Source: Sulfurimonas sp. HSL3-7 (GTDB taxonomy: Bacteria > Campylobacterota > Campylobacteria > Campylobacterales > Sulfurimonadaceae). From it: a stretch of DNA of 64,000 nucleotides. The stretch covers positions 2,666,001 through 2,730,000 of the forward strand of contig NZ_CP147919.1 of NCBI RefSeq assembly GCF_039645985.1. Direction: 5' to 3'. The position numbers and the translations under genes were made by a program. Below are positions 1 to 64,000 of the stretch, in pieces (position 1 is the stretch's first letter; every line of letters begins with the position of its first letter). Under the pieces are notes generated by a model that worked only from the letters and a program-made list of their open reading frames with translations, ran no database searches and had not been told where the DNA came from.

Positions 1-181
1 TGAATTTATTATACAGCATTTTTCCCGTAACCGATTACAGGGGTTTGGCGGTAACCAGCTTTCCACACCGGGAGCCGAACGCTTCGACACACTCGCCGAG
101 TTTGGCGTTGGTCAGTGCTTCGGCCGTGATAGAGCGGTAGCTGTTGCCCGTGCAAAAAACCAATACTCTCTTTTTATGCAT
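1..181 (-). pseudogene. arsC: Frameshifted arsenate reductase remnant (LMW-PTP type ArsC)
   Basis: The first 36 or so residues read as the N-terminus of a thioredoxin-coupled arsenate reductase, with the phosphatase loop CTGNSYRS at residues 10-17 and the typical EALTNAKLGECVEAF segment after it. The open frame then ends after only 48 residues (stop at 35-37), against about 130-140 in the family. Family-like sequence (GVESWLPPNP, then a leucine/arginine-rich helix) resumes in another frame toward the window start, so a single-base indel near position 72 best explains it. The P-loop also has Tyr where Cys is usual. It lies downstream of arsI on the same strand. A sequencing error cannot be excluded, and the gene runs off the window. 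Confidence 0.65.
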
Positions 182-256
182 AGCTTACATCCTTGGTCTA
201 TAAGTCATACAGAGAACGGAAGGAATCCTTTTTGCTGCGCTAACGCTGAATCTGCC

Positions 257-712
257 TCAGCAGCACGCCGACGCGGACCATTTTCCATCTTTGGAAAAGG
301 TCGGTTCGCAGCAGCCCGTTCCCCCGGTAAACGAATCACCGCCGAACACTTCGGTCTGCTCCATGGTATGGTAGTTTTCCCAGATAATCTCCTCGGGATC
401 CTGGACCCAGTACTTGTTCGACTCGGCGTAACAGCACTGAGCGCCGCTCTGCTTCTCGCCCGCGATGCCCGCAGCGACCAGACGTGCTTCAGTCTCGGCG
501 ACCGCCTCGTCACTGTCGAACTGCAGGCCAAGGTGGTTGAGACCGCGTTTGCCTTTGCCCTTCGAGATGGCAAAGTTGACGGCCGGGTCATCGACCAGCC
601 ACTGCAGATAGTCCTCTTTGACCTTGGTCGGCTCCATCCCGAACAAAGCGGTATAGAATGCCCGGCTTTTGTCAAGTTCTTCTACGGCGATATGGATATG
701 AAGTCGTTTCAT
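257..712 (-). CDS. arsI: ArsI/CadI-type metalloenzyme, VOC (glyoxalase) fold
   Basis: 151 residues. ArsI enzymes are Fe(II) dioxygenases that cleave the carbon-arsenic bond of methylarsenite or trivalent aromatic arsenicals in the cytosol; CadI is the cadmium-induced relative. Seen here: His5 and His7 on the first strand, GLNHLGLQ with His60, the vicinal pair Cys93-Cys94 (QCCYAESNKYW) that binds As(III) in ArsI, and Glu112 in WENY. A cysteine-rich tail (CC at 134-135 and at the very end) fits metal binding. The start was chosen at 712 because AAGGA lies six bases ahead; a start 14 codons upstream has no site. An ArsR-type operator covers its promoter, and an arsC remnant follows. Confidence 0.85.
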   Translation of the reverse strand: MKRLHIHIAVEELDKSRAFYTALFGMEPTKVKEDYLQWLVDDPAVNFAISKGKGKRGLNHLGLQFDSDEAVAETEARLVAAGIAGEKQSGAQCCYAESNKYWVQDPEEIIWENYHTMEQTEVFGGDSFTGGTGCCEPTFSKDGKWSASACC

Positions 713-743
713 AATTATTCCTTTTTCTGTTTTGGATAGCGGT

Positions 744-783
744 ATTGTAGTCAAATCTGTTTATAATATCAAGATATGTTGAT
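744..783 (-). promoter_or_regulatory. arsI promoter with ArsR-type operator
   Basis: Reading toward arsI, TTGATA (772-767) and TACAAT (749-744) are separated by 17 bases, a good sigma-70 promoter. A perfect dyad, ATCAA-N6-TTGAT, covers 768-783 and overlaps the -35 box. That spacing and sequence match the operator described for ArsR repressors, so arsenite-released repression by blocking RNA polymerase is the natural reading. No arsR gene is inside the window. Confidence 0.7.
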
Positions 784-907
784 TTAATGATCTGAATCTG
801 CTACAATCCAATTCGAATTGTTCGCCTGACGTGACCATGTTGCTGAAAAGCGGGGCTTTCAGGTATATCACCGATACTCTTGGTTGCACTGAATAAAAAG
901 GAAGATA

Positions 908-1858
908 ATGAATAGAAGAAATTTTTTAGCTGTAACGGCCGCCGTAGGATTTGGCTCCCTCACTGAACTCCAGGCAAGTGAAAAAAAGCTCCAGGCTCCC
1001 TCGGGTGCGGTCACACTCTATTATGAGATACGCGTAGCAAAACCTGAAGTCAAAGCACTGCATACCCTGCTCCAAACGGAAGCGGCAAGACTTAAAGAGA
1101 AAGGGCTGCTGAGTTTTTCCATGAAACAGATGATCGGTGATTCAACGATGGTCAAGAACTACCCGGAAAACTATAAAGGCATCCTGGCTTCTTCTTATGA
1201 AGATGGTGCAAATGAAGGCACGCTCCCCTATTTTTATGCCCTCTTTTTCAGGTTCGAGAGCTATACGGGCATGCAGGCTTCAAACGTTCAGGCGTGGTTT
1301 AGAGATAAAGCCGGCGGCCATTTTCATGCCTATAAGCCCACCCCGAAAGGGGCGGTGAAACTTCCTCTCAAGATGGACTATTATGAAGGTGTCTTTCAAA
1401 CAGTTGTTGCCGGCGATATGCACAGGATCTACAAGAGCGAAGAGGAGATCAAGACCTTCCTCAAAAACGGTACAGAGAAGAAGATGCCGGACCTGATCAC
1501 CGTGGAAAACCATGTTTCCATCAAGGAGTCTTCACTGACGATGTTCGAATCAAAAGTCTCCCAATTGCTTGAAACTGCCCAGACAACGTACCAGCCGCAA
1601 GAGCGCAAAGAGAACGGTCTGCCGGGCTCAGCCGAAAACCGCTACTACAAACGTGCCGTGACGACGGAGATCTTACGCAATGCATTTCCCAAGGGCGATC
1701 AAAGAGATTATATTATGCACGGAACCTGGGAAAGTGTCTGGGATCATGAAAACTCCCATCTTGACCCGCGCTTCAAAATGGCTGCCGGCCCGGTCGGAAG
1801 CTTTGTGATCTCCGGTCCCGTGGAACCTTTTTACAAAACATCACTGTTTGTAAATTGA
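908..1858 (+). CDS. Tat-exported protein of unknown function
   Basis: 316 residues beginning with a short twin-arginine signal (MNRRNFL, then a small-residue hydrophobic stretch to about residue 24), so a folded periplasmic product is predicted. The mature part is alpha/beta mixed with two similar-looking halves, rich in aromatic residues, and has a WESVWDHENSH segment near residue 275. I do not recognise a family with certainty; a dimeric alpha-beta-barrel (antibiotic-biosynthesis-monooxygenase-like) arrangement is possible from the YYEIRVAKPEVKALHTLL opening. AAGGAAG precedes the start. It sits just upstream of a membrane polyferredoxin, and an electron-transfer role is conceivable but unproven. 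Confidence 0.7.
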   Translation: MNRRNFLAVTAAVGFGSLTELQASEKKLQAPSGAVTLYYEIRVAKPEVKALHTLLQTEAARLKEKGLLSFSMKQMIGDSTMVKNYPENYKGILASSYEDGANEGTLPYFYALFFRFESYTGMQASNVQAWFRDKAGGHFHAYKPTPKGAVKLPLKMDYYEGVFQTVVAGDMHRIYKSEEEIKTFLKNGTEKKMPDLITVENHVSIKESSLTMFESKVSQLLETAQTTYQPQERKENGLPGSAENRYYKRAVTTEILRNAFPKGDQRDYIMHGTWESVWDHENSHLDPRFKMAAGPVGSFVISGPVEPFYKTSLFVN

Positions 1859-1953
1859 CCAGGCGGTCATAGAACCGTTTGCACGGCCGTATGAATCTTT
1901 ACAGAGTGCCGGTGCAAAAAGAGGTGAAGCCCGGGTGGGTGCGTCTGTTAAAG

Positions 1954-1963
1954 TGGGTATAAT
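1954..1963 (+). promoter_or_regulatory. Extended -10 promoter for the polyferredoxin gene
   Basis: TGGG followed by a perfect TATAAT (1958-1963), an extended -10 element, lies about 75 bases ahead of the start at 2037. No convincing -35 box was found. Confidence 0.4.
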
Positions 1964-2036
1964 AGTCATACCTCCTATGCTATCGATGGCTCTTTTTGGA
2001 CTTGTCCGGCAGTAAAACAGTAAAAAGGTTTTTTTC

Positions 2037-3395
2037 ATGGTGGACAGCTACCAACGTGATAAAGATGATCTTTTCCGGTACAAAATCGGGGAGACCTTTT
2101 TCAAAAATCCTATTGTGCTGTTTATTGTCCGTTCTGCGGCACTTGCGCTTTTCGTATACGCTTTGGTGTATGCTTTTATCTATCCCGACCCGTCGGACAA
2201 CCACTTTACAACGGCCTTGTTCTGGTCGTTTTTCTGGCCGTTTTTCATGTTTCTCTCCCTGCCGACGCTGGGGGCCTATTTCTGCTCTATCTGCCCGCTC
2301 TCTTTTGTCGGGAAAAAACTCAAGCACGTCAAAAAGAGGCCGCTTGCGATGCCGCGTTTTCTTCGAAACCCCTACATCAGCCTCGGAGTCGTCCTGGTCG
2401 TCTACTGGGGGCTCTTCTTTGCCTTTCCCGGTGTCTTCTCCCAACCGATCGCCGTTGCTGCTTTTTACACTTTTTTTGCACTGATGGCTTTCGGCTTTTT
2501 CTATTTTTTTAAAGACATGTCCTACTGCGCCTATATCTGCCCCGTCAGCTCCATTCGAAACGCCTTTTCGCGTATCTCATTCATGTGGCTGGGTACCTAC
2601 CAGGATGCCTGCAGCAGCTGCAAGACCTTTGAATGCGCCAAAGCCTGCGAATTCGGCCAATCCCCTTTCAATTTCGACAGGAACAGCTCCATGGCAGACT
2701 GTATTCTCTGCATGGATTGCGCACAGGCCTGCGAAGCGGTCAGTTTCAAAATCAACAAACCGGGCTTTTCCCTCCTGTCACCGATCAAAAGAGCAAGGGC
2801 GGTCGATGTCTGGAGCTATCTGCTTCTCTTTGCCTTTATGACCCTGACGCTAAAGGTCATTACGCTCTATAACAGTTCGCAGATCGCTCCGATGCTTCCC
2901 TGGGTGCAGTTAAGCCATGCACTCTCTCTGGCATTTCCCGACAGCGCTGTAGACTTCGAAGCCGTCACCACCCTGCTCTTCTCCGTCGGCGTGACGCTGA
3001 TGACCGTATTTGCCGCCTTCTTTGCCGCATCGAAGATTCTTGACACAGCGTTTTGGACGCTTTTCGCGGAGGTCGGCTACGCCTATGCCCCGTTGCCGCT
3101 TATCGCATCGTTCGGCTATGCGGCCACTTCTTTCTTTACGCGCTATTTTCACTCGGTTGTCAACGGTTTCATAGAGGCATTCGCACTGCCTTTCAGCTTC
3201 ATCGAACCGCTGGCCCGTTCCGATGCACCGTGGCTGCACTACTTTGTCGTTTTTGACTACATTGCGGTGATCTGGACGGTATGGCTGATCTGGCACCGTG
3301 TATCGATGGCAGCAGCAGGGGCGCGTTTTCCGGCCAGAGTTTTCTCGGCACTTTCACTTGCCGTCTTACCACTGGGTTATATGCTGATATGCTGA
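2037..3395 (+). CDS. Membrane polyferredoxin (NapH/NosR/CcoG-like 4Fe-4S protein)
   Basis: 452 residues with about nine membrane segments. Two CxxxCP-type signatures sit at the membrane edge (Cys83/Cys86 in CSICP and Cys164/Cys168 in CAYICP), the pattern of NapH, NosR and RdxA/CcoG proteins. Two ferredoxin-like clusters follow in the cytosolic loop (Cys192, 195, 200, 204 and Cys222, 225, 228, 232). It should pass electrons across or along the inner membrane. Unlike NapH it has a long C-terminal membrane part of about 190 residues. The neighbours (a Tat-exported protein upstream, a periplasmic rhodanese downstream) suggest a periplasmic redox partner, but the substrate cannot be read from the sequence. 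Confidence 0.8.
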   Translation: MVDSYQRDKDDLFRYKIGETFFKNPIVLFIVRSAALALFVYALVYAFIYPDPSDNHFTTALFWSFFWPFFMFLSLPTLGAYFCSICPLSFVGKKLKHVKKRPLAMPRFLRNPYISLGVVLVVYWGLFFAFPGVFSQPIAVAAFYTFFALMAFGFFYFFKDMSYCAYICPVSSIRNAFSRISFMWLGTYQDACSSCKTFECAKACEFGQSPFNFDRNSSMADCILCMDCAQACEAVSFKINKPGFSLLSPIKRARAVDVWSYLLLFAFMTLTLKVITLYNSSQIAPMLPWVQLSHALSLAFPDSAVDFEAVTTLLFSVGVTLMTVFAAFFAASKILDTAFWTLFAEVGYAYAPLPLIASFGYAATSFFTRYFHSVVNGFIEAFALPFSFIEPLARSDAPWLHYFVVFDYIAVIWTVWLIWHRVSMAAAGARFPARVFSALSLAVLPLGYMLIC

Positions 3396-3453
3396 TCTGC
3401 ACAGGAGATAGCCGCTGCTATAACAAAAATCTCATCATCAAAAAGGAAGACCC

Positions 3454-3906
3454 ATGAAAAAACTGCTTCTGGCATCTCTCTGTGCCCTCGGGCTCTTTGC
3501 CGGGGAGAAACCGACAAGTTTTAACGCCTATCTGGCAGGCTTCGGTTACGAAGAGCGCAAGGCGATGAAGATAAACAGTGTGGAGCTGAGTGTCATGCTT
3601 GAAGAGGGAACCGCCCAGTTGGTCGACATCCGTTTCAAAGAGGAGTACGAAGCGTGGAATATGCCCGCAGCGCTAAGTATCCCTCTCAACGAACTTCCCA
3701 AAAGGCTGGATGAGCTCGACAAAAGCAAGACGATCGTCACCGCATGCCCTCATAAAGACCGGGCCATCATCGCACAGGTCTTCCTCAAGCTCCAGGGGTA
3801 TGACGTGCGCTACCTGAGCGACGGCCTTACAGGTCTGGCGGAATATTGGCGGGGTGACAGCGCCAGAGAGTTTATCGACACCCTGAGGTCAAACCAACAA
3901 AAATAA
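3454..3906 (+). CDS. Exported rhodanese-domain protein
   Basis: 150 residues with a lipoprotein-free signal peptide (MKKLLLASLCALGLFAG). The rhodanese fold shows in VELSVMLEEGTAQLVDIRFKEEY (a DxR motif at 58-60) and in the active-site loop around Cys98 (ACPHKDRA). The loop keeps the catalytic cysteine and an arginine but is not the classic CxxGxRS form, so sulfur transfer in the periplasm is likely while the acceptor is unknown. AAGGAAG lies ahead of the start. It follows the polyferredoxin by about 60 bases and may share its transcript. Confidence 0.8.
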   Translation: MKKLLLASLCALGLFAGEKPTSFNAYLAGFGYEERKAMKINSVELSVMLEEGTAQLVDIRFKEEYEAWNMPAALSIPLNELPKRLDELDKSKTIVTACPHKDRAIIAQVFLKLQGYDVRYLSDGLTGLAEYWRGDSAREFIDTLRSNQQK

Positions 3907-3949
3907 CGGGATGCCACCCTGACATAATTCAACCGCTTTCGCGGCCGAT

Positions 3950-4171
3950 GTGCCATCATTGCACTATGGAAGATCTATCGAACAGCACACACCGCAGCAA
4001 AATGCATTTACAGCAGAAGGGTCCGGGAGGAGCCGAAGCATCGCGACTACACTTTCGAGGGGGCACCCGGTGGAGATCGTCGAGACCTTCTCGCGGCTCG
4101 GCAAGCGCATCGCTCTCATGCAGGACAGGGACGGCGAGGTCTTTGAGCTCTTTTCTGAGCAGCTGGACTGA
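3950..4171 (+). pseudogene. Possible frameshifted VOC-family remnant
   Basis: The last 34 codons (ending at 4171) read PVEIVETFSRLGKRIALMQDRDGEVFELF, which resembles the end of a glyoxalase/bleomycin-resistance (VOC) protein, where DPDG..IELF is typical. Just upstream a neighbouring frame reads EEPKHRDYTFEGAPGG, which would continue the same domain, so a frame break near 4065 is likely. No full-length frame or clear ribosome site exists. The alternative is a genuine 73-residue protein of no known family. Confidence 0.35.
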
Positions 4172-4224
4172 CTTTGTGACTATTATTTAACCAACAAAAC
4201 ACCCGGTTTTTCCGTCAAAACGCT

Positions 4225-4749
4225 ATGATCTTGGAACTGTACTGCAAAAGAGAAAGTCTGCCGATGGTGAAGGAGCGTTACGTCCGGAACATGCAGCAGG
4301 CCAGGACCTCCAACGTACGGCAGCTCCACTCTCTCAAGCTGCTGGGCTCCGGCCTCGACATCGACAAAAGCCACTTCATTCCCGAACTGACCGAAACGGT
4401 CCTCGGAAGATGGTTTTACGGCGAAGCGCTGCTTTTTTCGTCAGACGGCTGCCGTGACTCCCTGCGTGACATCGAAGAGACCATGACCGAATTCCATGCA
4501 CACTTCGGCGAGATCTATGCTGCCTACTACGGCAGACGCGCCGGCGGCCTGCTGGGTCTGATCGGTCTGAAAAGAGAGATCCCTCAGGCGCAGACGGCAA
4601 AGATCCGGCGGCATTACGACGAGATGGTCCTGCTCTGCGACCGGCTCAGGCGGCAGATGAACCGCCTTGAGAACATCATGGCCGAGCTGCCGGACGAGAC
4701 CTTTTTCAGACTCTCCCGCATGCCTAAAAAGAGCCTCAGGAGCGCCTGA
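4225..4749 (+). CDS. Degenerate CZB (chemoreceptor zinc-binding)-like protein
   Basis: 174 helical residues. The segment TVLGRWFYGEALLF at 58-71, with HFIPELTE before it and EFHAHFGEIY after it, follows the CZB pattern H...C-x-LG-x-W...H...H. His50, His91 and His93 are present, but the position of the zinc cysteine is Thr58. CZB domains sense zinc or hypochlorous acid in chemoreceptors and diguanylate cyclases. Here there is no receptor or output domain, only a basic helical C-terminus. The call is from motif reading only; an unrelated four-helix protein is the alternative. Confidence 0.5.
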   Translation: MILELYCKRESLPMVKERYVRNMQQARTSNVRQLHSLKLLGSGLDIDKSHFIPELTETVLGRWFYGEALLFSSDGCRDSLRDIEETMTEFHAHFGEIYAAYYGRRAGGLLGLIGLKREIPQAQTAKIRRHYDEMVLLCDRLRRQMNRLENIMAELPDETFFRLSRMPKKSLRSA

Positions 4750-4775
4750 AACCGGCACCTTGCCGCAGCAGCCGT

Positions 4776-5162
4776 TTACCTTTCCTGCGCGCTCTTGGGC
4801 ATGAGGTACCAGAGGACAGCGGCCACAAGAAAGAGGGCCGGAATATCACCCAGAAGGTTTGCCCGTTCCGTCTCATCGACAATAGCCTGAACGAGCATGA
4901 TGCCGCCGTGGACGATGCTCGACCAGATCGTGAACCAGATCAGGCTTGCATTGGCCATGGGGTCTTTCGCGGCGAGGATCAGAAAGACCCCCAGCGTGGC
5001 ATAGATACCCATGATCATCTGCTCGTATTCGGGCTGTCTCGGGGTCCATCCCCAGCCGTCGGGCCATACCCACATCATCATCACGTAGATGCCTGCGATG
5101 AAAATGACCCCGAACACATTGAGGGCTATTTTCAGATACTTGAGTCTTGTTTCTTCTTGCAT
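4776..5162 (-). CDS. Four-helix inner-membrane protein (DUF6632-like)
   Basis: 128 residues with four predicted membrane helices and conserved-looking aromatic-rich loops (WVWPDGWGWTP; PEYEQMIMGIYATLGVFLILAAKDP; FTIWSSIVHGGIM). I believe this is the DUF6632 family of small membrane proteins, which has no assigned function. The start is supported by GGAGG eight bases ahead. It stands alone between convergent and divergent neighbours. Confidence 0.65.
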   Translation of the reverse strand: MQEETRLKYLKIALNVFGVIFIAGIYVMMMWVWPDGWGWTPRQPEYEQMIMGIYATLGVFLILAAKDPMANASLIWFTIWSSIVHGGIMLVQAIVDETERANLLGDIPALFLVAAVLWYLMPKSAQER

Positions 5163-5355
5163 GACACGCCTCCTTGTTCTTTTCTCTAATAAACAAGTCT
5201 ATACCCATTAGTCTAAAACAGGAGTATCGGTTACATGCACGTTTAATTATTTAAAGTTATATTTTTAACAAGGCGTGCTGCCGGCCGCACCTGCTGTTTC
5301 GCTTTGTTCGATAACAAGAGTTTGAAGAGTATAATGGTACGAAAGGAGCGGCCCC

Positions 5356-5847
5356 GTGACCATAGAAAAGATAGACACCCCGCAGCAGATGCAGCGCGTC
5401 GAGGCGCTGGCGAGAGAGATCTGGCAGGAGCACTACACCCCCATCATCGGGCAGGCCCAGGTGGAGTACATGCTCGAGACCTTCCAGACGGCGGCGGCCA
5501 TGCTGCGGCAGCTCGGCGAAGGGTACCGCTACTACCTCCTGAAAGACGACGGCGAAGCGGTCGGCTACATGGCCGTCAGGCCCGAGAGCGGGCAGCTCTT
5601 TTTGAGCAAGTTCTACGTCAAAGCCGCCCGTCGCGGCCGGGGGTACGGCAGAGCCGCCCTCGCTTTTCTGACAACGCTCGCCGCCGAACAGAAGCTGCAG
5701 AAGATCGTTCTGACCGTCAACAGGAACAACACCCTCGCCCTGAAAGCCTATGCAAAGCTCGGTTTTGTCAACGTCGGCGAGGTTGTCCAGGAGATCGGCA
5801 AGGGGTTCGTGATGGATGACTACAAAATGGAGAAGCGACTTCCCTAG
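5356..5847 (+). CDS. GNAT N-acetyltransferase
   Basis: 163 residues. The GNAT fold is visible: a strand ending YMAVRPESGQLFLSKFYVKAARRG, the acetyl-CoA loop RRGRGYGRAAL at about 96-106, then VNRNNTLALKAYAKLGF near 126-142. Substrate unknown. The reading GTGACC just ahead is in the same frame, but ATG at 5356 fits the family length. Confidence 0.85.
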   Translation: MTIEKIDTPQQMQRVEALAREIWQEHYTPIIGQAQVEYMLETFQTAAAMLRQLGEGYRYYLLKDDGEAVGYMAVRPESGQLFLSKFYVKAARRGRGYGRAALAFLTTLAAEQKLQKIVLTVNRNNTLALKAYAKLGFVNVGEVVQEIGKGFVMDDYKMEKRLP

Positions 5848-5927
5848 AGAGAAGAGGCAGGAAGAGAGGGCTGCCGCATGGCTTGTCAGAAACGCAACTG
5901 TCTATGGCAGCAGCAAAAGGGCGAAGG

Positions 5928-6131
5928 TTACCGCCTGATCTCGATGTTAGAGCCGTCCCATTTGGTGACCAGACTGTACTTGTCCGCCAGCTCTTTGATG
6001 TACATGACTTCCATAACACCTTCAGCATCGAGCGACTTCGCGACCAGAACAATGGAATCCTCATTGACGCTGTCGAGCATATGATATTTCAGCTCAAGGT
6101 TCGACAGCACATTGTGTAAACGTTTTATCAT
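5928..6131 (-). CDS. Small protein of unknown function
   Basis: 67 residues, starting MIKRLHNVLSNLELKYHMLDS. The ATG at 6131 has GAGG nine bases upstream; a TTG start five codons earlier would leave the site inside the gene. The composition is that of a soluble alpha/beta protein with no cysteines or membrane segment. No family recognised. Confidence 0.6.
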   Translation of the reverse strand: MIKRLHNVLSNLELKYHMLDSVNEDSIVLVAKSLDAEGVMEVMYIKELADKYSLVTKWDGSNIEIRR

Positions 6132-6257
6132 AAAATACAACCTCAAATAATCTTGTTCGATTATAGCCTATTATTTTGAATAAATGAATTAAATTTCAAA
6201 ATATTAAATCCCGTAAAATAGGGGTTTATACAGAATTTAGCATTATGTAAACAAATA

Positions 6258-6356
6258 CTATGAAGAAGTAGGATTTATACAAGTAGCAAAACGGGGGGGG
6301 ATATTTCGCCCGATCCCTTCCGCTTCGTACATGGCTTTGCCGGCGCGGTTGTTCGA
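6258..6356 (-). other. GGDEF C-terminal scrap next to a G8 tract
   Basis: On the minus strand the frame ending at 6258 reads NNRAGKAMYEAEGIGRN, close to the last helix of GGDEF domains (ADKAMYxAKxxGRN). Nothing upstream continues the domain, so this is at most a relic. Eight consecutive G (6293-6300) lie inside it, the kind of tract that varies in Campylobacterota, but no complete gene is attached. Confidence 0.25.
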
Positions 6357-6426
6357 AAACAGGAAAGAGGGTCATGATGGAGAATACGCTACATGGAAAA
6401 AAACAGACTGCAGCGTCCGCCTGTTG

Positions 6427-6663
6427 TTAGTGTTTATCGTGCGTGCCGCAGCCGCAGCCGCCGCCGGTCATGCCGATGACATAGTGGTCGTCGACTTCGG
6501 TGATGTCAAAGTTGTGTTTACCGCAGAAACTCTGCTGCATGAACGCCAGCTGAGCCTCGGCACCCTCTTTTGCCAACGCCTTCTCCTCGAAGGTCTCAAA
6601 CTGTGCGAAGCCCTCTCTTTTAGCACAGCTGCAAAGTTTTTCGATGATAACGTGATGGTCCAT
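6427..6663 (-). CDS. Small CxC/FCGKH-family protein, copy 1
   Basis: 78 residues. Features: CSC at 11-13, FCGKHNFDI at 46-54, VDDHYVIGM at 57-65 and a glycine-cysteine tail GGGCGCGTH. Two paralogues lie at 19439-19651 and 19903-20133, aligning over the whole length with the same cysteine spacing and the same FCGKHxFDI block. The fold looks like one small alpha/beta domain; the cysteines and histidine could hold a metal or cluster. AAAGGAGA precedes the ATG, and a sigma-54-type promoter lies 35 bases upstream. Function unknown; the promoter class suggests a link to nitrogen fixation. Confidence 0.8.
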   Translation of the reverse strand: MDHHVIIEKLCSCAKREGFAQFETFEEKALAKEGAEAQLAFMQQSFCGKHNFDITEVDDHYVIGMTGGGCGCGTHDKH

Positions 6664-6697
6664 AACGGTCTCCTTTTGTATTTTTTTTACCCTATTT

Positions 6698-6712
6698 GCA
6701 TGAAATATGCCA
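6698..6712 (-). promoter_or_regulatory. Sigma-54-type promoter of CxC copy 1
   Basis: TGGCATATTTCATGC read toward 6663: GG and GC separated by exactly ten bases, as in the -24/-12 class. The predicted transcript starts near 6687, leaving a short leader with the ribosome site. Confidence 0.65.
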
Positions 6713-6730
6713 GAAGCGCAGCAAGCCCCT

Positions 6731-7300
6731 CTATTTACCGCCGAACATCTTGGCCATCGTCGCAAAGAAGACCTTGAAGGCGCCCCGGTTGCCAATGATG
6801 TCGTCAATAAACTCATCGTATGTTTGGCGTTTGGAGTCCAGATAGCCCGAGAGGTACTTTTCAGATGCTTCCACACCGCCGCTTTTTTCAATATCCAGAA
6901 GTTCATTGTACAGCTTGCTGATGGCGCTGATCGCTTGCGGTTTGGCCGCCTGACGGTACGCCATGTAGCTTTTTATCGAGCTGTCCAGCGAATCTTTCTT
7001 GATCTCGAACTTGGTCGTGACCCAGTAGTAGCGTCCGTCTTTCGACAGGTTTTTGACGACGGCAAAGATGTTTTTCCCCTGTTTCAGACGCTCCCACATC
7101 AGCTTGAAGATCACCTTCGGCATGTCCGGGTGACGTATGAGGTTGTGTGACCGGCCTATCAATTCGTTAGGAGCATAACCCGAGATCTCAAAAAAATAAT
7201 CGTTTCCAAATTCAATATTTCCTTTGATGTCCGTACGGCTCATGATGTATTTATATTTGTCCATCTTGACAGGTTCATCGATCGGTGTCGGTTGTTGCAT
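6731..7300 (-). CDS. PAS-domain (Aer-like) sensor protein
   Basis: 189 residues. The N-terminal PAS domain matches the redox-sensing Aer/NifL-type class: YIMSRTDIKGNIEFGNDYFFEISGYAPNELIG, then HNLIRHPDMPKVIF at about 52-65 and YYWVTTKFEI. The C-terminal 80 residues are helical, with no methyl-accepting, kinase or GGDEF domain, so it must act through a partner. Such stand-alone PAS proteins are common in Campylobacterota. A strong sigma-54-type promoter lies upstream, next to that of the CxC gene. Confidence 0.8.
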   Translation of the reverse strand: MQQPTPIDEPVKMDKYKYIMSRTDIKGNIEFGNDYFFEISGYAPNELIGRSHNLIRHPDMPKVIFKLMWERLKQGKNIFAVVKNLSKDGRYYWVTTKFEIKKDSLDSSIKSYMAYRQAAKPQAISAISKLYNELLDIEKSGGVEASEKYLSGYLDSKRQTYDEFIDDIIGNRGAFKVFFATMAKMFGGK

Positions 7301-7339
7301 ATTTTTTTCCTTATATTTAATATTATGTTTGACAGAAAT

Positions 7340-7354
7340 GCAATTACCGTTCCA
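7340..7354 (-). promoter_or_regulatory. Sigma-54-type promoter of the PAS gene
   Basis: TTGGAACGGTAATTGC read toward 7300, with GG-N10-GC and the TTGC box intact. This is the form usual for Campylobacterota sigma-54 promoters and is among the best in the window. Confidence 0.75.
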
Positions 7355-7525
7355 AAGAGCTGTTTGTCCGATAATTTTATGACAATATTGTTGCTTATTT
7401 CGTCATTCTGAGCCTGGATAAGTGCCCGGGACACGGGCCGACAAGCTTAAAATACAAAAAAAACAGCTCTACCCCGTAGTACATCATATGCATAGCTAAC
7501 GTGATCCCCCTACGAGAAGGTCATA

Positions 7526-7912
7526 ATGCCCGACAACCTAAGACTCAACATCGCTTCGATGGACGAAAAACACGACGACTTCCTGGCGCTGTTGGACAAG
7601 ATCCGATCCTGCGGCAACGCAGAGTTCCTGCCGCTTTTCAACGAGATGGTCGAACACACGCAAGAGCATTTTGCCTTCGAAGAAGATATGATGCACACCT
7701 ACAACTTTTACGCACGGCAGGAGCACCTTGATGAACACGCGAACCTCCTGGGCGAGATGAAATACTTTTACGAAAAATCGAAGCGCATGCCGATGATAGG
7801 GCGCTCCTACATCAACGACTACGCCTATGAGAAGTTCAAGCGCCACGTCACCAATATTGACTCCCAGCTGGCGATGTTCTTAAAAGAGCACGGGCTTAGG
7901 CAGGAGAAATAA
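7526..7912 (+). CDS. Bacteriohemerythrin
   Basis: 128 residues carrying all seven ligands of the oxo-bridged di-iron site in order: His16, His44 and His48 with Glu52 (HTQEHFAFEE), His67 and His71 (HLDEH), His107 and Asp112 (HVTNID). Such proteins bind O2 and may deliver, store or sense it. AGAAGG lies ahead of the ATG. The stop overlaps the start of the aldo-keto reductase, so the two are translationally coupled. Confidence 0.92.
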   Translation: MPDNLRLNIASMDEKHDDFLALLDKIRSCGNAEFLPLFNEMVEHTQEHFAFEEDMMHTYNFYARQEHLDEHANLLGEMKYFYEKSKRMPMIGRSYINDYAYEKFKRHVTNIDSQLAMFLKEHGLRQEK

Positions 7913-8757
7913 TGCAAGAGAACCGTTATGTCATGACAACCGCCGGCGTCACGATGCCCAGCCTCATCTACGGTACCGCATGGAAGAAAGAGCGTACGGC
8001 AGAACTGGTCGTCGAGGCCGTTCAGGCCGGTTTCAGAGGCATCGACACCGCCTGCCAGCCGAAACACTACCATGAAGCAGGCGTCGGTGACGCGCTGACA
8101 ACCCTCCGTAAGCAGGGCATCAAACGCGAAGAACTCTATGTGCAGACCAAGTTCACACCGGTTGCGGGGCAGGATGCAGGCACCATCCCCTACGACAGAG
8201 AGGCGCCCCTGGCCGAACAGGTCGCGCAATCGTTCGCTGCCTCTCAAAAGAACCTCCAGAGCGACTATGTGGATGCCCTTCTCCTGCATACACCCCTCTT
8301 TCCGTTCTCGCACCTGCTCAGCGTATGGCGGGCCATGGAGAAGATCCAAAAAAGCGGCGGTGCACGCCAGCTCGGCATCAGCAACTGTGACGACCTCGCC
8401 CTGCTGAAACGGCTCTACAGCGAAGCCAGGGTCAAACCCGTACTCGTGCAGAACAGGTTTTACGACGCATCGGGCTATGACACAGAACTGCGCCGGTGGT
8501 GCGGCGAACAGGGCATTATCTACCAGAGTTTCTGGAGCCTGACCGCCAACCCGCACCTCCTCGGCAGCGAGGCAGTTTTTACACTTGCCCGCAAATACCG
8601 CAAAAGCGAAGCGCAGATCTTCTATGCCTTTCTAAACGCCATCGGGATCGTCCCGCTGGACGGCACGACCTCGCTGGAGCATATGGCAGAGGACCTGGAT
8701 ATCTTCACCTTTGAGCTCCTCCCTTCAGAGATCCGCACAATCGAAAAGCTGCTCTAA
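7912..8757 (+). CDS. Aldo-keto reductase
   Basis: 281 residues, a TIM-barrel NADPH oxidoreductase. The catalytic tetrad can be placed at Asp45 (GIDTA), Tyr53, Lys80 (QTKF) and His126 (LLHTP). The cofactor side is seen in ARQLGISN and in VPLDGTTS near the C-terminus, where the family usually has IPKSS or IPGTS. Substrate unknown. It is coupled to the hemerythrin gene by a one-base stop/start overlap. Confidence 0.88.
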   Translation: MQENRYVMTTAGVTMPSLIYGTAWKKERTAELVVEAVQAGFRGIDTACQPKHYHEAGVGDALTTLRKQGIKREELYVQTKFTPVAGQDAGTIPYDREAPLAEQVAQSFAASQKNLQSDYVDALLLHTPLFPFSHLLSVWRAMEKIQKSGGARQLGISNCDDLALLKRLYSEARVKPVLVQNRFYDASGYDTELRRWCGEQGIIYQSFWSLTANPHLLGSEAVFTLARKYRKSEAQIFYAFLNAIGIVPLDGTTSLEHMAEDLDIFTFELLPSEIRTIEKLL

Positions 8758-8867
8758 CGTCGGGGGTAGAACTAAAAATGCATCTACTATAACAATAAAC
8801 CCACTTTTTCTTGAATCAGGCATGGCAGCATTCCTCTTGCATCAACAGGTGCGTCACAGGGAGCCCC

Positions 8868-9512
8868 ATGCCGAAATTACACCTCGCGTCGCTTGACCGT
8901 AACGACTATATCGCCTCCATCAACACCATCGACGATGAGAGAAGCGTCCGTTTTGCCACCATGTCCATGAAGTGGTGGGACCGCCACTTCAGTTGGCGCT
9001 CCCAGGGGTGCACCGTCCTGTGCGATGAGCAGGAGAACCACCTCTGCTACCTCTTTTACAAGATCGACCGCTACAACAGGTACCTCACGATCCACAACAT
9101 CTTCACCCCGCTTGCCCGGCGCAGGAAAGGGTATGCCCATGAACTTTTGAACATGGTCTTTGCGCTTGCGATCAAAAAACAGGTCAAGCGGTTCAAGCTG
9201 GACTCCATCTCCAAATCACTGGACTTTTACCTCTCCCTGGGCGTTGTCTACTGGGGCGTCAACAGTGTCGGGGATTACCACTGCGACCTGCCGATGCCGA
9301 CAGAGGGGCTGGACACCCTCGATGCCATGGTCAAGCGCTCCGACGTGCAGACACTCGTCGGCGGCAGCCTTGAAAAGATCTACGACAAGGTCAACGGCAA
9401 CGACACCTCTCTGAGCTGCGAACAGACACAGATCCTTGACAGCGACAAGCTGAAAATGCGAAGCGCCTATATGCTCAATCCCCTGCTCGACATCAAAAAG
9501 CGTGCAAAATAA
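8868..9512 (+). CDS. GNAT-like acetyltransferase with C-terminal extension
   Basis: 214 residues. The central part holds a GNAT core: NHLCYLFYKIDRYNRYLTIHNIFTPLARRRKGYAHELLNMVFALA, with the acetyl-CoA loop RRRKGYAHEL near 86. The C-terminal 90 residues are not typical. The ATG at 8868 has AGGGAG upstream, which is better than a start 19 codons earlier. Substrate unknown. Confidence 0.75.
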   Translation: MPKLHLASLDRNDYIASINTIDDERSVRFATMSMKWWDRHFSWRSQGCTVLCDEQENHLCYLFYKIDRYNRYLTIHNIFTPLARRRKGYAHELLNMVFALAIKKQVKRFKLDSISKSLDFYLSLGVVYWGVNSVGDYHCDLPMPTEGLDTLDAMVKRSDVQTLVGGSLEKIYDKVNGNDTSLSCEQTQILDSDKLKMRSAYMLNPLLDIKKRAK

Positions 9513-9605
9513 GAGAAAGTACGACAATTATGTCATACCACCACCAAAAATATTGCTACAATAAAAGGCAACTCAAAAACAGATTAGTTCCAGAAGGAGC
9601 CGCCT

Positions 9606-10349
9606 ATGAAAGCATTATTGTGTGATATCGGCGGGGTGCTGTATGTAGGTGACACCCCGATAGAGGGGGCCGTCGAAGCGATCGCCCGCCTAAAAGAACA
9701 TGTTCCGGTGCGTTTTTTGACCAACACGACCCAAAAAACAGGCGCGCAGGTTGTCGGCAAACTGCAGGCGATGGGGTTCGACATCGGACCCGATGAAGTC
9801 ATTACGGCGCTCGACGTCACGAAGATGCTGCTCGAACGCGAAAAGAGCGGCGCCCTCTTCCTGCTGACCGATGATGCCGCTTCGTTTTTCGACGACCTCC
9901 CGAAAGAGCCCTGCCGCTACGTCGTCGTCGGCGACGCGCAGAAGAACTTCAGTTACGAAAACCTCAACCGCGCCTTCAGGGTACTGCTGCAGGGCGGCGA
10001 ACTCCTTGCCGCGGCAAAGAACCGTTACTTTAAAGACGAAGACGGCGAACTGAGCATGGATGCCGGCGGTTTTGTGGCGGCGCTGGAATACGCCAGCAAC
10101 AAGGAGGCCCGCATCGTCGGAAAGCCCAGCCCGGAGTTCTACCGCCTCGCCTGCGCCTCGATGGGGATATCCCCCGAAGAGACGGTGATGGTGGGCGACG
10201 ATATCGAGGGCGATATTCTCGGTGCGCAGGAGGCCGGTATCAAAGCCGTCCTGGTCAGGACGGGTAAGTTCACACCGGACGATCTTAAATGGGGCATCGA
10301 ACCGGACATCGTCCTGGACTCCATCGCGGAGATAAACACGCTTCTCTAA
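9606..10349 (+). CDS. HAD-IIA phosphatase, LHPP/TIGR01458-like
   Basis: 247 residues. The HAD motifs are DIGGVLY (nucleophile Asp7), FLTNTTQKT (motif II, about 38-46), GKPSPEFY (motif III lysine, about 175) and MVGDDIEGDILGAQEAG (motif IV). The general-acid Asp at +2 is Gly, as in LHPP-type phosphohistidine/pyrophosphate phosphatases, which have DISG. Substrate not known here. AAGGAG precedes the start. Confidence 0.88.
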   Translation: MKALLCDIGGVLYVGDTPIEGAVEAIARLKEHVPVRFLTNTTQKTGAQVVGKLQAMGFDIGPDEVITALDVTKMLLEREKSGALFLLTDDAASFFDDLPKEPCRYVVVGDAQKNFSYENLNRAFRVLLQGGELLAAAKNRYFKDEDGELSMDAGGFVAALEYASNKEARIVGKPSPEFYRLACASMGISPEETVMVGDDIEGDILGAQEAGIKAVLVRTGKFTPDDLKWGIEPDIVLDSIAEINTLL

Positions 10350-10370
10350 AGCCCTCTGTTTACCGCTGCT

Positions 10371-10577
10371 CTACTGATTACCTTCCTCAAAGCTCTTTTC
10401 AAGCAGCTCGGCATCGTTGATGACCGTGACGGTTTCAAAAGGGTCACCTTCGTTTTTCGGCACCGACGAAAACCCTTCGATACTGCCGCAGGACGGGCAC
10501 TTCCCCTCGTTTAACAGTGCAAGTTGGTCGATCGTGATTTTGCTATCACAGCTTTGGCAGTAAAAAAATGTCTCCAT
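10371..10577 (-). CDS. Small zinc-ribbon protein
   Basis: 68 residues. Two CxxC knuckles (CQSC at 8-11 and CPSC at 28-31) make a rubredoxin-like zinc ribbon; the rest is acidic. A sigma-54-type promoter lies 25 bases upstream, back to back with that of the next small cysteine protein. Function unknown. Confidence 0.75.
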   Translation of the reverse strand: METFFYCQSCDSKITIDQLALLNEGKCPSCGSIEGFSSVPKNEGDPFETVTVINDAELLEKSFEEGNQ

Positions 10578-10601
10578 GGCAAATCCTTTATAACCTCTGA
10601 T

Positions 10602-10628
10602 GCAACTACCGTTCCGAACAGCAATTGC
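10602..10628. promoter_or_regulatory. Divergent, overlapping sigma-54-type promoters
   Basis: Toward 10577: CGGAACGGTAGTTGC, with perfect GG-N10-GC (10615-10602). Toward 10666: CCGAACAGCAATTGC (10614-10628), the same layout with CG instead of GG at -24. The two share the four bases around 10614-10617, so they should be mutually exclusive or co-regulated. Confidence 0.6.
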
Positions 10629-10665
10629 ATATCGATAAACACCATACCAATGATAAAGGGCAGAG

Positions 10666-10866
10666 ATGACAGCAAGACTCTATTGCAAACACTGTGCACG
10701 GCATTATGACGTCCCCCTCGAAGATGTCAGGATAATGCAGGCGCAAGAGAGTGAGCATATTACGTTTGCACACAATACCTACTACTATGACGACGACTGT
10801 TTTTTCAAGAATGTCAACCGGTATAAAAGAGAACAACTGGAGATGGAGAAGTGCGGCAATGAATGA
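10666..10866 (+). CDS. Small cysteine/histidine protein
   Basis: 66 residues. CKHCARHYD at 7-15 gives one CxxC knuckle; a further Cys lies in YYDDDCFF and one near the C-terminus, so a zinc site is plausible. Its stop overlaps the start of the ankyrin gene by eight bases. First gene of a three-gene operon under a sigma-54-like promoter. No family recognised. Confidence 0.65.
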   Translation: MTARLYCKHCARHYDVPLEDVRIMQAQESEHITFAHNTYYYDDDCFFKNVNRYKREQLEMEKCGNE

Positions 10867-11299
10867 GAAGACACTACAATGGATGGCCAGGAACGGTTAC
10901 ACTCCCGAGGAGCTGAACTTTCAAGGCAGCTACGGCAACACGGCGCTGATGAAAGCAGCCCGTGAAGGCGATGCCGGGATCGTGGCGGAACTGCTCGCGG
11001 AAGGTGCCGACATCAGTCTCAAAAACGTTGACGGCAATACCGCCTTGTGGCTGGCCTGTTTCGGCGAGAACCCCGACGTTGTCGCAATGCTCATCGACGC
11101 GGGCATTGAGATCGACACCCCGAACGTCAACGGGGTGACCTCCCTGATGTATGCGGCTTCGAGCGGCAAGGAGAGCATGGTCAGGATGCTCCTCGACGCC
11201 GGCGCCGACACGACCGTCAAAAACCCCGATGACTTTACGGCGCTTGAACTGGCCGTCACGCCGAAAATCCTCAAGATGCTACGGAACAGTGCCCGATGA
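10859..11299 (+). CDS. Ankyrin-repeat protein
   Basis: 146 residues with three to four ankyrin repeats: GNTALMKAAREGDAGIVAELLAEGADI, GNTALWLACFGENPDVVAMLIDAG and VTSLMYAASSGKESMVRMLLDAGAD, then a partial one. A cytosolic protein-binding scaffold. The start overlaps the upstream stop, and its own stop overlaps the next start (ATGA), so all three genes are coupled. The partner protein is not known. Confidence 0.85.
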   Translation: MNEKTLQWMARNGYTPEELNFQGSYGNTALMKAAREGDAGIVAELLAEGADISLKNVDGNTALWLACFGENPDVVAMLIDAGIEIDTPNVNGVTSLMYAASSGKESMVRMLLDAGADTTVKNPDDFTALELAVTPKILKMLRNSAR

Positions 11300-11892
11300 C
11301 GGTCGATGTCAACGTACGTTATGCCGACGCGGCATTTCTGGAGGATATCGACGAGATCATTGAAGATACGATGGTGCAGATGTTCATCCTGCAGCCGAGG
11401 GACCCGGCTGCCCTCGAGGCGGCGAAGATGCAGGCCAATGAGCATACCGCCCTCTTTTACAGCGCACCCCTGACACTCAGCGACAAAACCGACGACAACT
11501 GTGTCGGCTTTTTTGTCGATGACATCGGCGCGCTCGCGTCTGCCGCGGGAAAACCGCTGTTTGTCGACGAGTCACAGCTCGATGCAACGATGACCAGGGT
11601 GCTCAGTGAAGGCGGGTACCGCGGTATTGTTCTTAATGCCCTTCGCGTTCATGATGAGCTGGAGAACTTTTACCTCGCCATCGGTCCCGGCAATGTCAAA
11701 GCCTTCGACGCCGAGAAGCTGGCAAAACTTCCGATGCAAAAACTTGTTCTTCAGAGTAGCTATCCGGATTTCGGTTTCGGTGAGATTTTTGAGACGTCCA
11801 AGGCGATCTCGGACGTGATGTTTCGTCCCGACCCGAGCATTATCGCCGCCGCGACAAAAAGCGCGTTGACACTCCTGGGGTTTAAAAAGTAA
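11296..11892 (+). CDS. Protein of unknown function, last gene of the ankyrin operon
   Basis: 198 residues with alternating strands and helices: VNVRYADAAFLEDIDEIIEDTMVQMFI, CVGFFVDDIGALASAAGKPLFVDES, PMQKLVLQSSYPDFGFGEIFE. The closing part (GVxLQSSYPDFGF, then helices) has a TIM-barrel look reminiscent of TatD hydrolases, but no metal-binding HxH signature is present. The start lies inside the upstream stop codon (ATGA). Confidence 0.65.
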   Translation: MTVDVNVRYADAAFLEDIDEIIEDTMVQMFILQPRDPAALEAAKMQANEHTALFYSAPLTLSDKTDDNCVGFFVDDIGALASAAGKPLFVDESQLDATMTRVLSEGGYRGIVLNALRVHDELENFYLAIGPGNVKAFDAEKLAKLPMQKLVLQSSYPDFGFGEIFETSKAISDVMFRPDPSIIAAATKSALTLLGFKK

Positions 11893-11902
11893 TGCGCGTG
11901 TT

Positions 11903-11946
11903 TAGGCGTCTAGCCGATGCACCGGAGTGAACCCGATAGACGCCTA
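11903..11946. terminator. Long inverted repeat between convergent genes
   Basis: TAGGCGTCTA at 11903-11912 and TAGACGCCTA at 11937-11946 are perfect 10-base arms around a 24-base loop. It sits between the end of the ankyrin operon and the end of the 49-residue protein gene, where a bidirectional terminator would be useful. There is no T tract, so a processing or protein-binding site is also possible. Confidence 0.45.
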
Positions 11947-11980
11947 GCCTGTTCCAGAATTGTATGTGAGACCCGGACGA

Positions 11981-12130
11981 CTAGTTCCAAATGATCTCTT
12001 CGATCAACTCTGCTGCCACTTCAATACAGTCATACTCATCATTAAACGCAATATGCTCCGTATCACACTCGTCAAAGTGGTGAAGGTAGTGGTTAAACAT
12101 TTCGTCTTCATATTCAATCATTTCGTACAT
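11981..12130 (-). CDS. 49-residue acidic protein, tandem copy A
   Basis: Reads MYEMIEYEDEMFNHY, ending EVAAELIEEIIWN. It is very acidic, with three His and two Cys. About 80% identical to the copy at 12213-12362, including HFDECDT and YDCIEVAAELIEEI. AAGGAAA precedes the ATG. Duplication plus conserved reading frame at the protein level (silent differences) argues for a real gene. Function unknown; the CxD/HxxH-like acidic face could bind a metal or a basic partner. Confidence 0.75.
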   Translation of the reverse strand: MYEMIEYEDEMFNHYLHHFDECDTEHIAFNDEYDCIEVAAELIEEIIWN

Positions 12131-12212
12131 GGTATTTTCCTTTTTATGGGCTTTGGCCCGAATTTCTACTCTTACTGATACACTTTCGGATTCAAGAAAG
12201 GGTAACAGATAC

Positions 12213-12362
12213 TTACGACCAAAGAATCTCTTCGATCAACTCTGCCGCTACTTCAATACAGTCATACTCTTCATTAAACGCAATATGGTCCGTATCACAC
12301 TCGTCAAAGTGGTTAAGGTAGTGGTTCAACTTTTCGTCTTCATATTGGATCATTTCATACAT
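12213..12362 (-). CDS. 49-residue acidic protein, tandem copy B
   Basis: Upstream copy of the pair. Differences from copy A are mostly conservative (E/D, L/I, N/H swaps). The duplicated unit extends about 75 bases upstream: both copies share the string GTAAGAGTAGAAATTCGGGC and a GGGC...GCCC hairpin just before an AAAGGAAAA ribosome site, so the leader was duplicated with the gene. Confidence 0.75.
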   Translation of the reverse strand: MYEMIQYEDEKLNHYLNHFDECDTDHIAFNEEYDCIEVAAELIEEILWS

Positions 12363-12471
12363 GGTGTTTTCCTTTGTATGGGCCTCAGCCCGAATTTCTA
12401 CTCTTACTAATACATTTCACATTCCTGAAAAATGCGCGGCAATATGCATTTTTCATACTATTTTTCTACTT

Positions 12472-12491
12472 TTACGACAAAATTGTCGTAA
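12472..12491. promoter_or_regulatory. Perfect 20-base palindrome, putative operator
   Basis: TTACGACAA and its exact complement TTGTCGTAA with two bases between. Similar but looser GACAA...TTGTC dyads occur at 9521, in the nifH upstream region and at 35296. A transcription-factor site is likely; the factor is unknown. It lies 110 bases upstream of the tandem acidic genes. Confidence 0.5.
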
Positions 12492-12595
12492 TTTTTGGCA
12501 AATTCTGTCTATTTTGCGTATATCAGAGGAAAATTCTCCTATTTGTCTCGGTTTTTTCTGTACTCACTTCTTTCATAAATTAGATTTGATAGTAG

Positions 12596-12880
12596 TGTTG
12601 TCACTTTTCTTTCTTGCTTGCTCAAGAAAGAAACCTGACGGAAAAGAAAGAAGAGCAATACCCTTCGGCCAGAAGTTACTGCTCGAACTTTGACCTTCAT
12701 CTCGGTGGCATTCCGGCACTGCTGCCGGAATTACTCTCCGGACGCATCACGACATCAACTTCGTTGACATTTTGAATTGTGTAGGAAATCTGATGTTCCG
12801 TGCCTCAAAGCCGTTTCGAGAGCTTTTTTTGTTTCTTTTTTTTGCCGGGTGACAAAAGAAAGATAAGGTCGATAAGGTAT
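12596..12880 (+). repeat. Interspersed intergenic repeat, copy R1
   Basis: Starts TGTCACTTTTC, contains CCTGACGGAAAAGAAAGAAG (12635-12654) and TTCGGCCAGAAGTTACT, and closes with GACAAAAGAAAG...GGTCGATAA. The first blocks recur inverted at 26700-26830, and the opening and closing blocks recur at 20465-21055. No coding potential. The stretch 12363-13004 otherwise holds AT-rich DNA and the promoter of the next gene. Confidence 0.6.
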
Positions 12881-12956
12881 TTGTTTTCAAACAAAATGAC
12901 CAATTAATGTATCTTATATGTAAAAAGCCCTCCGAATTCCTCTTTTACACCCTTCT

Positions 12957-12971
12957 TCGCACCATAATTGC
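12957..12971 (+). promoter_or_regulatory. Sigma-54-like promoter of the MoxR operon
   Basis: TCGCACCATAATTGC: matches TGGCAC-N5-TTGC except for C in place of the first G. Spacing is right, and the start codon is 34 bases further on. Confidence 0.4.
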
Positions 12972-13004
12972 ACTTACTGCAGTAATACAGAATCAAGGAA
13001 TATT

Positions 13005-14006
13005 ATGAACCCCCTGCACACCAAACGTTCACTCCAGCATCTCAGTGAAAGGAAGGTGCCCGTTTTCCTGTGGGGTCCTCCGGGGATCGGAAAATCCTCC
13101 ATCGTAGCGCAGATCGCCAAAGAGAAGAAGATCGGCTTTATCGACCTTCGCCTCTCCCTGCTTGACCCCACCGACCTTCGCGGTATCCCCTTCTTCGATT
13201 CCAAGAACGACAAAGCCATCTGGGCCCCCGCCTCTTTCCTGCCTGACGGAAGCGAAAAAGAGGGCATCCTCTTCCTCGACGAGCTCAACACCGCGGCACC
13301 GATGGTCCAGGCCTCGGCCTACCAGCTTATCCTCGACAGGAAGATCGGCGAGTACACCCTGCCTGAGGGCTGGTCCATCATCGCCGCCGGGAACCGCGAA
13401 AGCGACCGCGGGGTGGTCTTTCGCATGGCCGCGCCGCTCTCAAACCGTTTTATCCACCTTGAGATGGAGAGCAGTGTGGAGGACTGGAAAACCTGGGCCG
13501 TCGGCAAAGGGATCGACAGCTCCATTATCGGGTTTATCTCCTACCGTCCCGACGCCCTTTTCAGTTTCGACACCCAGAGCGACAGCCGCTCTTTCGCCAC
13601 CCCGCGCACCTGGGAGTATGTCAACGAGGTGATCGCCTCCGAGCCGGAAAACGACCTCTTGATGCCGCTGGTCAGCGGTGCCATCGGCGAAGAGCTGGCC
13701 GCGGCCTTCCTCGGCTTCAGGGTGGTCGCAAGCGAGCTGCCCGACATCGACACCATCTTGGACGGCAGCTGCACCGAGGTGCCGCACGACCCCTCCGCCC
13801 TGCATATGCTGAGTACGGCCCTGAGTATGCGTATCGACCAGGGGACCTCGACCAAAAAACTCAACAACCTTGTCGGCTACACCCTGAAGATGCCGGGGGA
13901 GTTCGCGGTGATGATCGTTCAGGACCTGCGTCAGCGCGAGATCGAGCTTGACCATGTCGACAACTGGACCTTATGGATGAAAAACTTCAACCAGCTGCTG
14001 CGGTAA
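13005..14006 (+). CDS. MoxR-family AAA+ ATPase
   Basis: 333 residues. Walker A GPPGIGKSS at 24-32, Walker B GILFLDELN near 87-95, sensor IIAAGNRESD near 126, arginine finger region PLSNRFIHLEM. MoxR ATPases act as chaperone-like remodelling engines, usually with a partner carrying a von Willebrand A domain, and that partner is the next gene. The start at 13005 has AAGGAA upstream. The client complex is unknown. Confidence 0.88.
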   Translation: MNPLHTKRSLQHLSERKVPVFLWGPPGIGKSSIVAQIAKEKKIGFIDLRLSLLDPTDLRGIPFFDSKNDKAIWAPASFLPDGSEKEGILFLDELNTAAPMVQASAYQLILDRKIGEYTLPEGWSIIAAGNRESDRGVVFRMAAPLSNRFIHLEMESSVEDWKTWAVGKGIDSSIIGFISYRPDALFSFDTQSDSRSFATPRTWEYVNEVIASEPENDLLMPLVSGAIGEELAAAFLGFRVVASELPDIDTILDGSCTEVPHDPSALHMLSTALSMRIDQGTSTKKLNNLVGYTLKMPGEFAVMIVQDLRQREIELDHVDNWTLWMKNFNQLLR

Positions 14007-14014
14007 GAGGCCCG

Positions 14015-15178
14015 ATGAATTCTAATGACCTCCTCGTCAAGGCGAAAAGCCAGCTCAGTGTCAGACACCCCTACTTCGGTATGCTCGCCTCGCGCCTGAG
14101 ACAGGAGCCCAAAGAGGAAATCAGCGCCTATGCCAGCAACGGCGTGCGCTTTTTGTACAACGAAGCCTTTATACAGCGGCGCACGATAGATGAGCTGATG
14201 TTCATTTTGACCAACTGCGTCATGCACCACGTCCTCGCCCACCAGCAGCGCCGCCTCAACCGCAAAGGAAACCTCTGGCAGCTGGCGACGGACTTCGCCA
14301 TCAACAACATACTGCATCAAAACGGCATGCCGATCCCCCAGGGGGCAAACTTCAACGAAGAGTACGCCAAGATGTACGCCGAGGAGATCTATGAACTGCT
14401 CAAAGAGGAGTATTTCGGCGGGGCGGACGCCTTTGACGAGGATGACGGTTTCGGCAGCGATGCGCCGCCCAAGATGGAGATCAACGACGCCGGACAGGAA
14501 GAGGCGGATCAAAAAGCCTTCGCTTCGCTCGATAGCATTGACGACGAGCTCGACCCGCAGACGGAGTCGAACTGGGAGTATGCCGCCTCAACGGCAAACG
14601 AGGTGGCCGCACGCAAAAGTGTCACCCCCTCCGGCTTCGAGCGGCTGGGCAAAAAGGTCAAGGCCAGCGGGGTGGATTGGCGTTTTGAACTTTACAATGC
14701 CGTCAACCGACATATGCGCAACAACTACGCTTTTATGCCGCCGAACAAAAAACACCTCTACCGCGGTTTCGCCCTGCCATCTCTCGCCAGCGACACCCTG
14801 AGCCTCTGTGTGGCGGTCGACTCATCGGGCTCTATCGACGAGTACCTTCTGGGGGCTTTTATGGAGGAGTTCAAGGCCATTATGACCAACTTTCCGGCGG
14901 TCAGGATAGAGCTGCTGATCTGCGATGCGAGGATCCACGCCCACTACACTTTCCAGGGCGGCGAGAAGCTGGAATTCAAGATCAAAGGCGGGGGCGGAAC
15001 GGACTACCGGCCCGTCTTCGAGTACATCGATGCGAACATCCCGATGAACACGATGCTGCTCTATTTCACCGACGGCGACGGCTGGTTCCCGAAATTTCCA
15101 CCGAGCTATGAGGTGCTCTGGGCCCTCTCGCGTCCGGCGAAGGTCCCTTTCGGGCGCCCCCTGGTGATCTTTTCATAA
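14015..15178 (+). CDS. VWA-like protein with putative metallopeptidase domain (DUF2201)
   Basis: 387 residues. The N-terminal domain has HHVLAHQQRR at 71-80, an HxxxH arrangement followed by NLWQLATDFAINN, typical of the DUF2201 N-terminal putative metallopeptidase domain. A long acidic linker (about 140-200) follows. The C-terminal VWA-like domain starts with the metal-site motif AVDSSGSID and ends with GGGGTDYRPVF and LLYFTDGDGWFP. It follows the MoxR ATPase by nine bases, the standard MoxR/VWA partnership. The start at 14015 was preferred to one overlapping the ATPase gene. Confidence 0.85.
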   Translation: MNSNDLLVKAKSQLSVRHPYFGMLASRLRQEPKEEISAYASNGVRFLYNEAFIQRRTIDELMFILTNCVMHHVLAHQQRRLNRKGNLWQLATDFAINNILHQNGMPIPQGANFNEEYAKMYAEEIYELLKEEYFGGADAFDEDDGFGSDAPPKMEINDAGQEEADQKAFASLDSIDDELDPQTESNWEYAASTANEVAARKSVTPSGFERLGKKVKASGVDWRFELYNAVNRHMRNNYAFMPPNKKHLYRGFALPSLASDTLSLCVAVDSSGSIDEYLLGAFMEEFKAIMTNFPAVRIELLICDARIHAHYTFQGGEKLEFKIKGGGGTDYRPVFEYIDANIPMNTMLLYFTDGDGWFPKFPPSYEVLWALSRPAKVPFGRPLVIFS

Positions 15179-15272
15179 TGATGCGACAGACAATTGGGAC
15201 CTTTGAACAGATGACACGCTTCTGTGACATCTGCTCAGAGGTTTCGATACAAAACACCACAAGGAGACAAAA

Positions 15273-15869
15273 ATGTTAGTAACAAACAAAGCACCCGACT
15301 TTACGGCGACGACCGTCATGGGAAACAATGAGATCAAAGAGGACTTCAACCTCTACGAAAACTTCGGTGAGAACGGTACGGTTCTTTTCTTCTACCCGCT
15401 GGACTTCACCTTTGTATGCCCATCTGAGATCATTGCATTCGACCACCGTCTGGATGAGTTCAAGTCACGCGGTATTGAAGTGATCGGTGTCTCTATAGAC
15501 AGTCAGTTCTCCCACTTTGCCTGGAAGAACACACCGGTAAACGAAGGCGGCATCGGCCAGATCCGTTACCCGCTGGTTGCCGACCTGACCAAAGAGATCG
15601 CCAAAGAGTATGACGTTCTTCTTGACGGCGGCGTTGCGCTTCGCGGTTCGTTCCTGATCGACAAAGACGGTACCGTACGTCACGCGGTCATCAATGACCT
15701 TCCGCTTGGACGTAACATCGATGAGATGATCCGTATGGTCGACGCGATGCTGTTCACCAACGAGCACGGTGAAGTGTGTGCGGCGGGCTGGAACAAAGGC
15801 GACGAAGGGATGAAAGCCGACACTGCCGGTGTTGCCGAGTACTTGGCTAAACACGAGAACGATCTGTAA
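15273..15869 (+). CDS. Typical 2-Cys peroxiredoxin (AhpC/TSA)
   Basis: 198 residues. Peroxidatic Cys49 in DFTFVCPSE, resolving Cys169 in GEVCAAGW, and the full-length C-terminal helix. Reduces hydrogen and alkyl peroxides in the cytosol, using thioredoxin or AhpF-like donors. AAGGAG precedes the start. A GC-rich hairpin (15888-15900) follows. Codon use is smoother than in neighbours, as expected for a highly expressed gene. Confidence 0.93.
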   Translation: MLVTNKAPDFTATTVMGNNEIKEDFNLYENFGENGTVLFFYPLDFTFVCPSEIIAFDHRLDEFKSRGIEVIGVSIDSQFSHFAWKNTPVNEGGIGQIRYPLVADLTKEIAKEYDVLLDGGVALRGSFLIDKDGTVRHAVINDLPLGRNIDEMIRMVDAMLFTNEHGEVCAAGWNKGDEGMKADTAGVAEYLAKHENDL

Positions 15870-16091
15870 GGATCCCTTCTTCTAACCGGGGCGCTGCCCC
15901 ATCTGCTACACTCTACAGTTTCATCACTCAGATTTTTTGTATTTGGATCACATATTTCTTTGGACCCTTTTGATAGAGGGGGATATTGTCTGATACGGTA
16001 CCGGCTTTTTCGGTTATGTGAACTTTCATTCTATTTCACTGGCGAAAAGGCCGTTGTATCAACAGTCTCTGTACTGTTGACACAAGCAGGG

Positions 16092-18125
16092 TTAATCGGC
16101 TAAATTTTGATTGAATGTCGGAAGAGGGTCCCCGCCTTCCGCGCCGACGGCCGGAATTTCAACGACAATATCTTTTGCCTGTCCGTATTCATCAACTTCG
16201 ACATAACTATTGTCACCTACATGCCCGGCATGAATGAACAGTTGAGGATGGTCAAACGGCGCCTTACGGTATACAACACGTTCATCCGTCAAGGCTTTTA
16301 AAAAGGCAACAAGACTCGCTTTATCCGCATCATCCAGACCCGGTCCCGAGTCGAGCAGCTCGCCCCTCAAGATACCCAGACCTGTAATCGGCGACTCGGC
16401 CCCTCTATCTGCGGAGTAGCCGATGATTGGGTAGGATTGATCTGCATCCGGGCTTCTAAAATTACCGCCGCGGAAATAAAAATCGATAACGTCTTCCAGT
16501 GTACTTTCTCCGCCATTATGAAAATACGGTGCCGTCAAGGCAACATTTCTGAGCGAAGGAATTTTAAAAGCACCGTCATTTCCGAGATCGGCGGTCAGCT
16601 CTTCTTCAATGCCGTCAATATTGGGATTATCATACAGACCCAGTTGCGTTTGACGTGCATACCCGAGGGCATTGCCAAAAGGATCTGTACCACCGACGCC
16701 AAGGTCTTCCAAGGTAGGGCGCACGCCGATATTGTTATAACCTTCATCGATCAGATCGCCTTTTCTGTTGCGTGTCAGTCCCTGTTGGTCAATACGACTT
16801 ACAGATGCAAATGTCAGTTCGCTTCCACCATGACAGTTAAGACAACGTGCTTCAGCATCAGCCAAATGAAAACCGACTATCTCTTGCTCCGTCAAAGCGG
16901 ACGTATCCCCTTCTAAATATTGATCGACGCGGGTATTGTCGGACACAAGCGTCGCTTCATACAGCTGAACGGCGAGACCAAAATAGAGTGAAAAGTTCAT
17001 CTCCATCTGGGTGTGACTCGTATTGTCATCCAATACAATCGCATCATTTGACTGCCACCACTCAGGTTGAAAAGCAGCACTGATCATCTGTGCATAACTC
17101 GCTACCTGCAAGCCTGTTCCGTTTTTTTGATCTGCAAGTTTTCCCAAAACACTGTCGGTAGGCGAAACCTCTTGTAAAGCCAACGGCCGTGACGCGAGAA
17201 TCTGACGCGTTCTTGCCGCGATGCGTTCGCTTCTGAGTTGGGATGTTCCGGCATCGGTACTTAAGACCTCTGTTCCTACATCTGTCCAGGTTCTGCCATC
17301 TGCAGACATCTCAATGTCACTCAGTACAGGCCCTGTAGCCTGTGACGCCAAAGAGGCATTGTCGATGCTGACATTGACGCCGGTGACTTTACCGTCGATG
17401 ACTTTATAGACAAGCGCATCTTTATCGGCATCCCCATGCGGATTTTTACCGTTGAAGATATTGCTTGCACGGCCATCCCAGAACTGGCGATGGTTAAATA
17501 CGGCATTGATGACTGTGGGCGAGTTTCTCGCTTGGACGCGCCTTGTATTTGCACCGCCGACGTCAAAGCCATTCGGGTCTGCTACAATTTCTTCTTCACC
17601 GGCTTCGGTAAAGAGAGTATAGTGCACGCCCTGCGAACCGAGTACGTCATCTGTATCCCGCAGGACATCTGAAATAAACAGGTTCGGGTCCGCCTTAACA
17701 TGACGCGGAAAGTCTGATCTTTTTAAATGGTAGTTTGGACCCTGGTCACTGTCAAACTCATCACTGTGGTCAGATGTACCGTCTTGATTTGAACGTGCAA
17801 AACCGGGGTTGATCTGATTTTTGGCACGGTTATCGGCACCGGCACTGAAGTGGCATGACGCACATGCTGTCGCACCGTCGCTTCCCAGCTGCATGTCCCA
17901 GAAAAGCGCTTTACCCAAAGCAATGGCGTTCTTCTTATTTTTCACATATAGATCCAAATCCGTAGGTTCGGGAACCGGGACGGTCTTCAGTGACTGAATC
18001 TCGCTTCGAATACTTCTTTCACCACTTTCAATTTCGGCAAGTATCTGCTCTGTCATATCCGCATTCAGCTGGCTTACAAAGAGCGTGCTTCCCATAAAAA
18101 GTGGAATCATATATAGTAATTTCAT
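16092..18125 (-). CDS. Dihaem cytochrome c peroxidase/MauG-family protein, enlarged
   Basis: 677 residues, about twice a normal bacterial CCP. Signal peptide at 1-22; haem motifs CASCH (Cys88-His92) and CLNCH (about residue 430), with PYFHNGGESTLEDVIDFY in the C-terminal haem domain. The extra length is an insertion of about 200 residues between the two haem domains, starting after NSPTVINAVFNHRQFWDGRASN. Periplasmic; either reduces H2O2 or performs a MauG-like oxidation. Single transcription unit, with an unusually long intergenic region upstream of the next gene on its far side. Confidence 0.88.
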   Translation of the reverse strand: MKLLYMIPLFMGSTLFVSQLNADMTEQILAEIESGERSIRSEIQSLKTVPVPEPTDLDLYVKNKKNAIALGKALFWDMQLGSDGATACASCHFSAGADNRAKNQINPGFARSNQDGTSDHSDEFDSDQGPNYHLKRSDFPRHVKADPNLFISDVLRDTDDVLGSQGVHYTLFTEAGEEEIVADPNGFDVGGANTRRVQARNSPTVINAVFNHRQFWDGRASNIFNGKNPHGDADKDALVYKVIDGKVTGVNVSIDNASLASQATGPVLSDIEMSADGRTWTDVGTEVLSTDAGTSQLRSERIAARTRQILASRPLALQEVSPTDSVLGKLADQKNGTGLQVASYAQMISAAFQPEWWQSNDAIVLDDNTSHTQMEMNFSLYFGLAVQLYEATLVSDNTRVDQYLEGDTSALTEQEIVGFHLADAEARCLNCHGGSELTFASVSRIDQQGLTRNRKGDLIDEGYNNIGVRPTLEDLGVGGTDPFGNALGYARQTQLGLYDNPNIDGIEEELTADLGNDGAFKIPSLRNVALTAPYFHNGGESTLEDVIDFYFRGGNFRSPDADQSYPIIGYSADRGAESPITGLGILRGELLDSGPGLDDADKASLVAFLKALTDERVVYRKAPFDHPQLFIHAGHVGDNSYVEVDEYGQAKDIVVEIPAVGAEGGDPLPTFNQNLAD

Positions 18126-18269
18126 GTCAAATCCTTTATCGTGTAACGACGAAAGTATAATCCATGTGAGTAAGTGGAGTATTAGCTGGTAATTTTAATA
18201 ATTGTTATATATGGAAGAGAAGTCAAAGTGCTTTTGCAACGTATAAAAGCACTTTAGCAAAGCGTGTGT

Positions 18270-19373
18270 TTATACAATGTACTTACTGCTTTGTATATTA
18301 TGTGCAATGCCGACAGCTTCATTATAGAGGACGCCGTCATACGTATTGAGTGACGAGATCATCACAGGGTATTCACGACAGATGTCTTCGGCCCCGAACT
18401 TGGCAAGCGCCTTGACATACGGCAGGGTCGCATTGGTCAGGGCATAGGTCGAGGTGCGCGGGTAGGCGCCCGGCATGTTGGCGACACAGTAGTGCACCAC
18501 ACCCTCTTCAATGAAGGTAGGGTCCGTGTGCGTCGTCGCGTGGGAGCTCTCAAAACAGCCCCCCTGGTCGATGGAGACATCGACCAGGACACTGCCGGGT
18601 TTCATATTTTTTAGCATCTCACGCGTAATGAGTTTCGGCGCTTTTGCTCCGGGGATGAGCACCGTGCCCACAACGATATCGCATTGCGCCAGCTGGGACG
18701 CAATGGCTTCGCTTGAACTGTATAGCGTCGCGATATTTGGTGCCATAACGTCATTGAGATAGTGCAGACGCTCCGTGTTGATATCGAGAATGGTGACGTC
18801 CGCACCCAGACCGGCGGCAACCTCCGCCGCCGCTTTACCGGCAACACCGCCGCCGAGCACCATCACTTTTGCCCGCGCTGTCCCGACGACACCGCCGGCC
18901 AGAAGACCGCTGCCGCCCTGGTAACGGCCGAGGTGCACCGCACCCATCAGTGCCGCCATCTTGCCCGCGACTTCGCTCATCGGCTCCAGCAGCGGCAGGC
19001 GGCCCTTGACGTTAAGCGTTTCGTAGGAGAAGGCCCGGATCCCCTTCTCGAGAAGAAACCGGGTCTGCGGCTCGTCAGCGGCAAGGTGGAGATAGGTAAA
19101 GAGTGTCTGTCCCGGCTTAAAGAGAGGGTATTCGCTCGCAATCGGCTCTTTGACCTTCACGATCAACTCTGAAAGTTCAAAGACCTCCGCCGCCTCCAGC
19201 AGCAGCGATGCACCGGCATCGACATACGCACTGTCGCTAAAACCGCTCCCCTCACCGGCGCAGCTCTCGACATAGACTCTGTGCCCTGCTTTAACCAACT
19301 CAGCCACGCCCGCAGGCGTGACGGAGACTCTGTATTCATCCGTTTTGATCTCTTTGGGTACACCGATAATCAT
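18270..19373 (-). CDS. ald: Alanine dehydrogenase
   Basis: 367 residues. Opening MIIGVPKEIKTDEYRVSVTPAGVAELVKAGH is that of the alanine dehydrogenase/transhydrogenase N-domain. The NAD site is VMVLGGGVAGKAAAEVAAGLGADVTILD near 170-197, and the C-terminus has YALTNATLPYVKALA. Interconverts alanine with pyruvate and ammonium, so it can act in ammonium assimilation or release. It lies beside the CxC genes; GGAGATC precedes the start. Confidence 0.95.
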   Translation of the reverse strand: MIIGVPKEIKTDEYRVSVTPAGVAELVKAGHRVYVESCAGEGSGFSDSAYVDAGASLLLEAAEVFELSELIVKVKEPIASEYPLFKPGQTLFTYLHLAADEPQTRFLLEKGIRAFSYETLNVKGRLPLLEPMSEVAGKMAALMGAVHLGRYQGGSGLLAGGVVGTARAKVMVLGGGVAGKAAAEVAAGLGADVTILDINTERLHYLNDVMAPNIATLYSSSEAIASQLAQCDIVVGTVLIPGAKAPKLITREMLKNMKPGSVLVDVSIDQGGCFESSHATTHTDPTFIEEGVVHYCVANMPGAYPRTSTYALTNATLPYVKALAKFGAEDICREYPVMISSLNTYDGVLYNEAVGIAHNIQSSKYIV

Positions 19374-19438
19374 CTGATCTCCTTTTAAAAGAGCGTAGGC
19401 TATGCTGCAGACAACACAGTCCTTTTGTACTATTATGC

Positions 19439-19651
19439 CTAATAACTGCCTTCACCGACAGAGATGACAAAGTTTTCGTCAACCGGGATCACGTCAAACT
19501 CATGTTTTCCGCAAAAAGACTCATTGAGCTGCTGTGCCCATGCACGTGCGACCCGCAAAGCATTCTCCTTGTCATCAAATGTTTTGATCTGAGGCATGTT
19601 CTGGCGCTTGGCACACCCGCACATTTTTTCCACTACTACATGATATTCCAT
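19439..19651 (-). CDS. Small CxC/FCGKH-family protein, copy 2
   Basis: 70 residues. CGC at 11-13, FCGKHEFDVIPVDENFVISV at 45-64. Aligns with copies at 6427-6663 and 19903-20133. Unlike those, it has no clear sigma-54-type sequence right upstream; it may be read from the promoter of the preceding operon or have its own. Confidence 0.8.
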   Translation of the reverse strand: MEYHVVVEKMCGCAKRQNMPQIKTFDDKENALRVARAWAQQLNESFCGKHEFDVIPVDENFVISVGEGSY

Positions 19652-19902
19652 GATCTTTCCTTTTCTCTTAAAAAATCAGTGTTACTCTAAAAACCCTATG
19701 CGGTCGCAGTATTGCAAGAATGACCTATGTTCCCCAACATATTAGCTAGACCTCTAGTCGTAACTGGGACCGCATAAGGTTTGTAAAGACGACATTCATC
19801 CTAACCATTGCATGTACTATTCCCGTGCGCAGTCAAAAACTCGTTTACAGGCCTGTTTTTTGGGGTTTAAAGAGGGAGAAAGAGAGAAAAAGCAGTTCGG
19901 TT

Positions 19903-20133
19903 TCAGATCTCGCAAGCCTCCACAAAACCGCCTTCTTCGACAGAGATGACAAAATTGTCATCCACTTCGACAATATCGAAGCCGTGTTTGCCGCAGAAAT
20001 TGTTGTTGAGCGCATCGGCCCACTCGTAAGCATGCTCCTCTGCCTCCTCCCTGCTCTCGAAGGTGCGAATCTGCTCTACTCTCTGTTTTCTGGCACAGGA
20101 GCAGAGCTTTTCGAGAACAATGTGATGGGCCAT
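19903..20133 (-). CDS. Small CxC/FCGKH-family protein, copy 3
   Basis: 76 residues. CSC at 11-13, FCGKHGFDIVEVDDNFVIS at 46-64. The start codon shares one base with the stop of the upstream gene, so translation is coupled. Transcribed from a sigma-54-type promoter ahead of that gene. Role unknown. Confidence 0.8.
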   Translation of the reverse strand: MAHHIVLEKLCSCARKQRVEQIRTFESREEAEEHAYEWADALNNNFCGKHGFDIVEVDDNFVISVEEGGFVEACEI

Positions 20134-20318
20134 TACGAAAGCCTGCTGTTGGTGGAGATCAGGTAGAACTGGTCTTTGAGCTTGTTGAGCTGTTTGATAA
20201 TAAGATCTTCGTGCTCAGTCTCAAGTATAAAGTGCTGGGACATAAAATCGTACATCTTGTCGATGTCTGTATATATCTCTTTAAGTAGGTTCTCTTTGAT
20301 CTGTTCTTGTACACTCAT
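20133..20318 (-). CDS. Small helical protein coupled to CxC copy 3
   Basis: 61 residues, amphipathic helices throughout (MSVQEQIKENLLKEIYTDIDKMYDFM, then a second helix). AAAGGAT precedes the start. First gene after the promoter at 20344-20358. No family recognised; the size suggests a helical hairpin or a partner of the CxC protein. Confidence 0.7.
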   Translation of the reverse strand: MSVQEQIKENLLKEIYTDIDKMYDFMSQHFILETEHEDLIIKQLNKLKDQFYLISTNSRLS

Positions 20319-20343
20319 GATTTATCCTTTTGTGAAGGATTAT

Positions 20344-20358
20344 GCATTAAGTGTGCCA
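20344..20358 (-). promoter_or_regulatory. Sigma-54-type promoter of the CxC copy 3 operon
   Basis: TGGCACACTTAATGC read toward 20318, GG-N10-GC, close to the classic consensus. The predicted start is about 14 bases before the ATG, leaving just the ribosome site. Confidence 0.7.
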
Positions 20359-20464
20359 GTGGAAGGTCTTTTGAAACAAGCCATTACAAATTTTGGTTCA
20401 GTGCTTTGGACAGAGGTTTACTTCTTCTGGCCTTCAAATTTCTTTTGTTACTTCATAGCACTAG

Positions 20465-21055
20465 CATGTCACTTTTTGCGATGCGGCATTTAGTGCCGCT
20501 CTGCATTACACTTTAGTGTTTTATTCTTTGCTTGCACAAAAAGTAATTCATATAAGACTTTACTCATTATCAACCCGACATTTAGTCAGCTTGACGATGA
20601 GATATCCTGACGGAAAAAAGAAAGTGCAAAATGAACCTGCCTGAACTTTGCACTTGACAGGCTCCGCCCGTTGCCGGACCTTCGTCCGGTCAACCTAATA
20701 CTTCCGACTAACAAACGATATACCCCCGCCTTTTAAGACATTTTAGACAGTGTTGAATGGTTTATTTTCCGTACAATGAGGCCTAGCCGAATTGAAAAGC
20801 ATTAGCTTTTAGTCTCAATAGATGCGTTACCGTTTGAATGCTTCGTGGCATCTGCAGAGCAGACTGTAAGGAGAGAACGGCCGTTAAAAAAACGGCATTG
20901 TCTGAGCGTAGCGAGTTTGTCGTTTTTAGGACGTGAACAACTGAAAGGAAGGAAGTCAGCAGCCGCCGACCTCGAAGCCGTCACGAGCGCTTTTTGGTTT
21001 CGTTTTTGGCGAGACAAAAAGGAAAGAATATGGTCGATAAAGCTAAAACATTCAA
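20465..21055 (+). repeat. Interspersed intergenic repeat, copy R2 (downstream of nifK)
   Basis: The 830 bases between 20319 and 21174 hold no gene. This part shares three blocks with other copies: 20549-20615 matches the inverse of 26763-26830 at roughly 85-90%; 20660-20717, with the hairpin CCGGACCTTCGTCCGG, matches 26418-26475; and 20794-20832 (AAAAGC...GCTTTT hairpin, then ATGCGT) matches 26549-26590 and 43088-43132. The closing block GACAAAAAGGAAAG...GGTCGATAA matches R1. Looks like decayed non-coding elements. Confidence 0.65.
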
Positions 21056-21120
21056 GCGATATACAAAGAACGAATACATTGTGTAGTTCAAAAAAACTGT
21101 AAGTAGAAAAGGGATAAGTC

Positions 21121-21141
21121 GCTGCCCTCGAAGAGGACAGC
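21121..21141 (-). terminator. Stem-loop downstream of nifK
   Basis: GCTGTCCTC and GAGGGCAGC (read in the nifK direction) pair around a short loop with one mismatch. A modest T run follows 10 bases later. Probable end of the nifHDK transcript. Confidence 0.4.
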
Positions 21142-21174
21142 TTAAGGAGATTGAAATTAAAGTTAAAACACTTC

Positions 21175-22722
21175 TTAGCGGATTAGGTCAAAGAAGTAGT
21201 CTGTTGACGCGATACCTTTAGTATCTTCATCCAGTTGATCAAGGACCTTGTTTGTGATCCAGGTCAACAGGTTCAGCGCACCGTCGTACCCTGAGATAGA
21301 GTATCGGTGTAGGTGGTGACGGTCAAAGATCGGGAAGCCGATGTAGATCAAAGGCACGCCCGTGTCACGCATAAGCTCTTTACCGTACGAGTTACCGATC
21401 ATGAAGTCAACCGGCTCAGTAAAGAGAAGTGAACGCATGTGCCACAGGTCTTTACCAGCCCAGACGTTCAGGTCAGCAGCAGCCGGAGAAGTATCAAGCA
21501 GTGCTCTCATCTCTTCTTCCCAACCGCGTGGTGCATTGTGACACAGCACGTGTGTCGGCTCAGCACCCATCTCGAGTAGGAATGAAACCGCACCGATCAG
21601 GAAGTCAGGGTCACCCCAGATCGCGAATTTCTTACCGTGCATATACGGATAAGAATCCTGCATAGCATCGACAAGACGGCCGCGCTCGGTTTTAAGTTTT
21701 TCAGGTACTTCTTTTCCTGTCAACTCAGCGATTTTCATGACAAACTCATCTGTCCCTTTAAGACCGATCGGGTTAAGGTTTGCGCTCTCTTTCTGTTTCC
21801 AACGTTTTGTCACCATTTTCATGGTTTTTACTGTTGCATACTTCTGTAGAGAGATCGTTGCTTTAGAGTTTTTACAATCTTTAGCATCTTCGATCGTCGT
21901 ACCGCCGGCGAACATTTTGTAATCACCAGCCGGCATGTCCCACTGGTCAGAGTGGTCGCCCAACATAGTGTACTCGGCACCGAAAGACTCGACGATAGAT
22001 TTAATAGAACGGATCGAACCGATATATGTCTCAAAACCAGGGATGATGTTGATTTTATCGTTTTTCTTCTCTTCAACACCCTCTGTCAACTGCGACATAA
22101 TACCGTGCATCATGTTGTCGTAACCCGTAATGTGGCTACCTGTAAATGACGGTGTATGCGCATATGTGATCGGATAGTCTTCCGGCAGGTACTCGCCGCC
22201 GTCTTCCTCTTTCGCCGCTGTAGCAAACGCATAAAGGTCATCACCGATAACCTCTGCCATACATGTTGTAGAGACAGCGATCATTTTCGGCTTATAGACA
22301 GCCGCACAGTTTTTAAGACCGTCTTTCATGTTGACAAGACCGCCGAAAACCGCCGCGTCTTCTGTCATCGAGTCGGAAACACATGGTGTCGGCTCTTTGA
22401 AGTGACGTGTGAAGTATGAACGGAAATACGCAACACATCCGTGTGAACCGTGAACATACGGCATTGTCTCTTCAAATCCTAGTGCAACCATAACGGCACC
22501 AAGCGGCTGACACGCTTTTGCCGGGTTGACCGTGATCGCTTCGCGGGCAAGGTTTTTCTCGCGGTAATCCCACGTTTTTGTCCACTCAGCGATCTCTTTT
22601 ACTTTCTCAGGGTTTACGGCACCGTAACCCCCTTCGAACTCTTTTTTCTTCTTTAGTACGTCTTGGTACTCTGGTCTTTGGAACAGCTTTTGGCCGTTCA
22701 TGATGTTATCGACTTCTTGCAT
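21175..22722 (-). CDS. nifK: Nitrogenase MoFe protein beta subunit
   Basis: 515 residues. With NifD forms the alpha2-beta2 MoFe protein and shares the P cluster. P-cluster cysteine regions are seen in AKACQPLGA, HGSHGCVAYFRSYFTRHFKEP and the CMAEVIGDDL segment. Also present is the typical MNGQKLFQRPEYQ opening. The ATG shares one base with the nifD stop (TAATG), so the two are coupled for 1:1 synthesis. A start eight codons upstream inside nifD is not needed. Full length for the shorter NifK type. Confidence 0.97.
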   Translation of the reverse strand: MQEVDNIMNGQKLFQRPEYQDVLKKKKEFEGGYGAVNPEKVKEIAEWTKTWDYREKNLAREAITVNPAKACQPLGAVMVALGFEETMPYVHGSHGCVAYFRSYFTRHFKEPTPCVSDSMTEDAAVFGGLVNMKDGLKNCAAVYKPKMIAVSTTCMAEVIGDDLYAFATAAKEEDGGEYLPEDYPITYAHTPSFTGSHITGYDNMMHGIMSQLTEGVEEKKNDKINIIPGFETYIGSIRSIKSIVESFGAEYTMLGDHSDQWDMPAGDYKMFAGGTTIEDAKDCKNSKATISLQKYATVKTMKMVTKRWKQKESANLNPIGLKGTDEFVMKIAELTGKEVPEKLKTERGRLVDAMQDSYPYMHGKKFAIWGDPDFLIGAVSFLLEMGAEPTHVLCHNAPRGWEEEMRALLDTSPAAADLNVWAGKDLWHMRSLLFTEPVDFMIGNSYGKELMRDTGVPLIYIGFPIFDRHHLHRYSISGYDGALNLLTWITNKVLDQLDEDTKGIASTDYFFDLIR

Positions 22723-24194
22723 TACGCTTCTCCTTCTGATTCCCAAGGTGCTTTGCTATGTCCCCAAACCGGAGAGTTGATAGCAAGGTCCATGTCTGCT
22801 GCAAAGATCGCGAATCCGTCATATCCATGGTACGGACCGCTGTAATCCCATGAGTGCATCTGACGGTATGGCAGACCCATTTTCTGGAACACATATTTCT
22901 CTTTAATACCTGAAGCGACCAAGTCTGGCTCAAGTTTTTTAACAAAGGCTTCAAGTTCGTACTCATTAACATCATCATAGATGACAGTCGAACGGAAGAT
23001 CTCATCTTTAGTACGTTTGTAATCGTCGTCGTGGGCGAACTCATAACCTGTACCGATAACTTCCATACCAAGATCTTCGTAAGCGCCGATAACGTGACGA
23101 GGACGTAGACCACCGACAAACAACATAACCTGCTTGCCTTCAAGACGTGGACGGTACTTCTCAGTTACAGCATCGATCATCGGCTGATACTTCGCGATCA
23201 CTTCTTCACATTTCGCCTGGATAGACTCGTCGAAGAACGCTGCGATCTTGCGAAGTGATTTGATCGTCTGGCTTGGACCGAAGAAGTTGTACTCAACCCA
23301 AGGAATACCGAACTCTTTCTCCATGTGACGGGAGATGTAGTTCATTGAACGGTAACAGTGAAGTAGGTTCAATTTTACTTTCGGTGTGGCAGCCATCTCT
23401 TTAAGAGTAGCATCACCTGACCACTGAGCAACAACACGTAGACCCATCTCTTCGAGAAGGATACGGCTTGACCATGCATCACCACCGATGTTATAGTCAC
23501 CGATGATAGCAACATCATAATCAGTCTGCTCGATCGCTTCACCCAATGTGTCGATGTTACCGTCGAAAACGTAGTCACGAACCGTGTCATTTGCGATGTG
23601 GTGACCTAGAGATTGAGAAACCCCGCGGAAACCTTCACAGTTTACCGGAACGATTGTGTTACCTGTCTTCTTAGCATACTGTTTTGATGTCGCATTGATA
23701 TCATCACCGATCAGACCGATCGGACACTCAGATTGAACTGTGATACCGTTGTTCAACGGGAAAAGCTCGTCAATCTCTTCGAAACATACAGCAAGTTTTT
23801 TATCCCCGCCGAAAACGATATCTTTCTCTTGGAAATCCGAAGAGAAGTTCATCGTAACGAATGTATCGACACCAGTTGTACCGATGTAGTAGTTACGACG
23901 GCCGGCACGTGAGTACTGACCACAACCGATAGGACCGTGAGAGATATGAACCATATCTTTTACCGGACCCCATACAACACCTTTTGAACCGGCGTAAGCA
24001 CAACCACGTTGACTCATTACACCTGGAACAGTTTTCTTATTCGAACGGACGTTACCGCATGTTTTTTGACTTTCGTCTTCCGGTGAACCGACACCTAAGT
24101 GCTTCGCACGGTTTTTTGCCGCTTTCGAAGGGTATGCCTTAAGCACTTCCTCGATAGCTGCTTTCTGTTTTGCTTCCAATGATTCTGGACCCAT
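22722..24194 (-). CDS. nifD: Nitrogenase MoFe protein alpha subunit
   Basis: 490 residues. Carries P-cluster cysteines ([35 protein letters not shown]) and both FeMo-cofactor ligands: the cysteine in [10 protein letters not shown] and the histidine in [15 protein letters not shown]. The core motif [16 protein letters not shown] is typical. ATG at 24194 has AAGGAG seven bases upstream; the frame is open 11 codons further, without a site. Third gene of the operon, after nifH and a small unknown gene. Confidence 0.98.
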
Positions 24195-24327
24195 AGTATT
24201 CTCCTTCAAATTCTTTTTGATACTCAACTTCTGAACACTGGAATTGACCTCTAAAAGGGGATGATTGCAATGTCAGAAACAAGCAAGCCGGCCTAGGGCT
24301 CTGCTTGTCGGTGTGTTGACAGCCTGC

Positions 24328-24675
24328 TTACGCAGCTGCTACTTTAAAATGAGCCATTGAGTCGAATTTTTTACAAAGAGCCATTGTCTCATCATCACTG
24401 TCTAAACGTTTAGAAAGCTCAGAAATCTGGTAACGGTTTGTATAGATCATGTAATCCGTCGGTGCCGTTTTGATGTAGTGCGCCAACGCTTTGAACATGA
24501 ACGTGTCTTTATTCGTATAAGAAAGCTCTTCTTTAACACCGTGAGACTCGCTCACCATTTTGATCTCATTGATATCGCTTGTATCAACATCTGCTTCTGC
24601 CAGTTTTTGAACAACTGCTTCATCTGGAACTGTATTACCCATCTCTGCTGGGAAGTGGAAACCTAAAATAAACAT
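24328..24675 (-). CDS. Unknown protein between nifH and nifD
   Basis: 115 residues, soluble, with one Cys near the C-terminus (MALCKKFDS). It opens MFILGFHFPAEMGNTVPDEAVVQKLAEADVDTSD. GGAG lies ahead of the start. In most diazotrophs nifH and nifD are adjacent, or separated by the glnB-like nifI genes; this is not a PII protein (no T-loop or PII signature). Position inside the structural operon implies a role tied to the nitrogenase proteins, such as protection or assembly. CowN-like function was considered, but no sequence resemblance was seen. Confidence 0.8.
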   Translation of the reverse strand: MFILGFHFPAEMGNTVPDEAVVQKLAEADVDTSDINEIKMVSESHGVKEELSYTNKDTFMFKALAHYIKTAPTDYMIYTNRYQISELSKRLDSDDETMALCKKFDSMAHFKVAAA

Positions 24676-24728
24676 TGTAATTCTCCTGCTTTTTCTGTTA
24701 TTTTCTTTTCATTATGAGAATGCACCCA

Positions 24729-24767
24729 AGAGGCATAGCCTCTCAGGCTACCTTAGTCCCAAGGGAC
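24729..24767 (-). other. Two hairpins after nifH
   Basis: AGAGGCATAGCCTCT (24729-24743) and GTCCCAAGGGAC (24756-24767) are short perfect inverted repeats just downstream of nifH. In nif operons such structures often stabilise the nifH message so that NifH exceeds NifDK. No T tract, so full termination is unlikely. Confidence 0.45.
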
Positions 24768-24799
24768 ATCCTATAGATTATTTGACGGGCGAAAGAGGC

Positions 24800-25723
<924 letters not shown>

Positions 25724-25770
25724 TTAAACGACTCCGTTAAGACCCGTCCATGTACTTCGCAGCAATAGAT

Positions 25771-25785
25771 GCATTGTCTGTTCCC
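25771..25785 (-). promoter_or_regulatory. Sigma-54-type promoter of nifHDK
   Basis: GGGAACAGACAATGC read toward nifH, with GG-N10-GC; it has the GGAAC-N5-ATGC form seen at the other Campylobacterota-type promoters here. Predicted start near 25759. I found no NifA site of the form TGT-N10-ACA with exact spacing upstream. Confidence 0.7.
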
Positions 25786-25827
25786 GGTTTTTTGCCCTCT
25801 AAAAAGGGACAAAATCATTAATGCAGT

Positions 25828-25998
25828 GACAATTGTCGTAAAACCGGACATATTTGTAAGAATAGATTATGCAGCGCTTCGCTTTTTTGATCAATTGTCA
25901 TTAAACCGCCATGATTTAGGGTGTTTTTCATTTTGGTGACAAAAAATGTGTGGCAGACAAGTGTGACAATTTTTATACCAAAATTGTCGCAAAAGGCA
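25828..25998. promoter_or_regulatory. Cluster of GACAA/TTGTC dyads upstream of nifH
   Basis: Three dyads of one style: GACAATTGTC (25828-25837), CAATTG with TCATTAAACC beside it (about 25892-25906) and TGACAA...TTGTCGC spread over 25964-25991. Half-sites match the perfect palindrome at 12472. They lie 45-215 bases upstream of the nifH promoter, where an activator or repressor would sit. The region 25860-26260 is otherwise AT-rich and gene-free. Confidence 0.4.
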
Positions 25999-26284
25999 TA
26001 AAGACCACGGATAGGTGGTATAAATGAGAGTGAGTCTCATTATATAGCTTTTATTTATAATATACCAGCTGCTTTATAGAGAATTGTTGTCAGAAACCTA
26101 TCGATAACGATATTACGATATCTGATTTTTTTAGATCTGTCTGTAAAAATGTTATGACATTCAAGGTGATATCACATTCCTCTCGATTCTATATTTAATA
26201 GATGTATTGCCCGGATTGCATTTCAACTTTCTTGTTTTAATGTTCAGCATACACTTTTGGGTTTTTTAAATTTCTTCATATCGT

Positions 26285-27110
26285 TGGTATGTCACTTTTT
26301 TCTTGTTAGCTCAAAACCAGGGTACCGCTTTTTCTTAGCAAAATGTTTCTGTGGAGAAGAAAACCTGACGAAAAGAAGAAGAGCCAAGTGAGACTGATAA
26401 AACTTTATACTGATTTAGCTCCGCCCGTTGCCGGACCTTCGTCCGGACAACCCGATACTTCTGACTAACAAAATATACGCTGCCAACCTCCTAGGCATTT
26501 TGAATAACATGGGCAATTCAACATACAGCACAAGCGTCAAAGCCAATTTATGAAAAGCGTCAGCTTTTAACTTTGCAGCAATGCGTCACCACTTTTTTCC
26601 TTCACGACTCTGTATTTTCAGAGGAACATCCTATTGGGAGCAGTACCCCTTTTTTGTGCGTAAGAAAATTAATTTCGGCAGAAGTGCCAAAATACCATCC
26701 GGAGAGGGTTCGAAGGCTGGAAAGTTACTTTTGGCCGGAGGGTATAGCCCTTCTTTCTTTTCCGTCAGGATATCTCACAATCAAGTTGACTAAATGTCAG
26801 GTTGATTATGAGTAAAGTCTTATATGGTTTACCACTTGAGCTAGCAAGAAAGAAACCTGACATCACCTCTATTCAAAAACATTGAAAAGAAGTTGGGCAA
26901 CAGAAATGTTTGATATCCGCACGGCGACACATAAGTGCCAACAGCGCAATACAGAGAGGTACAAAATGAGTATAACGCTCAGCTTGCTGACATTTCTGTG
27001 AAAACAAGGGTGCTGCTCGCAAAGCGATGTTTCTCCGAAAACGACGAATTGTAAAATGTCACATCGTAAAATTGCGAATCGTAAACAGGAAAGAGTGGTC
27101 CATAAAACTT
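26285..27110 (+). repeat. Interspersed intergenic repeat, copy R3 with nested inverted copy
   Basis: Opens TATGTCACTTTTTTCTTG like R1 and R2, then CCTGACGAAAAGAAGAAG, the CCGGACCTTCGTCCGG hairpin block (26418-26475) and the AAAAGCGTCAGCTTTT hairpin (26550-26570). From 26700 to 26870 the R1/R2 opening blocks appear again but inverted, so two elements lie head to head. The tail at 27085-27105 resembles the R2 end. Nothing codes for a recognisable protein here. With R2 it brackets nifHDK. Confidence 0.6.
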
Positions 27111-27211
27111 AATCGTTCAAGCTGCCATAAAAAGAAAGCCGTCCAGTTGATAAACCGGATATGTCAAAAGATAGAGGGGTTAAAAGTTCCCGCTTTCGCA
27201 GGAAAAGAGAT

Positions 27212-28723
27212 TTATTTGGATTTTTCCAGATGGTACACATTCAAATTCGTCCGGCGGAACCCGCGACGCGTATAGAACTGCAGCGCATTGGTGTTGTCCA
27301 TGTCCGCGGCGAGCTGGATACGCTTGTAGCCGTACTCCTCGATGGCAATAAAGCGCATCTTGTTGATGAGCCGGCTGCCGACCCCCATCTTGCGGTACTC
27401 TTCCTTGACCACCAGGTCTTCGATCTGCCCGACGAAATCGCCGGCTGCACTGGAGATGAGCCGCTGCATCGTCACCATGCCGACCACCCTGCCTTCATGT
27501 TTGGCGACCAGCAGGTCAGCCCCTTCACAGCGGTAGAGTTTCTGAACCCCGGCCAGCTGCTTGTCGTAATCGATCTCAAAATCAACCTCTATCGCAAACA
27601 GTATACCGATCAGTTCCGCCATCTCCGGCAGATCCTCTTCTCGGGCTTTTTCGACCGTTATACCTGTTTTCATGTTGATGTCGCAGATATCCGGGTGCAG
27701 GACTTTGATCACTTTTTTGGCCTCCTCGTTTAGCGGGTTACCCCCGATGTACAACGTCTGCAGCCGTGTCATATTGGCCATGGCATTCGGGAGTTCCGAA
27801 ATGCCGTTACCGTCAATATCCAGCTGGCTGAGCTTGGTATACTTCCCGATCTCTTCGGGAATCGCCGTAATGGCATTGGAAGAGAAACAGAGTGATTCCA
27901 GTTCGAGCGAAGGCACCGAGACAAAACGCTGCAGTTCGCAGCTGTCGCAGGAGAACTCCTTGAGATACGGAGCAAAGCTCTCATCCACTTCGATCTCCCG
28001 GATCGGATTGTTGTCGAGGATGATTGTCTCCAGATCATCAAGGTCGTGAAGATAGAGTACCCTGATCTGGTTTGACGAGAGGTCGATCTCTTCAAGCCCC
28101 AGAAAGAAAAAGGCCTCGTCCAGTTTTGTCAGGCGGTTGTCCGAAAGGTTGATCTCGACGATCTCACCCATTTCCCCGATACCGGCCGGGATCTCGCTTA
28201 GAATGTTCTGCGAGAGGTTGAGCCGTTCCACCTGCTGCAGCAGAGGAAAAGCGCTTCCCATCTCTTTGATAAAATTGCCCGCAAGGTTAAGCGTACGCAG
28301 TTCGTTCTCCGGCGAGAGCATCCCCTCGACCGTCGTCAGGTTGTTGCTGCTGAGATCCAGTACCCGAAGATGACGGCACGCCTTCAAAACCGAGATGTCG
28401 CTGATATTATTGCCGCCGGCATTCAACGAGCGGAGGGTCAATCCCGCCAGGACCTCAGGCAGCGCCTTAAAACGGTTGCGGCGAATGTCAAGGTTGTTCA
28501 ACATGGTGAGGTTTGCGATGGAGTCGGGCAGTTTCGTCAAGTTGTTGTTAGCAAGGTTGAGCACCACCAGACCGCGCAAAAGACCGAGCGTCTCGGGAAG
28601 CTCTTCGAGAGAACGTCCGCTCAGGTCAAGACGTTTGAGCCCCTCGGGCGAAACGACCTCTTCCTCGATGGCGCGCTGCTCGATAAGCCACCCTTTTAAT
28701 GCCTCCCATTCTGTACTGCCCAT
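27212..28723 (-). CDS. Leucine-rich-repeat protein fused to a GNAT acetyltransferase
   Basis: 503 residues. Residues about 25-345 are some 14 leucine-rich repeats (LxxLxLxxNxLxxLP, e.g. LVVLNLANNNLTKLP, LRVLDLSSNNLTTVEG). From about 355 to the end is a GNAT domain: ITVEKAREEDLPEMAELIGILF, then VGQIEDLVVKEEYRKMGVGSRLINKMRFIA with the acetyl-CoA loop, and NALQFYTRRGFRR. The start at 28723 shares its A with the upstream stop (TGATG), with AAGGAG eight bases before. Last gene of the nifB operon. LRR would choose the protein target and GNAT acetylate it; the target is unknown. Confidence 0.88.
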   Translation of the reverse strand: MGSTEWEALKGWLIEQRAIEEEVVSPEGLKRLDLSGRSLEELPETLGLLRGLVVLNLANNNLTKLPDSIANLTMLNNLDIRRNRFKALPEVLAGLTLRSLNAGGNNISDISVLKACRHLRVLDLSSNNLTTVEGMLSPENELRTLNLAGNFIKEMGSAFPLLQQVERLNLSQNILSEIPAGIGEMGEIVEINLSDNRLTKLDEAFFFLGLEEIDLSSNQIRVLYLHDLDDLETIILDNNPIREIEVDESFAPYLKEFSCDSCELQRFVSVPSLELESLCFSSNAITAIPEEIGKYTKLSQLDIDGNGISELPNAMANMTRLQTLYIGGNPLNEEAKKVIKVLHPDICDINMKTGITVEKAREEDLPEMAELIGILFAIEVDFEIDYDKQLAGVQKLYRCEGADLLVAKHEGRVVGMVTMQRLISSAAGDFVGQIEDLVVKEEYRKMGVGSRLINKMRFIAIEEYGYKRIQLAADMDNTNALQFYTRRGFRRTNLNVYHLEKSK

Positions 28724-28992
28724 CACTCTGCTCCTTCCGCCAGCCGCTTTATGCGTTCGAGGCGCTGTTCGATGAGATGCTCGATCTCATCAAAGTCGAA
28801 ACTACCGAATTGGTTCATGTCAAACAGTTTCAGCAGTGCCGCACGGCAGCAGCTCTTATTGCATTCCGTCACCAGTTTTTTTGCTTTTTTAAAAGGCAGC
28901 GATGTATTTTGAAAGATCTCTATCGCCTGTGCCACATCTTTTTCGCCGCACTCGCAGATCTGCATCGACAGAATTTCTTCTTTGGTCTTCAT
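28723..28992 (-). CDS. Small cysteine protein of the nifB operon
   Basis: 89 residues. Five cysteines: CEC at about 13-15 and CNKSCC near 44-49, separated by a helix. The layout is a little like bacterioferritin-associated ferredoxin domains (CxC...CxxC), which bind 2Fe-2S, but the spacing of the second pair differs. Coupled to the LRR/GNAT gene by a stop/start overlap. Confidence 0.7.
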   Translation of the reverse strand: MKTKEEILSMQICECGEKDVAQAIEIFQNTSLPFKKAKKLVTECNKSCCRAALLKLFDMNQFGSFDFDEIEHLIEQRLERIKRLAEGAE

Positions 28993-29059
28993 CTTTATCC
29001 ACCTACTTCGATAGGCTTAAGCCTTCAGGTCACGGCCTTCTGCTTAACCGGGATGACAG

Positions 29060-29254
29060 TTACAGTCCGTTTTCAGCTTTGAATTTATTGGCCTCTTCGA
29101 CTGCCGCACGCAGTTTTTCACTCAACTCCGGCATTTTCACATAATCGGTCCAGAGCGTATCTTCGACAATATCATGGATCTCGGAGGCGAGTTCCACCGC
29201 CATACGTTTACGTTTCGCCAGCTCTTTTTTCAGTACTTTTATATCTTCAGACAT
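29060..29254 (-). CDS. CCE_0567/Rop-like (DUF683) nif-associated protein
   Basis: 64 residues, a helical hairpin: VLKKELAKRKRMAVELASEIHDIVEDTLWTDYVKMPELSEKLRAAVEEANKFKA. The EIHDIVEDTLW...YxxxPEL pattern is that of the small Rop-like proteins found in nif clusters beside nifX; the cyanobacterial member CCE_0567 is a four-helix-bundle dimer that binds nickel or other metal. Good AAGGAG site. Confidence 0.85.
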   Translation of the reverse strand: MSEDIKVLKKELAKRKRMAVELASEIHDIVEDTLWTDYVKMPELSEKLRAAVEEANKFKAENGL

Positions 29255-29309
29255 TTTTTCTCCTTGGTTGGTTTAGATTGATCTGCCCCGCATGGGGCGG
29301 GTGCCGCAC

Positions 29310-29540
29310 TCAGGCAGCGATAGGGTGGACCTCGATCAGCCTTGCTTCATCTTTACGCAGCGCGATCAACGAACGGTTTATCATCACCTGAACGGTACTT
29401 TTAAAACATCCGAAATGTTTGACGCATATATGCGCATCACGGGTCAGCCCCATCGCACAGAGGCGCTGTTTCAGTTTCCCTTCGACATTGATGGCATCAA
29501 CAGCCACCATCTCGCCTTTTTTCATATTCAACAGACACAT
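29310..29540 (-). CDS. FeoA-domain protein
   Basis: 76 residues forming one SH3-like FeoA domain: LLNMKKGEMVAVDAINVEGKLKQRLCAMGLTRDAHICVKH, then MINRSLIALRKDEARLIEV. FeoA domains help ferrous transport or regulate; small FeoA-like genes recur in nif clusters, where iron demand is high. Start at 29540 has AAGGAG; the open frame reaches 23 codons further without a site. Confidence 0.88.
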   Translation of the reverse strand: MCLLNMKKGEMVAVDAINVEGKLKQRLCAMGLTRDAHICVKHFGCFKSTVQVMINRSLIALRKDEARLIEVHPIAA

Positions 29541-29625
29541 GTTAACTCCTTGTTTCCGTGATTGACAGCACGGTTCATCTGTGCGTGAGCCCACTGCTGA
29601 AGTGAACACAGCGTTAGCGTAGTCA

Positions 29626-29643
29626 AATGGGCTTTGCTCATTT
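29626..29643 (-). repeat. 18-base match to the clpP leader
   Basis: AAATGAGCAAAGCCCATT on the minus strand here, and the same 18 bases at 37214-37231 on the plus strand. The first copy ends the feoA leader region, the second lies 50 bases before clpP. Either a shared regulatory motif or a scrap of repeat. Confidence 0.45.
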
Positions 29644-29650
29644 GGCGTTC

Positions 29651-30478
29651 CTACAATGAAAATGCATATATATTTTCAAAACGAACATCGCTGCCTTCAC
29701 CACGACTCATGTGAATAAAGCGCTGTTTGTTTTGAAAATGGTAACGGTTGTAAAGATCGACCACATGTTCCGCTCCAAGCGGAACATCGGCGACCACTTT
29801 TTTAAGGCCGCGGAAATAGAGCACGCCGCGCATCATCTTCTCAGCCTCATCCTCGTGCCCTTTTCGCACCTGCCACGGTCCGAGATAGACATGGCGGGCG
29901 TTGACGACGGAGGAGTGCTGAAAACCGTTGGGGAGAGTGAACTTGAGCGAAGAGTTCCGCTCCATCTCATCCAACAGAAAGTCCATACGGTTCTCGTGAA
30001 AGGTCTCCTTGTCGATCGCGGCGATAACAGATTCGAAATTGCTTCCGTCCAGCTCTTTCGCATGGGCGTTGGTAAAGTTGAACGGCGGGACCTTGCCGAC
30101 ATTGACAAAGCGTCCCACCTCCATCTTGGATTCAAAACCGTAGCGCTCGAAAAACGGCACCAGATTCGGGTTGGCATGCAGATAGACCTTGCGCTCGTCT
30201 TTGTCGATCGCACCGAAAAGGGTCTCGAACAGGCGTCGGCCGACGCCCTGTTTCTGATGGCTCTCTCTGACCATAAAATATTTCATCATCAAGGAGTGTT
30301 CGAACTCGATCGCCATCACGGCACCAACGAGTTTCCCCTCGTCATAGGCACCGTAACAGAGATGTGGCGAGTGCATCATCATCAACTTGACATGGTAGCC
30401 GTCGACCAGCCAGCCCACCTCATCGGCGATCGCGACCAGTTCGCTCACGTCGGCAAATTTCAACCACCCTATAAACAT
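29651..30478 (-). CDS. GNAT acetyltransferase in the nifB operon
   Basis: 275 residues. N-terminal GNAT: KLVGAVMAIEFEHSLMMKYFMVRESHQKQGVGRRLFETLF, with the acetyl-CoA loop HQKQGVGRRL near 75-84, then VYLHANPNLVPFFERYGF. The C-terminal half (about 130-275) looks like a second, degenerate GNAT-like unit. It overlaps the end of nifV by 10 bases. An acetyltransferase coupled to homocitrate synthase is unusual; its acceptor is unknown. Confidence 0.8.
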   Translation of the reverse strand: MFIGWLKFADVSELVAIADEVGWLVDGYHVKLMMMHSPHLCYGAYDEGKLVGAVMAIEFEHSLMMKYFMVRESHQKQGVGRRLFETLFGAIDKDERKVYLHANPNLVPFFERYGFESKMEVGRFVNVGKVPPFNFTNAHAKELDGSNFESVIAAIDKETFHENRMDFLLDEMERNSSLKFTLPNGFQHSSVVNARHVYLGPWQVRKGHEDEAEKMMRGVLYFRGLKKVVADVPLGAEHVVDLYNRYHFQNKQRFIHMSRGEGSDVRFENIYAFSL

Positions 30479-31581
30479 AGGCTCTCCCTGTACAGACTTA
30501 CAAGCTCCGCATCGTCAAGCACGCGTTTGCGCGAGGTGACGATCTCGCGGATACGCGGCAGCAGGTGACGCAAAGCATGTTTTTCTGCACTGATTCCCAG
30601 TTCTTTTAAATGGTAAAGAATCGTACCCGTACCGGAGTGTTTTCCGATCGGAAAGGCACGCTGACAAGCAACTTCTTCAGCAGCGAAAGGCTCGTAGGCA
30701 CGGCCGTCTTTCATCATGCCGTCGGCGTGAATGCCGCTTTCATGCGAGAAGATATGGTCCCCGACGATCGGGGCATTATGTGCAAGACTCACGCCGGCAG
30801 CCTCAGCCACGATATCCACAAGCGTTCGCATCCCAAGTGCATCGAAATGACGCGCCTGGTCATAAAGATGCTTCAACGCCATGGAGATCTGTTCAAATGA
30901 GGCATTGCCTGCGCGTTCACCCAGGCCTATTACGGTGGTGTTGACGCTAACGGCCCCGGCATCGAGACCGCTGAGGGCGTTGGCGTTGGCAAGACCGAAA
31001 TCGTTATGCGTATGCATTTCTATCGGAAGGAGATGTAACGATGTCAATGCTTTTATATCCGCATACGTTTGTGTCGGTGTCATAATCCCGACGGTGTCGC
31101 AGTAGCGAAAGCGGTCTGCACCAAGTTCCCGTCCAAGCGTCATGACCTCTTCAATGAAGCCGAACGAACCGCGTGAGCTGTCTTCGCCGCCGATACAGAC
31201 AAAAAGCCCTTCGGCCTTTGCCGTAACAATGGTCTTTTCAAGCTCTTTGAGCATGGCCGCTTTGTTGCCGCCGAATTTAACGTCAATCAGGATGTCTGAG
31301 ACAGGAATGGAGAGATCGACCGATTTTACACCGCATGCCAAAGAGGCGTCAAGATCGCTCATCTTGGCACGGTTCCAGGTCATCATACGTGTATTCAACC
31401 CCAATGCGAGCAGCTCTTTGATGTCCTCTTGCTCACGCACGCCCATAGCGGGAATGCCGATCTCGAGTTCATCCGCGCCGCAGGCTGCAAGCCCTTCGGC
31501 GATAGCGAGCTTCTCTTTGGTGTTGAATGCTACGTAGGGTGCCTGTTCCCCGTCGCGCAGTGTCGTATCGTTGATCAACAT
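30469..31581 (-). CDS. nifV: Homocitrate synthase
   Basis: 370 residues. Condenses acetyl-CoA with 2-oxoglutarate to homocitrate, the organic part of FeMo-cofactor. DRE-TIM signature DTTLRDGEQAP at 5-15, the metal ligands in MHTHNDFGLANANAL, and SGIHADGMMKDGRAYEPF near 285. Two ATG codons are adjacent; the second has the better spacing to AAGGAAG. Follows nifB on the same strand. Confidence 0.95.
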   Translation of the reverse strand: MLINDTTLRDGEQAPYVAFNTKEKLAIAEGLAACGADELEIGIPAMGVREQEDIKELLALGLNTRMMTWNRAKMSDLDASLACGVKSVDLSIPVSDILIDVKFGGNKAAMLKELEKTIVTAKAEGLFVCIGGEDSSRGSFGFIEEVMTLGRELGADRFRYCDTVGIMTPTQTYADIKALTSLHLLPIEMHTHNDFGLANANALSGLDAGAVSVNTTVIGLGERAGNASFEQISMALKHLYDQARHFDALGMRTLVDIVAEAAGVSLAHNAPIVGDHIFSHESGIHADGMMKDGRAYEPFAAEEVACQRAFPIGKHSGTGTILYHLKELGISAEKHALRHLLPRIREIVTSRKRVLDDAELVSLYRESLCL

Positions 31582-31704
31582 CATCTTCCTTTTTATCTCA
31601 AATCGACTAAAACATCTACCGCTTTAGAAGAACAATCCCTTACATTTCCTGCCCAGGAAGGGCAAGCTATCATGCCTTCGCGGCTAGCATCGAGCGACAA
31701 ACGG

Positions 31705-33123
31705 TTAATTCGCTTCCAACTCTTCGGGCAGGTTAAAGTACTTGCGTGTCGCTTTAAGCACCGACGCTTCGATCGGCTCGTACGCATAACTCTGGTCTGC
31801 GATCAGTCCTGCAGCCTTAAGGTCATCCTGCGGACAACCGCCGATCTTCGCCGTCAGGATCAAGGCACAGTCTTTGAGTTTTTCCAGGATAGGTTCGATC
31901 GGGTTGCCGCCTTCCGGTCCCGCACAGTACTCGTAATCGAGTTTACGGTGATGGATAAAACGGATACCGCGGTCACCCGCTTCATAGATCAGGAACTCTC
32001 TGACCGAACCGAAGTGCTGGTTGATCATCCCCTCGCCCGCTGTTGTAACGGCGACAAGAATGGTCTGACCGTCGCTGGCAAGGTTCTCTTTCTCCTGGCG
32101 GACACGTTCGTTCGCCTGGTCAAGGAAGAAACGGAACTCTTCGATCTTCGCCTGGCTCTCTTGGCGCGCTGTAATGTTGTAGTGCTGTTCCAGGGCGTCA
32201 AACGACATCTCCGAGAAGACATCTTTCGTAAATTCCTGTCCGCGGTCCTCACCGATAAGGCCGACGGCATCCGCACGGCACTGGCGGCAGTGCTGCATCA
32301 ACTTCATGTCCATGCCGCACGCTTCCTGTACTTCCATCTGCTGCTGATCGGTTGCCGAAGGCACACCGTCGAGTCCAAATTTCGTACCATGTTCCGGCTC
32401 AGAGATGATCGGCATGATATTGTGTAAGAAAACACCGATCTCTTTAAGTTTTTTCGCCACCTCAGGAAGGTGTTTGTCGTTGATACCCGGGATCAGTACC
32501 GAGTTGGCTTTGATAAGAATGCCGTTTTCAACACACTTTTTCATTCCTTCAAGCTGACGCTCAAGAAGAATTTTGGCAGCCTCTTTTCCATAGATACGTT
32601 TGTTGTTGTAGAAGATCCATGGATAGATCTGCGAACCGATCTCCCCGGTCGTATCGACACTGTTGATTGTAACGGTGACGTGGTCAATGTCGTATTTGAC
32701 CATCTCGTCGACAAAGGTCGGCAGTTCCAGACCGTTTGTGGAAAGACAGAGTTTAAGGTCAGGTGCTTTTTCGCGCACCAGCTCAAAGGTCTTAAACGTC
32801 TTTTCCGGGTTGGCAAGAGCATCTCCCGGACCTGCGATCCCGAGTACGCTCAGACGCTGGACTTCACCGCCGACGTACATCACTTTCTTCGCCGACTCTT
32901 CCGGTGTCAAGCGCTCGCTTGTAACACCCGGACGGCTCTCGTTGGAACAGTCGTATTTACGGTTACAGTAATTACACTGTATATTACACGCCGGTGCTAC
33001 GGCAACGTGGATACGGGCATAGTGGTGGTGGGCACCCTCTGAATAACAGGGGTGGTCATGGATCTTGTCCTGGATATCTGCAGGTAGTGCAGATTCGGCC
33101 GGATTACTTGAACTACAGCTCAT
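31705..33123 (-). CDS. nifB: FeMo-cofactor biosynthesis protein NifB with C-terminal NifX domain
   Basis: 472 residues. Radical-SAM enzyme that builds the carbide-centred NifB-co. SAM cluster motif in CNIQCNYCNRKYDC (about 49-62), further cluster cysteines in MQHCRQCRADAVGLIGED (near 275). The NifX/NafY-like carrier domain starts near 350 (ILVAVTTAGEGMINQHFGSVREFLIY) and ends IGGCPQDDLKAAGL. First gene of its operon, behind a sigma-54-type promoter. Confidence 0.97.
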   Translation of the reverse strand: MSCSSSNPAESALPADIQDKIHDHPCYSEGAHHHYARIHVAVAPACNIQCNYCNRKYDCSNESRPGVTSERLTPEESAKKVMYVGGEVQRLSVLGIAGPGDALANPEKTFKTFELVREKAPDLKLCLSTNGLELPTFVDEMVKYDIDHVTVTINSVDTTGEIGSQIYPWIFYNNKRIYGKEAAKILLERQLEGMKKCVENGILIKANSVLIPGINDKHLPEVAKKLKEIGVFLHNIMPIISEPEHGTKFGLDGVPSATDQQQMEVQEACGMDMKLMQHCRQCRADAVGLIGEDRGQEFTKDVFSEMSFDALEQHYNITARQESQAKIEEFRFFLDQANERVRQEKENLASDGQTILVAVTTAGEGMINQHFGSVREFLIYEAGDRGIRFIHHRKLDYEYCAGPEGGNPIEPILEKLKDCALILTAKIGGCPQDDLKAAGLIADQSYAYEPIEASVLKATRKYFNLPEELEAN

Positions 33124-33200
33124 TTTAGCTCCTTTATATAAGGTAGGAATTCAAATGATCTCGCGTCATGTAGCTACAATCATTTCTTGCTAGAACTGTT

Positions 33201-33215
33201 GCAAGATATGTTCCC
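33201..33215 (-). promoter_or_regulatory. Sigma-54-type promoter of nifB
   Basis: GGGAACATATCTTGC read toward nifB: GGAAC-N5-TTGC with exact GG-N10-GC spacing. Predicted start near 33189, giving a 66-base leader. The best match in the nif part of the window. Confidence 0.75.
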
Positions 33216-33327
33216 GGGGATTTCCGGCCGCTTGTGTAGGAAACGGGACAATGCTCTACGTTTTTGTCGGACAAAAAAATAAAGCGTGCGGTGCCGCGGG
33301 TGACCATTGCGTGCGGGACGTGGAGAA

Positions 33328-33640
33328 TCATTCGGGCAGCATCAGTGGCTCTCCGAACTCGACAACCACAAACTCCTCCGCTCCCTGATGAGCAGTTCGA
33401 CAGGTTCGTCGATCTTTTCCGCTGTCTGCTGAAACGTACCGTAGTACATCCCACGCGCTTGCAGGAGGGCAGGATCCATGGTGCCGAACCGCTAAAAGGT
33501 CTCCCCTTAGGCGCTATCGCCGCGAAATAGATCCTTCTGGCTCCTATCTCCATCACGAACCCTTCCCAAAGCGTCGAGTCGCGCTCAAAGAGTGTCCTGC
33601 CCGAAAAGTGGGAACAGGGACGAAGGAGAGAAAGAAACCC
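33328..33640 (-). pseudogene. Decayed MBL-fold hydrolase (UlaG/NAPE-PLD-like)
   Basis: Pieces of a metallo-beta-lactamase-fold protein in shifting frames: HFSGRTLFERDSTLWEGFVMEIGARRIYFA (about 33530-33625), then in another frame RFGTMDPALL, MYYGTFQQTAEKIDEPVELL and, after a further shift, EEFVVVEFGEPLMLPE with a stop at 33328. These match, in order, the HFSGR..DRN.TLW, GD..Y, GPFDLALLPIG, HFGTFQLTDE.IDEP and closing segments of that family. The N-terminal half with the HxHxDH site is gone, and several segments are deleted. Lies between nifB and msrQ. Confidence 0.75.
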
Positions 33641-33654
33641 GGGAGTCGCCCTTG

Positions 33655-34206
33655 CTAAAACCGGACGCGGCCCGTGCGCTGCAGCAGCTTGAGCACCCCG
33701 ATCAACGCCATCACCGCGACCATGCCCCACTGCAGGGGGCTCAGCGCTTTTTGTGCCATGACAAAATGGGTGCTGGTCATAAGTAACGCCGCATAGATGA
33801 GCCTGTGGTATCGGACATATTTCGCAAAGAGCCGTGGCAGCGAGGTGACGGCCATGAAGAGCAGGATTGCAAACGAAAGCATGCCAAGGTAGATGAAGGG
33901 CTTATCCAGCGTCTCCGAAAGTGCCATTTTCAGGTCCAGCTCCATATCAAGGATGAGGAAGTTGCCCAGATGCAGCACGGCGTAGAAGAAGGCGAAAAGC
34001 CCCACCATGCGCCGGTAACGTACGAAGTTTGCCGCCCTGCGCAACAGCGAAAGAGAGGTCGTCACATAAAGCAGCGTCAGCGCTGTCCCCCCGCTCACCG
34101 TATAGATGTACTTGATGGGATCCTCCGCGCCGCTGACAAAGAGGTGAAAGAGCAGAAAACCCAGCGGCGCCAGCAGAAGAAGCGCAATGAGAGCCCGCCG
34201 CATCAA
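33655..34206 (-). CDS. msrQ: Haem-binding membrane subunit MsrQ
   Basis: 183 residues with about five to six membrane helices of the ferric-reductase-like family. Histidines in [12 protein letters not shown] and the helix [19 protein letters not shown] are likely haem b ligands. Passes electrons from the quinone pool to MsrP for repair of oxidised methionines in periplasmic proteins. Overlaps the msrP stop by four bases. Confidence 0.9.
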
Positions 34207-35159
34207 AAGTTTTTCCTCAGGTCCATCCCGGCGTAAAGCTGAGCAACCTCATCGGCGTAACCGTTGAACATCAGGGTCTTCTGTTTGAAAAAGCTGCCGA
34301 GCAGCCGTTCGCGCTTCTGCGACCAGCGCGGGTGGTCCACCTCCGGATTGACGTTGGCGAAAAAGCCGTATTCGGCCGGCACGGCCCGCTGCCAGCTGTT
34401 GAGCGGCGGGGTCTCCGTAAAGGTGATGCGCACGATGGATTTGATGCTTTTGAAACCGTACTTCCACGGGACAATCAGCCTCAGGGGCGCGCCGTTCTGC
34501 GGCGGCAGGCTGTGACCATAAAGACCGACCGCCATAAGGGTAAGCGGGTGCATTGCCTCGTCCATGCGCAACCCCTCGACATAAGGATACTCCAGGGCAT
34601 TGAAGAGCGTGCGCTGCTGGTCGGGGAACTGTCCCGGGTCGTAGAGGGTCTCGAAACGAAGGTATCTTGCCCCGGAGAGCGGCCGGGCATGTCGGACAAG
34701 GGCCGAAAGTTCGAAACCGATCCAGGGCACCACCATGGACCACCCCTCCACGCAGCGGAAACGGTAGATGCGCTCGCTGAGGGGAAACCTTCGAAGCTCC
34801 TCCAGACCGATCGTAAAAGGTTTTTCGACCAGCCCGTCAACGGTGACGTTCCACGGTTCGGTTTTGAACCGCCGGGAAAGGGGCTTGACCCTTTTTTTGT
34901 CGGTTGTGAACTCATAGAAGTTGTTGTAGGATGTAATATCCCCATAACTGCTGGGGGTCAGGTCCATGGAGTTTGGGTCGTTTTTGTAGCTGAGATCAGG
35001 TGCCGGGACGGACTCTTTTGCGGCCAGTTCCATCACCGTCGCCGTAGAGACAGCCATCGCCGCGCCAAGCTTAATAAAACTTCTGCGGCCCTCAAACAGC
35101 TTCTCGTCGGTCACGGACGACCCGCCTTTTTCCCACCTCTCTTTTTTCAAGTAATGCAT
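34203..35159 (-). CDS. msrP: Periplasmic methionine sulfoxide reductase catalytic subunit MsrP
   Basis: 318 residues. Opens [10 protein letters not shown] like YedY/MsrP, then a twin-arginine signal [15 protein letters not shown] at about 24-38. The molybdenum cofactor cysteine sits in [14 protein letters not shown] near 150; [17 protein letters not shown] closes the site. The start at 35159 fits AAGGAG and the family opening; an upstream ATG is ignored. Paired with msrQ. Confidence 0.94.
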
Positions 35160-35374
35160 AAGAGCTCCTTGAGCGCTTAGGGTATGTTTCAATCATACTC
35201 TCTAAAAAGAGGTAAAGAGCATAAAAATTCAGACTAGGGGAAAAAACAAAGGAAAACCGGGGCACCGTTTTACCCCCGCGCTTCAAACAAACCAACAACG
35301 ACATTTTTGTCAATTTTTGCAACCGCCCCCTCTATTTTATGTGGACCTTGTGCCTCTCATCACACTGCCGCACT

Positions 35375-35388
35375 AGAACACAATATGC
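35375..35388 (+). promoter_or_regulatory. Sigma-54-like promoter of the NifX/SIR2 operon
   Basis: TAGAACACAATATGC: AG-N10-GC, with the AGAAC-N5-ATGC form also present at 50392. The -24 GG is AG, so this is weaker than the nifH and nifB promoters. Start codon 50 bases downstream. Confidence 0.4.
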
Positions 35389-35437
35389 AAAACAGCTCAA
35401 TAAAGAGTCCGTGTGTCGGGCTGAAAGGCAAAGTCGT

Positions 35438-35878
35438 ATGAAGATCGCGGTCCCTTTAAAAGATACGTTCACGTTCTATCATCTTAACCCGTTTACCGCA
35501 CCGAAATTTGCCATCTATACGATAGAGGGAGACCGTTTGAACCTGACATACGGCCTTTCTAGTGTTGTCGACAACCCGTGTAAAAACATCAATAACGGCA
35601 AGTTCGAAGAGAAACAGATCCTATGCGACTGTGACTCAAAGCAGTGCGCGGACATCCACCATATCTTCGAGCACTATGCGCTGCTCGATGCTATCGGCGG
35701 TTGCAGCTATCTGCTGGCCGACCATTACTGTGACAACACCACGCGCGCGCTTAACAACGGCGGTATCAAGGTGTTTAAAATACCGCCTATCATCAACATG
35801 ATCGATAGTGCCGTTAAAAATTTTATATTAGGAGCTTCCCTTGCAAGTACTTTTAAACACATCCACCATGTGTCTTGA
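35438..35878 (+). CDS. NifX/NafY-family cofactor-binding protein
   Basis: 146 residues of the dinitrogenase iron-molybdenum cofactor family: MKIAVPLKD, FAIYTIEGDRLNLTYGLSS, then CDCDSKQCADIHHIFEHYALLDAIGGCSYLLADHYCDNTTRALNNGGIKVFKIP. Extra cysteines (CDC...CAD, GGCSYL, HYC) exceed the usual number. Likely carries NifB-co or a precursor. AAAGG precedes ATG 35438. Overlaps the next gene by 38 bases. Confidence 0.85.
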   Translation: MKIAVPLKDTFTFYHLNPFTAPKFAIYTIEGDRLNLTYGLSSVVDNPCKNINNGKFEEKQILCDCDSKQCADIHHIFEHYALLDAIGGCSYLLADHYCDNTTRALNNGGIKVFKIPPIINMIDSAVKNFILGASLASTFKHIHHVS

Positions 35879-36356
35879 GGATATGCCTCTTGACATCGGG
35901 TACGCTTCTGAAAAGGTGAAACTTACCGGCAGTGACGGTAAGGAGCACACCATCGGCGGCCAAAACGGAAAAACCCAGCTGATCATCAGCACGCCCTTCA
36001 TCGACGACGCCCTTGTTCAGGAGCTCGAAGAGATCGATGCCATGCTTCCGAAAGGGGGCGAATACGAGGTGACGGCGGCACTGGTCGTCGCCAATGACAC
36101 CCATGAACGCCCCAACCTGGAGAACATCGATTTTTTCATCGACAGTGAAGGAGAGTACGGCGACTTTTACGGCGTCCGTCTCGAAGGGGACCCCTGCGAC
36201 GGCGAGTTGACCAAGGCCGCCATCCTCATCTCCAAAGACGGGGCGATCTTCTACGACGAGTTTGCAAAAAACCTGCATGACAGGTTTAACGCCGATACCC
36301 TGCTGCGCAAGATCATGGCAGCACAAACCTGCTACACCGGAAAAGGATGCCACTAA
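35841..36356 (+). CDS. Thiol-peroxidase-like protein lacking the peroxidatic cysteine
   Basis: 171 residues with a Tpx-like thioredoxin fold: VKLTGSDGKEHTIGGQNGKTQLIISTPFID, and RPNLENIDFFIDSEGEYGDFYGVRL. Where Tpx has TPVCD, this has TPFIDDAL, so the catalytic cysteine is missing; Cys remains in DPCDG, TCYTGKGC. Start is TTG at 35841 with AGGAG six bases before, inside the upstream gene. A binding or structural role in nitrogenase assembly is more likely than peroxide reduction. ATG at 35868 is the alternative start. Confidence 0.7.
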   Translation: MQVLLNTSTMCLEDMPLDIGYASEKVKLTGSDGKEHTIGGQNGKTQLIISTPFIDDALVQELEEIDAMLPKGGEYEVTAALVVANDTHERPNLENIDFFIDSEGEYGDFYGVRLEGDPCDGELTKAAILISKDGAIFYDEFAKNLHDRFNADTLLRKIMAAQTCYTGKGCH

Positions 36357-37204
36357 TGAGCGAAACAATAGATATCGAAACAACAATCGAAACGATTAAA
36401 AAAGAGATACGCAACCAGACGACCGTCCCCTACTTCGGGCTCGGTATCTTTACAGGGACGAAGACGAAAGAGGGCGAGCAGATGCCCTACGATTCCGACT
36501 CGATGATCCTGATGATGAACAACGGCCGCGCCATGAGCCCCCGGCTGATGTTCGAATATTCACGTGCCGCGATGCACCTTGAACAGCGTCGCGGTGTTGA
36601 CTACATTCAACAGATGATGAACTGGATCTACACCAAAGAGTTTGCGCCGACGCCGCTTCATAAAGCGATCGTCGACATGCTGCCGCGTTATATCGTCGAC
36701 ACCAACCGCGATGCAAAACTTCAAGAGCTGCTCGCCTTTGAACCGCACTGTCTGATCGTCGGAAAGGCGCGGATTCTGAACAACGATTACCGCTATGAGA
36801 TCTTTGAGTACGACGTCGAAAACAAAAAGTATTTTCAGGTCGAAGAGGCGGCACTTGATGATGCCAAAAAGATCCTCTTCAAACCGATGGGATCGACCCT
36901 CCCGGAGCCGAGTTTTATCATATCGGATGCCGACTACGTTGACTGGCTCACCGAGGCGATGGGCGGTTTTGCCGTCCCTTCTGTACTTAAGAGCTATCGG
37001 AAAACAAAAAAGTACCTCTTTATGGGTACCTATTTCGATCGTGACACCGACCGTATGGTTGCCAACGAACTGACGATGGGACTTGAAGGCGGTTATGTCA
37101 TCACCGACAAAGAGTTAGGGAAAAAGGAGAAAAAATTCATCGAAAAGCACAACCTTGAAGTGCTTGAGATGTCCCTGGACGAGTTTACCAAAGCGTTTGT
37201 TTGA
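36356..37204 (+). CDS. SIR2-like-domain protein of the nif cluster
   Basis: 282 residues, SIR2-like class (not a classic sirtuin): VPYFGLGIFTGT near 25, SPRLMFEYSRAAMHLEQRRG, then PTPLHKAIVDMLPRYIVDTNRD and a closing part KKYLFMGTYFDRDTDRMVANEL. The residues expected for NAD binding (G-G-AG at the start, N-x-D-T) are partly present. Homologues sit in nif clusters of Campylobacterota, from my recollection; their activity is not known to me. Start TAATG shares a base with the upstream stop. Confidence 0.75.
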   Translation: MSETIDIETTIETIKKEIRNQTTVPYFGLGIFTGTKTKEGEQMPYDSDSMILMMNNGRAMSPRLMFEYSRAAMHLEQRRGVDYIQQMMNWIYTKEFAPTPLHKAIVDMLPRYIVDTNRDAKLQELLAFEPHCLIVGKARILNNDYRYEIFEYDVENKKYFQVEEAALDDAKKILFKPMGSTLPEPSFIISDADYVDWLTEAMGGFAVPSVLKSYRKTKKYLFMGTYFDRDTDRMVANELTMGLEGGYVITDKELGKKEKKFIEKHNLEVLEMSLDEFTKAFV

Positions 37205-37280
37205 TTTCACGTTAAATGAGCAAAGCCCATTCGGGTAAAAGAATTCTTGAATAATTCAAAATTCTATACAAAGGAATACA

Positions 37281-37877
37281 ATGCCATATATACCAACCGT
37301 TAAAGACCGGTCACCGAGAGGCGAACGCTACTTCGATCTATTTTCGAAACTCATGGGCGACCGTGTTATCATGATCACCGAACCTGTTGATGACCACATG
37401 ATGGGCATCATCGTCTCACAGCTGCTCTACCTCGAAGCCGAAGATTCCGAAGAGCCGATCCACATGTACATCAGTTCTCCGGGCGGTTCGGTCATGGCAG
37501 GACTTGCCATTCTTGACACGATGCAGCTCATCAGCGCGCCGGTATACACCTACGCCATGGGAATGGTCGCCTCGATGGCCGCCGTTCTCTTTACCTGCGG
37601 GGAGCCGGGGCACCGTTACATCTTTCCCAATGCCGAGGTGATGATCCACCAGCCGCTCGGCGGCACCTCGGGCCAGGCCAGTGATATCGAGATCCAGGCC
37701 AACCACATCCTCAAGCTGAAAAAGAGACTCTACAAAATTCTTTCAAAAGCGACGGGCAAACATATCAGAACAATCGAAAAAGAGAGTGACCGCGACAACT
37801 ACTTTGAAGCAGCCGATGCCATTACATTCGGATTGGCGGACACCATATTAGAATCCATCACCAAAAAGGATGTGTAA
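37281..37877 (+). CDS. clpP: ATP-dependent Clp protease proteolytic subunit (nif-linked copy)
   Basis: 198 residues. Catalytic Ser98 in GMVASMAAVLF and His123 in MIHQPLGG, with Asp near 172; YISSPGGSVMAGLAILDTM is typical. AAAGGAA before the start. The start of clpX shares the last base of its stop (TAATG). Placed between nif genes, it is probably a second, nif-dedicated ClpP beside a housekeeping copy elsewhere. Confidence 0.95.
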   Translation: MPYIPTVKDRSPRGERYFDLFSKLMGDRVIMITEPVDDHMMGIIVSQLLYLEAEDSEEPIHMYISSPGGSVMAGLAILDTMQLISAPVYTYAMGMVASMAAVLFTCGEPGHRYIFPNAEVMIHQPLGGTSGQASDIEIQANHILKLKKRLYKILSKATGKHIRTIEKESDRDNYFEAADAITFGLADTILESITKKDV

Positions 37878-39097
37878 TGAGTCAGGAAAAAGTCTGTTCG
37901 TTCTGCGGACGTAAACAGAGCGAAGTCAAAAAGATGTTCTCCTCGGAGAAGACCAACATTTGTAACGAATGTGTGAGCACCTGCTCGAGCATCCTTCAAA
38001 AAGAGGTGCGCTACGAACAGCAGACGAACATGCAGGAGCAGCTGCCGAAACCCGAAAAGATCGTCAGCTACCTGGACAAGCACATCATCGGGCAGGAAGA
38101 GGCCAAGAAGGTTTTGGCAGTCGCCCTCTACAACCACTACAAACGGATCGAGAACCCTGTCTATAACAGTGTCGAACTCGAAAAGAGCAATATCCTGCTG
38201 CTCGGCCCTACCGGCAGCGGGAAGACCCTGCTTGCCAAGTCCCTGGCCAAGATCATGAACGTCCCCTTCGCGGTTGCCGACGCCACGGCACTGACCGAGG
38301 CAGGCTATGTGGGTGAAGATGTCGAAAGCATCCTCTCCCGCCTGCTGGCCGCGGCAAACTACGACATCGAACTGGCCCAGCGCGGGATCGTCTACATCGA
38401 CGAGATCGACAAGATCGCCCGCAAAAGCGAATCCTCCACGATGGGACGCGATGTCTCGGGCGAAGGGGTGCAGCAGGGACTGCTGAAGATCCTCGAAGGG
38501 AGCGAGGTCTATGTTCCGGTGAAGGGAAGCCGCAAAAACTCGACGACCGAGACCGTGCTCATCGACACCTCCCACATCCTCTTTGTCTGCGGGGGCGCTT
38601 TTGTCGGGCTGGTGCCGGATGTCCACACCAAAAAGACCAACAAGGTCGGGTTCGGTTCCGTACAGAAAGCGGCGATGAAAGAGTTCAAGGTCGACCAGAA
38701 GGCGCTGGTGCACTACGGCATCATCCCGGAGTTCATCGGCCGTATCCCGGTCATCGCCCAGCTGCGTGAACTGACCAAGGATCAGATGGTTCAGATCCTT
38801 CAAGAGCCGGACAACGCCCTTATCAAACAGTTCCAGGCCCTTTTCGAAATGGACGGCATCACCCTCAATTTCGAGGAGAAGGCCCTGGAAGCGATCGCAC
38901 AGAAGGCGATCGACAAGGGTGTCGGTGCCCGCGGTCTGCGCGGTATTATCGAAGAGGTGATGCTGCCGCTGCAGTACAGCTGCCCGTCCCAAGAGAGCCT
39001 GGAGAGCGTCACCATCACCGAAGCGGTCGTGGAAGATCCGGCCACTCCGGCTATTTTTACCTACAAAAAAGAAGAAGAGAACACCGCCGAGGCGTGA
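37877..39097 (+). CDS. clpX: ATP-dependent Clp protease ATPase subunit ClpX (nif-linked copy)
   Basis: 406 residues. N-terminal zinc finger CSFCGRK...NICNECV (Cys7, 10, 29, 32), Walker A GPTGSGKT near 113, Walker [15 protein letters not shown] near 173, pore loop GYVGEDVE, sensor 2 [11 protein letters not shown] near 355. A. vinelandii has a clpX-like gene in its nif cluster that affects turnover of NifB and related proteins; a parallel role is inferred here. Coupled to clpP. Confidence 0.95.
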
Positions 39098-39308
39098 TCT
39101 TCTCGCACGCTCTCAACAGGCGGCCTCTCCTTTTTTTGCTGATAAATCCTCGTTTACTCCTTCAACCGTTCAGTCATCATCAATAGCTACAACCATCAAA
39201 TGCACCTACCTGCTCGCAATACATCCACTTGATTTCGACAAATAACAGTATATTCCCAAATAACAATTCATAATCATATTAGTCCCTGTTTTTCGACGGG
39301 GCTTAGAG

Positions 39309-39560
39309 ATGAGCAAGGTAGAGATACTCGAAGAGATAAAGCAGGCAATTGGTATCGTTCCCGGATTTTTCGAGATGATGCCGGAAGATCCGCTGGAAAT
39401 GGAACGGGGGCTTTTCAAGCGCTACACGCTGCAAGAAAAAGGTGAAATCCCGCCCAAATACCGGGAATCAATCGGACTTGGAGCTGCGGCGGCACGGCAA
39501 AATCACCGGCGCGAACGCCTTCGGCACATCGGATACGCTCGGCAATGCCGAATACCGAAC
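39309..39560 (+). pseudogene. Truncated carboxymuconolactone-decarboxylase-family gene
   Basis: The first 58 residues read as the start of an AhpD/CMD-like protein (MSKVEILEEIKQAIGIVPGFFEMMPEDPLEMERGLFKRY, then KYRESIGLGAAAA). After that the expected CxxC motif (CxYCxxFH) is missing and the frame loses family character; part of a helix is visible in the next frame (HGKITGANAF). Likely an internal deletion plus frameshift. Located between clpX and nifS. Confidence 0.6.
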
Positions 39561-39629
39561 GTGCCGAAGGATAAATCTTTTCAAATTTTTGACAAACTTT
39601 TCAATATCATACAAAAACACTCCCATTCT

Positions 39630-39643
39630 CGAACAAAACTTGC
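39630..39643 (+). promoter_or_regulatory. Sigma-54-like promoter of nifS
   Basis: CGAACAAAACTTGC: CG-N10-GC with an intact TTGC box and GAAC. One mismatch from GG-N10-GC. The start codon is 67 bases downstream. Confidence 0.45.
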
Positions 39644-39655
39644 ATTCCTACCTAA

Positions 39656-40890
<1,235 letters not shown>

Positions 40891-40891
<1 letters not shown>

Positions 40892-41214
40892 TGCGCCCCT
40901 ACCGTAATATCACCGATGAGGAGCTCTCTTTCCTCGGGGCCGTCCGTGACTGGAACAGCGATATTGCAAAAACACTGGTAGAGAACAGCGAACTGTTGTG
41001 GGTCCATAACCGACGCAAAAAGTTCACTTCGCTTGATCAGGCTGATGAACGTCTTGTACGCCGTGTCAATGTACTGAAGATCGATCAATATGACATCACG
41101 ACAAATTTCGGACGCTACTCGCTTGAAAACGGCAAAAATGTGCATAACGCCTGCGGGTGTATGCGTTTTTGCGACTGCTACGGCAGACTCTACCTGCTCG
41201 CCTCTCAATACTAG
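40891..41214 (+). CDS. Unknown protein coupled to nifS, cysteine-rich C-terminus
   Basis: 107 residues. The C-terminal part has CGCMRFCDCYG at about 91-101, four cysteines in a tight cluster able to hold an Fe-S cluster or metal. No NifU domain recognised, although the position after nifS is where nifU-like genes often lie. Translationally coupled to nifS by one base. Confidence 0.7.
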
Positions 41215-41238
41215 AGACCCTAAACATCAGGAGCCCAT

Positions 41239-41442
41239 ATGCAATACCTTGTCGACATCCGCATCAGCGAAGGCCCGAAACGCACCTACCGCATTGACGC
41301 CAAAACAGAAGAGGAGGCGTTGGAACGTCTAAAACTCCGTCTGCCGCCGCAGCAGCGCGATGCTTTCGTCGTCGATGCTATTAAGATCGATCCGGCAACT
41401 GTCGTTGACGAAGATCCCTATGGCATCTTCGGCGGGGAGTGA
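41239..41442 (+). CDS. Small conserved-looking protein after nifS
   Basis: 67 residues, an alpha/beta pattern: YLVDIRISEGPKRTYRIDAKTEEEALERLKLRL. CAGGAG precedes the start. 24 bases after the previous gene, so probably the same operon. Family not recognised. Confidence 0.65.
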   Translation: MQYLVDIRISEGPKRTYRIDAKTEEEALERLKLRLPPQQRDAFVVDAIKIDPATVVDEDPYGIFGGE

Positions 41443-41781
41443 TCTTTATGCATACCGGGCTCTGACGCAAAAGAGGCACAGACTTCATTGGGAACTTCAT
41501 GTCAAAGTACAGATGCCTCGCACTCCGCTTTCAATACAACAGTGTTAAATGCACAGAAGCACATTACCGTCTGAACCTGTACAAAAATCTCCAAAGTAAC
41601 GCCATAATCAATAGCAACAAGCCGGTATTTTACTTTTAATTATAATAATTAGTAATACATAAATATTAATTTTACTTGCAAAGAAACTGTAAAGAGTTGC
41701 TGTAGTAGCATCTAACTATAGTTGATTTTTTCAGTTTCACAGAATCTAGTTGCACAAGGCTGGCTCAAGAGGAGGGGTATC
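41443..41781 (+). other. Gene-free stretch before the haem barrel gene
   Basis: AT-rich in its second half (41590-41730). No ORF of note. No clear GG-N10-GC. The gene's promoter is probably here but I could not place it. Confidence 0.5.
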
Positions 41782-43068
41782 ATGAAAAGAGAAGAGAACC
41801 GAGTATGGCTAAGGCCTGTTGTAATTCTGGGTCTTATGGCGTTTTTCAGTCTTCAAGCATGGGCCGCACCTATGTTTGCACGCAAGTACAATCTAAGCTG
41901 TACCGTATGTCATTCGGCCTTTCCCAAGCTCAATGCGTTCGGCAAAGAGTTCATGGCCAACAACTACAGGTTGCCGAACTGGAGGGAGAAGACCATTACC
42001 GCAGACGACGATCAGCTCGCGCTGCAGGACTCCATCCCTCTTGCCTTCCGTTTGCAGGGGTTTGTACAGGCACGCGACAGCGAAGCCGTTGATGTCGTAA
42101 CAGGTGAAACGACAGGTGCCGATACCGATTTCCAGGCTCCCTATTTGATAAAGATGCTTTCAAGCGCGCCGCTGTCCGAACACATCACCTACTACTTTTA
42201 TGCGATCTTCGCCGAAAAGGGAGGGAACGGTGAGGTGATCGTAGAAGATGCCTGGTTTTCCTATGATGATCTCTTCGGCAGCGGCATCAGCATGATGCTC
42301 GGCCAGTTCCAGGTATCCGATCTGATGTTCCCGCGGGAGACCCGGCTGACTTTTCAGGACTATATGGCCTTCCGCATGGCGGGCATCACCTATGAACGAG
42401 GTGCACTGTTCTCAAGGGACCTGGGACCGATCAACATCGGCCTGGGGCTGGTCAACGGCAACGGTATTACCGAGAACGTGACGATCAACAGCCCGGGTTA
42501 CCGCCGTCCGGACCATATGTTTGACAATGACAACGCAAAGGCCGTGTTTGGCCGGATCGGCACAGAGCTCGGCCCGGTTTCTGCAGGTGTGTTTTATTAC
42601 AACGGTTCGCAGAAAAATGCGACGGGCGATGCCGGAACAGAGACCGGCACCCGCGATACCGATAAGCAGATCGCCGGTCTCGATCTTTCGGGTGACTTCG
42701 GAGGCGAGATCTACTGGTATGGCCAGCTGCTATGGAACGAGTGGGACGGCTTCATTGATCAGAATACCAAATACCGGTGGATCGGCGGGTTCGCCGGTTT
42801 AGACTATGTGCCGGGAAACAGCTGGAGCTACTCGCTGCTGTACAACTATGCTGACGGCGGTGACTTTGACAACAGCGACACGGTGTATGAAGGCATCGAC
42901 ATCAACAGCCTGACACTTAATGCCTCGTACTATTTCATGCGCAACGTCAAAGGGGTTATTGAAGCCAATGCGGATTTTCTCGCCAAAGAAGCACAAAGTG
43001 GAATATTTTACACAGGCCATTTGAGCCACGAAAACTATATTTTGCTTGGATTCGATGCCGCGTTTTAG
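41782..43068 (+). CDS. Outer-membrane barrel protein with an N-terminal haem-c motif
   Basis: 428 residues. Signal peptide to about residue 30 (LMAFFSLQAWA), then one CxxCH motif (SCTVCHSAFPKLNAFGKEFMANNYRLP, near 43) and about 16 amphipathic strands typical of a porin (ISMMLGQFQVSDLMFPRE, YWYGQLLWNEWDGF, YSYSLLYNYADGGD). Ends in Phe, as outer-membrane barrels do. The start at 41782 has GGAGG; upstream codons lack one. Periplasmic-facing haem in a barrel suggests outer-membrane electron transfer or sensing of a redox compound. Near nif genes, but link unproven. Confidence 0.75.
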   Translation: MKREENRVWLRPVVILGLMAFFSLQAWAAPMFARKYNLSCTVCHSAFPKLNAFGKEFMANNYRLPNWREKTITADDDQLALQDSIPLAFRLQGFVQARDSEAVDVVTGETTGADTDFQAPYLIKMLSSAPLSEHITYYFYAIFAEKGGNGEVIVEDAWFSYDDLFGSGISMMLGQFQVSDLMFPRETRLTFQDYMAFRMAGITYERGALFSRDLGPINIGLGLVNGNGITENVTINSPGYRRPDHMFDNDNAKAVFGRIGTELGPVSAGVFYYNGSQKNATGDAGTETGTRDTDKQIAGLDLSGDFGGEIYWYGQLLWNEWDGFIDQNTKYRWIGGFAGLDYVPGNSWSYSLLYNYADGGDFDNSDTVYEGIDINSLTLNASYYFMRNVKGVIEANADFLAKEAQSGIFYTGHLSHENYILLGFDAAF

Positions 43069-43087
43069 GCAAGAATATCTTACCAAT

Positions 43088-43132
43088 GATGACAAAAAGC
43101 GTCAGCTTTTACATTTCAAACCAATGCGTCAC
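43088..43132 (+). repeat. Short repeat, copy R4
   Basis: AAAAAGCGTCAGCTTTTAC, then CAATGCGTCAC. Matches 26549-26590 and, more loosely, 20794-20832. Forms an AAAAGC/GCTTTT hairpin directly after the haem barrel gene, so it could also terminate transcription. Confidence 0.55.
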
Positions 43133-43434
43133 GGTCTAGCTCTTTCCCTTTCCTTTTGTAGCCGTTTGCGTTCAGGGGTGTAGGCCCACCACACCTTTGG
43201 CTCCCCGCCGTTCATAAAATCGACGACCGACATCAGGGTATCGAGCAGGCAGGGGTCCTGACGTCTGCCTTTTGCCTCGCACAGCCGCAGATAGAGTTCA
43301 TACGCATCGCCCCCGGCAAGCTGTTGCGGCCTCTCGATCCCGATGCGCCGGAGATCGTTAGCGATCGCCGGACCGATATTGGGAAGATCGCTCAATGTTC
43401 TGGTCGTTTCGCGTCTCACTTTTTCCGGGTTCAT
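43129..43434 (-). CDS. Helix-hairpin-helix protein of the Cdd1/pathogenicity-locus family
   Basis: 101 residues. HhH: LSDLPNIGPAIANDLRRIGIERPQQLAGG, then DAYELYLRLCEAKGRRQDPCLLDTLMSVVDFMNGGEPKVWWAYTPERKR. The pattern DLPNIG..DL..GI...L.G.....LY..LC...G..DPC.LD..WW matches the family (PF11731). Likely binds DNA; role unknown. AGGAGG precedes the start. Confidence 0.88.
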   Translation of the reverse strand: MNPEKVRRETTRTLSDLPNIGPAIANDLRRIGIERPQQLAGGDAYELYLRLCEAKGRRQDPCLLDTLMSVVDFMNGGEPKVWWAYTPERKRLQKERERARP

Positions 43435-43483
43435 GGAACCTCCTCCTTTTTGTCAAGTATACTAAAAAATACTACAACCGCAT

Positions 43484-43497
43484 AGAATCAGAATTGC
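43484..43497 (+). promoter_or_regulatory. Possible sigma-54-like promoter
   Basis: AGAATCAGAATTGC: AG-N10-GC with TTGC. Two departures from consensus. The start codon of the next gene is 37 bases away. Confidence 0.3.
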
Positions 43498-43534
43498 ATT
43501 GTTATCAGCAAATATAACACAAGGAACACCCTCA

Positions 43535-44098
43535 ATGTCAATTATCAAAGATTTTATCTATGACAACAATCTACAATGGCAGGCGTCATACAGCGACGAA
43601 ACAGAAAAGTACCCTTACGGCTACCGCGGCAGCCTCGTTATCACCCCGGGTAAAGTACTCTCGGCCGACAAACAGCTTCCGCCTAAAGCAACAGCGACAC
43701 AGGTGATCTTGACGGCAAAGAGCGGTCACATCGATTTTCTTGCATGCGAGCTTGAGACACTGGACTTTTTTGAACCGTTTGTAGAACGTTATAAAGAGGT
43801 TTTAAGTCCTGAAGGTCTCTACATTATCTTCGTGACCGATCTTGATGCAGACGGAAAACTTGAGTATGAAGGTTTGACGTTCTATATGTTCGCCCTGGAC
43901 GAAAGCTCAGTCTGGAACGAACTTCTCGATCATGCAGACCTATCAAAAGGCGACCTTAAAAAGCTGAACGCAGCAGAGAAGATCGACACCGTATGCGATG
44001 AGATCAAATCAACAACGCTTCGTATCAGCGAAAAAAGCTATGACGAGATCAAGGCCCTTCAAAGTGCTGAAGGCAAACTGCTTTTCGGCGCGGTGTAA
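43535..44098 (+). CDS. Unknown soluble protein
   Basis: 187 residues, mixed alpha/beta, one Cys-containing strand (HIDFLACELETLDFFEPF), and DADGKLEYEGLTFYMFALDE. ACAAGGAACACCC lies upstream of the ATG at 43535. A perfect hairpin follows. No family recognised. Confidence 0.65.
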   Translation: MSIIKDFIYDNNLQWQASYSDETEKYPYGYRGSLVITPGKVLSADKQLPPKATATQVILTAKSGHIDFLACELETLDFFEPFVERYKEVLSPEGLYIIFVTDLDADGKLEYEGLTFYMFALDESSVWNELLDHADLSKGDLKKLNAAEKIDTVCDEIKSTTLRISEKSYDEIKALQSAEGKLLFGAV

Positions 44099-44110
44099 CC
44101 CTCTCTTCAA

Positions 44111-44132
44111 ACACCCCGTGAGAACGGGGTGT
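44111..44132. terminator. Bidirectional terminator hairpin
   Basis: ACACCCCGT-GAGA-ACGGGGTGT, nine perfect pairs and a GNRA-like tetraloop, followed by CATATTTCC on one side and TTTGAAGAGAGG on the other. It lies between convergent genes. Confidence 0.75.
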
Positions 44133-44147
44133 CATATTTCCTCTCTT

Positions 44148-44555
44148 CTAATGCTGCACACGTAAAAAGACCTGAAAACTTGTCATGGCCTCTACATCCC
44201 CGCTATCGACCGTCACCCTTGCATCACTGCCTATTGTCCCTATGATTTCGACACTGCCGTCTGCATCACGGAAGGTGATGCACTCAGCCTCCGGTTCAGG
44301 TATTAATCCGAGAGCCGACGCTTCTATAAAGGTACTCAAGACCCCGGCAGAAAGGAATGTTCTGCTTGTGATCCCGGCTATCAGCTCATGCAGTTTGTCA
44401 AATGTGATCACACATTGGAGACAGTCTCTGTTGGAACGGCTGATCCCCTGGTTTGCAAACGAGGCGACGCCGGTTGCGTGCAACATCTTGAGTTCATCCA
44501 TCGTGACCTCTTTGGACTCATACTGCTTTTTCAGTTCTAGAAATGTCTTGATCAT
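44148..44555 (-). CDS. Unknown protein with CLQC motif
   Basis: 135 residues. Helical N-terminal third, then SNRDCLQCVITFDKL (about 40-55), a strand-rich C-terminus (VEIIGTIGSDARVTVDSGDVEAMTSFQVFL). AGAAGGCATG lies at the start. Last gene of the long minus-strand block. No family recognised. Confidence 0.65.
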   Translation of the reverse strand: MIKTFLELKKQYESKEVTMDELKMLHATGVASFANQGISRSNRDCLQCVITFDKLHELIAGITSRTFLSAGVLSTFIEASALGLIPEPEAECITFRDADGSVEIIGTIGSDARVTVDSGDVEAMTSFQVFLRVQH

Positions 44556-44575
44556 GCCTTCTCCTCACCAGCTGC

Positions 44576-46480
44576 CTAGGCTCTGAAGAGTTCCTGCAAA
44601 GAGCCGGCATTGGCAAAACAGCTGTGGTTGTTGCAGAGAAGGAAGTCGGATGCCGTATGGTAGAACGTTCGGGTAAAAGGCGAAGGGCTCACGCTTCTGA
44701 CCGCTTCAATAGAGGTTCCCTGAGGCACTTTCACGATGGTGTCCTCCTCCAGAAAACGGAGGGTCTGGTTCACCATGCACGGGTGCAAGATCGCCTCTTT
44801 CAGGATCTCTTTTCCATAGTACCGGAGTGTCATCTCTGCCGGATCCCTGTAATTCTTGTCGATCAGGCTCGCCAGGCTCAGCAGCAGATCGGTCATCACA
44901 GCGACTGCACTGGGGTAAGAGCCGTCATTCACCTCGCCGAGTGTTTCAAACTCCCCGCGGCTGAAATACCATTGCCCCGTTTCGTAATAACGCTCCAGCG
45001 CTATGTTCGCCAGCCGTTCAGCCTCTCTGAGATACTGCCTGTTCGAGGTCACTTCATATGCAGTGACAAGCGCCGTTCCCAGATAGGCGTAATCTTCCAA
45101 AAATGCCTCTATCTTCGCAGGTTTTCCGATCAGCGCCGAGTGCATTAATCTCCCGTCATTCATTTTCATTAAAAGTGCCTCCATCGATGCAATCGCCTGC
45201 TCCAGGTAGCTGTTATCGTAAACACTCAGCTCAAAAAGTGCCTTGATCATCATAGCGTTCCATGAGGTCTGTATTTTTTTGTCGACAAAAGGGTAGGCCC
45301 GCGGTTTACGCAGCTTCCGAAGGTACGGCTTTACCTTTTCAAACCACCCGGGCCTTTGCACTGTGACAAAATGGATGATGTTGCTGCCCTCAAAATTTCC
45401 CCCGTTGGAACACCCCAGCCGCATGCTCATCTTTTTTGCTTCTCTCTCATCGAAACCGGCCTCTTGCAGCGCGTCCAGGACCTCCTTGCGGGTGTAGACA
45501 AAATACTTGCCCTCTTCGCCCTCCGTGTCGGCGTCACTTGCCGAGTAAAAAAGGTTCTCCTCCATCATAAAATCCGACATAAATGTCGCGATCTCCTCTG
45601 CGATCTGCAGGTAATAGGGCGCGTTGAAGAGGGTGTAGGCACGAAGATAAACCTCGCACAACAGGGCGTTGTCGTAGGTCATCTTCTCAAAATGGGGGAC
45701 CAGCCACTCGCTGTCGACGCTGTAACGGCAGAAACCGCCGTCGACAACATCATACAATCCGCCCGCACACATGTTGTCGAGCGTATGCTGCAGCATCGAG
45801 GCGATCTCTTCATCCGCGTCCAAGCGGTAGAGACTCATCAGGGTGTTCAGGGTCGAGGCTTGCGGAAACTTCGGGGCACTACCGAAACCGCCGTAGCTCG
45901 GCTCAAAGTTGCCGCGCGCCTGCCTGAAAAACTGCACACCGGTTTCACGGCTTAAGGCCACGGGCTCTTTACGCCCCGTCTCCTGTTTGAGATACGCTTC
46001 AATGGCCTCCGCATTTTCAAACAGCTTTGCATCACGCTTCTCGACTGCCGGGGCGATCGTGCGGATAAGCTGCATAAAGCCCATCATATTCGGTTTGGAT
46101 TCCGGTGGGATGTAGGTACCTGCGAAAAAAGGTTTATTGTCCGGGGTTGCGAAGACAGAGGTCGGCCAGCCGCCCGCTCTTTGGTTAAGCAGCAGATGAA
46201 GGTCCTGGTAATGTTTGTCGATGTCGGGGCGCTCCTCGCGGTCGACCTTTATACAGACAAAGTGGTCGTTCAGATACGCCGCGATGCGCTCATCTTCAAA
46301 CACCTCGTGCTCCATCACATGGCACCAGTGACAGCTGGAATAACCGATGGAGACAAAGATAGCCCTCTGTTTGCTTTTAGCCAGGGCGAAGGCCTCGTCT
46401 CCCCAGGGGTACCAATGTACGGGATTGTCTTTATGCTGCTGGAGGTAGGGGGACTCTTCGTGCTCAAGCAGGTTTGCCAT
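44576..46480 (-). CDS. Thioredoxin-domain/DUF255 protein (YyaL, spermatogenesis-associated-20 family)
   Basis: 634 residues. N-terminal thioredoxin-like domain: [31 protein letters not shown], then [20 protein letters not shown] with the CxWC pair near 50. The remaining 450 residues are an (alpha/alpha) toroid like N-acylglucosamine 2-epimerase ([35 protein letters not shown]). Cytosolic, function not well defined. Second of two ATGs used. Sits next to nif-linked small genes, probably by chance. Confidence 0.93.
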
Positions 46481-46505
46481 CATATGCCTTCATACTGTCA
46501 TGCGA

Positions 46506-46841
46506 TCAGAAGGCGAGGCGTTGACGGACAGTCGCTTTGAACGCTTTCATCTTTGGCCGCGTTATGGCATCCATGGCCGCTTCACGCAGAGGCTTTATCG
46601 CGGCAAAGATCTGTGCGGAGGGTTGTTGATCCCCCTTCTCGATGACAGCGAACACTGTATTGTCGAAAAAGACACTTTCCTGCTCGGGAAGGGCTTTATA
46701 GAGTGACAGGAAAACACTCTTCTCATAGGCATCCATCTTGCACGAGTCATCAACGATCTTCAAGGCCACCGTAATGGCACAATCTCTCTCAAAACTGTCC
46801 AGGCCGGCAGCGACAGCCGGGATCTTCTCCAGGTCATACAT
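46506..46841 (-). CDS. Unknown small protein
   Basis: 111 residues, helical, with two cysteines (FERDCAITVALKIVDDSCKMDAYEKSVF). ATG at 46841 chosen because AAGGA precedes it by seven bases; a start five codons upstream is possible. No family seen. Confidence 0.6.
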   Translation of the reverse strand: MYDLEKIPAVAAGLDSFERDCAITVALKIVDDSCKMDAYEKSVFLSLYKALPEQESVFFDNTVFAVIEKGDQQPSAQIFAAIKPLREAAMDAITRPKMKAFKATVRQRLAF

Positions 46842-46871
46842 ACTGTTTTCCTTCATGCACGGAAAGGCTCA

Positions 46872-47141
46872 TCAGCCTTCAAAGTGTGCAATGCCGAGTT
46901 TTCTCAAGACGTTTGTGAAGTAGTGTCTTTCCTCACGGTCATACTCATCATGAAATGCGATGGAGATCGAATCGTCACTGTTCTGGTAAAGTTTCGGGAT
47001 CATACCCATCTCGAGCGTAACATCATCTATCACCTCAAAGATCTCCTCTTTAAGTGCGCTTGATCCGTCATACTCTAATTGAAGTCCCTCGCAGCACTCT
47101 TCTCTCTGATGAAAGGCTCTGATCCGGCCATATCTGTTCAT
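46872..47141 (-). CDS. Unknown small acidic protein
   Basis: 89 residues, MNRYGRIRAFHQREECCEGLQLEYDG, with a CC pair, and ending NVLRKLGIAHFEG. ATG at 47141 has GGAGAAG six bases before. No family recognised. Downstream of the ferredoxin genes in the same direction. Confidence 0.6.
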   Translation of the reverse strand: MNRYGRIRAFHQREECCEGLQLEYDGSSALKEEIFEVIDDVTLEMGMIPKLYQNSDDSISIAFHDEYDREERHYFTNVLRKLGIAHFEG

Positions 47142-47171
47142 ATTCTTCTCCATTACAGTTCAAACGGCATA

Positions 47172-47564
47172 TTACCCTACCTCATTCTCATCCGGCTCTT
47201 CCTGAACCTCTTTGCCGACACCGCGCAGCTCCTGCCCGATGTCGGTACGGTATTTCTTCTTACGGAAAGACGGTGTCTTAAGCTTGCCGTTCTTTTCACC
47301 GAGTTTATAGAGCTCTTCATTGAGAAAGTGCTCTTCGAATTCAGGCGTGAACGGCATATCCCAGGTGATACAGCCGATACTCGGGCAGATCGCTGCACAC
47401 TGCGGATCATCATAGATGCCGACGCACTCGACGCACTTTTCAGGCTGCACATAATAGCGGCTCTCACCGGTCGGGTTGTGCATATCGTCAACGATCGCAT
47501 TGACCGGACAGTTTTGCAGACAGGCATCGCAGGTTATACAGGTATCATCAATTATTACAGACAT
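47172..47564 (-). CDS. Ferredoxin, two 4Fe-4S clusters (paralogue 1)
   Basis: 130 residues. First cluster ITCDACLQNCPVNAI near 11-25; second CVECVGIYDDPQCAAICP near 44-61, with an insertion between its second and third cysteines as in nif-associated (FdxN-like, Alvin-type) ferredoxins. C-terminal extension of 60 residues, basic. One of three related genes in 1.8 kb. A possible low-potential donor to nitrogenase. Confidence 0.9.
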   Translation of the reverse strand: MSVIIDDTCITCDACLQNCPVNAIVDDMHNPTGESRYYVQPEKCVECVGIYDDPQCAAICPSIGCITWDMPFTPEFEEHFLNEELYKLGEKNGKLKTPSFRKKKYRTDIGQELRGVGKEVQEEPDENEVG

Positions 47565-47718
47565 TTTTTATCCTTTTTATTAGTTTGTATGGTGCCGGAA
47601 GTAATTCCGTTCCCTACGCTGACACTTGGTCCGCTTCGCCAGCGGGCCTCGCGCTTTGCGCTCTTAGATTTAATATGACAAACAACATCTATACGAGTCA
47701 TTTGTACTCATAACCTTA

Positions 47719-48111
47719 TTACGGACTATAAAGTTTTAGTGTCTCGCCGACACTGACATGAGCCGCTCTATCTTGCATAGAGATGCTCTCTCGAAAAGGT
47801 CTAGGCGCCACAAGCGGGGACAGAAGACCTTTTTTCTTATGGACACGAATCACATAATCATTACTTTGGACAAAGTAATCATCATACGTTTCCGTATAGG
47901 GCATATCCCAGACGATGCATCCCTCTGTCGGGCAGATATCAGCACATTTCGGTACAGCCGCATCCACACACTCTATACATTTTTCCGGCTTGACATACGT
48001 CAATTCACCGGCGGCCAGCGGCGAGTCGTCAGCACTCACGATTGCCGTGGCCGGGCATTCATCGATACATGCATCGCAATTAATGCATAAATCCGTGATC
48101 AGGACCGCCAC
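47719..48111 (-). CDS. Ferredoxin, two 4Fe-4S clusters (paralogue 2)
   Basis: 130 residues from a GTG start at 48111. CINCDACIDECPATAI, then CIECVDAAVPKCADICPTEGC. The GTG shares its first base with the nifX stop (TAGTG), and GGAG lies six bases upstream inside nifX, so translation is coupled. A longer frame starting 15 codons earlier is not needed. The tail VHKKKGLLSP.. matches paralogue 3. Confidence 0.88.
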   Translation of the reverse strand: MAVLITDLCINCDACIDECPATAIVSADDSPLAAGELTYVKPEKCIECVDAAVPKCADICPTEGCIVWDMPYTETYDDYFVQSNDYVIRVHKKKGLLSPLVAPRPFRESISMQDRAAHVSVGETLKLYSP

Positions 48112-48488
48112 TATGCGCTCCTTGCCTCGGCTTTGTGAAAGATGCGCAGCAGCCACATCGGCGGGTTCTCTGCCAACATGCTGTGAAGCTGTCCAATCGC
48201 GTTCTCCATCTTCTCCCCCTCGGCAACACGGACGGGGTGTATCCCCGCAGCCTGAACCATCTTCGACGCCTTCGGCCCGATCTGGGTACAGTACATAATG
48301 TCTGCCTCTTCAAGAACACCGATCTTGTAGCTGAGTTTTTCATGCTCATCTTCGATATCGGTCGTGGCATCGATGACGTCAAGAAGCGTTGCTTTCTCTT
48401 TGTCGACCTTGTAAAGATAGAAATTTTTTGACCAGCCGAAATGCTGATCGACAGCGTCTCCGGTGGAGGAGGCAAATGCAATATTCAT
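48111..48488 (-). CDS. nifX: NifX-family cofactor carrier
   Basis: 125 residues: MNIAFASSTGDAVDQHFGWSKNFYLYKVD, then LSYKIGVLEEADIMYCTQIGPKASKMVQAAGIHPVRVAEG. The QHFG motif and the IGPKAxxxVxxxGIxPV segment are those of NifX, which binds NifB-co and precursor clusters. It lies between two ferredoxin genes. Confidence 0.93.
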   Translation of the reverse strand: MNIAFASSTGDAVDQHFGWSKNFYLYKVDKEKATLLDVIDATTDIEDEHEKLSYKIGVLEEADIMYCTQIGPKASKMVQAAGIHPVRVAEGEKMENAIGQLHSMLAENPPMWLLRIFHKAEARSA

Positions 48489-48527
48489 CTTTTATCCTTT
48501 CTCTCTTTTCAAGGACCCGTCAACGTG

Positions 48528-48914
48528 TTAAAACTCGACGTTGGCGTGCGATTCGCGGAGATCCATACCGATCTCTTCCATAAACGGCTGCGCTTTTACT
48601 TCCGGAAGCATCAACCCTTTTTTCTTGTGTTCGCGTATCTTATAGGTACCGCTTTCATTACCCTCGGCATAGTAGTCGTTGAAGTCCGTCGTAAACGGCA
48701 TATCCCAAACAATAGAACCCTCCGTAGGGCACGCTTCGGCGCAACGCGGCGCGTCGGCATGACCGACGCATTCAACACAACTTTCCGGCTTGACATAGAA
48801 ACGTTCACCCTCATAAGGGTTCTTTTCGTTCCCGTCATCGATAATCGCTGCGACCGGGCACTCCGGCGCACAGGCATCACAGTTGATACACTCATCAGTA
48901 ATCATTACAGCCAT
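48528..48914 (-). CDS. Ferredoxin, two 4Fe-4S clusters (paralogue 3)
   Basis: 128 residues. MAVMITDECINCDACAPECPVAAI, then CVECVGHADAPRCAEACPTEGS. Same domain order and extension (EHKKKGLMLPEVKAQPF) as paralogue 2, about 50% identical by eye. AAGGAG precedes the ATG. Confidence 0.92.
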   Translation of the reverse strand: MAVMITDECINCDACAPECPVAAIIDDGNEKNPYEGERFYVKPESCVECVGHADAPRCAEACPTEGSIVWDMPFTTDFNDYYAEGNESGTYKIREHKKKGLMLPEVKAQPFMEEIGMDLRESHANVEF

Positions 48915-48941
48915 ATTGTTCTCCTTGTTTTTTATTAAAAT

Positions 48942-49394
48942 TCAATTTGCATCTTTCGTTCCAGCGAGTGCCTTGCGATAGACATTCAGGTCGATAGGCA
49001 TCAGAACAGGTTCAAGATTGATATCCACACCGCGCAGCAGCATTGTCGCCTCGCACCCTTTTGTCAATCCGAGCGTCGCATAGGCACGGGCGGTTATTAA
49101 GGAGATCACCTCGCCGAGACCGCTCTCGAAGGTCAGTTCACAGAGCGATGCGCCCTGCCGGACATCTTTGAGCGTGGCCGGCAGACGATTCTCGATGGAA
49201 ACCTTTCCCGGGCACTCTTTGCTGACGCTGACGGAGGCTTCCGCGAAGGTACAGGTGACCTTGTCGCCGACGGAGACCCACTCGGGAGTCTGCGTTTTGA
49301 TCAGGCATACATCGGTATCACCGATGCCGACACGGATATAGGTTACGACCTCCGTCTCTTCGATGGCCTTGACGGTTGCCTCTATCTGATTCAC
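48942..49394 (-). CDS. Molbindin-like (Mop/TOBE) protein
   Basis: 150 residues with two Mop-type beta-barrel units: VVTYIRVGIGDTDVCLIKTQTPEWVSVGDKVTCTFAEASV and ASLCELTFESGLGEVISLITARAYATLGLTKGCEATMLLRGVDINL. Molybdate storage/delivery in the cytosol; in a nif operon this supplies Mo for FeMo-cofactor. Cys residues where molbindins usually have none are unusual (VSKECPGK). Confidence 0.8.
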   Translation of the reverse strand: MNQIEATVKAIEETEVVTYIRVGIGDTDVCLIKTQTPEWVSVGDKVTCTFAEASVSVSKECPGKVSIENRLPATLKDVRQGASLCELTFESGLGEVISLITARAYATLGLTKGCEATMLLRGVDINLEPVLMPIDLNVYRKALAGTKDAN

Positions 49395-49404
49395 CGCTTT
49401 TCTC

Positions 49405-50301
49405 CTACATCAGATAAAGTACGACATTTTTGTCGATCAATGTCTCAAACTGATCGAGTAGCATATCGGCCGTGGAGGTCGAACCGAGATGGCAGCCCGA
49501 ACAGGCACCCAGGTAGTTCAGCCAGATCTGCGGCGTCTCTCCGGGCACATAGTTCACCAGCTCGATGCCGCCGCTGTCCGCTTCGAGCATCGGACGGATC
49601 TTGGTCTCAATGAGATTGACGACAAGCGCCAGCTGCCGCTCGGCATCGAGCGAATGAAACGGCGCATTGCGTTCGCTTGTCAACGAGGCGTTGCTGACGT
49701 AGGTAATAAGCCCCTGGGCCTGCGCATTGTTGTTGTGCGCTGCCGTGATCAGGTAGCGCATCGCCTCCGCCGTCTTGCCGCTTTGACGGTAGAGCATACC
49801 CGCCTTAAGCTGGGCATCGACATGCCCGCCGTCAGCCGCTTTGGCATAGTATTCAAGGGCTTTTTCAGCGTCTGCCTTGACGTGCATTCCCTTTTCATAA
49901 AAGATAGCGAGCGAATTAAGCGCCTGGATATCCCCCTCGTCTGCCGCGCGTTTCAACCACTGCATCGCGGTCTCTTCGCTCTGTTCGCACCCCTTGCCTT
50001 TCATATGCATCATTGCAAGGTTGAGCATCGCTTTAGGGTTTGCATCGGCATCCTGTGCAAAAAGTCCGTACGCCTCGTCGAAGCGGTTTGTCTCAAACGC
50101 TTCCACTGCTTTTTCAAATGTTCCTGTCATATCTTTCTCCTTTTTTTTACGCTGTTCGTTTAGCTGTTCATACGCATCTCTTTGCGCCTCTTCATAAGTA
50201 TCGCCTATCCCTTTGATATCGGGGAAATCAACAAAAACAGCCATACAGCCGTCACCGTCTTCGTTTGAAAATCCGTAATAGTCGAGTTCGTAATGTCTCA
50301 T
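49405..50301 (-). CDS. HicB-like/Sel1-repeat/NifU C-terminal fusion
   Basis: 298 residues in three parts. 1-56: HicB-like antitoxin fold (MRHYELDYYGFSNEDGDGCMAVFVDFPDIKGIGDTYEEAQRDAYEQLNEQ). About 60-185: three to four Sel1/TPR-like repeats (MLNLAMMHMKGKGCEQSEETAMQWLKRAADEGD). 200-298: NifU C-terminal scaffold domain with CSGCHLGS. Parts one and two are joined through an eight-A run and a perfect ribosome site before an internal ATG (codon 57). One A fewer gives a stop overlapping that ATG, so this may be two coupled genes or a slippage fusion. Start at 50301 has AAGGAG. Confidence 0.75.
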   Translation of the reverse strand: MRHYELDYYGFSNEDGDGCMAVFVDFPDIKGIGDTYEEAQRDAYEQLNEQRKKKEKDMTGTFEKAVEAFETNRFDEAYGLFAQDADANPKAMLNLAMMHMKGKGCEQSEETAMQWLKRAADEGDIQALNSLAIFYEKGMHVKADAEKALEYYAKAADGGHVDAQLKAGMLYRQSGKTAEAMRYLITAAHNNNAQAQGLITYVSNASLTSERNAPFHSLDAERQLALVVNLIETKIRPMLEADSGGIELVNYVPGETPQIWLNYLGACSGCHLGSTSTADMLLDQFETLIDKNVVLYLM

Positions 50302-50391
50302 CCGGGTTCTCCTTACAGGCGCTGCCCCTTGATGACCCATGGGCCTGTCAAAAGGTGTGCGTTGCTACCCTAGATATGCATTTGATATTCT

Positions 50392-50418
50392 AGAACAGGA
50401 TATGCATTTGGATTGCCA
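50392..50418. promoter_or_regulatory. Divergent sigma-54-like promoters
   Basis: Toward 50301: TGGCAATCCAAATGC (50418-50404), GG-N10-GC. Toward 50440: AGAACAGGATATGC (50392-50405), AG-N10-GC. Both use the ATGCAT at 50402-50407. A direct repeat ATATGCATTTG (50374 and 50400) also falls here. Confidence 0.5.
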
Positions 50419-50439
50419 TATGTTATTCAAGGAGTCAAT

Positions 50440-50832
50440 ATGATTGCTATACCAGTCGACTCGGCGGTTCCGGAGATCAGGTCGTCAAAACTTTTCGGCA
50501 ACGTCCCGATATTCGCCATCTACAAACCTGACGACGAAGAGTTCTTCCTTGTCAAAAACCAGGAAGCCGGCGACGGCATCAAAACCGCCAAGCAGCTTAA
50601 AAAATGGGGTGTCACGGACGTCGTCTACTCCTATATGGGAAAGGGACCTTTCACGGCGCTTGAAGAGGACGGTCTGAATATCTATTACATCGGAAAAGAG
50701 CCGATGCCGCTGTTTCAGGTCATCAAAAAACTTGAGGCGGACGCTTTTATAAAAGTTGACGCAGACAATGCGGCGAGCTATCTCGATCCGGGAACCGAAA
50801 CAGGAGAATGCAGATGCGGATGCGACAGCTAG
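50440..50832 (+). CDS. NifX/NafY-family protein
   Basis: 130 residues: MIAIPVDSAVPEIRSSKLFGNVPIFAIYKPDDEEFFLVKN, then GDGIKTAKQLKKWGVTDVVYSYMGKGPFTALEEDGLNIYYIGKEP. This is the dinitrogenase-cofactor carrier fold. Tail ends CRCGCDS, three closely spaced cysteines. AAGGAG six bases before the start. Leads a four-gene block with no other known members. Confidence 0.85.
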   Translation: MIAIPVDSAVPEIRSSKLFGNVPIFAIYKPDDEEFFLVKNQEAGDGIKTAKQLKKWGVTDVVYSYMGKGPFTALEEDGLNIYYIGKEPMPLFQVIKKLEADAFIKVDADNAASYLDPGTETGECRCGCDS

Positions 50833-51056
50833 GTGACGAGATCATCACACCGGAAATGCAGCAGATAAAGACCATGATCATTGAGACCTATGCACAGCGT
50901 GATGCCATTAAAAATGAGATGGAGATGTGGTACAACACCTATCCGGGTACCCACTTTCCGAAGATGAACGAACTGGTTGTCACCGATGCCACGCTTTCCA
51001 AGCTGGACTCGTTCTATAAACAGCTGTGGGATTACCACAATGCAAGGTCTGTCTGA
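50814..51056 (+). CDS. Small helical protein overlapping the NifX-like gene
   Basis: 80 residues, nearly all helix (MQQIKTMIIETYAQRDAIKNEMEMWY, TYPGTHFPKMNEL). Starts 19 bases before the upstream stop, with GGAG seven bases ahead; the neighbouring ATGs at 50808 and 50820 are alternatives. A nif-linked helical hairpin of unknown role. Confidence 0.65.
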   Translation: MRMRQLGDEIITPEMQQIKTMIIETYAQRDAIKNEMEMWYNTYPGTHFPKMNELVVTDATLSKLDSFYKQLWDYHNARSV

Positions 51057-51059
51057 TCC

Positions 51060-51662
51060 ATGGACGAAGCGTATGCCAGAAAAGCGCGCCTGATTGACGA
51101 CATAAGCAGCATTGAGCAGTACCGGCCGATTCTTGAAAGGGATGATTTTCAAAGCGACGAACCGCATTGGCGGTGCATCAGCAAAAACACCATCAGTCTT
51201 TTTCAGGTCCTGATAGACCAGGACCTGAGTGATCTGGTCAACGTGCTTGAGCACTATCCCCGCTACGTTGAATGGGTCTGTGAGCACTTTCGCTATGCCT
51301 ACAGCTACAGCGAAAATGAAGCCGATGTCGATGCGGCTTCAAGACTGCTATTCATGGGCGAGACCTACTTCTCGAAACAGTTTGTACGCAATGTCGTGCG
51401 CAAACTGCCAAAGTTCGAGGAGATGAGTCTTGAAGAGCTCGGACAGTTTGCTGCACAGATCGCAAAGTGCCACCATGACTGGCACCCCATCATCACCAAC
51501 CACTGCTGTGACAGTTTGACAGAGTCCATTGCAAAACGCAACCTGCATCCTTTGCAGCGTATCGCCCTGATCAAACCGATTGCGGCCATAAAACGCCAAA
51601 AGACCTATGAATACGATGCCGAAGACCGCGATGCGGTCTTGGACATACCCTATATGACCTAA
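51060..51662 (+). CDS. Unknown protein of the NifX-like block
   Basis: 200 residues, helical. Conserved-looking segments: CHHDWHPIITNHCCDSLTESIAKRN near 140-165 with four His/Cys, which could bind a metal; SLFQVLIDQDLSDLVNVLEHYPRYVEWVCEHFRY. Three bases after the preceding gene, so the same operon. No family recognised. Confidence 0.7.
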   Translation: MDEAYARKARLIDDISSIEQYRPILERDDFQSDEPHWRCISKNTISLFQVLIDQDLSDLVNVLEHYPRYVEWVCEHFRYAYSYSENEADVDAASRLLFMGETYFSKQFVRNVVRKLPKFEEMSLEELGQFAAQIAKCHHDWHPIITNHCCDSLTESIAKRNLHPLQRIALIKPIAAIKRQKTYEYDAEDRDAVLDIPYMT

Positions 51663-51682
51663 CTCAAAACAAAGGATAAATA

Positions 51683-52195
51683 ATGGATTATGAGACACTA
51701 AAAACGGAGCTTTTAAAACTTGCAAGAAATGCTTTTGAGACGGCCTGCACCCTTCGTGAGAACCAGCGCATAGAAGTCTATCTCAACAACGGCGAGCCGA
51801 TGAGCTCAGACTGCCTCGAAGAGAATGAAGAGATCATCTACGGACCGGAACGCGTCCTCTGTTACCAGGTCTTTGGGCACGACTACCTGGAAGATGAGAT
51901 CAAGACCTGGATAGACTACGCCCGGGTTATCCCCCAACCAAGTGATGATGCACCGATGCCCGAACCCACAAACATAGAGACGTCCATTCGTGAGCTGATA
52001 GACGAGATCGCTAAACGCAACGGTGTCACGGGCGACGCCGTCAGCTCTTTTGAGGTTTTTGCCAATCTGCCTATGGACCTTCTTGGAAGTATAGAACAGC
52101 AGATCATCGAATACTGGTGGAATGCGAAAGAAGAGGAAAACGGCAAGAAACTCGCGCTTGAACAGATATATGAAGCCATTGGTCAGGAAGCCTAA
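51683..52195 (+). CDS. Unknown protein of the NifX-like block
   Basis: 170 residues, MDYETLKTELLKLARNAFETACTLRENQ, acidic, with a proline linker (PQPSDDAPMPEP) near 92-104 and a helical C-terminal domain. AAAGGAT before the start. No family recognised. Last gene of the block. Confidence 0.65.
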   Translation: MDYETLKTELLKLARNAFETACTLRENQRIEVYLNNGEPMSSDCLEENEEIIYGPERVLCYQVFGHDYLEDEIKTWIDYARVIPQPSDDAPMPEPTNIETSIRELIDEIAKRNGVTGDAVSSFEVFANLPMDLLGSIEQQIIEYWWNAKEEENGKKLALEQIYEAIGQEA

Positions 52196-52681
52196 ACACC
52201 CCTCTTCAAAGCAATATACCTAATAGAACAGAGAAGAATAAAGGTTCAATACTTCTATAGGGAAAAGCACCCGGTATCTACAATGAATGACCAGCCTCGG
52301 TTACATCTTTGTAATAAGAGACCTTTTCTATCTCGACAAGGCAGATAACGCAGTCAAGGTCTCGTATAGACCGCCACCCAAAACTTCATACTCTCCAGGG
52401 TTGCTAACTTTCAGATAATGCAAAACAATATATTTATACACATTGCCTGTTTTCGTCAATGCGGCATACAATACAGACTGCCGAATCCACTTTCACTGCG
52501 AAGACAAAATGCTTGTCGGCGCCGTCTGACGGCCTGCACCCCTTCACTTTGCGCAAGGCCAAACACTTTAGCGGACAAACTAAAAAGAGACCGTAACCGG
52601 AGGTGACTTTATAATAGAGTATAATAGAATAAAATCGATACGTATCTTAAAGGACTTTAGAAATTCCGATCGAGTATTCCT
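52196..52681 (+). other. Gene-free stretch
   Basis: Nothing with coding character. A GCCGTCTGACGGC dyad (52518-52530) is the only structured piece; it is not a riboswitch hairpin by sequence. It could be a terminator relic or operator. Confidence 0.5.
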
Positions 52682-53704
52682 ATGAAAAAACGCTATGTTC
52701 ACAACAGCCTTAACGAAGCCGAAAATACCCTCAGTCACATTCTTGAGATCATTCAAGAGGGTGTATGGGACTGGAATGCGCTCAGCGGCCATGTCGAACG
52801 CAGTCCCGGCTGGTACAGCATGCTCGGCTACGATGTGGACTGCTTTAACAAAGATGTCCTTACCTGGGAAAATGTAATCCACCCCGAAGACTATTCCCGT
52901 GTGATGCAGCACTTTGAGGATTATCTCAACGGAAAAAACAGCCACTACTGCATCCAATACCGATGCAAATGTGCTGACGGCGGCTATCTCTGGATCGAGG
53001 ATGTTGCAAAGATCATTGAACGTACTCCCGAAGGAAAGGTCGCAAGAATGATCGGCGCCCATCAGAACATTCATGCTGCCAAAACGGCGAAGGATGAGCT
53101 CAACCGGCAAAACGAATTGCTGCGCAACGATAATGCCACGCTTGAGAACCTTATCCGCGAACGCACCCTTGAACTCCACCAGCTCAACATCGCCCTGCAG
53201 CAGCAACTCGAACAAATCGGCCATATCGCCAACCATGACAAACTGACCGCAGTCTATAACCGCCATATGTTTGAGGAGGTGTTTAGAAAAGAGATCAGCC
53301 GGGCAAAACGTTATGACCGTCCGCTATCACTCGTTATGGTCGATGTCGATTATTTCAAAGAGATCAACGACCGTTACGGCCACCAAAACGGAGATGCCGT
53401 CCTGCGCGATCTTGCCGCCACCCTGCAAAAAAACCTGCGCGACTCCGACATTATCGCCCGCTGGGGAGGGGAGGAGTTTATCATCATTCTGCCCAACACC
53501 CCGTTTGAACAGGCCGTCATCATAGCCGAAGACCTTCGCGCCACCATCGCCGAACATCGATTTGACGAAGGGATCCATCTTACCTGCAGCTTCGGCGTAA
53601 CCGCCTACCGGCAGGAAGACACTACCGATACTATCTTTGCCCGCATCGACAAAGCGCTCTACCGGGCCAAAGAGTTTGAACGCAATAACGTCCAAGCGAT
53701 GTAA
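52682..53704 (+). CDS. PAS-GGDEF diguanylate cyclase
   Basis: 340 residues. A PAS domain at about 15-130 (EIIQEGVWDWNALSGHVERSPGWYSMLGYD, then HPEDYSRVMQHF; PAC part YRCKCADGGYLWIEDVAKI) and a coiled coil at 135-185. The GGDEF domain at 190-335 has ARWGGEEF active site, DVDYFKEINDRYGHQNGDAVL and an RxxD-free preceding segment. It makes cyclic di-GMP. Not coupled to the guanidine operon. Confidence 0.93.
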   Translation: MKKRYVHNSLNEAENTLSHILEIIQEGVWDWNALSGHVERSPGWYSMLGYDVDCFNKDVLTWENVIHPEDYSRVMQHFEDYLNGKNSHYCIQYRCKCADGGYLWIEDVAKIIERTPEGKVARMIGAHQNIHAAKTAKDELNRQNELLRNDNATLENLIRERTLELHQLNIALQQQLEQIGHIANHDKLTAVYNRHMFEEVFRKEISRAKRYDRPLSLVMVDVDYFKEINDRYGHQNGDAVLRDLAATLQKNLRDSDIIARWGGEEFIIILPNTPFEQAVIIAEDLRATIAEHRFDEGIHLTCSFGVTAYRQEDTTDTIFARIDKALYRAKEFERNNVQAM

Positions 53705-53841
53705 ATACTTCCCTCATAACCCTCGTTCATCACTAATCACTTTCGTATTCTTCTTTGTTCTCTTTTTCCAAAATTTTTCCTCCAGAAGCAGATTGGCTAT
53801 TTTTTAATCATATTATCGTATATCCTTACGACAAGCACTGG

Positions 53842-53847
53842 TACAAT
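53842..53847 (+). promoter_or_regulatory. -10 box of the guanidine operon
   Basis: TACAAT with a TGG just before it, 25 bases upstream of the riboswitch P1. A clear -35 was not seen. Confidence 0.4.
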
Positions 53848-53867
53848 AGTGCTTAGAAAACATGTCA

Positions 53868-53992
53868 TGAGGTTGAAAAACCTCACACTGTCTAATAGAC
53901 GGCTAGGGTTCCGGCAGAGCGATCTGTGTCTGGTCCGAGAGCTGTCAACCTCTTGAGTAGGGGTTACACGGAGGGATAAAAGCCCGGGAGGT
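53868..53992 (+). ncRNA. Guanidine-I (ykkC) riboswitch
   Basis: The conserved strings of the ykkC class are present in order: CTAGGGTTCCG (53903-53913), CTGGTCCGAGAG (53930-53941), ACACGG, then GGGATAAAAGCCCGGGAGG (53973-53991). P1 forms between AGGTTG (53870-53875) and CAACCT (53946-53951). TGAGTAGG (53954-53961) is the exact complement of CCTACTCA (54023-54030), which abuts the ribosome site GGAG. This gives an alternative pairing to hide it when ligand is absent. The class senses guanidinium and turns on export or breakdown genes, which matches everything downstream. Confidence 0.93.
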
Positions 53993-54040
53993 TTTCGGCC
54001 TCTTGGCGTGTTTAATCCCAAACCTACTCAGGAGTTTCGC

Positions 54041-55111
54041 ATGAAATCTCTCTTCAAATCCACCTCAAAACTATTAGTTGCCACATCGTTGGTCATGGGT
54101 CTTGGCGCGTCATCATTGATGGCGGATGTCAAAGACAAGTTCCAGGTCTCGTGGACGATCTATGTCGGTTGGATGCCTTGGGATTACGCCCAGGAAAAAG
54201 GCATTATCGACAAATGGGCCAAGAAATACGGCATCGAGATCGAGATGGTCCAGGTCAATGACTACATCGAATCGATCAACCAGTATACGGCTGGAAAATT
54301 TGACGGCTGTCTGATGACCAATATGGACGCCCTGACCATTCCTGCAGCGGGCGGTGTTGATTCGACGGCTGTTATTATGGGCGATTTCTCAAACGGAAAC
54401 GACGGTATCCTTTTAAAAGACAAGAAAGATCTTGCTGACATCAAAGGCCAGAAGGTCAACCTTGTCGAACTCTCTGTCTCCCACTATCTTCTTGCACGTG
54501 CACTTGAAACGGTCAGCATGAGCGAAAAAGACGTGACAGTCGTCAACACCTCGGATGCTGATATGGTTTCGGCATACGGTTCGGACGAGATCACCGCAAT
54601 GACAACATGGAACCCGCAGCTTAGCGAGATCATGACGAACAACAAAAGTGCCAACCTGGTCTATGACTCAAGCAAGATCCCGGGCGAGATCATCGACATG
54701 CTCGTCATCAATACCGAGACGCTAAAAGACAATCCGAAACTGGCAAAAGCGTTGACAGGTGCATGGTTTGAAGTGATGGCACTGATGAAAAAAGGGGATA
54801 AAGAGGCCCTTGAGTTTATGGCTAAAGCTTCCGGTACAGACCTCAAAGGCTACAAAAGCCAGCTTGACTCGACGATGATGTTCTACGATCCGGCCGAAGC
54901 GGTCAAGTTCGCTGACAGTGCCGACCTTCCGAAGACGATGAAAAAAGTGAGCGAGTTCTCATTTGACCACGGTATCCTCGGCGAGGGTGCACCGAATGCA
55001 GAGTTCATCGGTATGGCGTTTCCGAACGGCAAAACCTTCGGCGACACCAAGAACATCAAGCTTCGTTTCATCGACACCTACGTCAAAATGGCTGCGGAAG
55101 GGAAACTGTAA
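54041..55111 (+). CDS. NitT/TauT-type ABC transporter, substrate-binding protein
   Basis: 356 residues. Signal peptide at about 1-29 (LLVATSLVMGLGASSLMA), mature part WTIYVGWMPWDYAQEKGIIDKWAKKYGIEIEMVQVNDYIESINQYTAGKFDGCLMTNMDALTIP, of the type that binds small nitrogen or sulfur compounds. CAGGAG seven bases ahead of the ATG. First gene after the guanidine-I riboswitch, so guanidine or a guanidine compound is the likely ligand (inferred). Confidence 0.9.
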   Translation: MKSLFKSTSKLLVATSLVMGLGASSLMADVKDKFQVSWTIYVGWMPWDYAQEKGIIDKWAKKYGIEIEMVQVNDYIESINQYTAGKFDGCLMTNMDALTIPAAGGVDSTAVIMGDFSNGNDGILLKDKKDLADIKGQKVNLVELSVSHYLLARALETVSMSEKDVTVVNTSDADMVSAYGSDEITAMTTWNPQLSEIMTNNKSANLVYDSSKIPGEIIDMLVINTETLKDNPKLAKALTGAWFEVMALMKKGDKEALEFMAKASGTDLKGYKSQLDSTMMFYDPAEAVKFADSADLPKTMKKVSEFSFDHGILGEGAPNAEFIGMAFPNGKTFGDTKNIKLRFIDTYVKMAAEGKL

Positions 55112-55120
55112 GGTACTCCT

Positions 55121-55945
55121 ATGAAACGATTTATGAACCTCAGGCCGTCCAAAGCTACGGCCCTTTTTCTGGGATTGCTACCGTTTTTCATTCTTGTTCT
55201 CTTCTACCTCGTTGCGTCCGACGCACGGTTGGCCGAGAACCCGAACGACAAGCTGCTTCCCTCTGTGTCAAGCTTCGTGGAGGCCGCCGACCGTATGGCC
55301 TTCACACCAAGCAAGCGTACGGGCGAGATCCTTTTTGTCGAAGACACGGTCTCCTCTCTCGAACGCCTGGGCCTTGGGGTTCTTATCAGTGCCGTTCTGG
55401 CACTGCTCATGGGGATCCCTCTGGGGCTCATCCCCTTTGTGCGTGCGGGGCTTTCGCCTTTCGTAGCGGCCTTTTCCATGGTGCCGCCTATGGCTGTTTT
55501 GCCCATCTTATTCATTGTCATCGGCATGGGTGAGATGGCTAAAGTAGCACTGATCGTCATCGGTGTTACCCCGTTGATCGTCCGCGATCTCCAGCAGCGT
55601 GTTTCGGAGATCCCTGCCGAACAGCTTATCAAAGCGCAGACCCTGGGTGCTTCAACCTGGACCATCGTCGTCCGCGTCGTCTTGCCGCAGGTCCTTCCGC
55701 GTCTCTTTGACGCGGTGCGCCTGACACTGGGAACGGCATGGATCTTCCTGATCTCTGCCGAAGCGATCGCGGCCACCGAAGGTCTGGGTTACCGGATCTT
55801 CCTGGTGCGCCGTTATATGTCGATGGATGTGATCCTGCCGTATGTGGCGTGGATCACCTTCCTCGCCTTCTTGTTCGACTACCTGCTCAAGAAGTTTACC
55901 TACAAGGTCTTCCCTTGGTATGATGCCGGAAAGGAGCGTTCATGA
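55121..55945 (+). CDS. ABC transporter permease
   Basis: 274 residues, about six helices, with the coupling-loop EAA motif in VIGVTPLIVRDLQQRVSEIPAEQLIKAQTLGASTWTIVVRVVLPQVLPRLFDAV. Matches the SsuC/TauC family. Four-base overlap with the ATPase gene (ATGA). Nine bases after the binding protein. Confidence 0.93.
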   Translation: MKRFMNLRPSKATALFLGLLPFFILVLFYLVASDARLAENPNDKLLPSVSSFVEAADRMAFTPSKRTGEILFVEDTVSSLERLGLGVLISAVLALLMGIPLGLIPFVRAGLSPFVAAFSMVPPMAVLPILFIVIGMGEMAKVALIVIGVTPLIVRDLQQRVSEIPAEQLIKAQTLGASTWTIVVRVVLPQVLPRLFDAVRLTLGTAWIFLISAEAIAATEGLGYRIFLVRRYMSMDVILPYVAWITFLAFLFDYLLKKFTYKVFPWYDAGKERS

Positions 55946-56706
55946 GCCTCGTTACTATAAAACACCTCTGGAAAGAGTATGCAGGCAACGTCGTCCTTGA
56001 GAACCTGTCGCTCAACATCGAAGCCGGTGAGTTCTGTACCCTTGTCGGTCCTTCCGGCTGCGGTAAGACCACCTTCTTGAAGATGCTGCTTGGACAGGAG
56101 AACCCTTCGCGCGGTACCTTCTTGCTTGACGGCGAGCCGTTTCCCAGCGAACCGGGCGTTGACCGCGGTATCGTCTTTCAGCGCTACTCGGTCTTTGAAC
56201 ACCTGAGTGTGCTTAACAACGTCATGCTCGGCATGGAGTTCGAAGAGTCCCGTATCCTGGGAAAACTCTTCGGAAAGAGACGCAAAGAGGCCAAAAAACG
56301 TGCCATGGAGATGCTCGAAGCGGTCGGTCTGGCCGATTCGGCGGACAAATACCCGAGCGCCCTTTCGGGCGGTATGCAACAGCGTCTCTCCATCGCCCAG
56401 GCCCTGGTCAAAAAACCGAAGATCCTGCTGCTCGACGAACCCTTCGGGGCACTCGATCCGGGAATCCGCGCCGACATGCACGCGCTGATCCTTGACTTGT
56501 GGAAGAAGAACAACCTCACTGTGGTCATGGTCACCCATGATCTCCATGAGGGCTTCTACCTGGGCACGCGTCTGCTGGTCTTTGACAAGGTCCGACACGA
56601 CCCGCATGCACCGAATGCCTACGGCGCGCGCATCACTTACGACATCCCTGTCGGCGATACGCGTGACGCCGTACTTGAAGAGATCGATAAAACCGTGAAG
56701 GTTTAA
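55942..56706 (+). CDS. ABC transporter ATP-binding protein
   Basis: 254 residues. Walker A GPSGCGKTT near 33-41, Q-loop VFQRYSVFEHL, signature LSGGMQQRLSIAQAL near 142, Walker B ILLLDEPFGALD, switch histidine in VMVTHDLHEGF. Energises import with the permease. Full length. Confidence 0.95.
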   Translation: MSLVTIKHLWKEYAGNVVLENLSLNIEAGEFCTLVGPSGCGKTTFLKMLLGQENPSRGTFLLDGEPFPSEPGVDRGIVFQRYSVFEHLSVLNNVMLGMEFEESRILGKLFGKRRKEAKKRAMEMLEAVGLADSADKYPSALSGGMQQRLSIAQALVKKPKILLLDEPFGALDPGIRADMHALILDLWKKNNLTVVMVTHDLHEGFYLGTRLLVFDKVRHDPHAPNAYGARITYDIPVGDTRDAVLEEIDKTVKV

Positions 56707-56733
56707 TAACAGGAGGAAGAGCCTATCTTCCAG

Positions 56734-56777
56734 TGCCGTTGGACGACTTGCGGCATCATGACAACCGGGACGGCCCG
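56734..56777 (+). ncRNA. Guanidine-II (mini-ykkC) riboswitch ahead of the deiminase genes
   Basis: Two hairpins with the diagnostic ACGR tetraloops. P1 (56734-56755): TGCCGTTGG-ACGA-CTTGCGGCA with one mismatch. P2 (56766-56777): CGGG-ACGG-CCCG. Linker of ten bases. The ribosome site AAGGAG starts 12 bases after P2. Two such ACGR hairpins side by side are the entire mini-ykkC motif; each pair of loops docks and binds guanidinium. Confidence 0.85.
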
Positions 56778-56799
56778 AAACAATCATGAAGGAGAAACA

Positions 56800-57537
56800 A
56801 TGATAACAACACATAAAAATTTGAAGACCGAAGATATTATTCTCGACGAAGTCCTTCCCGGCGGTGCCCGCTGGTCGAAGGTGATCAAACGCGGCGACAA
56901 GCTGCGTATCACGACCGAAGACGGCCTAGGCTCTCTTTCGGCCATGTTTTACAATGCCGACAATACGGCGGAGCGTTTCAACTCTGCCGACACAGTCAAG
57001 ATCCAATACAACGCCTTTTTCGGCAAAGGAAGGGTGCTCTATTCGGAACTGGGCCGCGTGCTTTTTTCGATCACCGAAGATACGACAGAGGGGCTGTTTG
57101 ATGCAATCGCAGGGATAAGCAACCCCCGTATTGTCAAAGAGCGTTTTGGTGAAGGCGACTTCGAGCATATCCGTAACCGTTACTACAAAAGCGACAGAGA
57201 GAACTTCCTGGTCGAACTGGGCAAATACGGCATGGGGAAACGTGACATGATCCCGGCTATCAACTTCTTTCGTAAAGTGGACGTTAAAGAGGGAAGCAGA
57301 CTGGAACTTTCATCCAAACGCGCCCAGCCCGGAAGCTATATCGAACTGCGCGCCGAGATGAACGTACTTCTTGTACTCTCAAACACGCCGCATGTCATGG
57401 AAGAGGGCGGGTACAATCCGAGTGACGTTCAGCTGACACTCCATAAAGCAGCCCCGGTGACAGAGGATGACCTCTGCGTGAACTTCAGCCCACAATCGAA
57501 GCGTGCTTTCATCAACAACGCACGCTATTTTGCCTAA
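56800..57537 (+). CDS. Carboxyguanidine deiminase subunit, DUF1989 (urea-carboxylase-associated protein)
   Basis: 245 residues. DUF1989 fold: EVLPGGARWSKVIKRGDKLRITTEDGLGSLSAMFYNADNTAERFNSADTVK. The metal-site cysteines of the partner are missing here (DTTEGLFDAIAGISN), so this may be the non-catalytic half. In pseudomonads the two DUF1989 proteins CgdA and CgdB together convert carboxyguanidine to allophanate and ammonia. ATG at 56800 follows AAGGAG. I cannot say which of the two names applies. Confidence 0.88.
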   Translation: MITTHKNLKTEDIILDEVLPGGARWSKVIKRGDKLRITTEDGLGSLSAMFYNADNTAERFNSADTVKIQYNAFFGKGRVLYSELGRVLFSITEDTTEGLFDAIAGISNPRIVKERFGEGDFEHIRNRYYKSDRENFLVELGKYGMGKRDMIPAINFFRKVDVKEGSRLELSSKRAQPGSYIELRAEMNVLLVLSNTPHVMEEGGYNPSDVQLTLHKAAPVTEDDLCVNFSPQSKRAFINNARYFA

Positions 57538-57547
57538 GGAGACAACG

Positions 57548-58168
57548 ATGAGCAGAGATATTTCAACAGCAAGCTATAACGAAAAGATCGCGGCCGGCGT
57601 GCCGTGGTCGAAGGTGGTCAAGAAAGGCCAGACCCTCCGTATTATTGATCTTAAAGGGTGCCAGGCGGTCGATACGCTTTTTTACAATGCCAACGACCAT
57701 GAAGAGCGTTACTCCGCCAATGACACGGTCAGAGAACAGGGAAGCATCTTCGTGACGACCGGTACGAAACTCATCTCCACCGATGACAATGTCATGATGG
57801 AGATCACCGCGGACACCTGCGGCAACCATGACACCCTGGGCGGTCACTGCAGCGCCGAAAGCAACACGGTACGCTATTCGCACGATACGAAATACATGCA
57901 CAGCTGCCGTGACAACTACCTCTTTGAGATCGGTGAGCTGGAGATGGACCCGAGGGACCTGACCAACAACATCAACTTTTTCATGAACGTTCCGGTCGAA
58001 GAGGACGGCCACCTCGCCATCGTTGACGGTATCTCCAAACCGGGTGACTACGTCGACATGAAAGCGGAGATGGACACGCTGGTGCTGGTCTCCAACTGCC
58101 CGCAGTTGAACAACCCGTGCAACGCCTACGATCCGTCGCCTATTCAAATGGTTATCTGGGACGACTGA
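57548..58168 (+). CDS. Carboxyguanidine deiminase subunit, DUF1989, catalytic-type
   Basis: 206 residues. Homologous to the gene before it (PWSKVVKKGQTLRIIDLKGCQAVDTLFYNANDHEERYSANDTVREQ) but with the full set of candidate metal ligands: TADTCGNHDTLGGHCS near 95-110 and HSCRDNY near 125. This is the presumed zinc-bearing subunit. AAGGAG ahead of ATG at 57548. Confidence 0.9.
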   Translation: MSRDISTASYNEKIAAGVPWSKVVKKGQTLRIIDLKGCQAVDTLFYNANDHEERYSANDTVREQGSIFVTTGTKLISTDDNVMMEITADTCGNHDTLGGHCSAESNTVRYSHDTKYMHSCRDNYLFEIGELEMDPRDLTNNINFFMNVPVEEDGHLAIVDGISKPGDYVDMKAEMDTLVLVSNCPQLNNPCNAYDPSPIQMVIWDD

Positions 58169-58172
58169 GACC

Positions 58173-59180
58173 ATGAAAACGGCCGCCAGACTCTTTAGAT
58201 TTGACGACGCCCTGCTTCCCAACCTTTTGGCGTGGGGCTATATGTTTTCAACCTACATCTTCGGGTTTGCGGCGATCCTTGCCGATTCGTTTTGGCTCAA
58301 TGCCGCAGGCGTACTGCTGCTCGCGCACAGCATGGTAATAGCGGCCTACTTCATCCACGAATGCGCCCATGAGTCACTCTTTAAAAGCAGCCGCCACAAC
58401 CGGCTTTTCGGCGAACTGCTGCTCTGGCTGACCGGGACTTCCTATAGCGACTACAGGGCCGTTCAGCGCAAACATGTGCGACACCATATGGACCGGGCCG
58501 ACATCGTCTCGTTTGATTTCCGTACCCGTCTGCAGGCGTATCCGAAAACATTAAAGCTCATTGAGACACTGGAGTGGTTCTACATTCCGGCGTTGGAGTT
58601 CATGATGCATGGACTGGTACTCGTACTGCCGTTTGTGAAAGAGAACCGTAAACAGTTGCGTTCGCGTATCGTGACGGTTGTGATCCTGCGCATCGCCTTT
58701 TTTGCCGTGCTGGCCGGCATCTCGCTGAAGGTGCTGCTGCTCTATCCGATCGCCTACATGCTCTTTTTGACCGTGATGCGTTTTATGGATGTCCATCAGC
58801 ACACCTACGATCTCTATGAGACCCTTGACCAGCCGAGCGGCGATGAAGTCAAACAGTATGACGGTGCCTTTGAAAAGCGCAACACCTTTTCCAATCTGCT
58901 TTCACTAAAGTACCCGTGGTTAAACCTTCTTGTACTGAACTTTTCGTATCACAATGTCCACCACGACAAGCAGATACAGCCCTGGTACCGTCTGCCGGCG
59001 CTCCATAAAAAGCTTTACGGCGACAATACAACACAGGTTCTCTCTTTTGCCAACCTGCTCAAAAGCTACCACCGTTACCGCGTGCAGCGGGTGATCAACT
59101 CGGATGCGACCGATATCGATGTCCATAAGGGCAGAGACTTCATCGGCGTCGACGGCGTCTCGTTCCTGACGGCGCATTAA
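58173..59180 (+). CDS. Fatty-acid-desaturase-like membrane di-iron protein
   Basis: 335 residues. Membrane helices at the N-terminus and 140-200. The three histidine boxes are HECAHE (62-67), HVRHH (101-105) and HNVHH (260-264), with an extra HQHTY (208-212). This is the desaturase/hydroxylase superfamily, which uses O2 and electrons to oxidise C-H bonds. It lies between the deiminase and the carboxylase in a guanidine operon, where a membrane lipid desaturase makes little sense. Oxidation of a guanidine or N-alkyl compound is an attractive but unproven idea. Confidence 0.85.
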   Translation: MKTAARLFRFDDALLPNLLAWGYMFSTYIFGFAAILADSFWLNAAGVLLLAHSMVIAAYFIHECAHESLFKSSRHNRLFGELLLWLTGTSYSDYRAVQRKHVRHHMDRADIVSFDFRTRLQAYPKTLKLIETLEWFYIPALEFMMHGLVLVLPFVKENRKQLRSRIVTVVILRIAFFAVLAGISLKVLLLYPIAYMLFLTVMRFMDVHQHTYDLYETLDQPSGDEVKQYDGAFEKRNTFSNLLSLKYPWLNLLVLNFSYHNVHHDKQIQPWYRLPALHKKLYGDNTTQVLSFANLLKSYHRYRVQRVINSDATDIDVHKGRDFIGVDGVSFLTAH

Positions 59181-59189
59181 GGAGAAAAT

Positions 59190-59972
59190 ATGACACAGGT
59201 TAAAAAATTCTGGCCCATCCTCACCGGCACCCACCGCTATGAAAAAACGCTTTCTACAAGAGGCCACGGTGAAGGAATTATCATAACTGCTCCAATTTTA
59301 AGCTATTTGATTGAAACAGTCCATGGGAGAATATTGTATGATGCCGGATGTGACTACTCCAAGATCGTAGACGATGTCAAACGCCGACACTTTTACGAAC
59401 ACGAAGGCTTCCCTTTCGGGCCGCCGACAATGGAGGAGGAGCAGCGTCTTCCCAACCGCCTTGCCGAACTCGGCCTGAAAAAAGAGGACGTGGACGTGGT
59501 CTTCTGCGGCCACCTCCATTTCGACCACGCCGGCGGGGTGTGCGAATTCTGTCATGCCGAAGTGCATGTGCACGAACGTGAACTGGAAGCGGCAAGAGAA
59601 CCGGCGGATGAGGCCTATTTCAAAGAGGACTTCGACTGTCCGGTCAACTGGCGTGTCTATAAGGGCGAGTATGACCTGGTACCCGGTGTCCGGGCTATCG
59701 AGAGCCCGGGCCATACGGCCGGGCACATGTCGATGCTGATCGAGCTTCCCAAAGGAAAACCGATCCTGCTTGCCGGCGATGCGGCAGACCTGCAGGAGAA
59801 CATCGACCGGGAGATCGCTCCGGGACTCTGCTGGCGCGATAATGAAGCGATGGCCATAGCGAGCATCAAGAAGCTCAAAAGCCTCGCCAAGGAGACAGGA
59901 GCCGAACTCTGGCCCAACCATGACATAAGGTTCTTTGAAAGCCGAAACCGCTTTCCGAAGTACTTTCACTAG
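59190..59972 (+). CDS. MBL-fold metallo-hydrolase (AHL-lactonase-like)
   Basis: 260 residues. Metal motif HLHFDHAGG with His108, His110, Asp112 and His113; second-site residues in [23 protein letters not shown] and WPNHD. AAGGAG before the start. Hydrolyses an ester, lactone or amide bond; substrate unknown. 10 bases after the desaturase-like gene, so co-transcribed. Confidence 0.88.
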
Positions 59973-59982
59973 AAAAAGTGCC

Positions 59983-60076
59983 TTGGGAAAATCCCAAAAC
60001 ACTGCGCTAGCCGCTGAAGCTTGCCCCTTTGGGGCAGAAGGAAACTTTAACCAACGCCCTGGGGTGCGCAACCCCA
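59983..60076 (+). other. Hairpin-rich leader ahead of the guanidine-II motif
   Basis: Three perfect stem-loops before the riboswitch: TTGGGAAAATCCCAA (59983-59997), TGCCCCTTTGGGGCA (60022-60036) and TGGGGT-GCGCA-ACCCCA (60060-60076). None is followed by a T tract. They may shape transcript processing, attenuation or a further aptamer; no known class recognised. Confidence 0.45.
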
Positions 60077-60122
60077 CCTGCTGCTGGACGGCCTGCAGCA
60101 GGTATCCGAACGGGACGGCCCG
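60076..60122 (+). ncRNA. Guanidine-II (mini-ykkC) riboswitch ahead of the carboxylase
   Basis: P1 (60076-60103): nine perfect pairs ACCTGCTGC/GCAGCAGGT, an internal mismatch, loop ACGG. P2 (60111-60122): CGGG-ACGG-CCCG, identical to P2 of the riboswitch at 56766. Linker of seven bases. A weaker GAGGA ribosome site follows at 60136. Same motif and layout as the first guanidine-II element. Confidence 0.85.
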
Positions 60123-60147
60123 AAAACCTGAACATGAGGACAATAGA

Positions 60148-63100
60148 ATGTTTAAAAAAGTTTTAATTGCCAACCGCGGCGAGATCGCCTGCCGCGTTAT
60201 CCGTACACTCAACAAGATGGGCATCGCCTCTGTCGCTGTCTACACTGCCGCCGATACCGACTCACTGCATGTCAGTATGGCCGATGAGACCTACTATATC
60301 GGTCACGGTCTCGCCAGCGAGAGCTACCTCGATGCGGAGAAGATCCTTTCTATCGCCAAAGAGAGCGGCGCCGAGGCCATTCACCCCGGATACGGTTTTT
60401 TAAGCGAGAATGCCGCCTTTGCCGAGCGCTGTGAACAAGAGGGGATCGCCTTCATCGGACCGCGCACGACGCACATGAAAGAGTTCGGGCTCAAGCACAC
60501 CGCCCGCGCCCTCGCTAGAGCGAACAGTGTTCCGCTGCTTCCGGGCTCTTCCATCCTGAAAGACCTTGACGAGGCCAAAGAGGAGGCGGAACGTATCGCC
60601 TACCCCGTCATGCTCAAAAGTACGGCCGGCGGCGGCGGTATCGGGATGCAGCTCTGCTATGACGAAGCGGAGCTTTGTGATGCCTACGAGTCGGTCAAAC
60701 GCCTGAGCGAGAACAACTTCTCCGACGGCGGTATGTTCCTGGAGAAATATGTCGCCTCGGCCCGCCATATCGAGGTACAGGTCTTCGGTGACGGCAAGGG
60801 TTTTGTGGCCGCGCTCGGCGACCGCGACTGTTCGGTGCAGCGCCGTAACCAGAAGGTGATCGAAGAGACCCCGGCGCCGGGCATCAGCAGCGAGACGAGA
60901 GAGGCGCTTTACAGTGCGGCAACAGCGTTGACCTCTTCGGTAGACTACCTTTCGGCGGGGACGGTAGAGTTCGTCTATGACACCCTGAGCGACGAGTTCT
61001 ACTTCCTCGAGGTCAACACGCGTCTGCAGGTCGAGCACGGTATCACCGAAGAGGTGACCGGCGTCGATCTTGTGGAGTGGATGATACGCCAGGCCTACGG
61101 TGAGAACCCCGCCCTCTATGACTACACCCATGCACCTACGGGACACTCCATACAGGTACGTATCTATGCGGAGGACCCCTCCAAGAACTTTCAGCCGAGC
61201 TCGGGCGTCCTGACCAACGTGGTCTTCGCCGATGACATCCGCTGCGATACTTTCATCGAAACCGGTCTTGATGTCTCCGCTTTCTACGACCCGATGATCG
61301 CCAAGCTGATCGTCAAGGGCGAAGACCGTCAGGACGCCCTCAAAAAGATCGCAGACGCGATCAAAGGGACCAGCATCGACGGTATCGAGACCAACCTGCG
61401 CTATCTCGGCGCCATCGTCGTATCGGATGTCTTCGAAAAGGGCGAACAGACGACGAAATATCTTGACAGCTTTGCCTATACGCCCAACAGCATCGACGTG
61501 CTGCGTCCGGGAACACAGACCACCGTGCAGGACTACCCGGGCCGCAGCGGCTTCTGGGATATCGGCGTACCGCCTTCAGGACCGTTCGACAGCTTCGGTT
61601 TCCGCTACGCCAACCGTCTCGTCGGCAACGACGAAAAAGCGGCCGGGTTGGAGATCGCCATTGCAGGACCGACACTGCGTTTCAACACCGACAGCGTCAT
61701 TGCTCTCTGCGGTGCGGAGATAGAGGCTACGCTCGAGGGTGAAGCGATTTCGATGAACGAAGCGGTAGCAGTCAAGGCGGGCAGCACCCTCAAACTGAAG
61801 AAGGTGCAGAACCGCGGCTTCAGAAGCTACCTTGCCGTACGCGGCGGGTTTGACGTTCCGGAGTACCTCGGCAGCCGCTCGACCTTTACCCTTGGGCAGT
61901 TCGGCGGCCATGCGGGACGCACGCTTATAGCCGGTGACGTCCTGCATATCGGGACGATGACGGACGGCGAAGCCGCCGAGAAAACGGCAGCTCCGTACCG
62001 CCCGCTCGAGAACAACTGGGAGATCGGCGTCCTCTACGGCCCGCACGGTGCCCCGGACTTTTTTACCGATGATGATATCAAGACCTTTTTCGAGACCGAA
62101 TGGGAGATCCACTACAACTCCAACCGTACGGGTGTACGCCTGATCGGGCCGAAACCGCAGTGGGCACGGACCGACGGCGGCGAGGCGGGGCTTCACCCCT
62201 CCAACATCCACGACAACGCCTATGCGATCGGCGCGGTCGACTTTACCGGCGACATGCCGGTCATCCTCGGTCCCGACGGCCCGAGCCTCGGCGGTTTCGT
62301 CTGCCCGGTGACCATCATCACTGCCGAACTCTGGAAGATGGGGCAGCTCCGCGCCGGCGACAAGGTCAAGTTTGTCCCTGTCGAGCACGACACCGCGATG
62401 GCGATGCTCAAAGCGCAGGAGGAGGCCGTCGCTTCGCTCTCTACCTACGACGAACGCGCTTTCCTGGCGCCGAAACCGATCGGTTCGCCGATCCTCTACA
62501 GCGACCCGGGCAAAGGCGACCTTCCGGATGTGGTCTTCCGCCAGTCGGGCGACAGCTACCTGCTGGTCGAGTACGGCGAGATGACGCTCGACATCGAGCT
62601 GCGTTTCAGGGTCCATGTATTGATGGAGGCGCTCAAAGAGGCAGATATCGAGGGGATCACCGACATCACGCCGGGTATCCGTTCGCTTCAGCTCCATTTC
62701 GAACCGAAGGTGTGCGACCGTGCGGAACTCATCGAGAAACTCAAAGAGATCGAGCTGACCCTCCCCTCCATCGAGGATATCGAAGTCCCGGCGCGTGTTG
62801 TCCACCTGCCGCTTTCGTGGGATGACGAATCGACGCGTGTCGCCATCGACAAGTATATGAAGACGGTCCGCCCCGATGCGCCGTGGTGCCCGAGCAACAT
62901 CGAATTCATCCGCCGTATCAACGGCCTCGACAGTATCGAGGAGGTCAAAAAGATCGTCTTCGGCGCCAACTACCTGGTGATGGGTCTGGGCGACGTCTAC
63001 CTCGGTGCTCCGGTCGCGACTCCGCTTGACCCACGACACCGTCTGGTCACGACCAAATACAACCCGGCACGTACCTGGACGCCGGAGAACGCCGTCGGTA

Positions 63101-63753
63101 TCGGCGGTGCCTATATGTGTGTCTACGGCATGGAAGGCCCGGGCGGCTACCAGTTCGTCGGCCGTACCGTGCAGATGTGGAACCGCTACCGTCAAACGGC
63201 GGATTTCAAGGAGGGCAAACCGTGGCTGCTGAACTTTTTCGACCAGATCAAGTTCTACGAGGTAAGTGCCGAAGAGCTTCACCATATGCGCGAAGAGTTC
63301 CCGCGGGGCCGTGTCAAACTGAAGGTCGAGGAGACCACCTTCAGCCTTAAAGCCTACAAAGCGTTCCTTGAGACGAACGACGACTCTATCAAAGAGTTCA
63401 AGCAGATCCAGCAGGCTGCATTCGACGAAGAGCGGGCGATGTGGGAACGCACCGGTCTGGCCAATTTCAAGAGCGAGAGCGGCGAGGTGCTTGAGCAGGA
63501 GATGGAGATTATCGATCTCGGCGATAACGGCGAAGCGGTCGAATCACCGGTCCAGGGGAGCCTCTGGAAGGTGACGGCCAAGCTCGGCGATATCGTCGAA
63601 GAGGGGGAGGTGCTTGCGATTGCGGAATCGATGAAGATGGAGGTCGACATCGAAGCACCCGAGTCGGGCAAGATCACCAAAGTGCTCTGCCATGAGGGCG
63701 AAAACGTCCATGCCGGCAAGATGCTCTTCGTCATCGAACCGCTGGAAGCGTAG
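60148..63753 (+). CDS. Biotin-dependent guanidine/urea carboxylase
   Basis: 1201 residues. Biotin carboxylase domain 1-450 ([32 protein letters not shown]), AHS2/KipA-like part near 460-770 ([30 protein letters not shown]), AHS1/KipI-like part near 800-1010, biotinyl domain with AIAESMKME, biotin Lys1163. It carboxylates guanidine (or urea) with bicarbonate and ATP. Guanidine is favoured by its two riboswitches and the Cgd pair. Guanidine versus urea use cannot be proven from motifs here. ATG at 60148; the frame extends 71 codons upstream through the leader, which is not translated. Confidence 0.93.
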
Positions 63754-63762
63754 GCGGCAGGT

Positions 63763-64000
63763 ATGCAGCTGCAACTCTTCAAGACGATGTGGGGCTTCGA
63801 GGGAGATTTCGAGAACGCCTGTATTGAGGCCAAAGAGGCCGGTTTTGACGGCATCGAAGGCCGGGCGCCGAAAGATCCGCAGGAGCGCCTCCGCTGGAAA
63901 AGATCTCTTGAGAAGCATGGTCTCGCCTATATCGCCGAGATCGTGACCGGCGGGGATTATGTCCCGCGGCGTGATCTTGCTCCCGCAGCCCATCTGCAGG
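63763..64000 (+). CDS. Sugar-phosphate isomerase/epimerase-like protein, partial
   Basis: 79 codons to the window end. MQLQLFKTMWGFEGDFENACIEAKEAGFDGIEGRAP is the first strand and helix of a xylose-isomerase-like TIM barrel. Ten bases after the carboxylase, and AGGT is the only ribosome-site candidate. A TIM-barrel isomerase in a guanidine operon is unusual. The allophanate hydrolase expected for the pathway must lie further on. Confidence 0.75.
   Translation, partial: MQLQLFKTMWGFEGDFENACIEAKEAGFDGIEGRAPKDPQERLRWKRSLEKHGLAYIAEIVTGGDYVPRRDLAPAAHLQ

Follow-up and report, generated by a model that had tools for sequence, protein, structure and literature searches.

Why does a protein that joins leucine-rich repeats (LRRs) to a GNAT acetyltransferase domain stand at the end of a nitrogen fixation operon, and on what might it act? 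The gene lies in a window of 64,000 nucleotides from Sulfurimonas sp. HSL3-7 (contig NZ_CP147919.1, positions 2,666,001 to 2,730,000), the whole stretch of DNA analysed here. An original prediction, made from the sequence letters, placed it at 27212-28723 and proposed that the LRRs recognise a protein for the GNAT to acetylate, so that nitrogenase or its assembly factors may be regulated by acetylation. These coordinates are correct; the prediction gave no strand, and the gene reads on the minus strand. It is surrounded by the following features:

31705-33123, minus strand: nifB, the first gene of the operon (TIGR01290, 5.5e-171, 569 bits against a cut-off of 344)
30469-31584, minus strand: nifV, homocitrate synthase (TIGR02660, 3.9e-138, 460.7 bits, slightly below the cut-off of 462.9)
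29651-30478, minus strand: GNAT2, 275 aa, with a GNAT domain at aa 29-118 (Pfam)
29310-29609, minus strand: FeoA-domain protein (PF04023, 6.8e-16)
29060-29254, minus strand: Rop-like protein (PF05082, 7.3e-12)
28723-28992, minus strand: smallCys, 89 aa, with five cysteines invariant in the alignment
27212-28723, minus strand: LRR-GNAT fusion, 503 aa (cap 1-28, 14 LRRs 29-343, joint 347-352, GNAT 356-500)
27160-27211, minus strand: possible intrinsic terminator TTCCTGCGAAAGCGGGAACTTTT, directly 3' of the LRR-GNAT stop codon, spotted by eye in the sequence
24800-25708, minus strand: nifH (ORF translation, which served as a query)
22722-24227: nifD (ORF translation)
21175-22746: nifK (ORF translation)

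The operon runs nifB-nifV-GNAT2-FeoA-Rop-like-smallCys-LRR-GNAT on one strand (minus), with nifHDK some 1.5 kb past the LRR-GNAT gene. nifV and GNAT2 overlap by 10 bp, and the likelier start of the FeoA-domain gene appears to be the ATG at 29540, giving about 76 aa as in the 76-aa orthologue at locus L049. The predicted coupling of the fusion to a small cysteine protein at the end of the nifB operon was borne out by the identification of the neighbours and by the sequence TGATG, in which the smallCys stop codon and the LRR-GNAT start codon share one base.

Pfam matches and an AlphaFold2 model (mean pLDDT 89) agreed with the predicted arrangement of about 14 LRRs followed by an acetyltransferase. 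Tandem LxxLxLxxNxL repeats forming a solenoid, as in LRR proteins (PF13855, PF12799), gave clear matches (LRR_8 1e-32, LRR_4 3e-30; 111.9 bits), and in the model a helical N-terminal cap is followed by 14 LRR strands, which begin at aa 31, 54, 77, 99, 121, 144, 167, 190, 212, 233, 256, 277, 300 and 323, by a joint around CDINMK at aa 347-352 and by a GNAT fold at 356-500. The best fold matches to the LRR part were Leptospira LIC10831 and LIC11098 and SHOC2, which have no acetyltransferase, whereas LRR-GNAT combines the two and sits in a nif operon. Conservation was higher on the concave than on the convex LRR face, but an unrelated LRR family taken from these genomes behaved likewise, and we did not take the pattern as proof of a ligand.

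The acetyltransferase part matched Acetyltransf_1 (PF00583) at aa 396-489 with 6e-18 and 65.6 bits, well above the curated cut-off of 20.7. Its acetyl-CoA motif A is intact (R444-K-M-G447-V-G449, RKMGVG) and conserved across the family with few exceptions; the loop is whole in nearly all fused or adjacent domains of this family (GNAT1), two fused ones having one glycine changed. No NCBIfam equivalog cut-off was reached by the GNAT of LRR-GNAT. A PDB profile search returned small-amine enzymes (AAC-type, PaiA) as the closest structures by sequence, protein N-acetyltransferases ranking lower, and we regard the fused GNAT as equally close, in sequence terms, to small-amine and protein acetyltransferases. 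With PaiA, AAC-type and RimI-like GNATs it has in common motif A (R-x-x-G-V-G) and an FY motif, as the Pfam, NCBIfam and PDB matches indicate; unlike them, it is fused to LRRs and confined to nif genomes.

This confinement was evident at several levels. In other genomes of the family, full-length LRR-GNAT orthologues were found with 58-82% identity, with two more at 41-43%, and most were seen at the equivalent position of the nifB operon; since they recur in this way, the architecture is not a product of chance. The 60 relatives examined included 14 genomes of the family that have NifB, and every one of these carried LRR-GNAT in full length (9) or just a homologue of its GNAT domain (5). We then surveyed 397 Campylobacterota genomes, 74 with and 323 without nifB. 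SmallCys was present in 72/74 nifB-positive and 1/323 nifB-negative genomes (Fisher 9e-76). For the GNAT1 family the counts were 64/74 and 6/323 (Fisher 1e-55), and for ORFs of LRR-GNAT length 15/74 and 0/323 (Fisher 3e-12); these p-values exaggerate the nif association since the genomes share kinship, although its direction was the same throughout. The GNAT1 family was retained in nifB-positive genomes even when distant from nif.

SmallCys is thus almost strictly limited to nitrogen fixers among Campylobacterota. The sole nifB-negative genome that contained it, G278 (locus L223), had fragmented copies of nifB, nifV, GNAT2, LRR-GNAT and nifH, so that here LRR-GNAT is decaying jointly with nif. 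Two nifB-positive genomes (G242 and G388) yielded no smallCys. At loci L125, L135 and L137 smallCys was present and nif genes were absent from the fetched flanks. As a separate observation, smallCys at these three loci is followed by flavoprotein genes resembling SdhA/FrdA, with a ferredoxin-like gene in between in two of the three.

Outside Campylobacterota, the fusion was sought on plasmids and, indirectly, through a smallCys scan. Among 72,556 plasmid records no LRR-GNAT match covered more than 80% of the protein, which, together with the phylum counts, upheld a very strong tie to nif; a wide occurrence of the architecture away from nif, named in the original prediction as its refutation, was not found in either set. 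When 84,980 genome contig sets were screened for smallCys with peptide patterns favouring close relatives, 104 loci emerged, of which 80 were kept; these carried Campylobacterota names or names too vague to place, except for one labelled Proteobacteria, which groups with Sulfurospirillum. In the literature, with subscription papers poorly covered, no account turned up of a nif operon that includes an LRR or GNAT protein.

Comparison of the loci revealed three architectures. In nearly all loci smallCys lies immediately 5' of an LRR, LRR-GNAT or GNAT gene, mostly overlapping or abutting it. The slot after smallCys holds the LRR-GNAT fusion in Sulfurimonas-like lineages, a GNAT alone in Sulfuricurvum and a few others, and an LRR protein alone, of about 330 aa, in Sulfurospirillum, Arcobacter, Sulfurovum and Nitratifractor. 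LRR-only proteins end in the signature LE[YF]CD[VIL], which matches the joint of the fusions, where PEICD[IL]NMK, or LEYCDL in the divergent fusion L116, is followed by the GNAT. GNAT-only proteins begin just past this signature, and the start of the one at L110 retains EVCDIHMK. By these sequences, the LRR and the GNAT are two separable parts that have been fused and re-fused.

In the NifB tree, LRR-only loci formed one clade and fused plus GNAT-only loci the other. Separate LRR losses were placed in GNAT-only Sulfuricurvum, L059 and L110, and a further loss within the LRR-only clade at L211; on this tree the LRR was lost at least three times with a GNAT retained. Because the GNAT persists without the LRR (in Sulfuricurvum, L059 and L110) and the LRR persists unfused to any GNAT, neither needs the other in cis. 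The idea that the LRR is required for GNAT targeting found no support in this comparison: the LRR was lost repeatedly with a GNAT kept, and one of the two main clades has LRRs without a fused GNAT.

The LRR-only clade has GNAT relatives elsewhere in its genomes. Some lie immediately upstream of nifB; on the GNAT tree, built on 147 columns and with many forks unresolved, these fell in the other main clade than the fused domain and were rejected as its orthologues. In Arcobacter-like genomes, GNAT relatives of the same clade as the fused domain lie tens of kb away; others are unlinked. We also noted, in genomes without nifB, GNAT domains related to the nif-linked ones that share a protein with an MGMT-like domain and an AraC-type helix-turn-helix (L067, 1272-2552; L218, 2711-3991), Ada-like by sequence reading.

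These patterns bear on the possibility that the GNAT acetylates a small amine, such as a polyamine-like or toxic metabolite produced or encountered in the course of N2 fixation, and that the LRR fusion does no more than co-localise the enzyme. An aminoglycoside acetyltransferase and PaiA are among the solved structures that match best, the GNATs are found alone too, and a related GNAT-only clade and the Ada-type fusions occur in nif-minus genomes. However, such an activity would leave the fusion to a large LRR domain and the confinement to nif genomes unexplained, and we consider it quite unlikely.

The second GNAT named in the original prediction is real and belongs to the same operon, but it cannot be taken for an active enzyme throughout. 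Its acetyl-CoA loop was intact in 25/25 fused loci, here as KQGVGRR, and missing in 17/17 LRR-only loci carrying GNAT2, so acetyltransferase function should not be presumed for GNAT2 across the family. Loss of the loop with the gene kept in most loci suggests that GNAT2 is non-catalytic in the LRR-only clade (for example at L064 and L126). In the GNAT2 of the window, a second GNAT-like domain at aa 153-272 was weakly matched (Acetyltransf_18, Pfam). In the Sulfurospirillum loci nearest S. cavolei, both GNAT2 and the Rop-like gene are missing. Retention of GNAT2 after loop loss in 17/17 LRR-only loci would fit a non-catalytic role of the domains in general, in which the GNAT folds serve as acetyl-CoA sensors or as structural parts of an assembly complex. 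Given that 25/25 fused-locus GNAT2 proteins and almost every GNAT1 domain that is fused or adjacent, LRR-GNAT included, have the loop intact, we hold this general reading to be highly improbable.

The interpretation in the original prediction, which is supported in part, would make LRR-GNAT a protein lysine acetyltransferase devoted to the reversible regulation of nitrogenase or of NifB/NifV. Its confinement to nif genomes and the joining of LRRs to an acetyltransferase are in its favour, and there is a precedent in Zymomonas mobilis, whose NifH K12, NifK K395 and NifA K45 carry acetyl groups under N2-fixing conditions and whose nif island contains a SIR2 gene (PMC8600466). In the present case the cluster has no deacetylase, the GNAT is kept without the LRR, GNAT2 is degenerate in one clade and the GNAT structures nearest by sequence belong to enzymes of small amines (AAC-type, PaiA), all of which makes the proposal rather doubtful. 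The genome has a single SIR2, about 2.1 Mb distant by coordinate, which was dismissed as a nif-linked deacetylase partner.

The cysteines of smallCys (C13-x-C15-x28-C44-x3-C48-C49) were invariant in the alignment of 93 loci, and an AF2 model (pLDDT 85) predicted a helical fold with the cysteines in two loops. The best PDB match to the model was Bfd (Z 5.5, 55/56 residues, 2.2 A); Foldseek alone gave E 2.6. Comparison by hhalign with the NifU/Bfd domains of related genomes gave a weak score of 20.7 (probability 12%), higher than any control: 59 column shuffles reached at most 17.0 and the reversed profile 14.7. As read from the alignment ends, C13 and C15 correspond to positions 4 and 6 of Bfd, whose family (PF04324) includes the central domain of NifU, while the spacing differs, being CxC-x28-C-x3-CC in smallCys and about CxC-x31-C-x2-C in Bfd. 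Neither PF04324 (Bfd/NifU) nor other curated Pfam families matched any of 15 smallCys members, and profile matches to Pre-SET, EF-hand or similar domains (Pfam/PDB) had E values above 0.005 and were not believed. From the modelled fold and the weak profile match, we read smallCys as a probable divergent [2Fe-2S] domain of the Bfd/NifU type. Two proteins of NifU size that contain a Bfd domain are also encoded in the genome (G000:C1:148246 and 2639715), one of them about 26 kb before the window.

Residue 45, beside Cys44, offers a sequence-based lead to a contact site. Where an LRR is present, 55/56 loci have N at this position; where it is absent, 30/34 have D/E. The change from N to D coincides with three LRR losses (Sulfuricurvum, L059 and L211); with four independent supported contrasts only, the link is not significant (sign test p 0.25).

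A nif-linked protein of Azotobacter vinelandii, the LRV protein, resembles the present system in pairing repeats, in its case leucine-rich variant repeats, with an Fe-S domain. Its repeats are all-helical, in contrast to the classical 23-residue LRRs found here, which are separate from the cysteine protein and accompanied by a GNAT. The LRV and FeS4 families (PF01816, PF05484) gave no match to LRR-GNAT at E 0.01 and none at E 10 in 15 smallCys members.

Taking this evidence together, we propose, with about even chances of being right, that LRR-GNAT belongs to a nitrogenase accessory module specific to Campylobacterota, its LRR and GNAT parts both acting on one common nif partner. Gene content, nif confinement, co-translation, the separability and re-fusion of LRR and GNAT and the intact acetyl-CoA loop of the fused GNAT support such a module. 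Weighing against it are the persistence of GNAT and LRR unfused, the absence of smallCys from G242 and G388, its presence at L125, L135 and L137, the non-significant residue-45 link and the weak sequence match of smallCys to Bfd. The module would combine a small Bfd/NifU-like [2Fe-2S]-type protein with a GNAT enzyme and an LRR scaffold that are fused to each other in this lineage. We infer Fe-S binding by smallCys, a nif partner of the LRR (possibly smallCys) and a protein substrate of the GNAT. The likeliest partner to be docked by the LRR face would be the small Fe-S protein co-translated with it, or a factor that this protein serves, and the GNAT domain would modify the docked complex using acetyl-CoA. 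Iron or cluster delivery to NifB, NifU or nitrogenase could be tuned in this way, or the complex protected, the purpose being Fe-S/cofactor maturation, protection or regulation. The boldest version, a dedicated nif acetyltransferase anchored through its LRR to a new Bfd-like Fe-S protein and post-translationally controlling nitrogenase cofactor assembly in Campylobacterota, is tentative and, in our estimate, somewhat unlikely.

Found in 72/74 nifB-positive genomes and practically absent elsewhere, smallCys is a candidate missing nitrogenase-assembly part for the whole phylum. Should the GNAT act on a nif protein, it would be, to our knowledge, the first nif-dedicated acetyltransferase, and the effect of nitrogenase acetylation would become genetically testable.

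Finally, we looked for regulatory sites. Across the window, neither the palindrome TGACAATTGTCA nor sigma-54 -24/-12 sites occurred in excess over chance, and both were set aside. Several GACAATT/AATTGTC half-sites lie 5' of nifH (25700-26000 of the window) and could bind a regulator.
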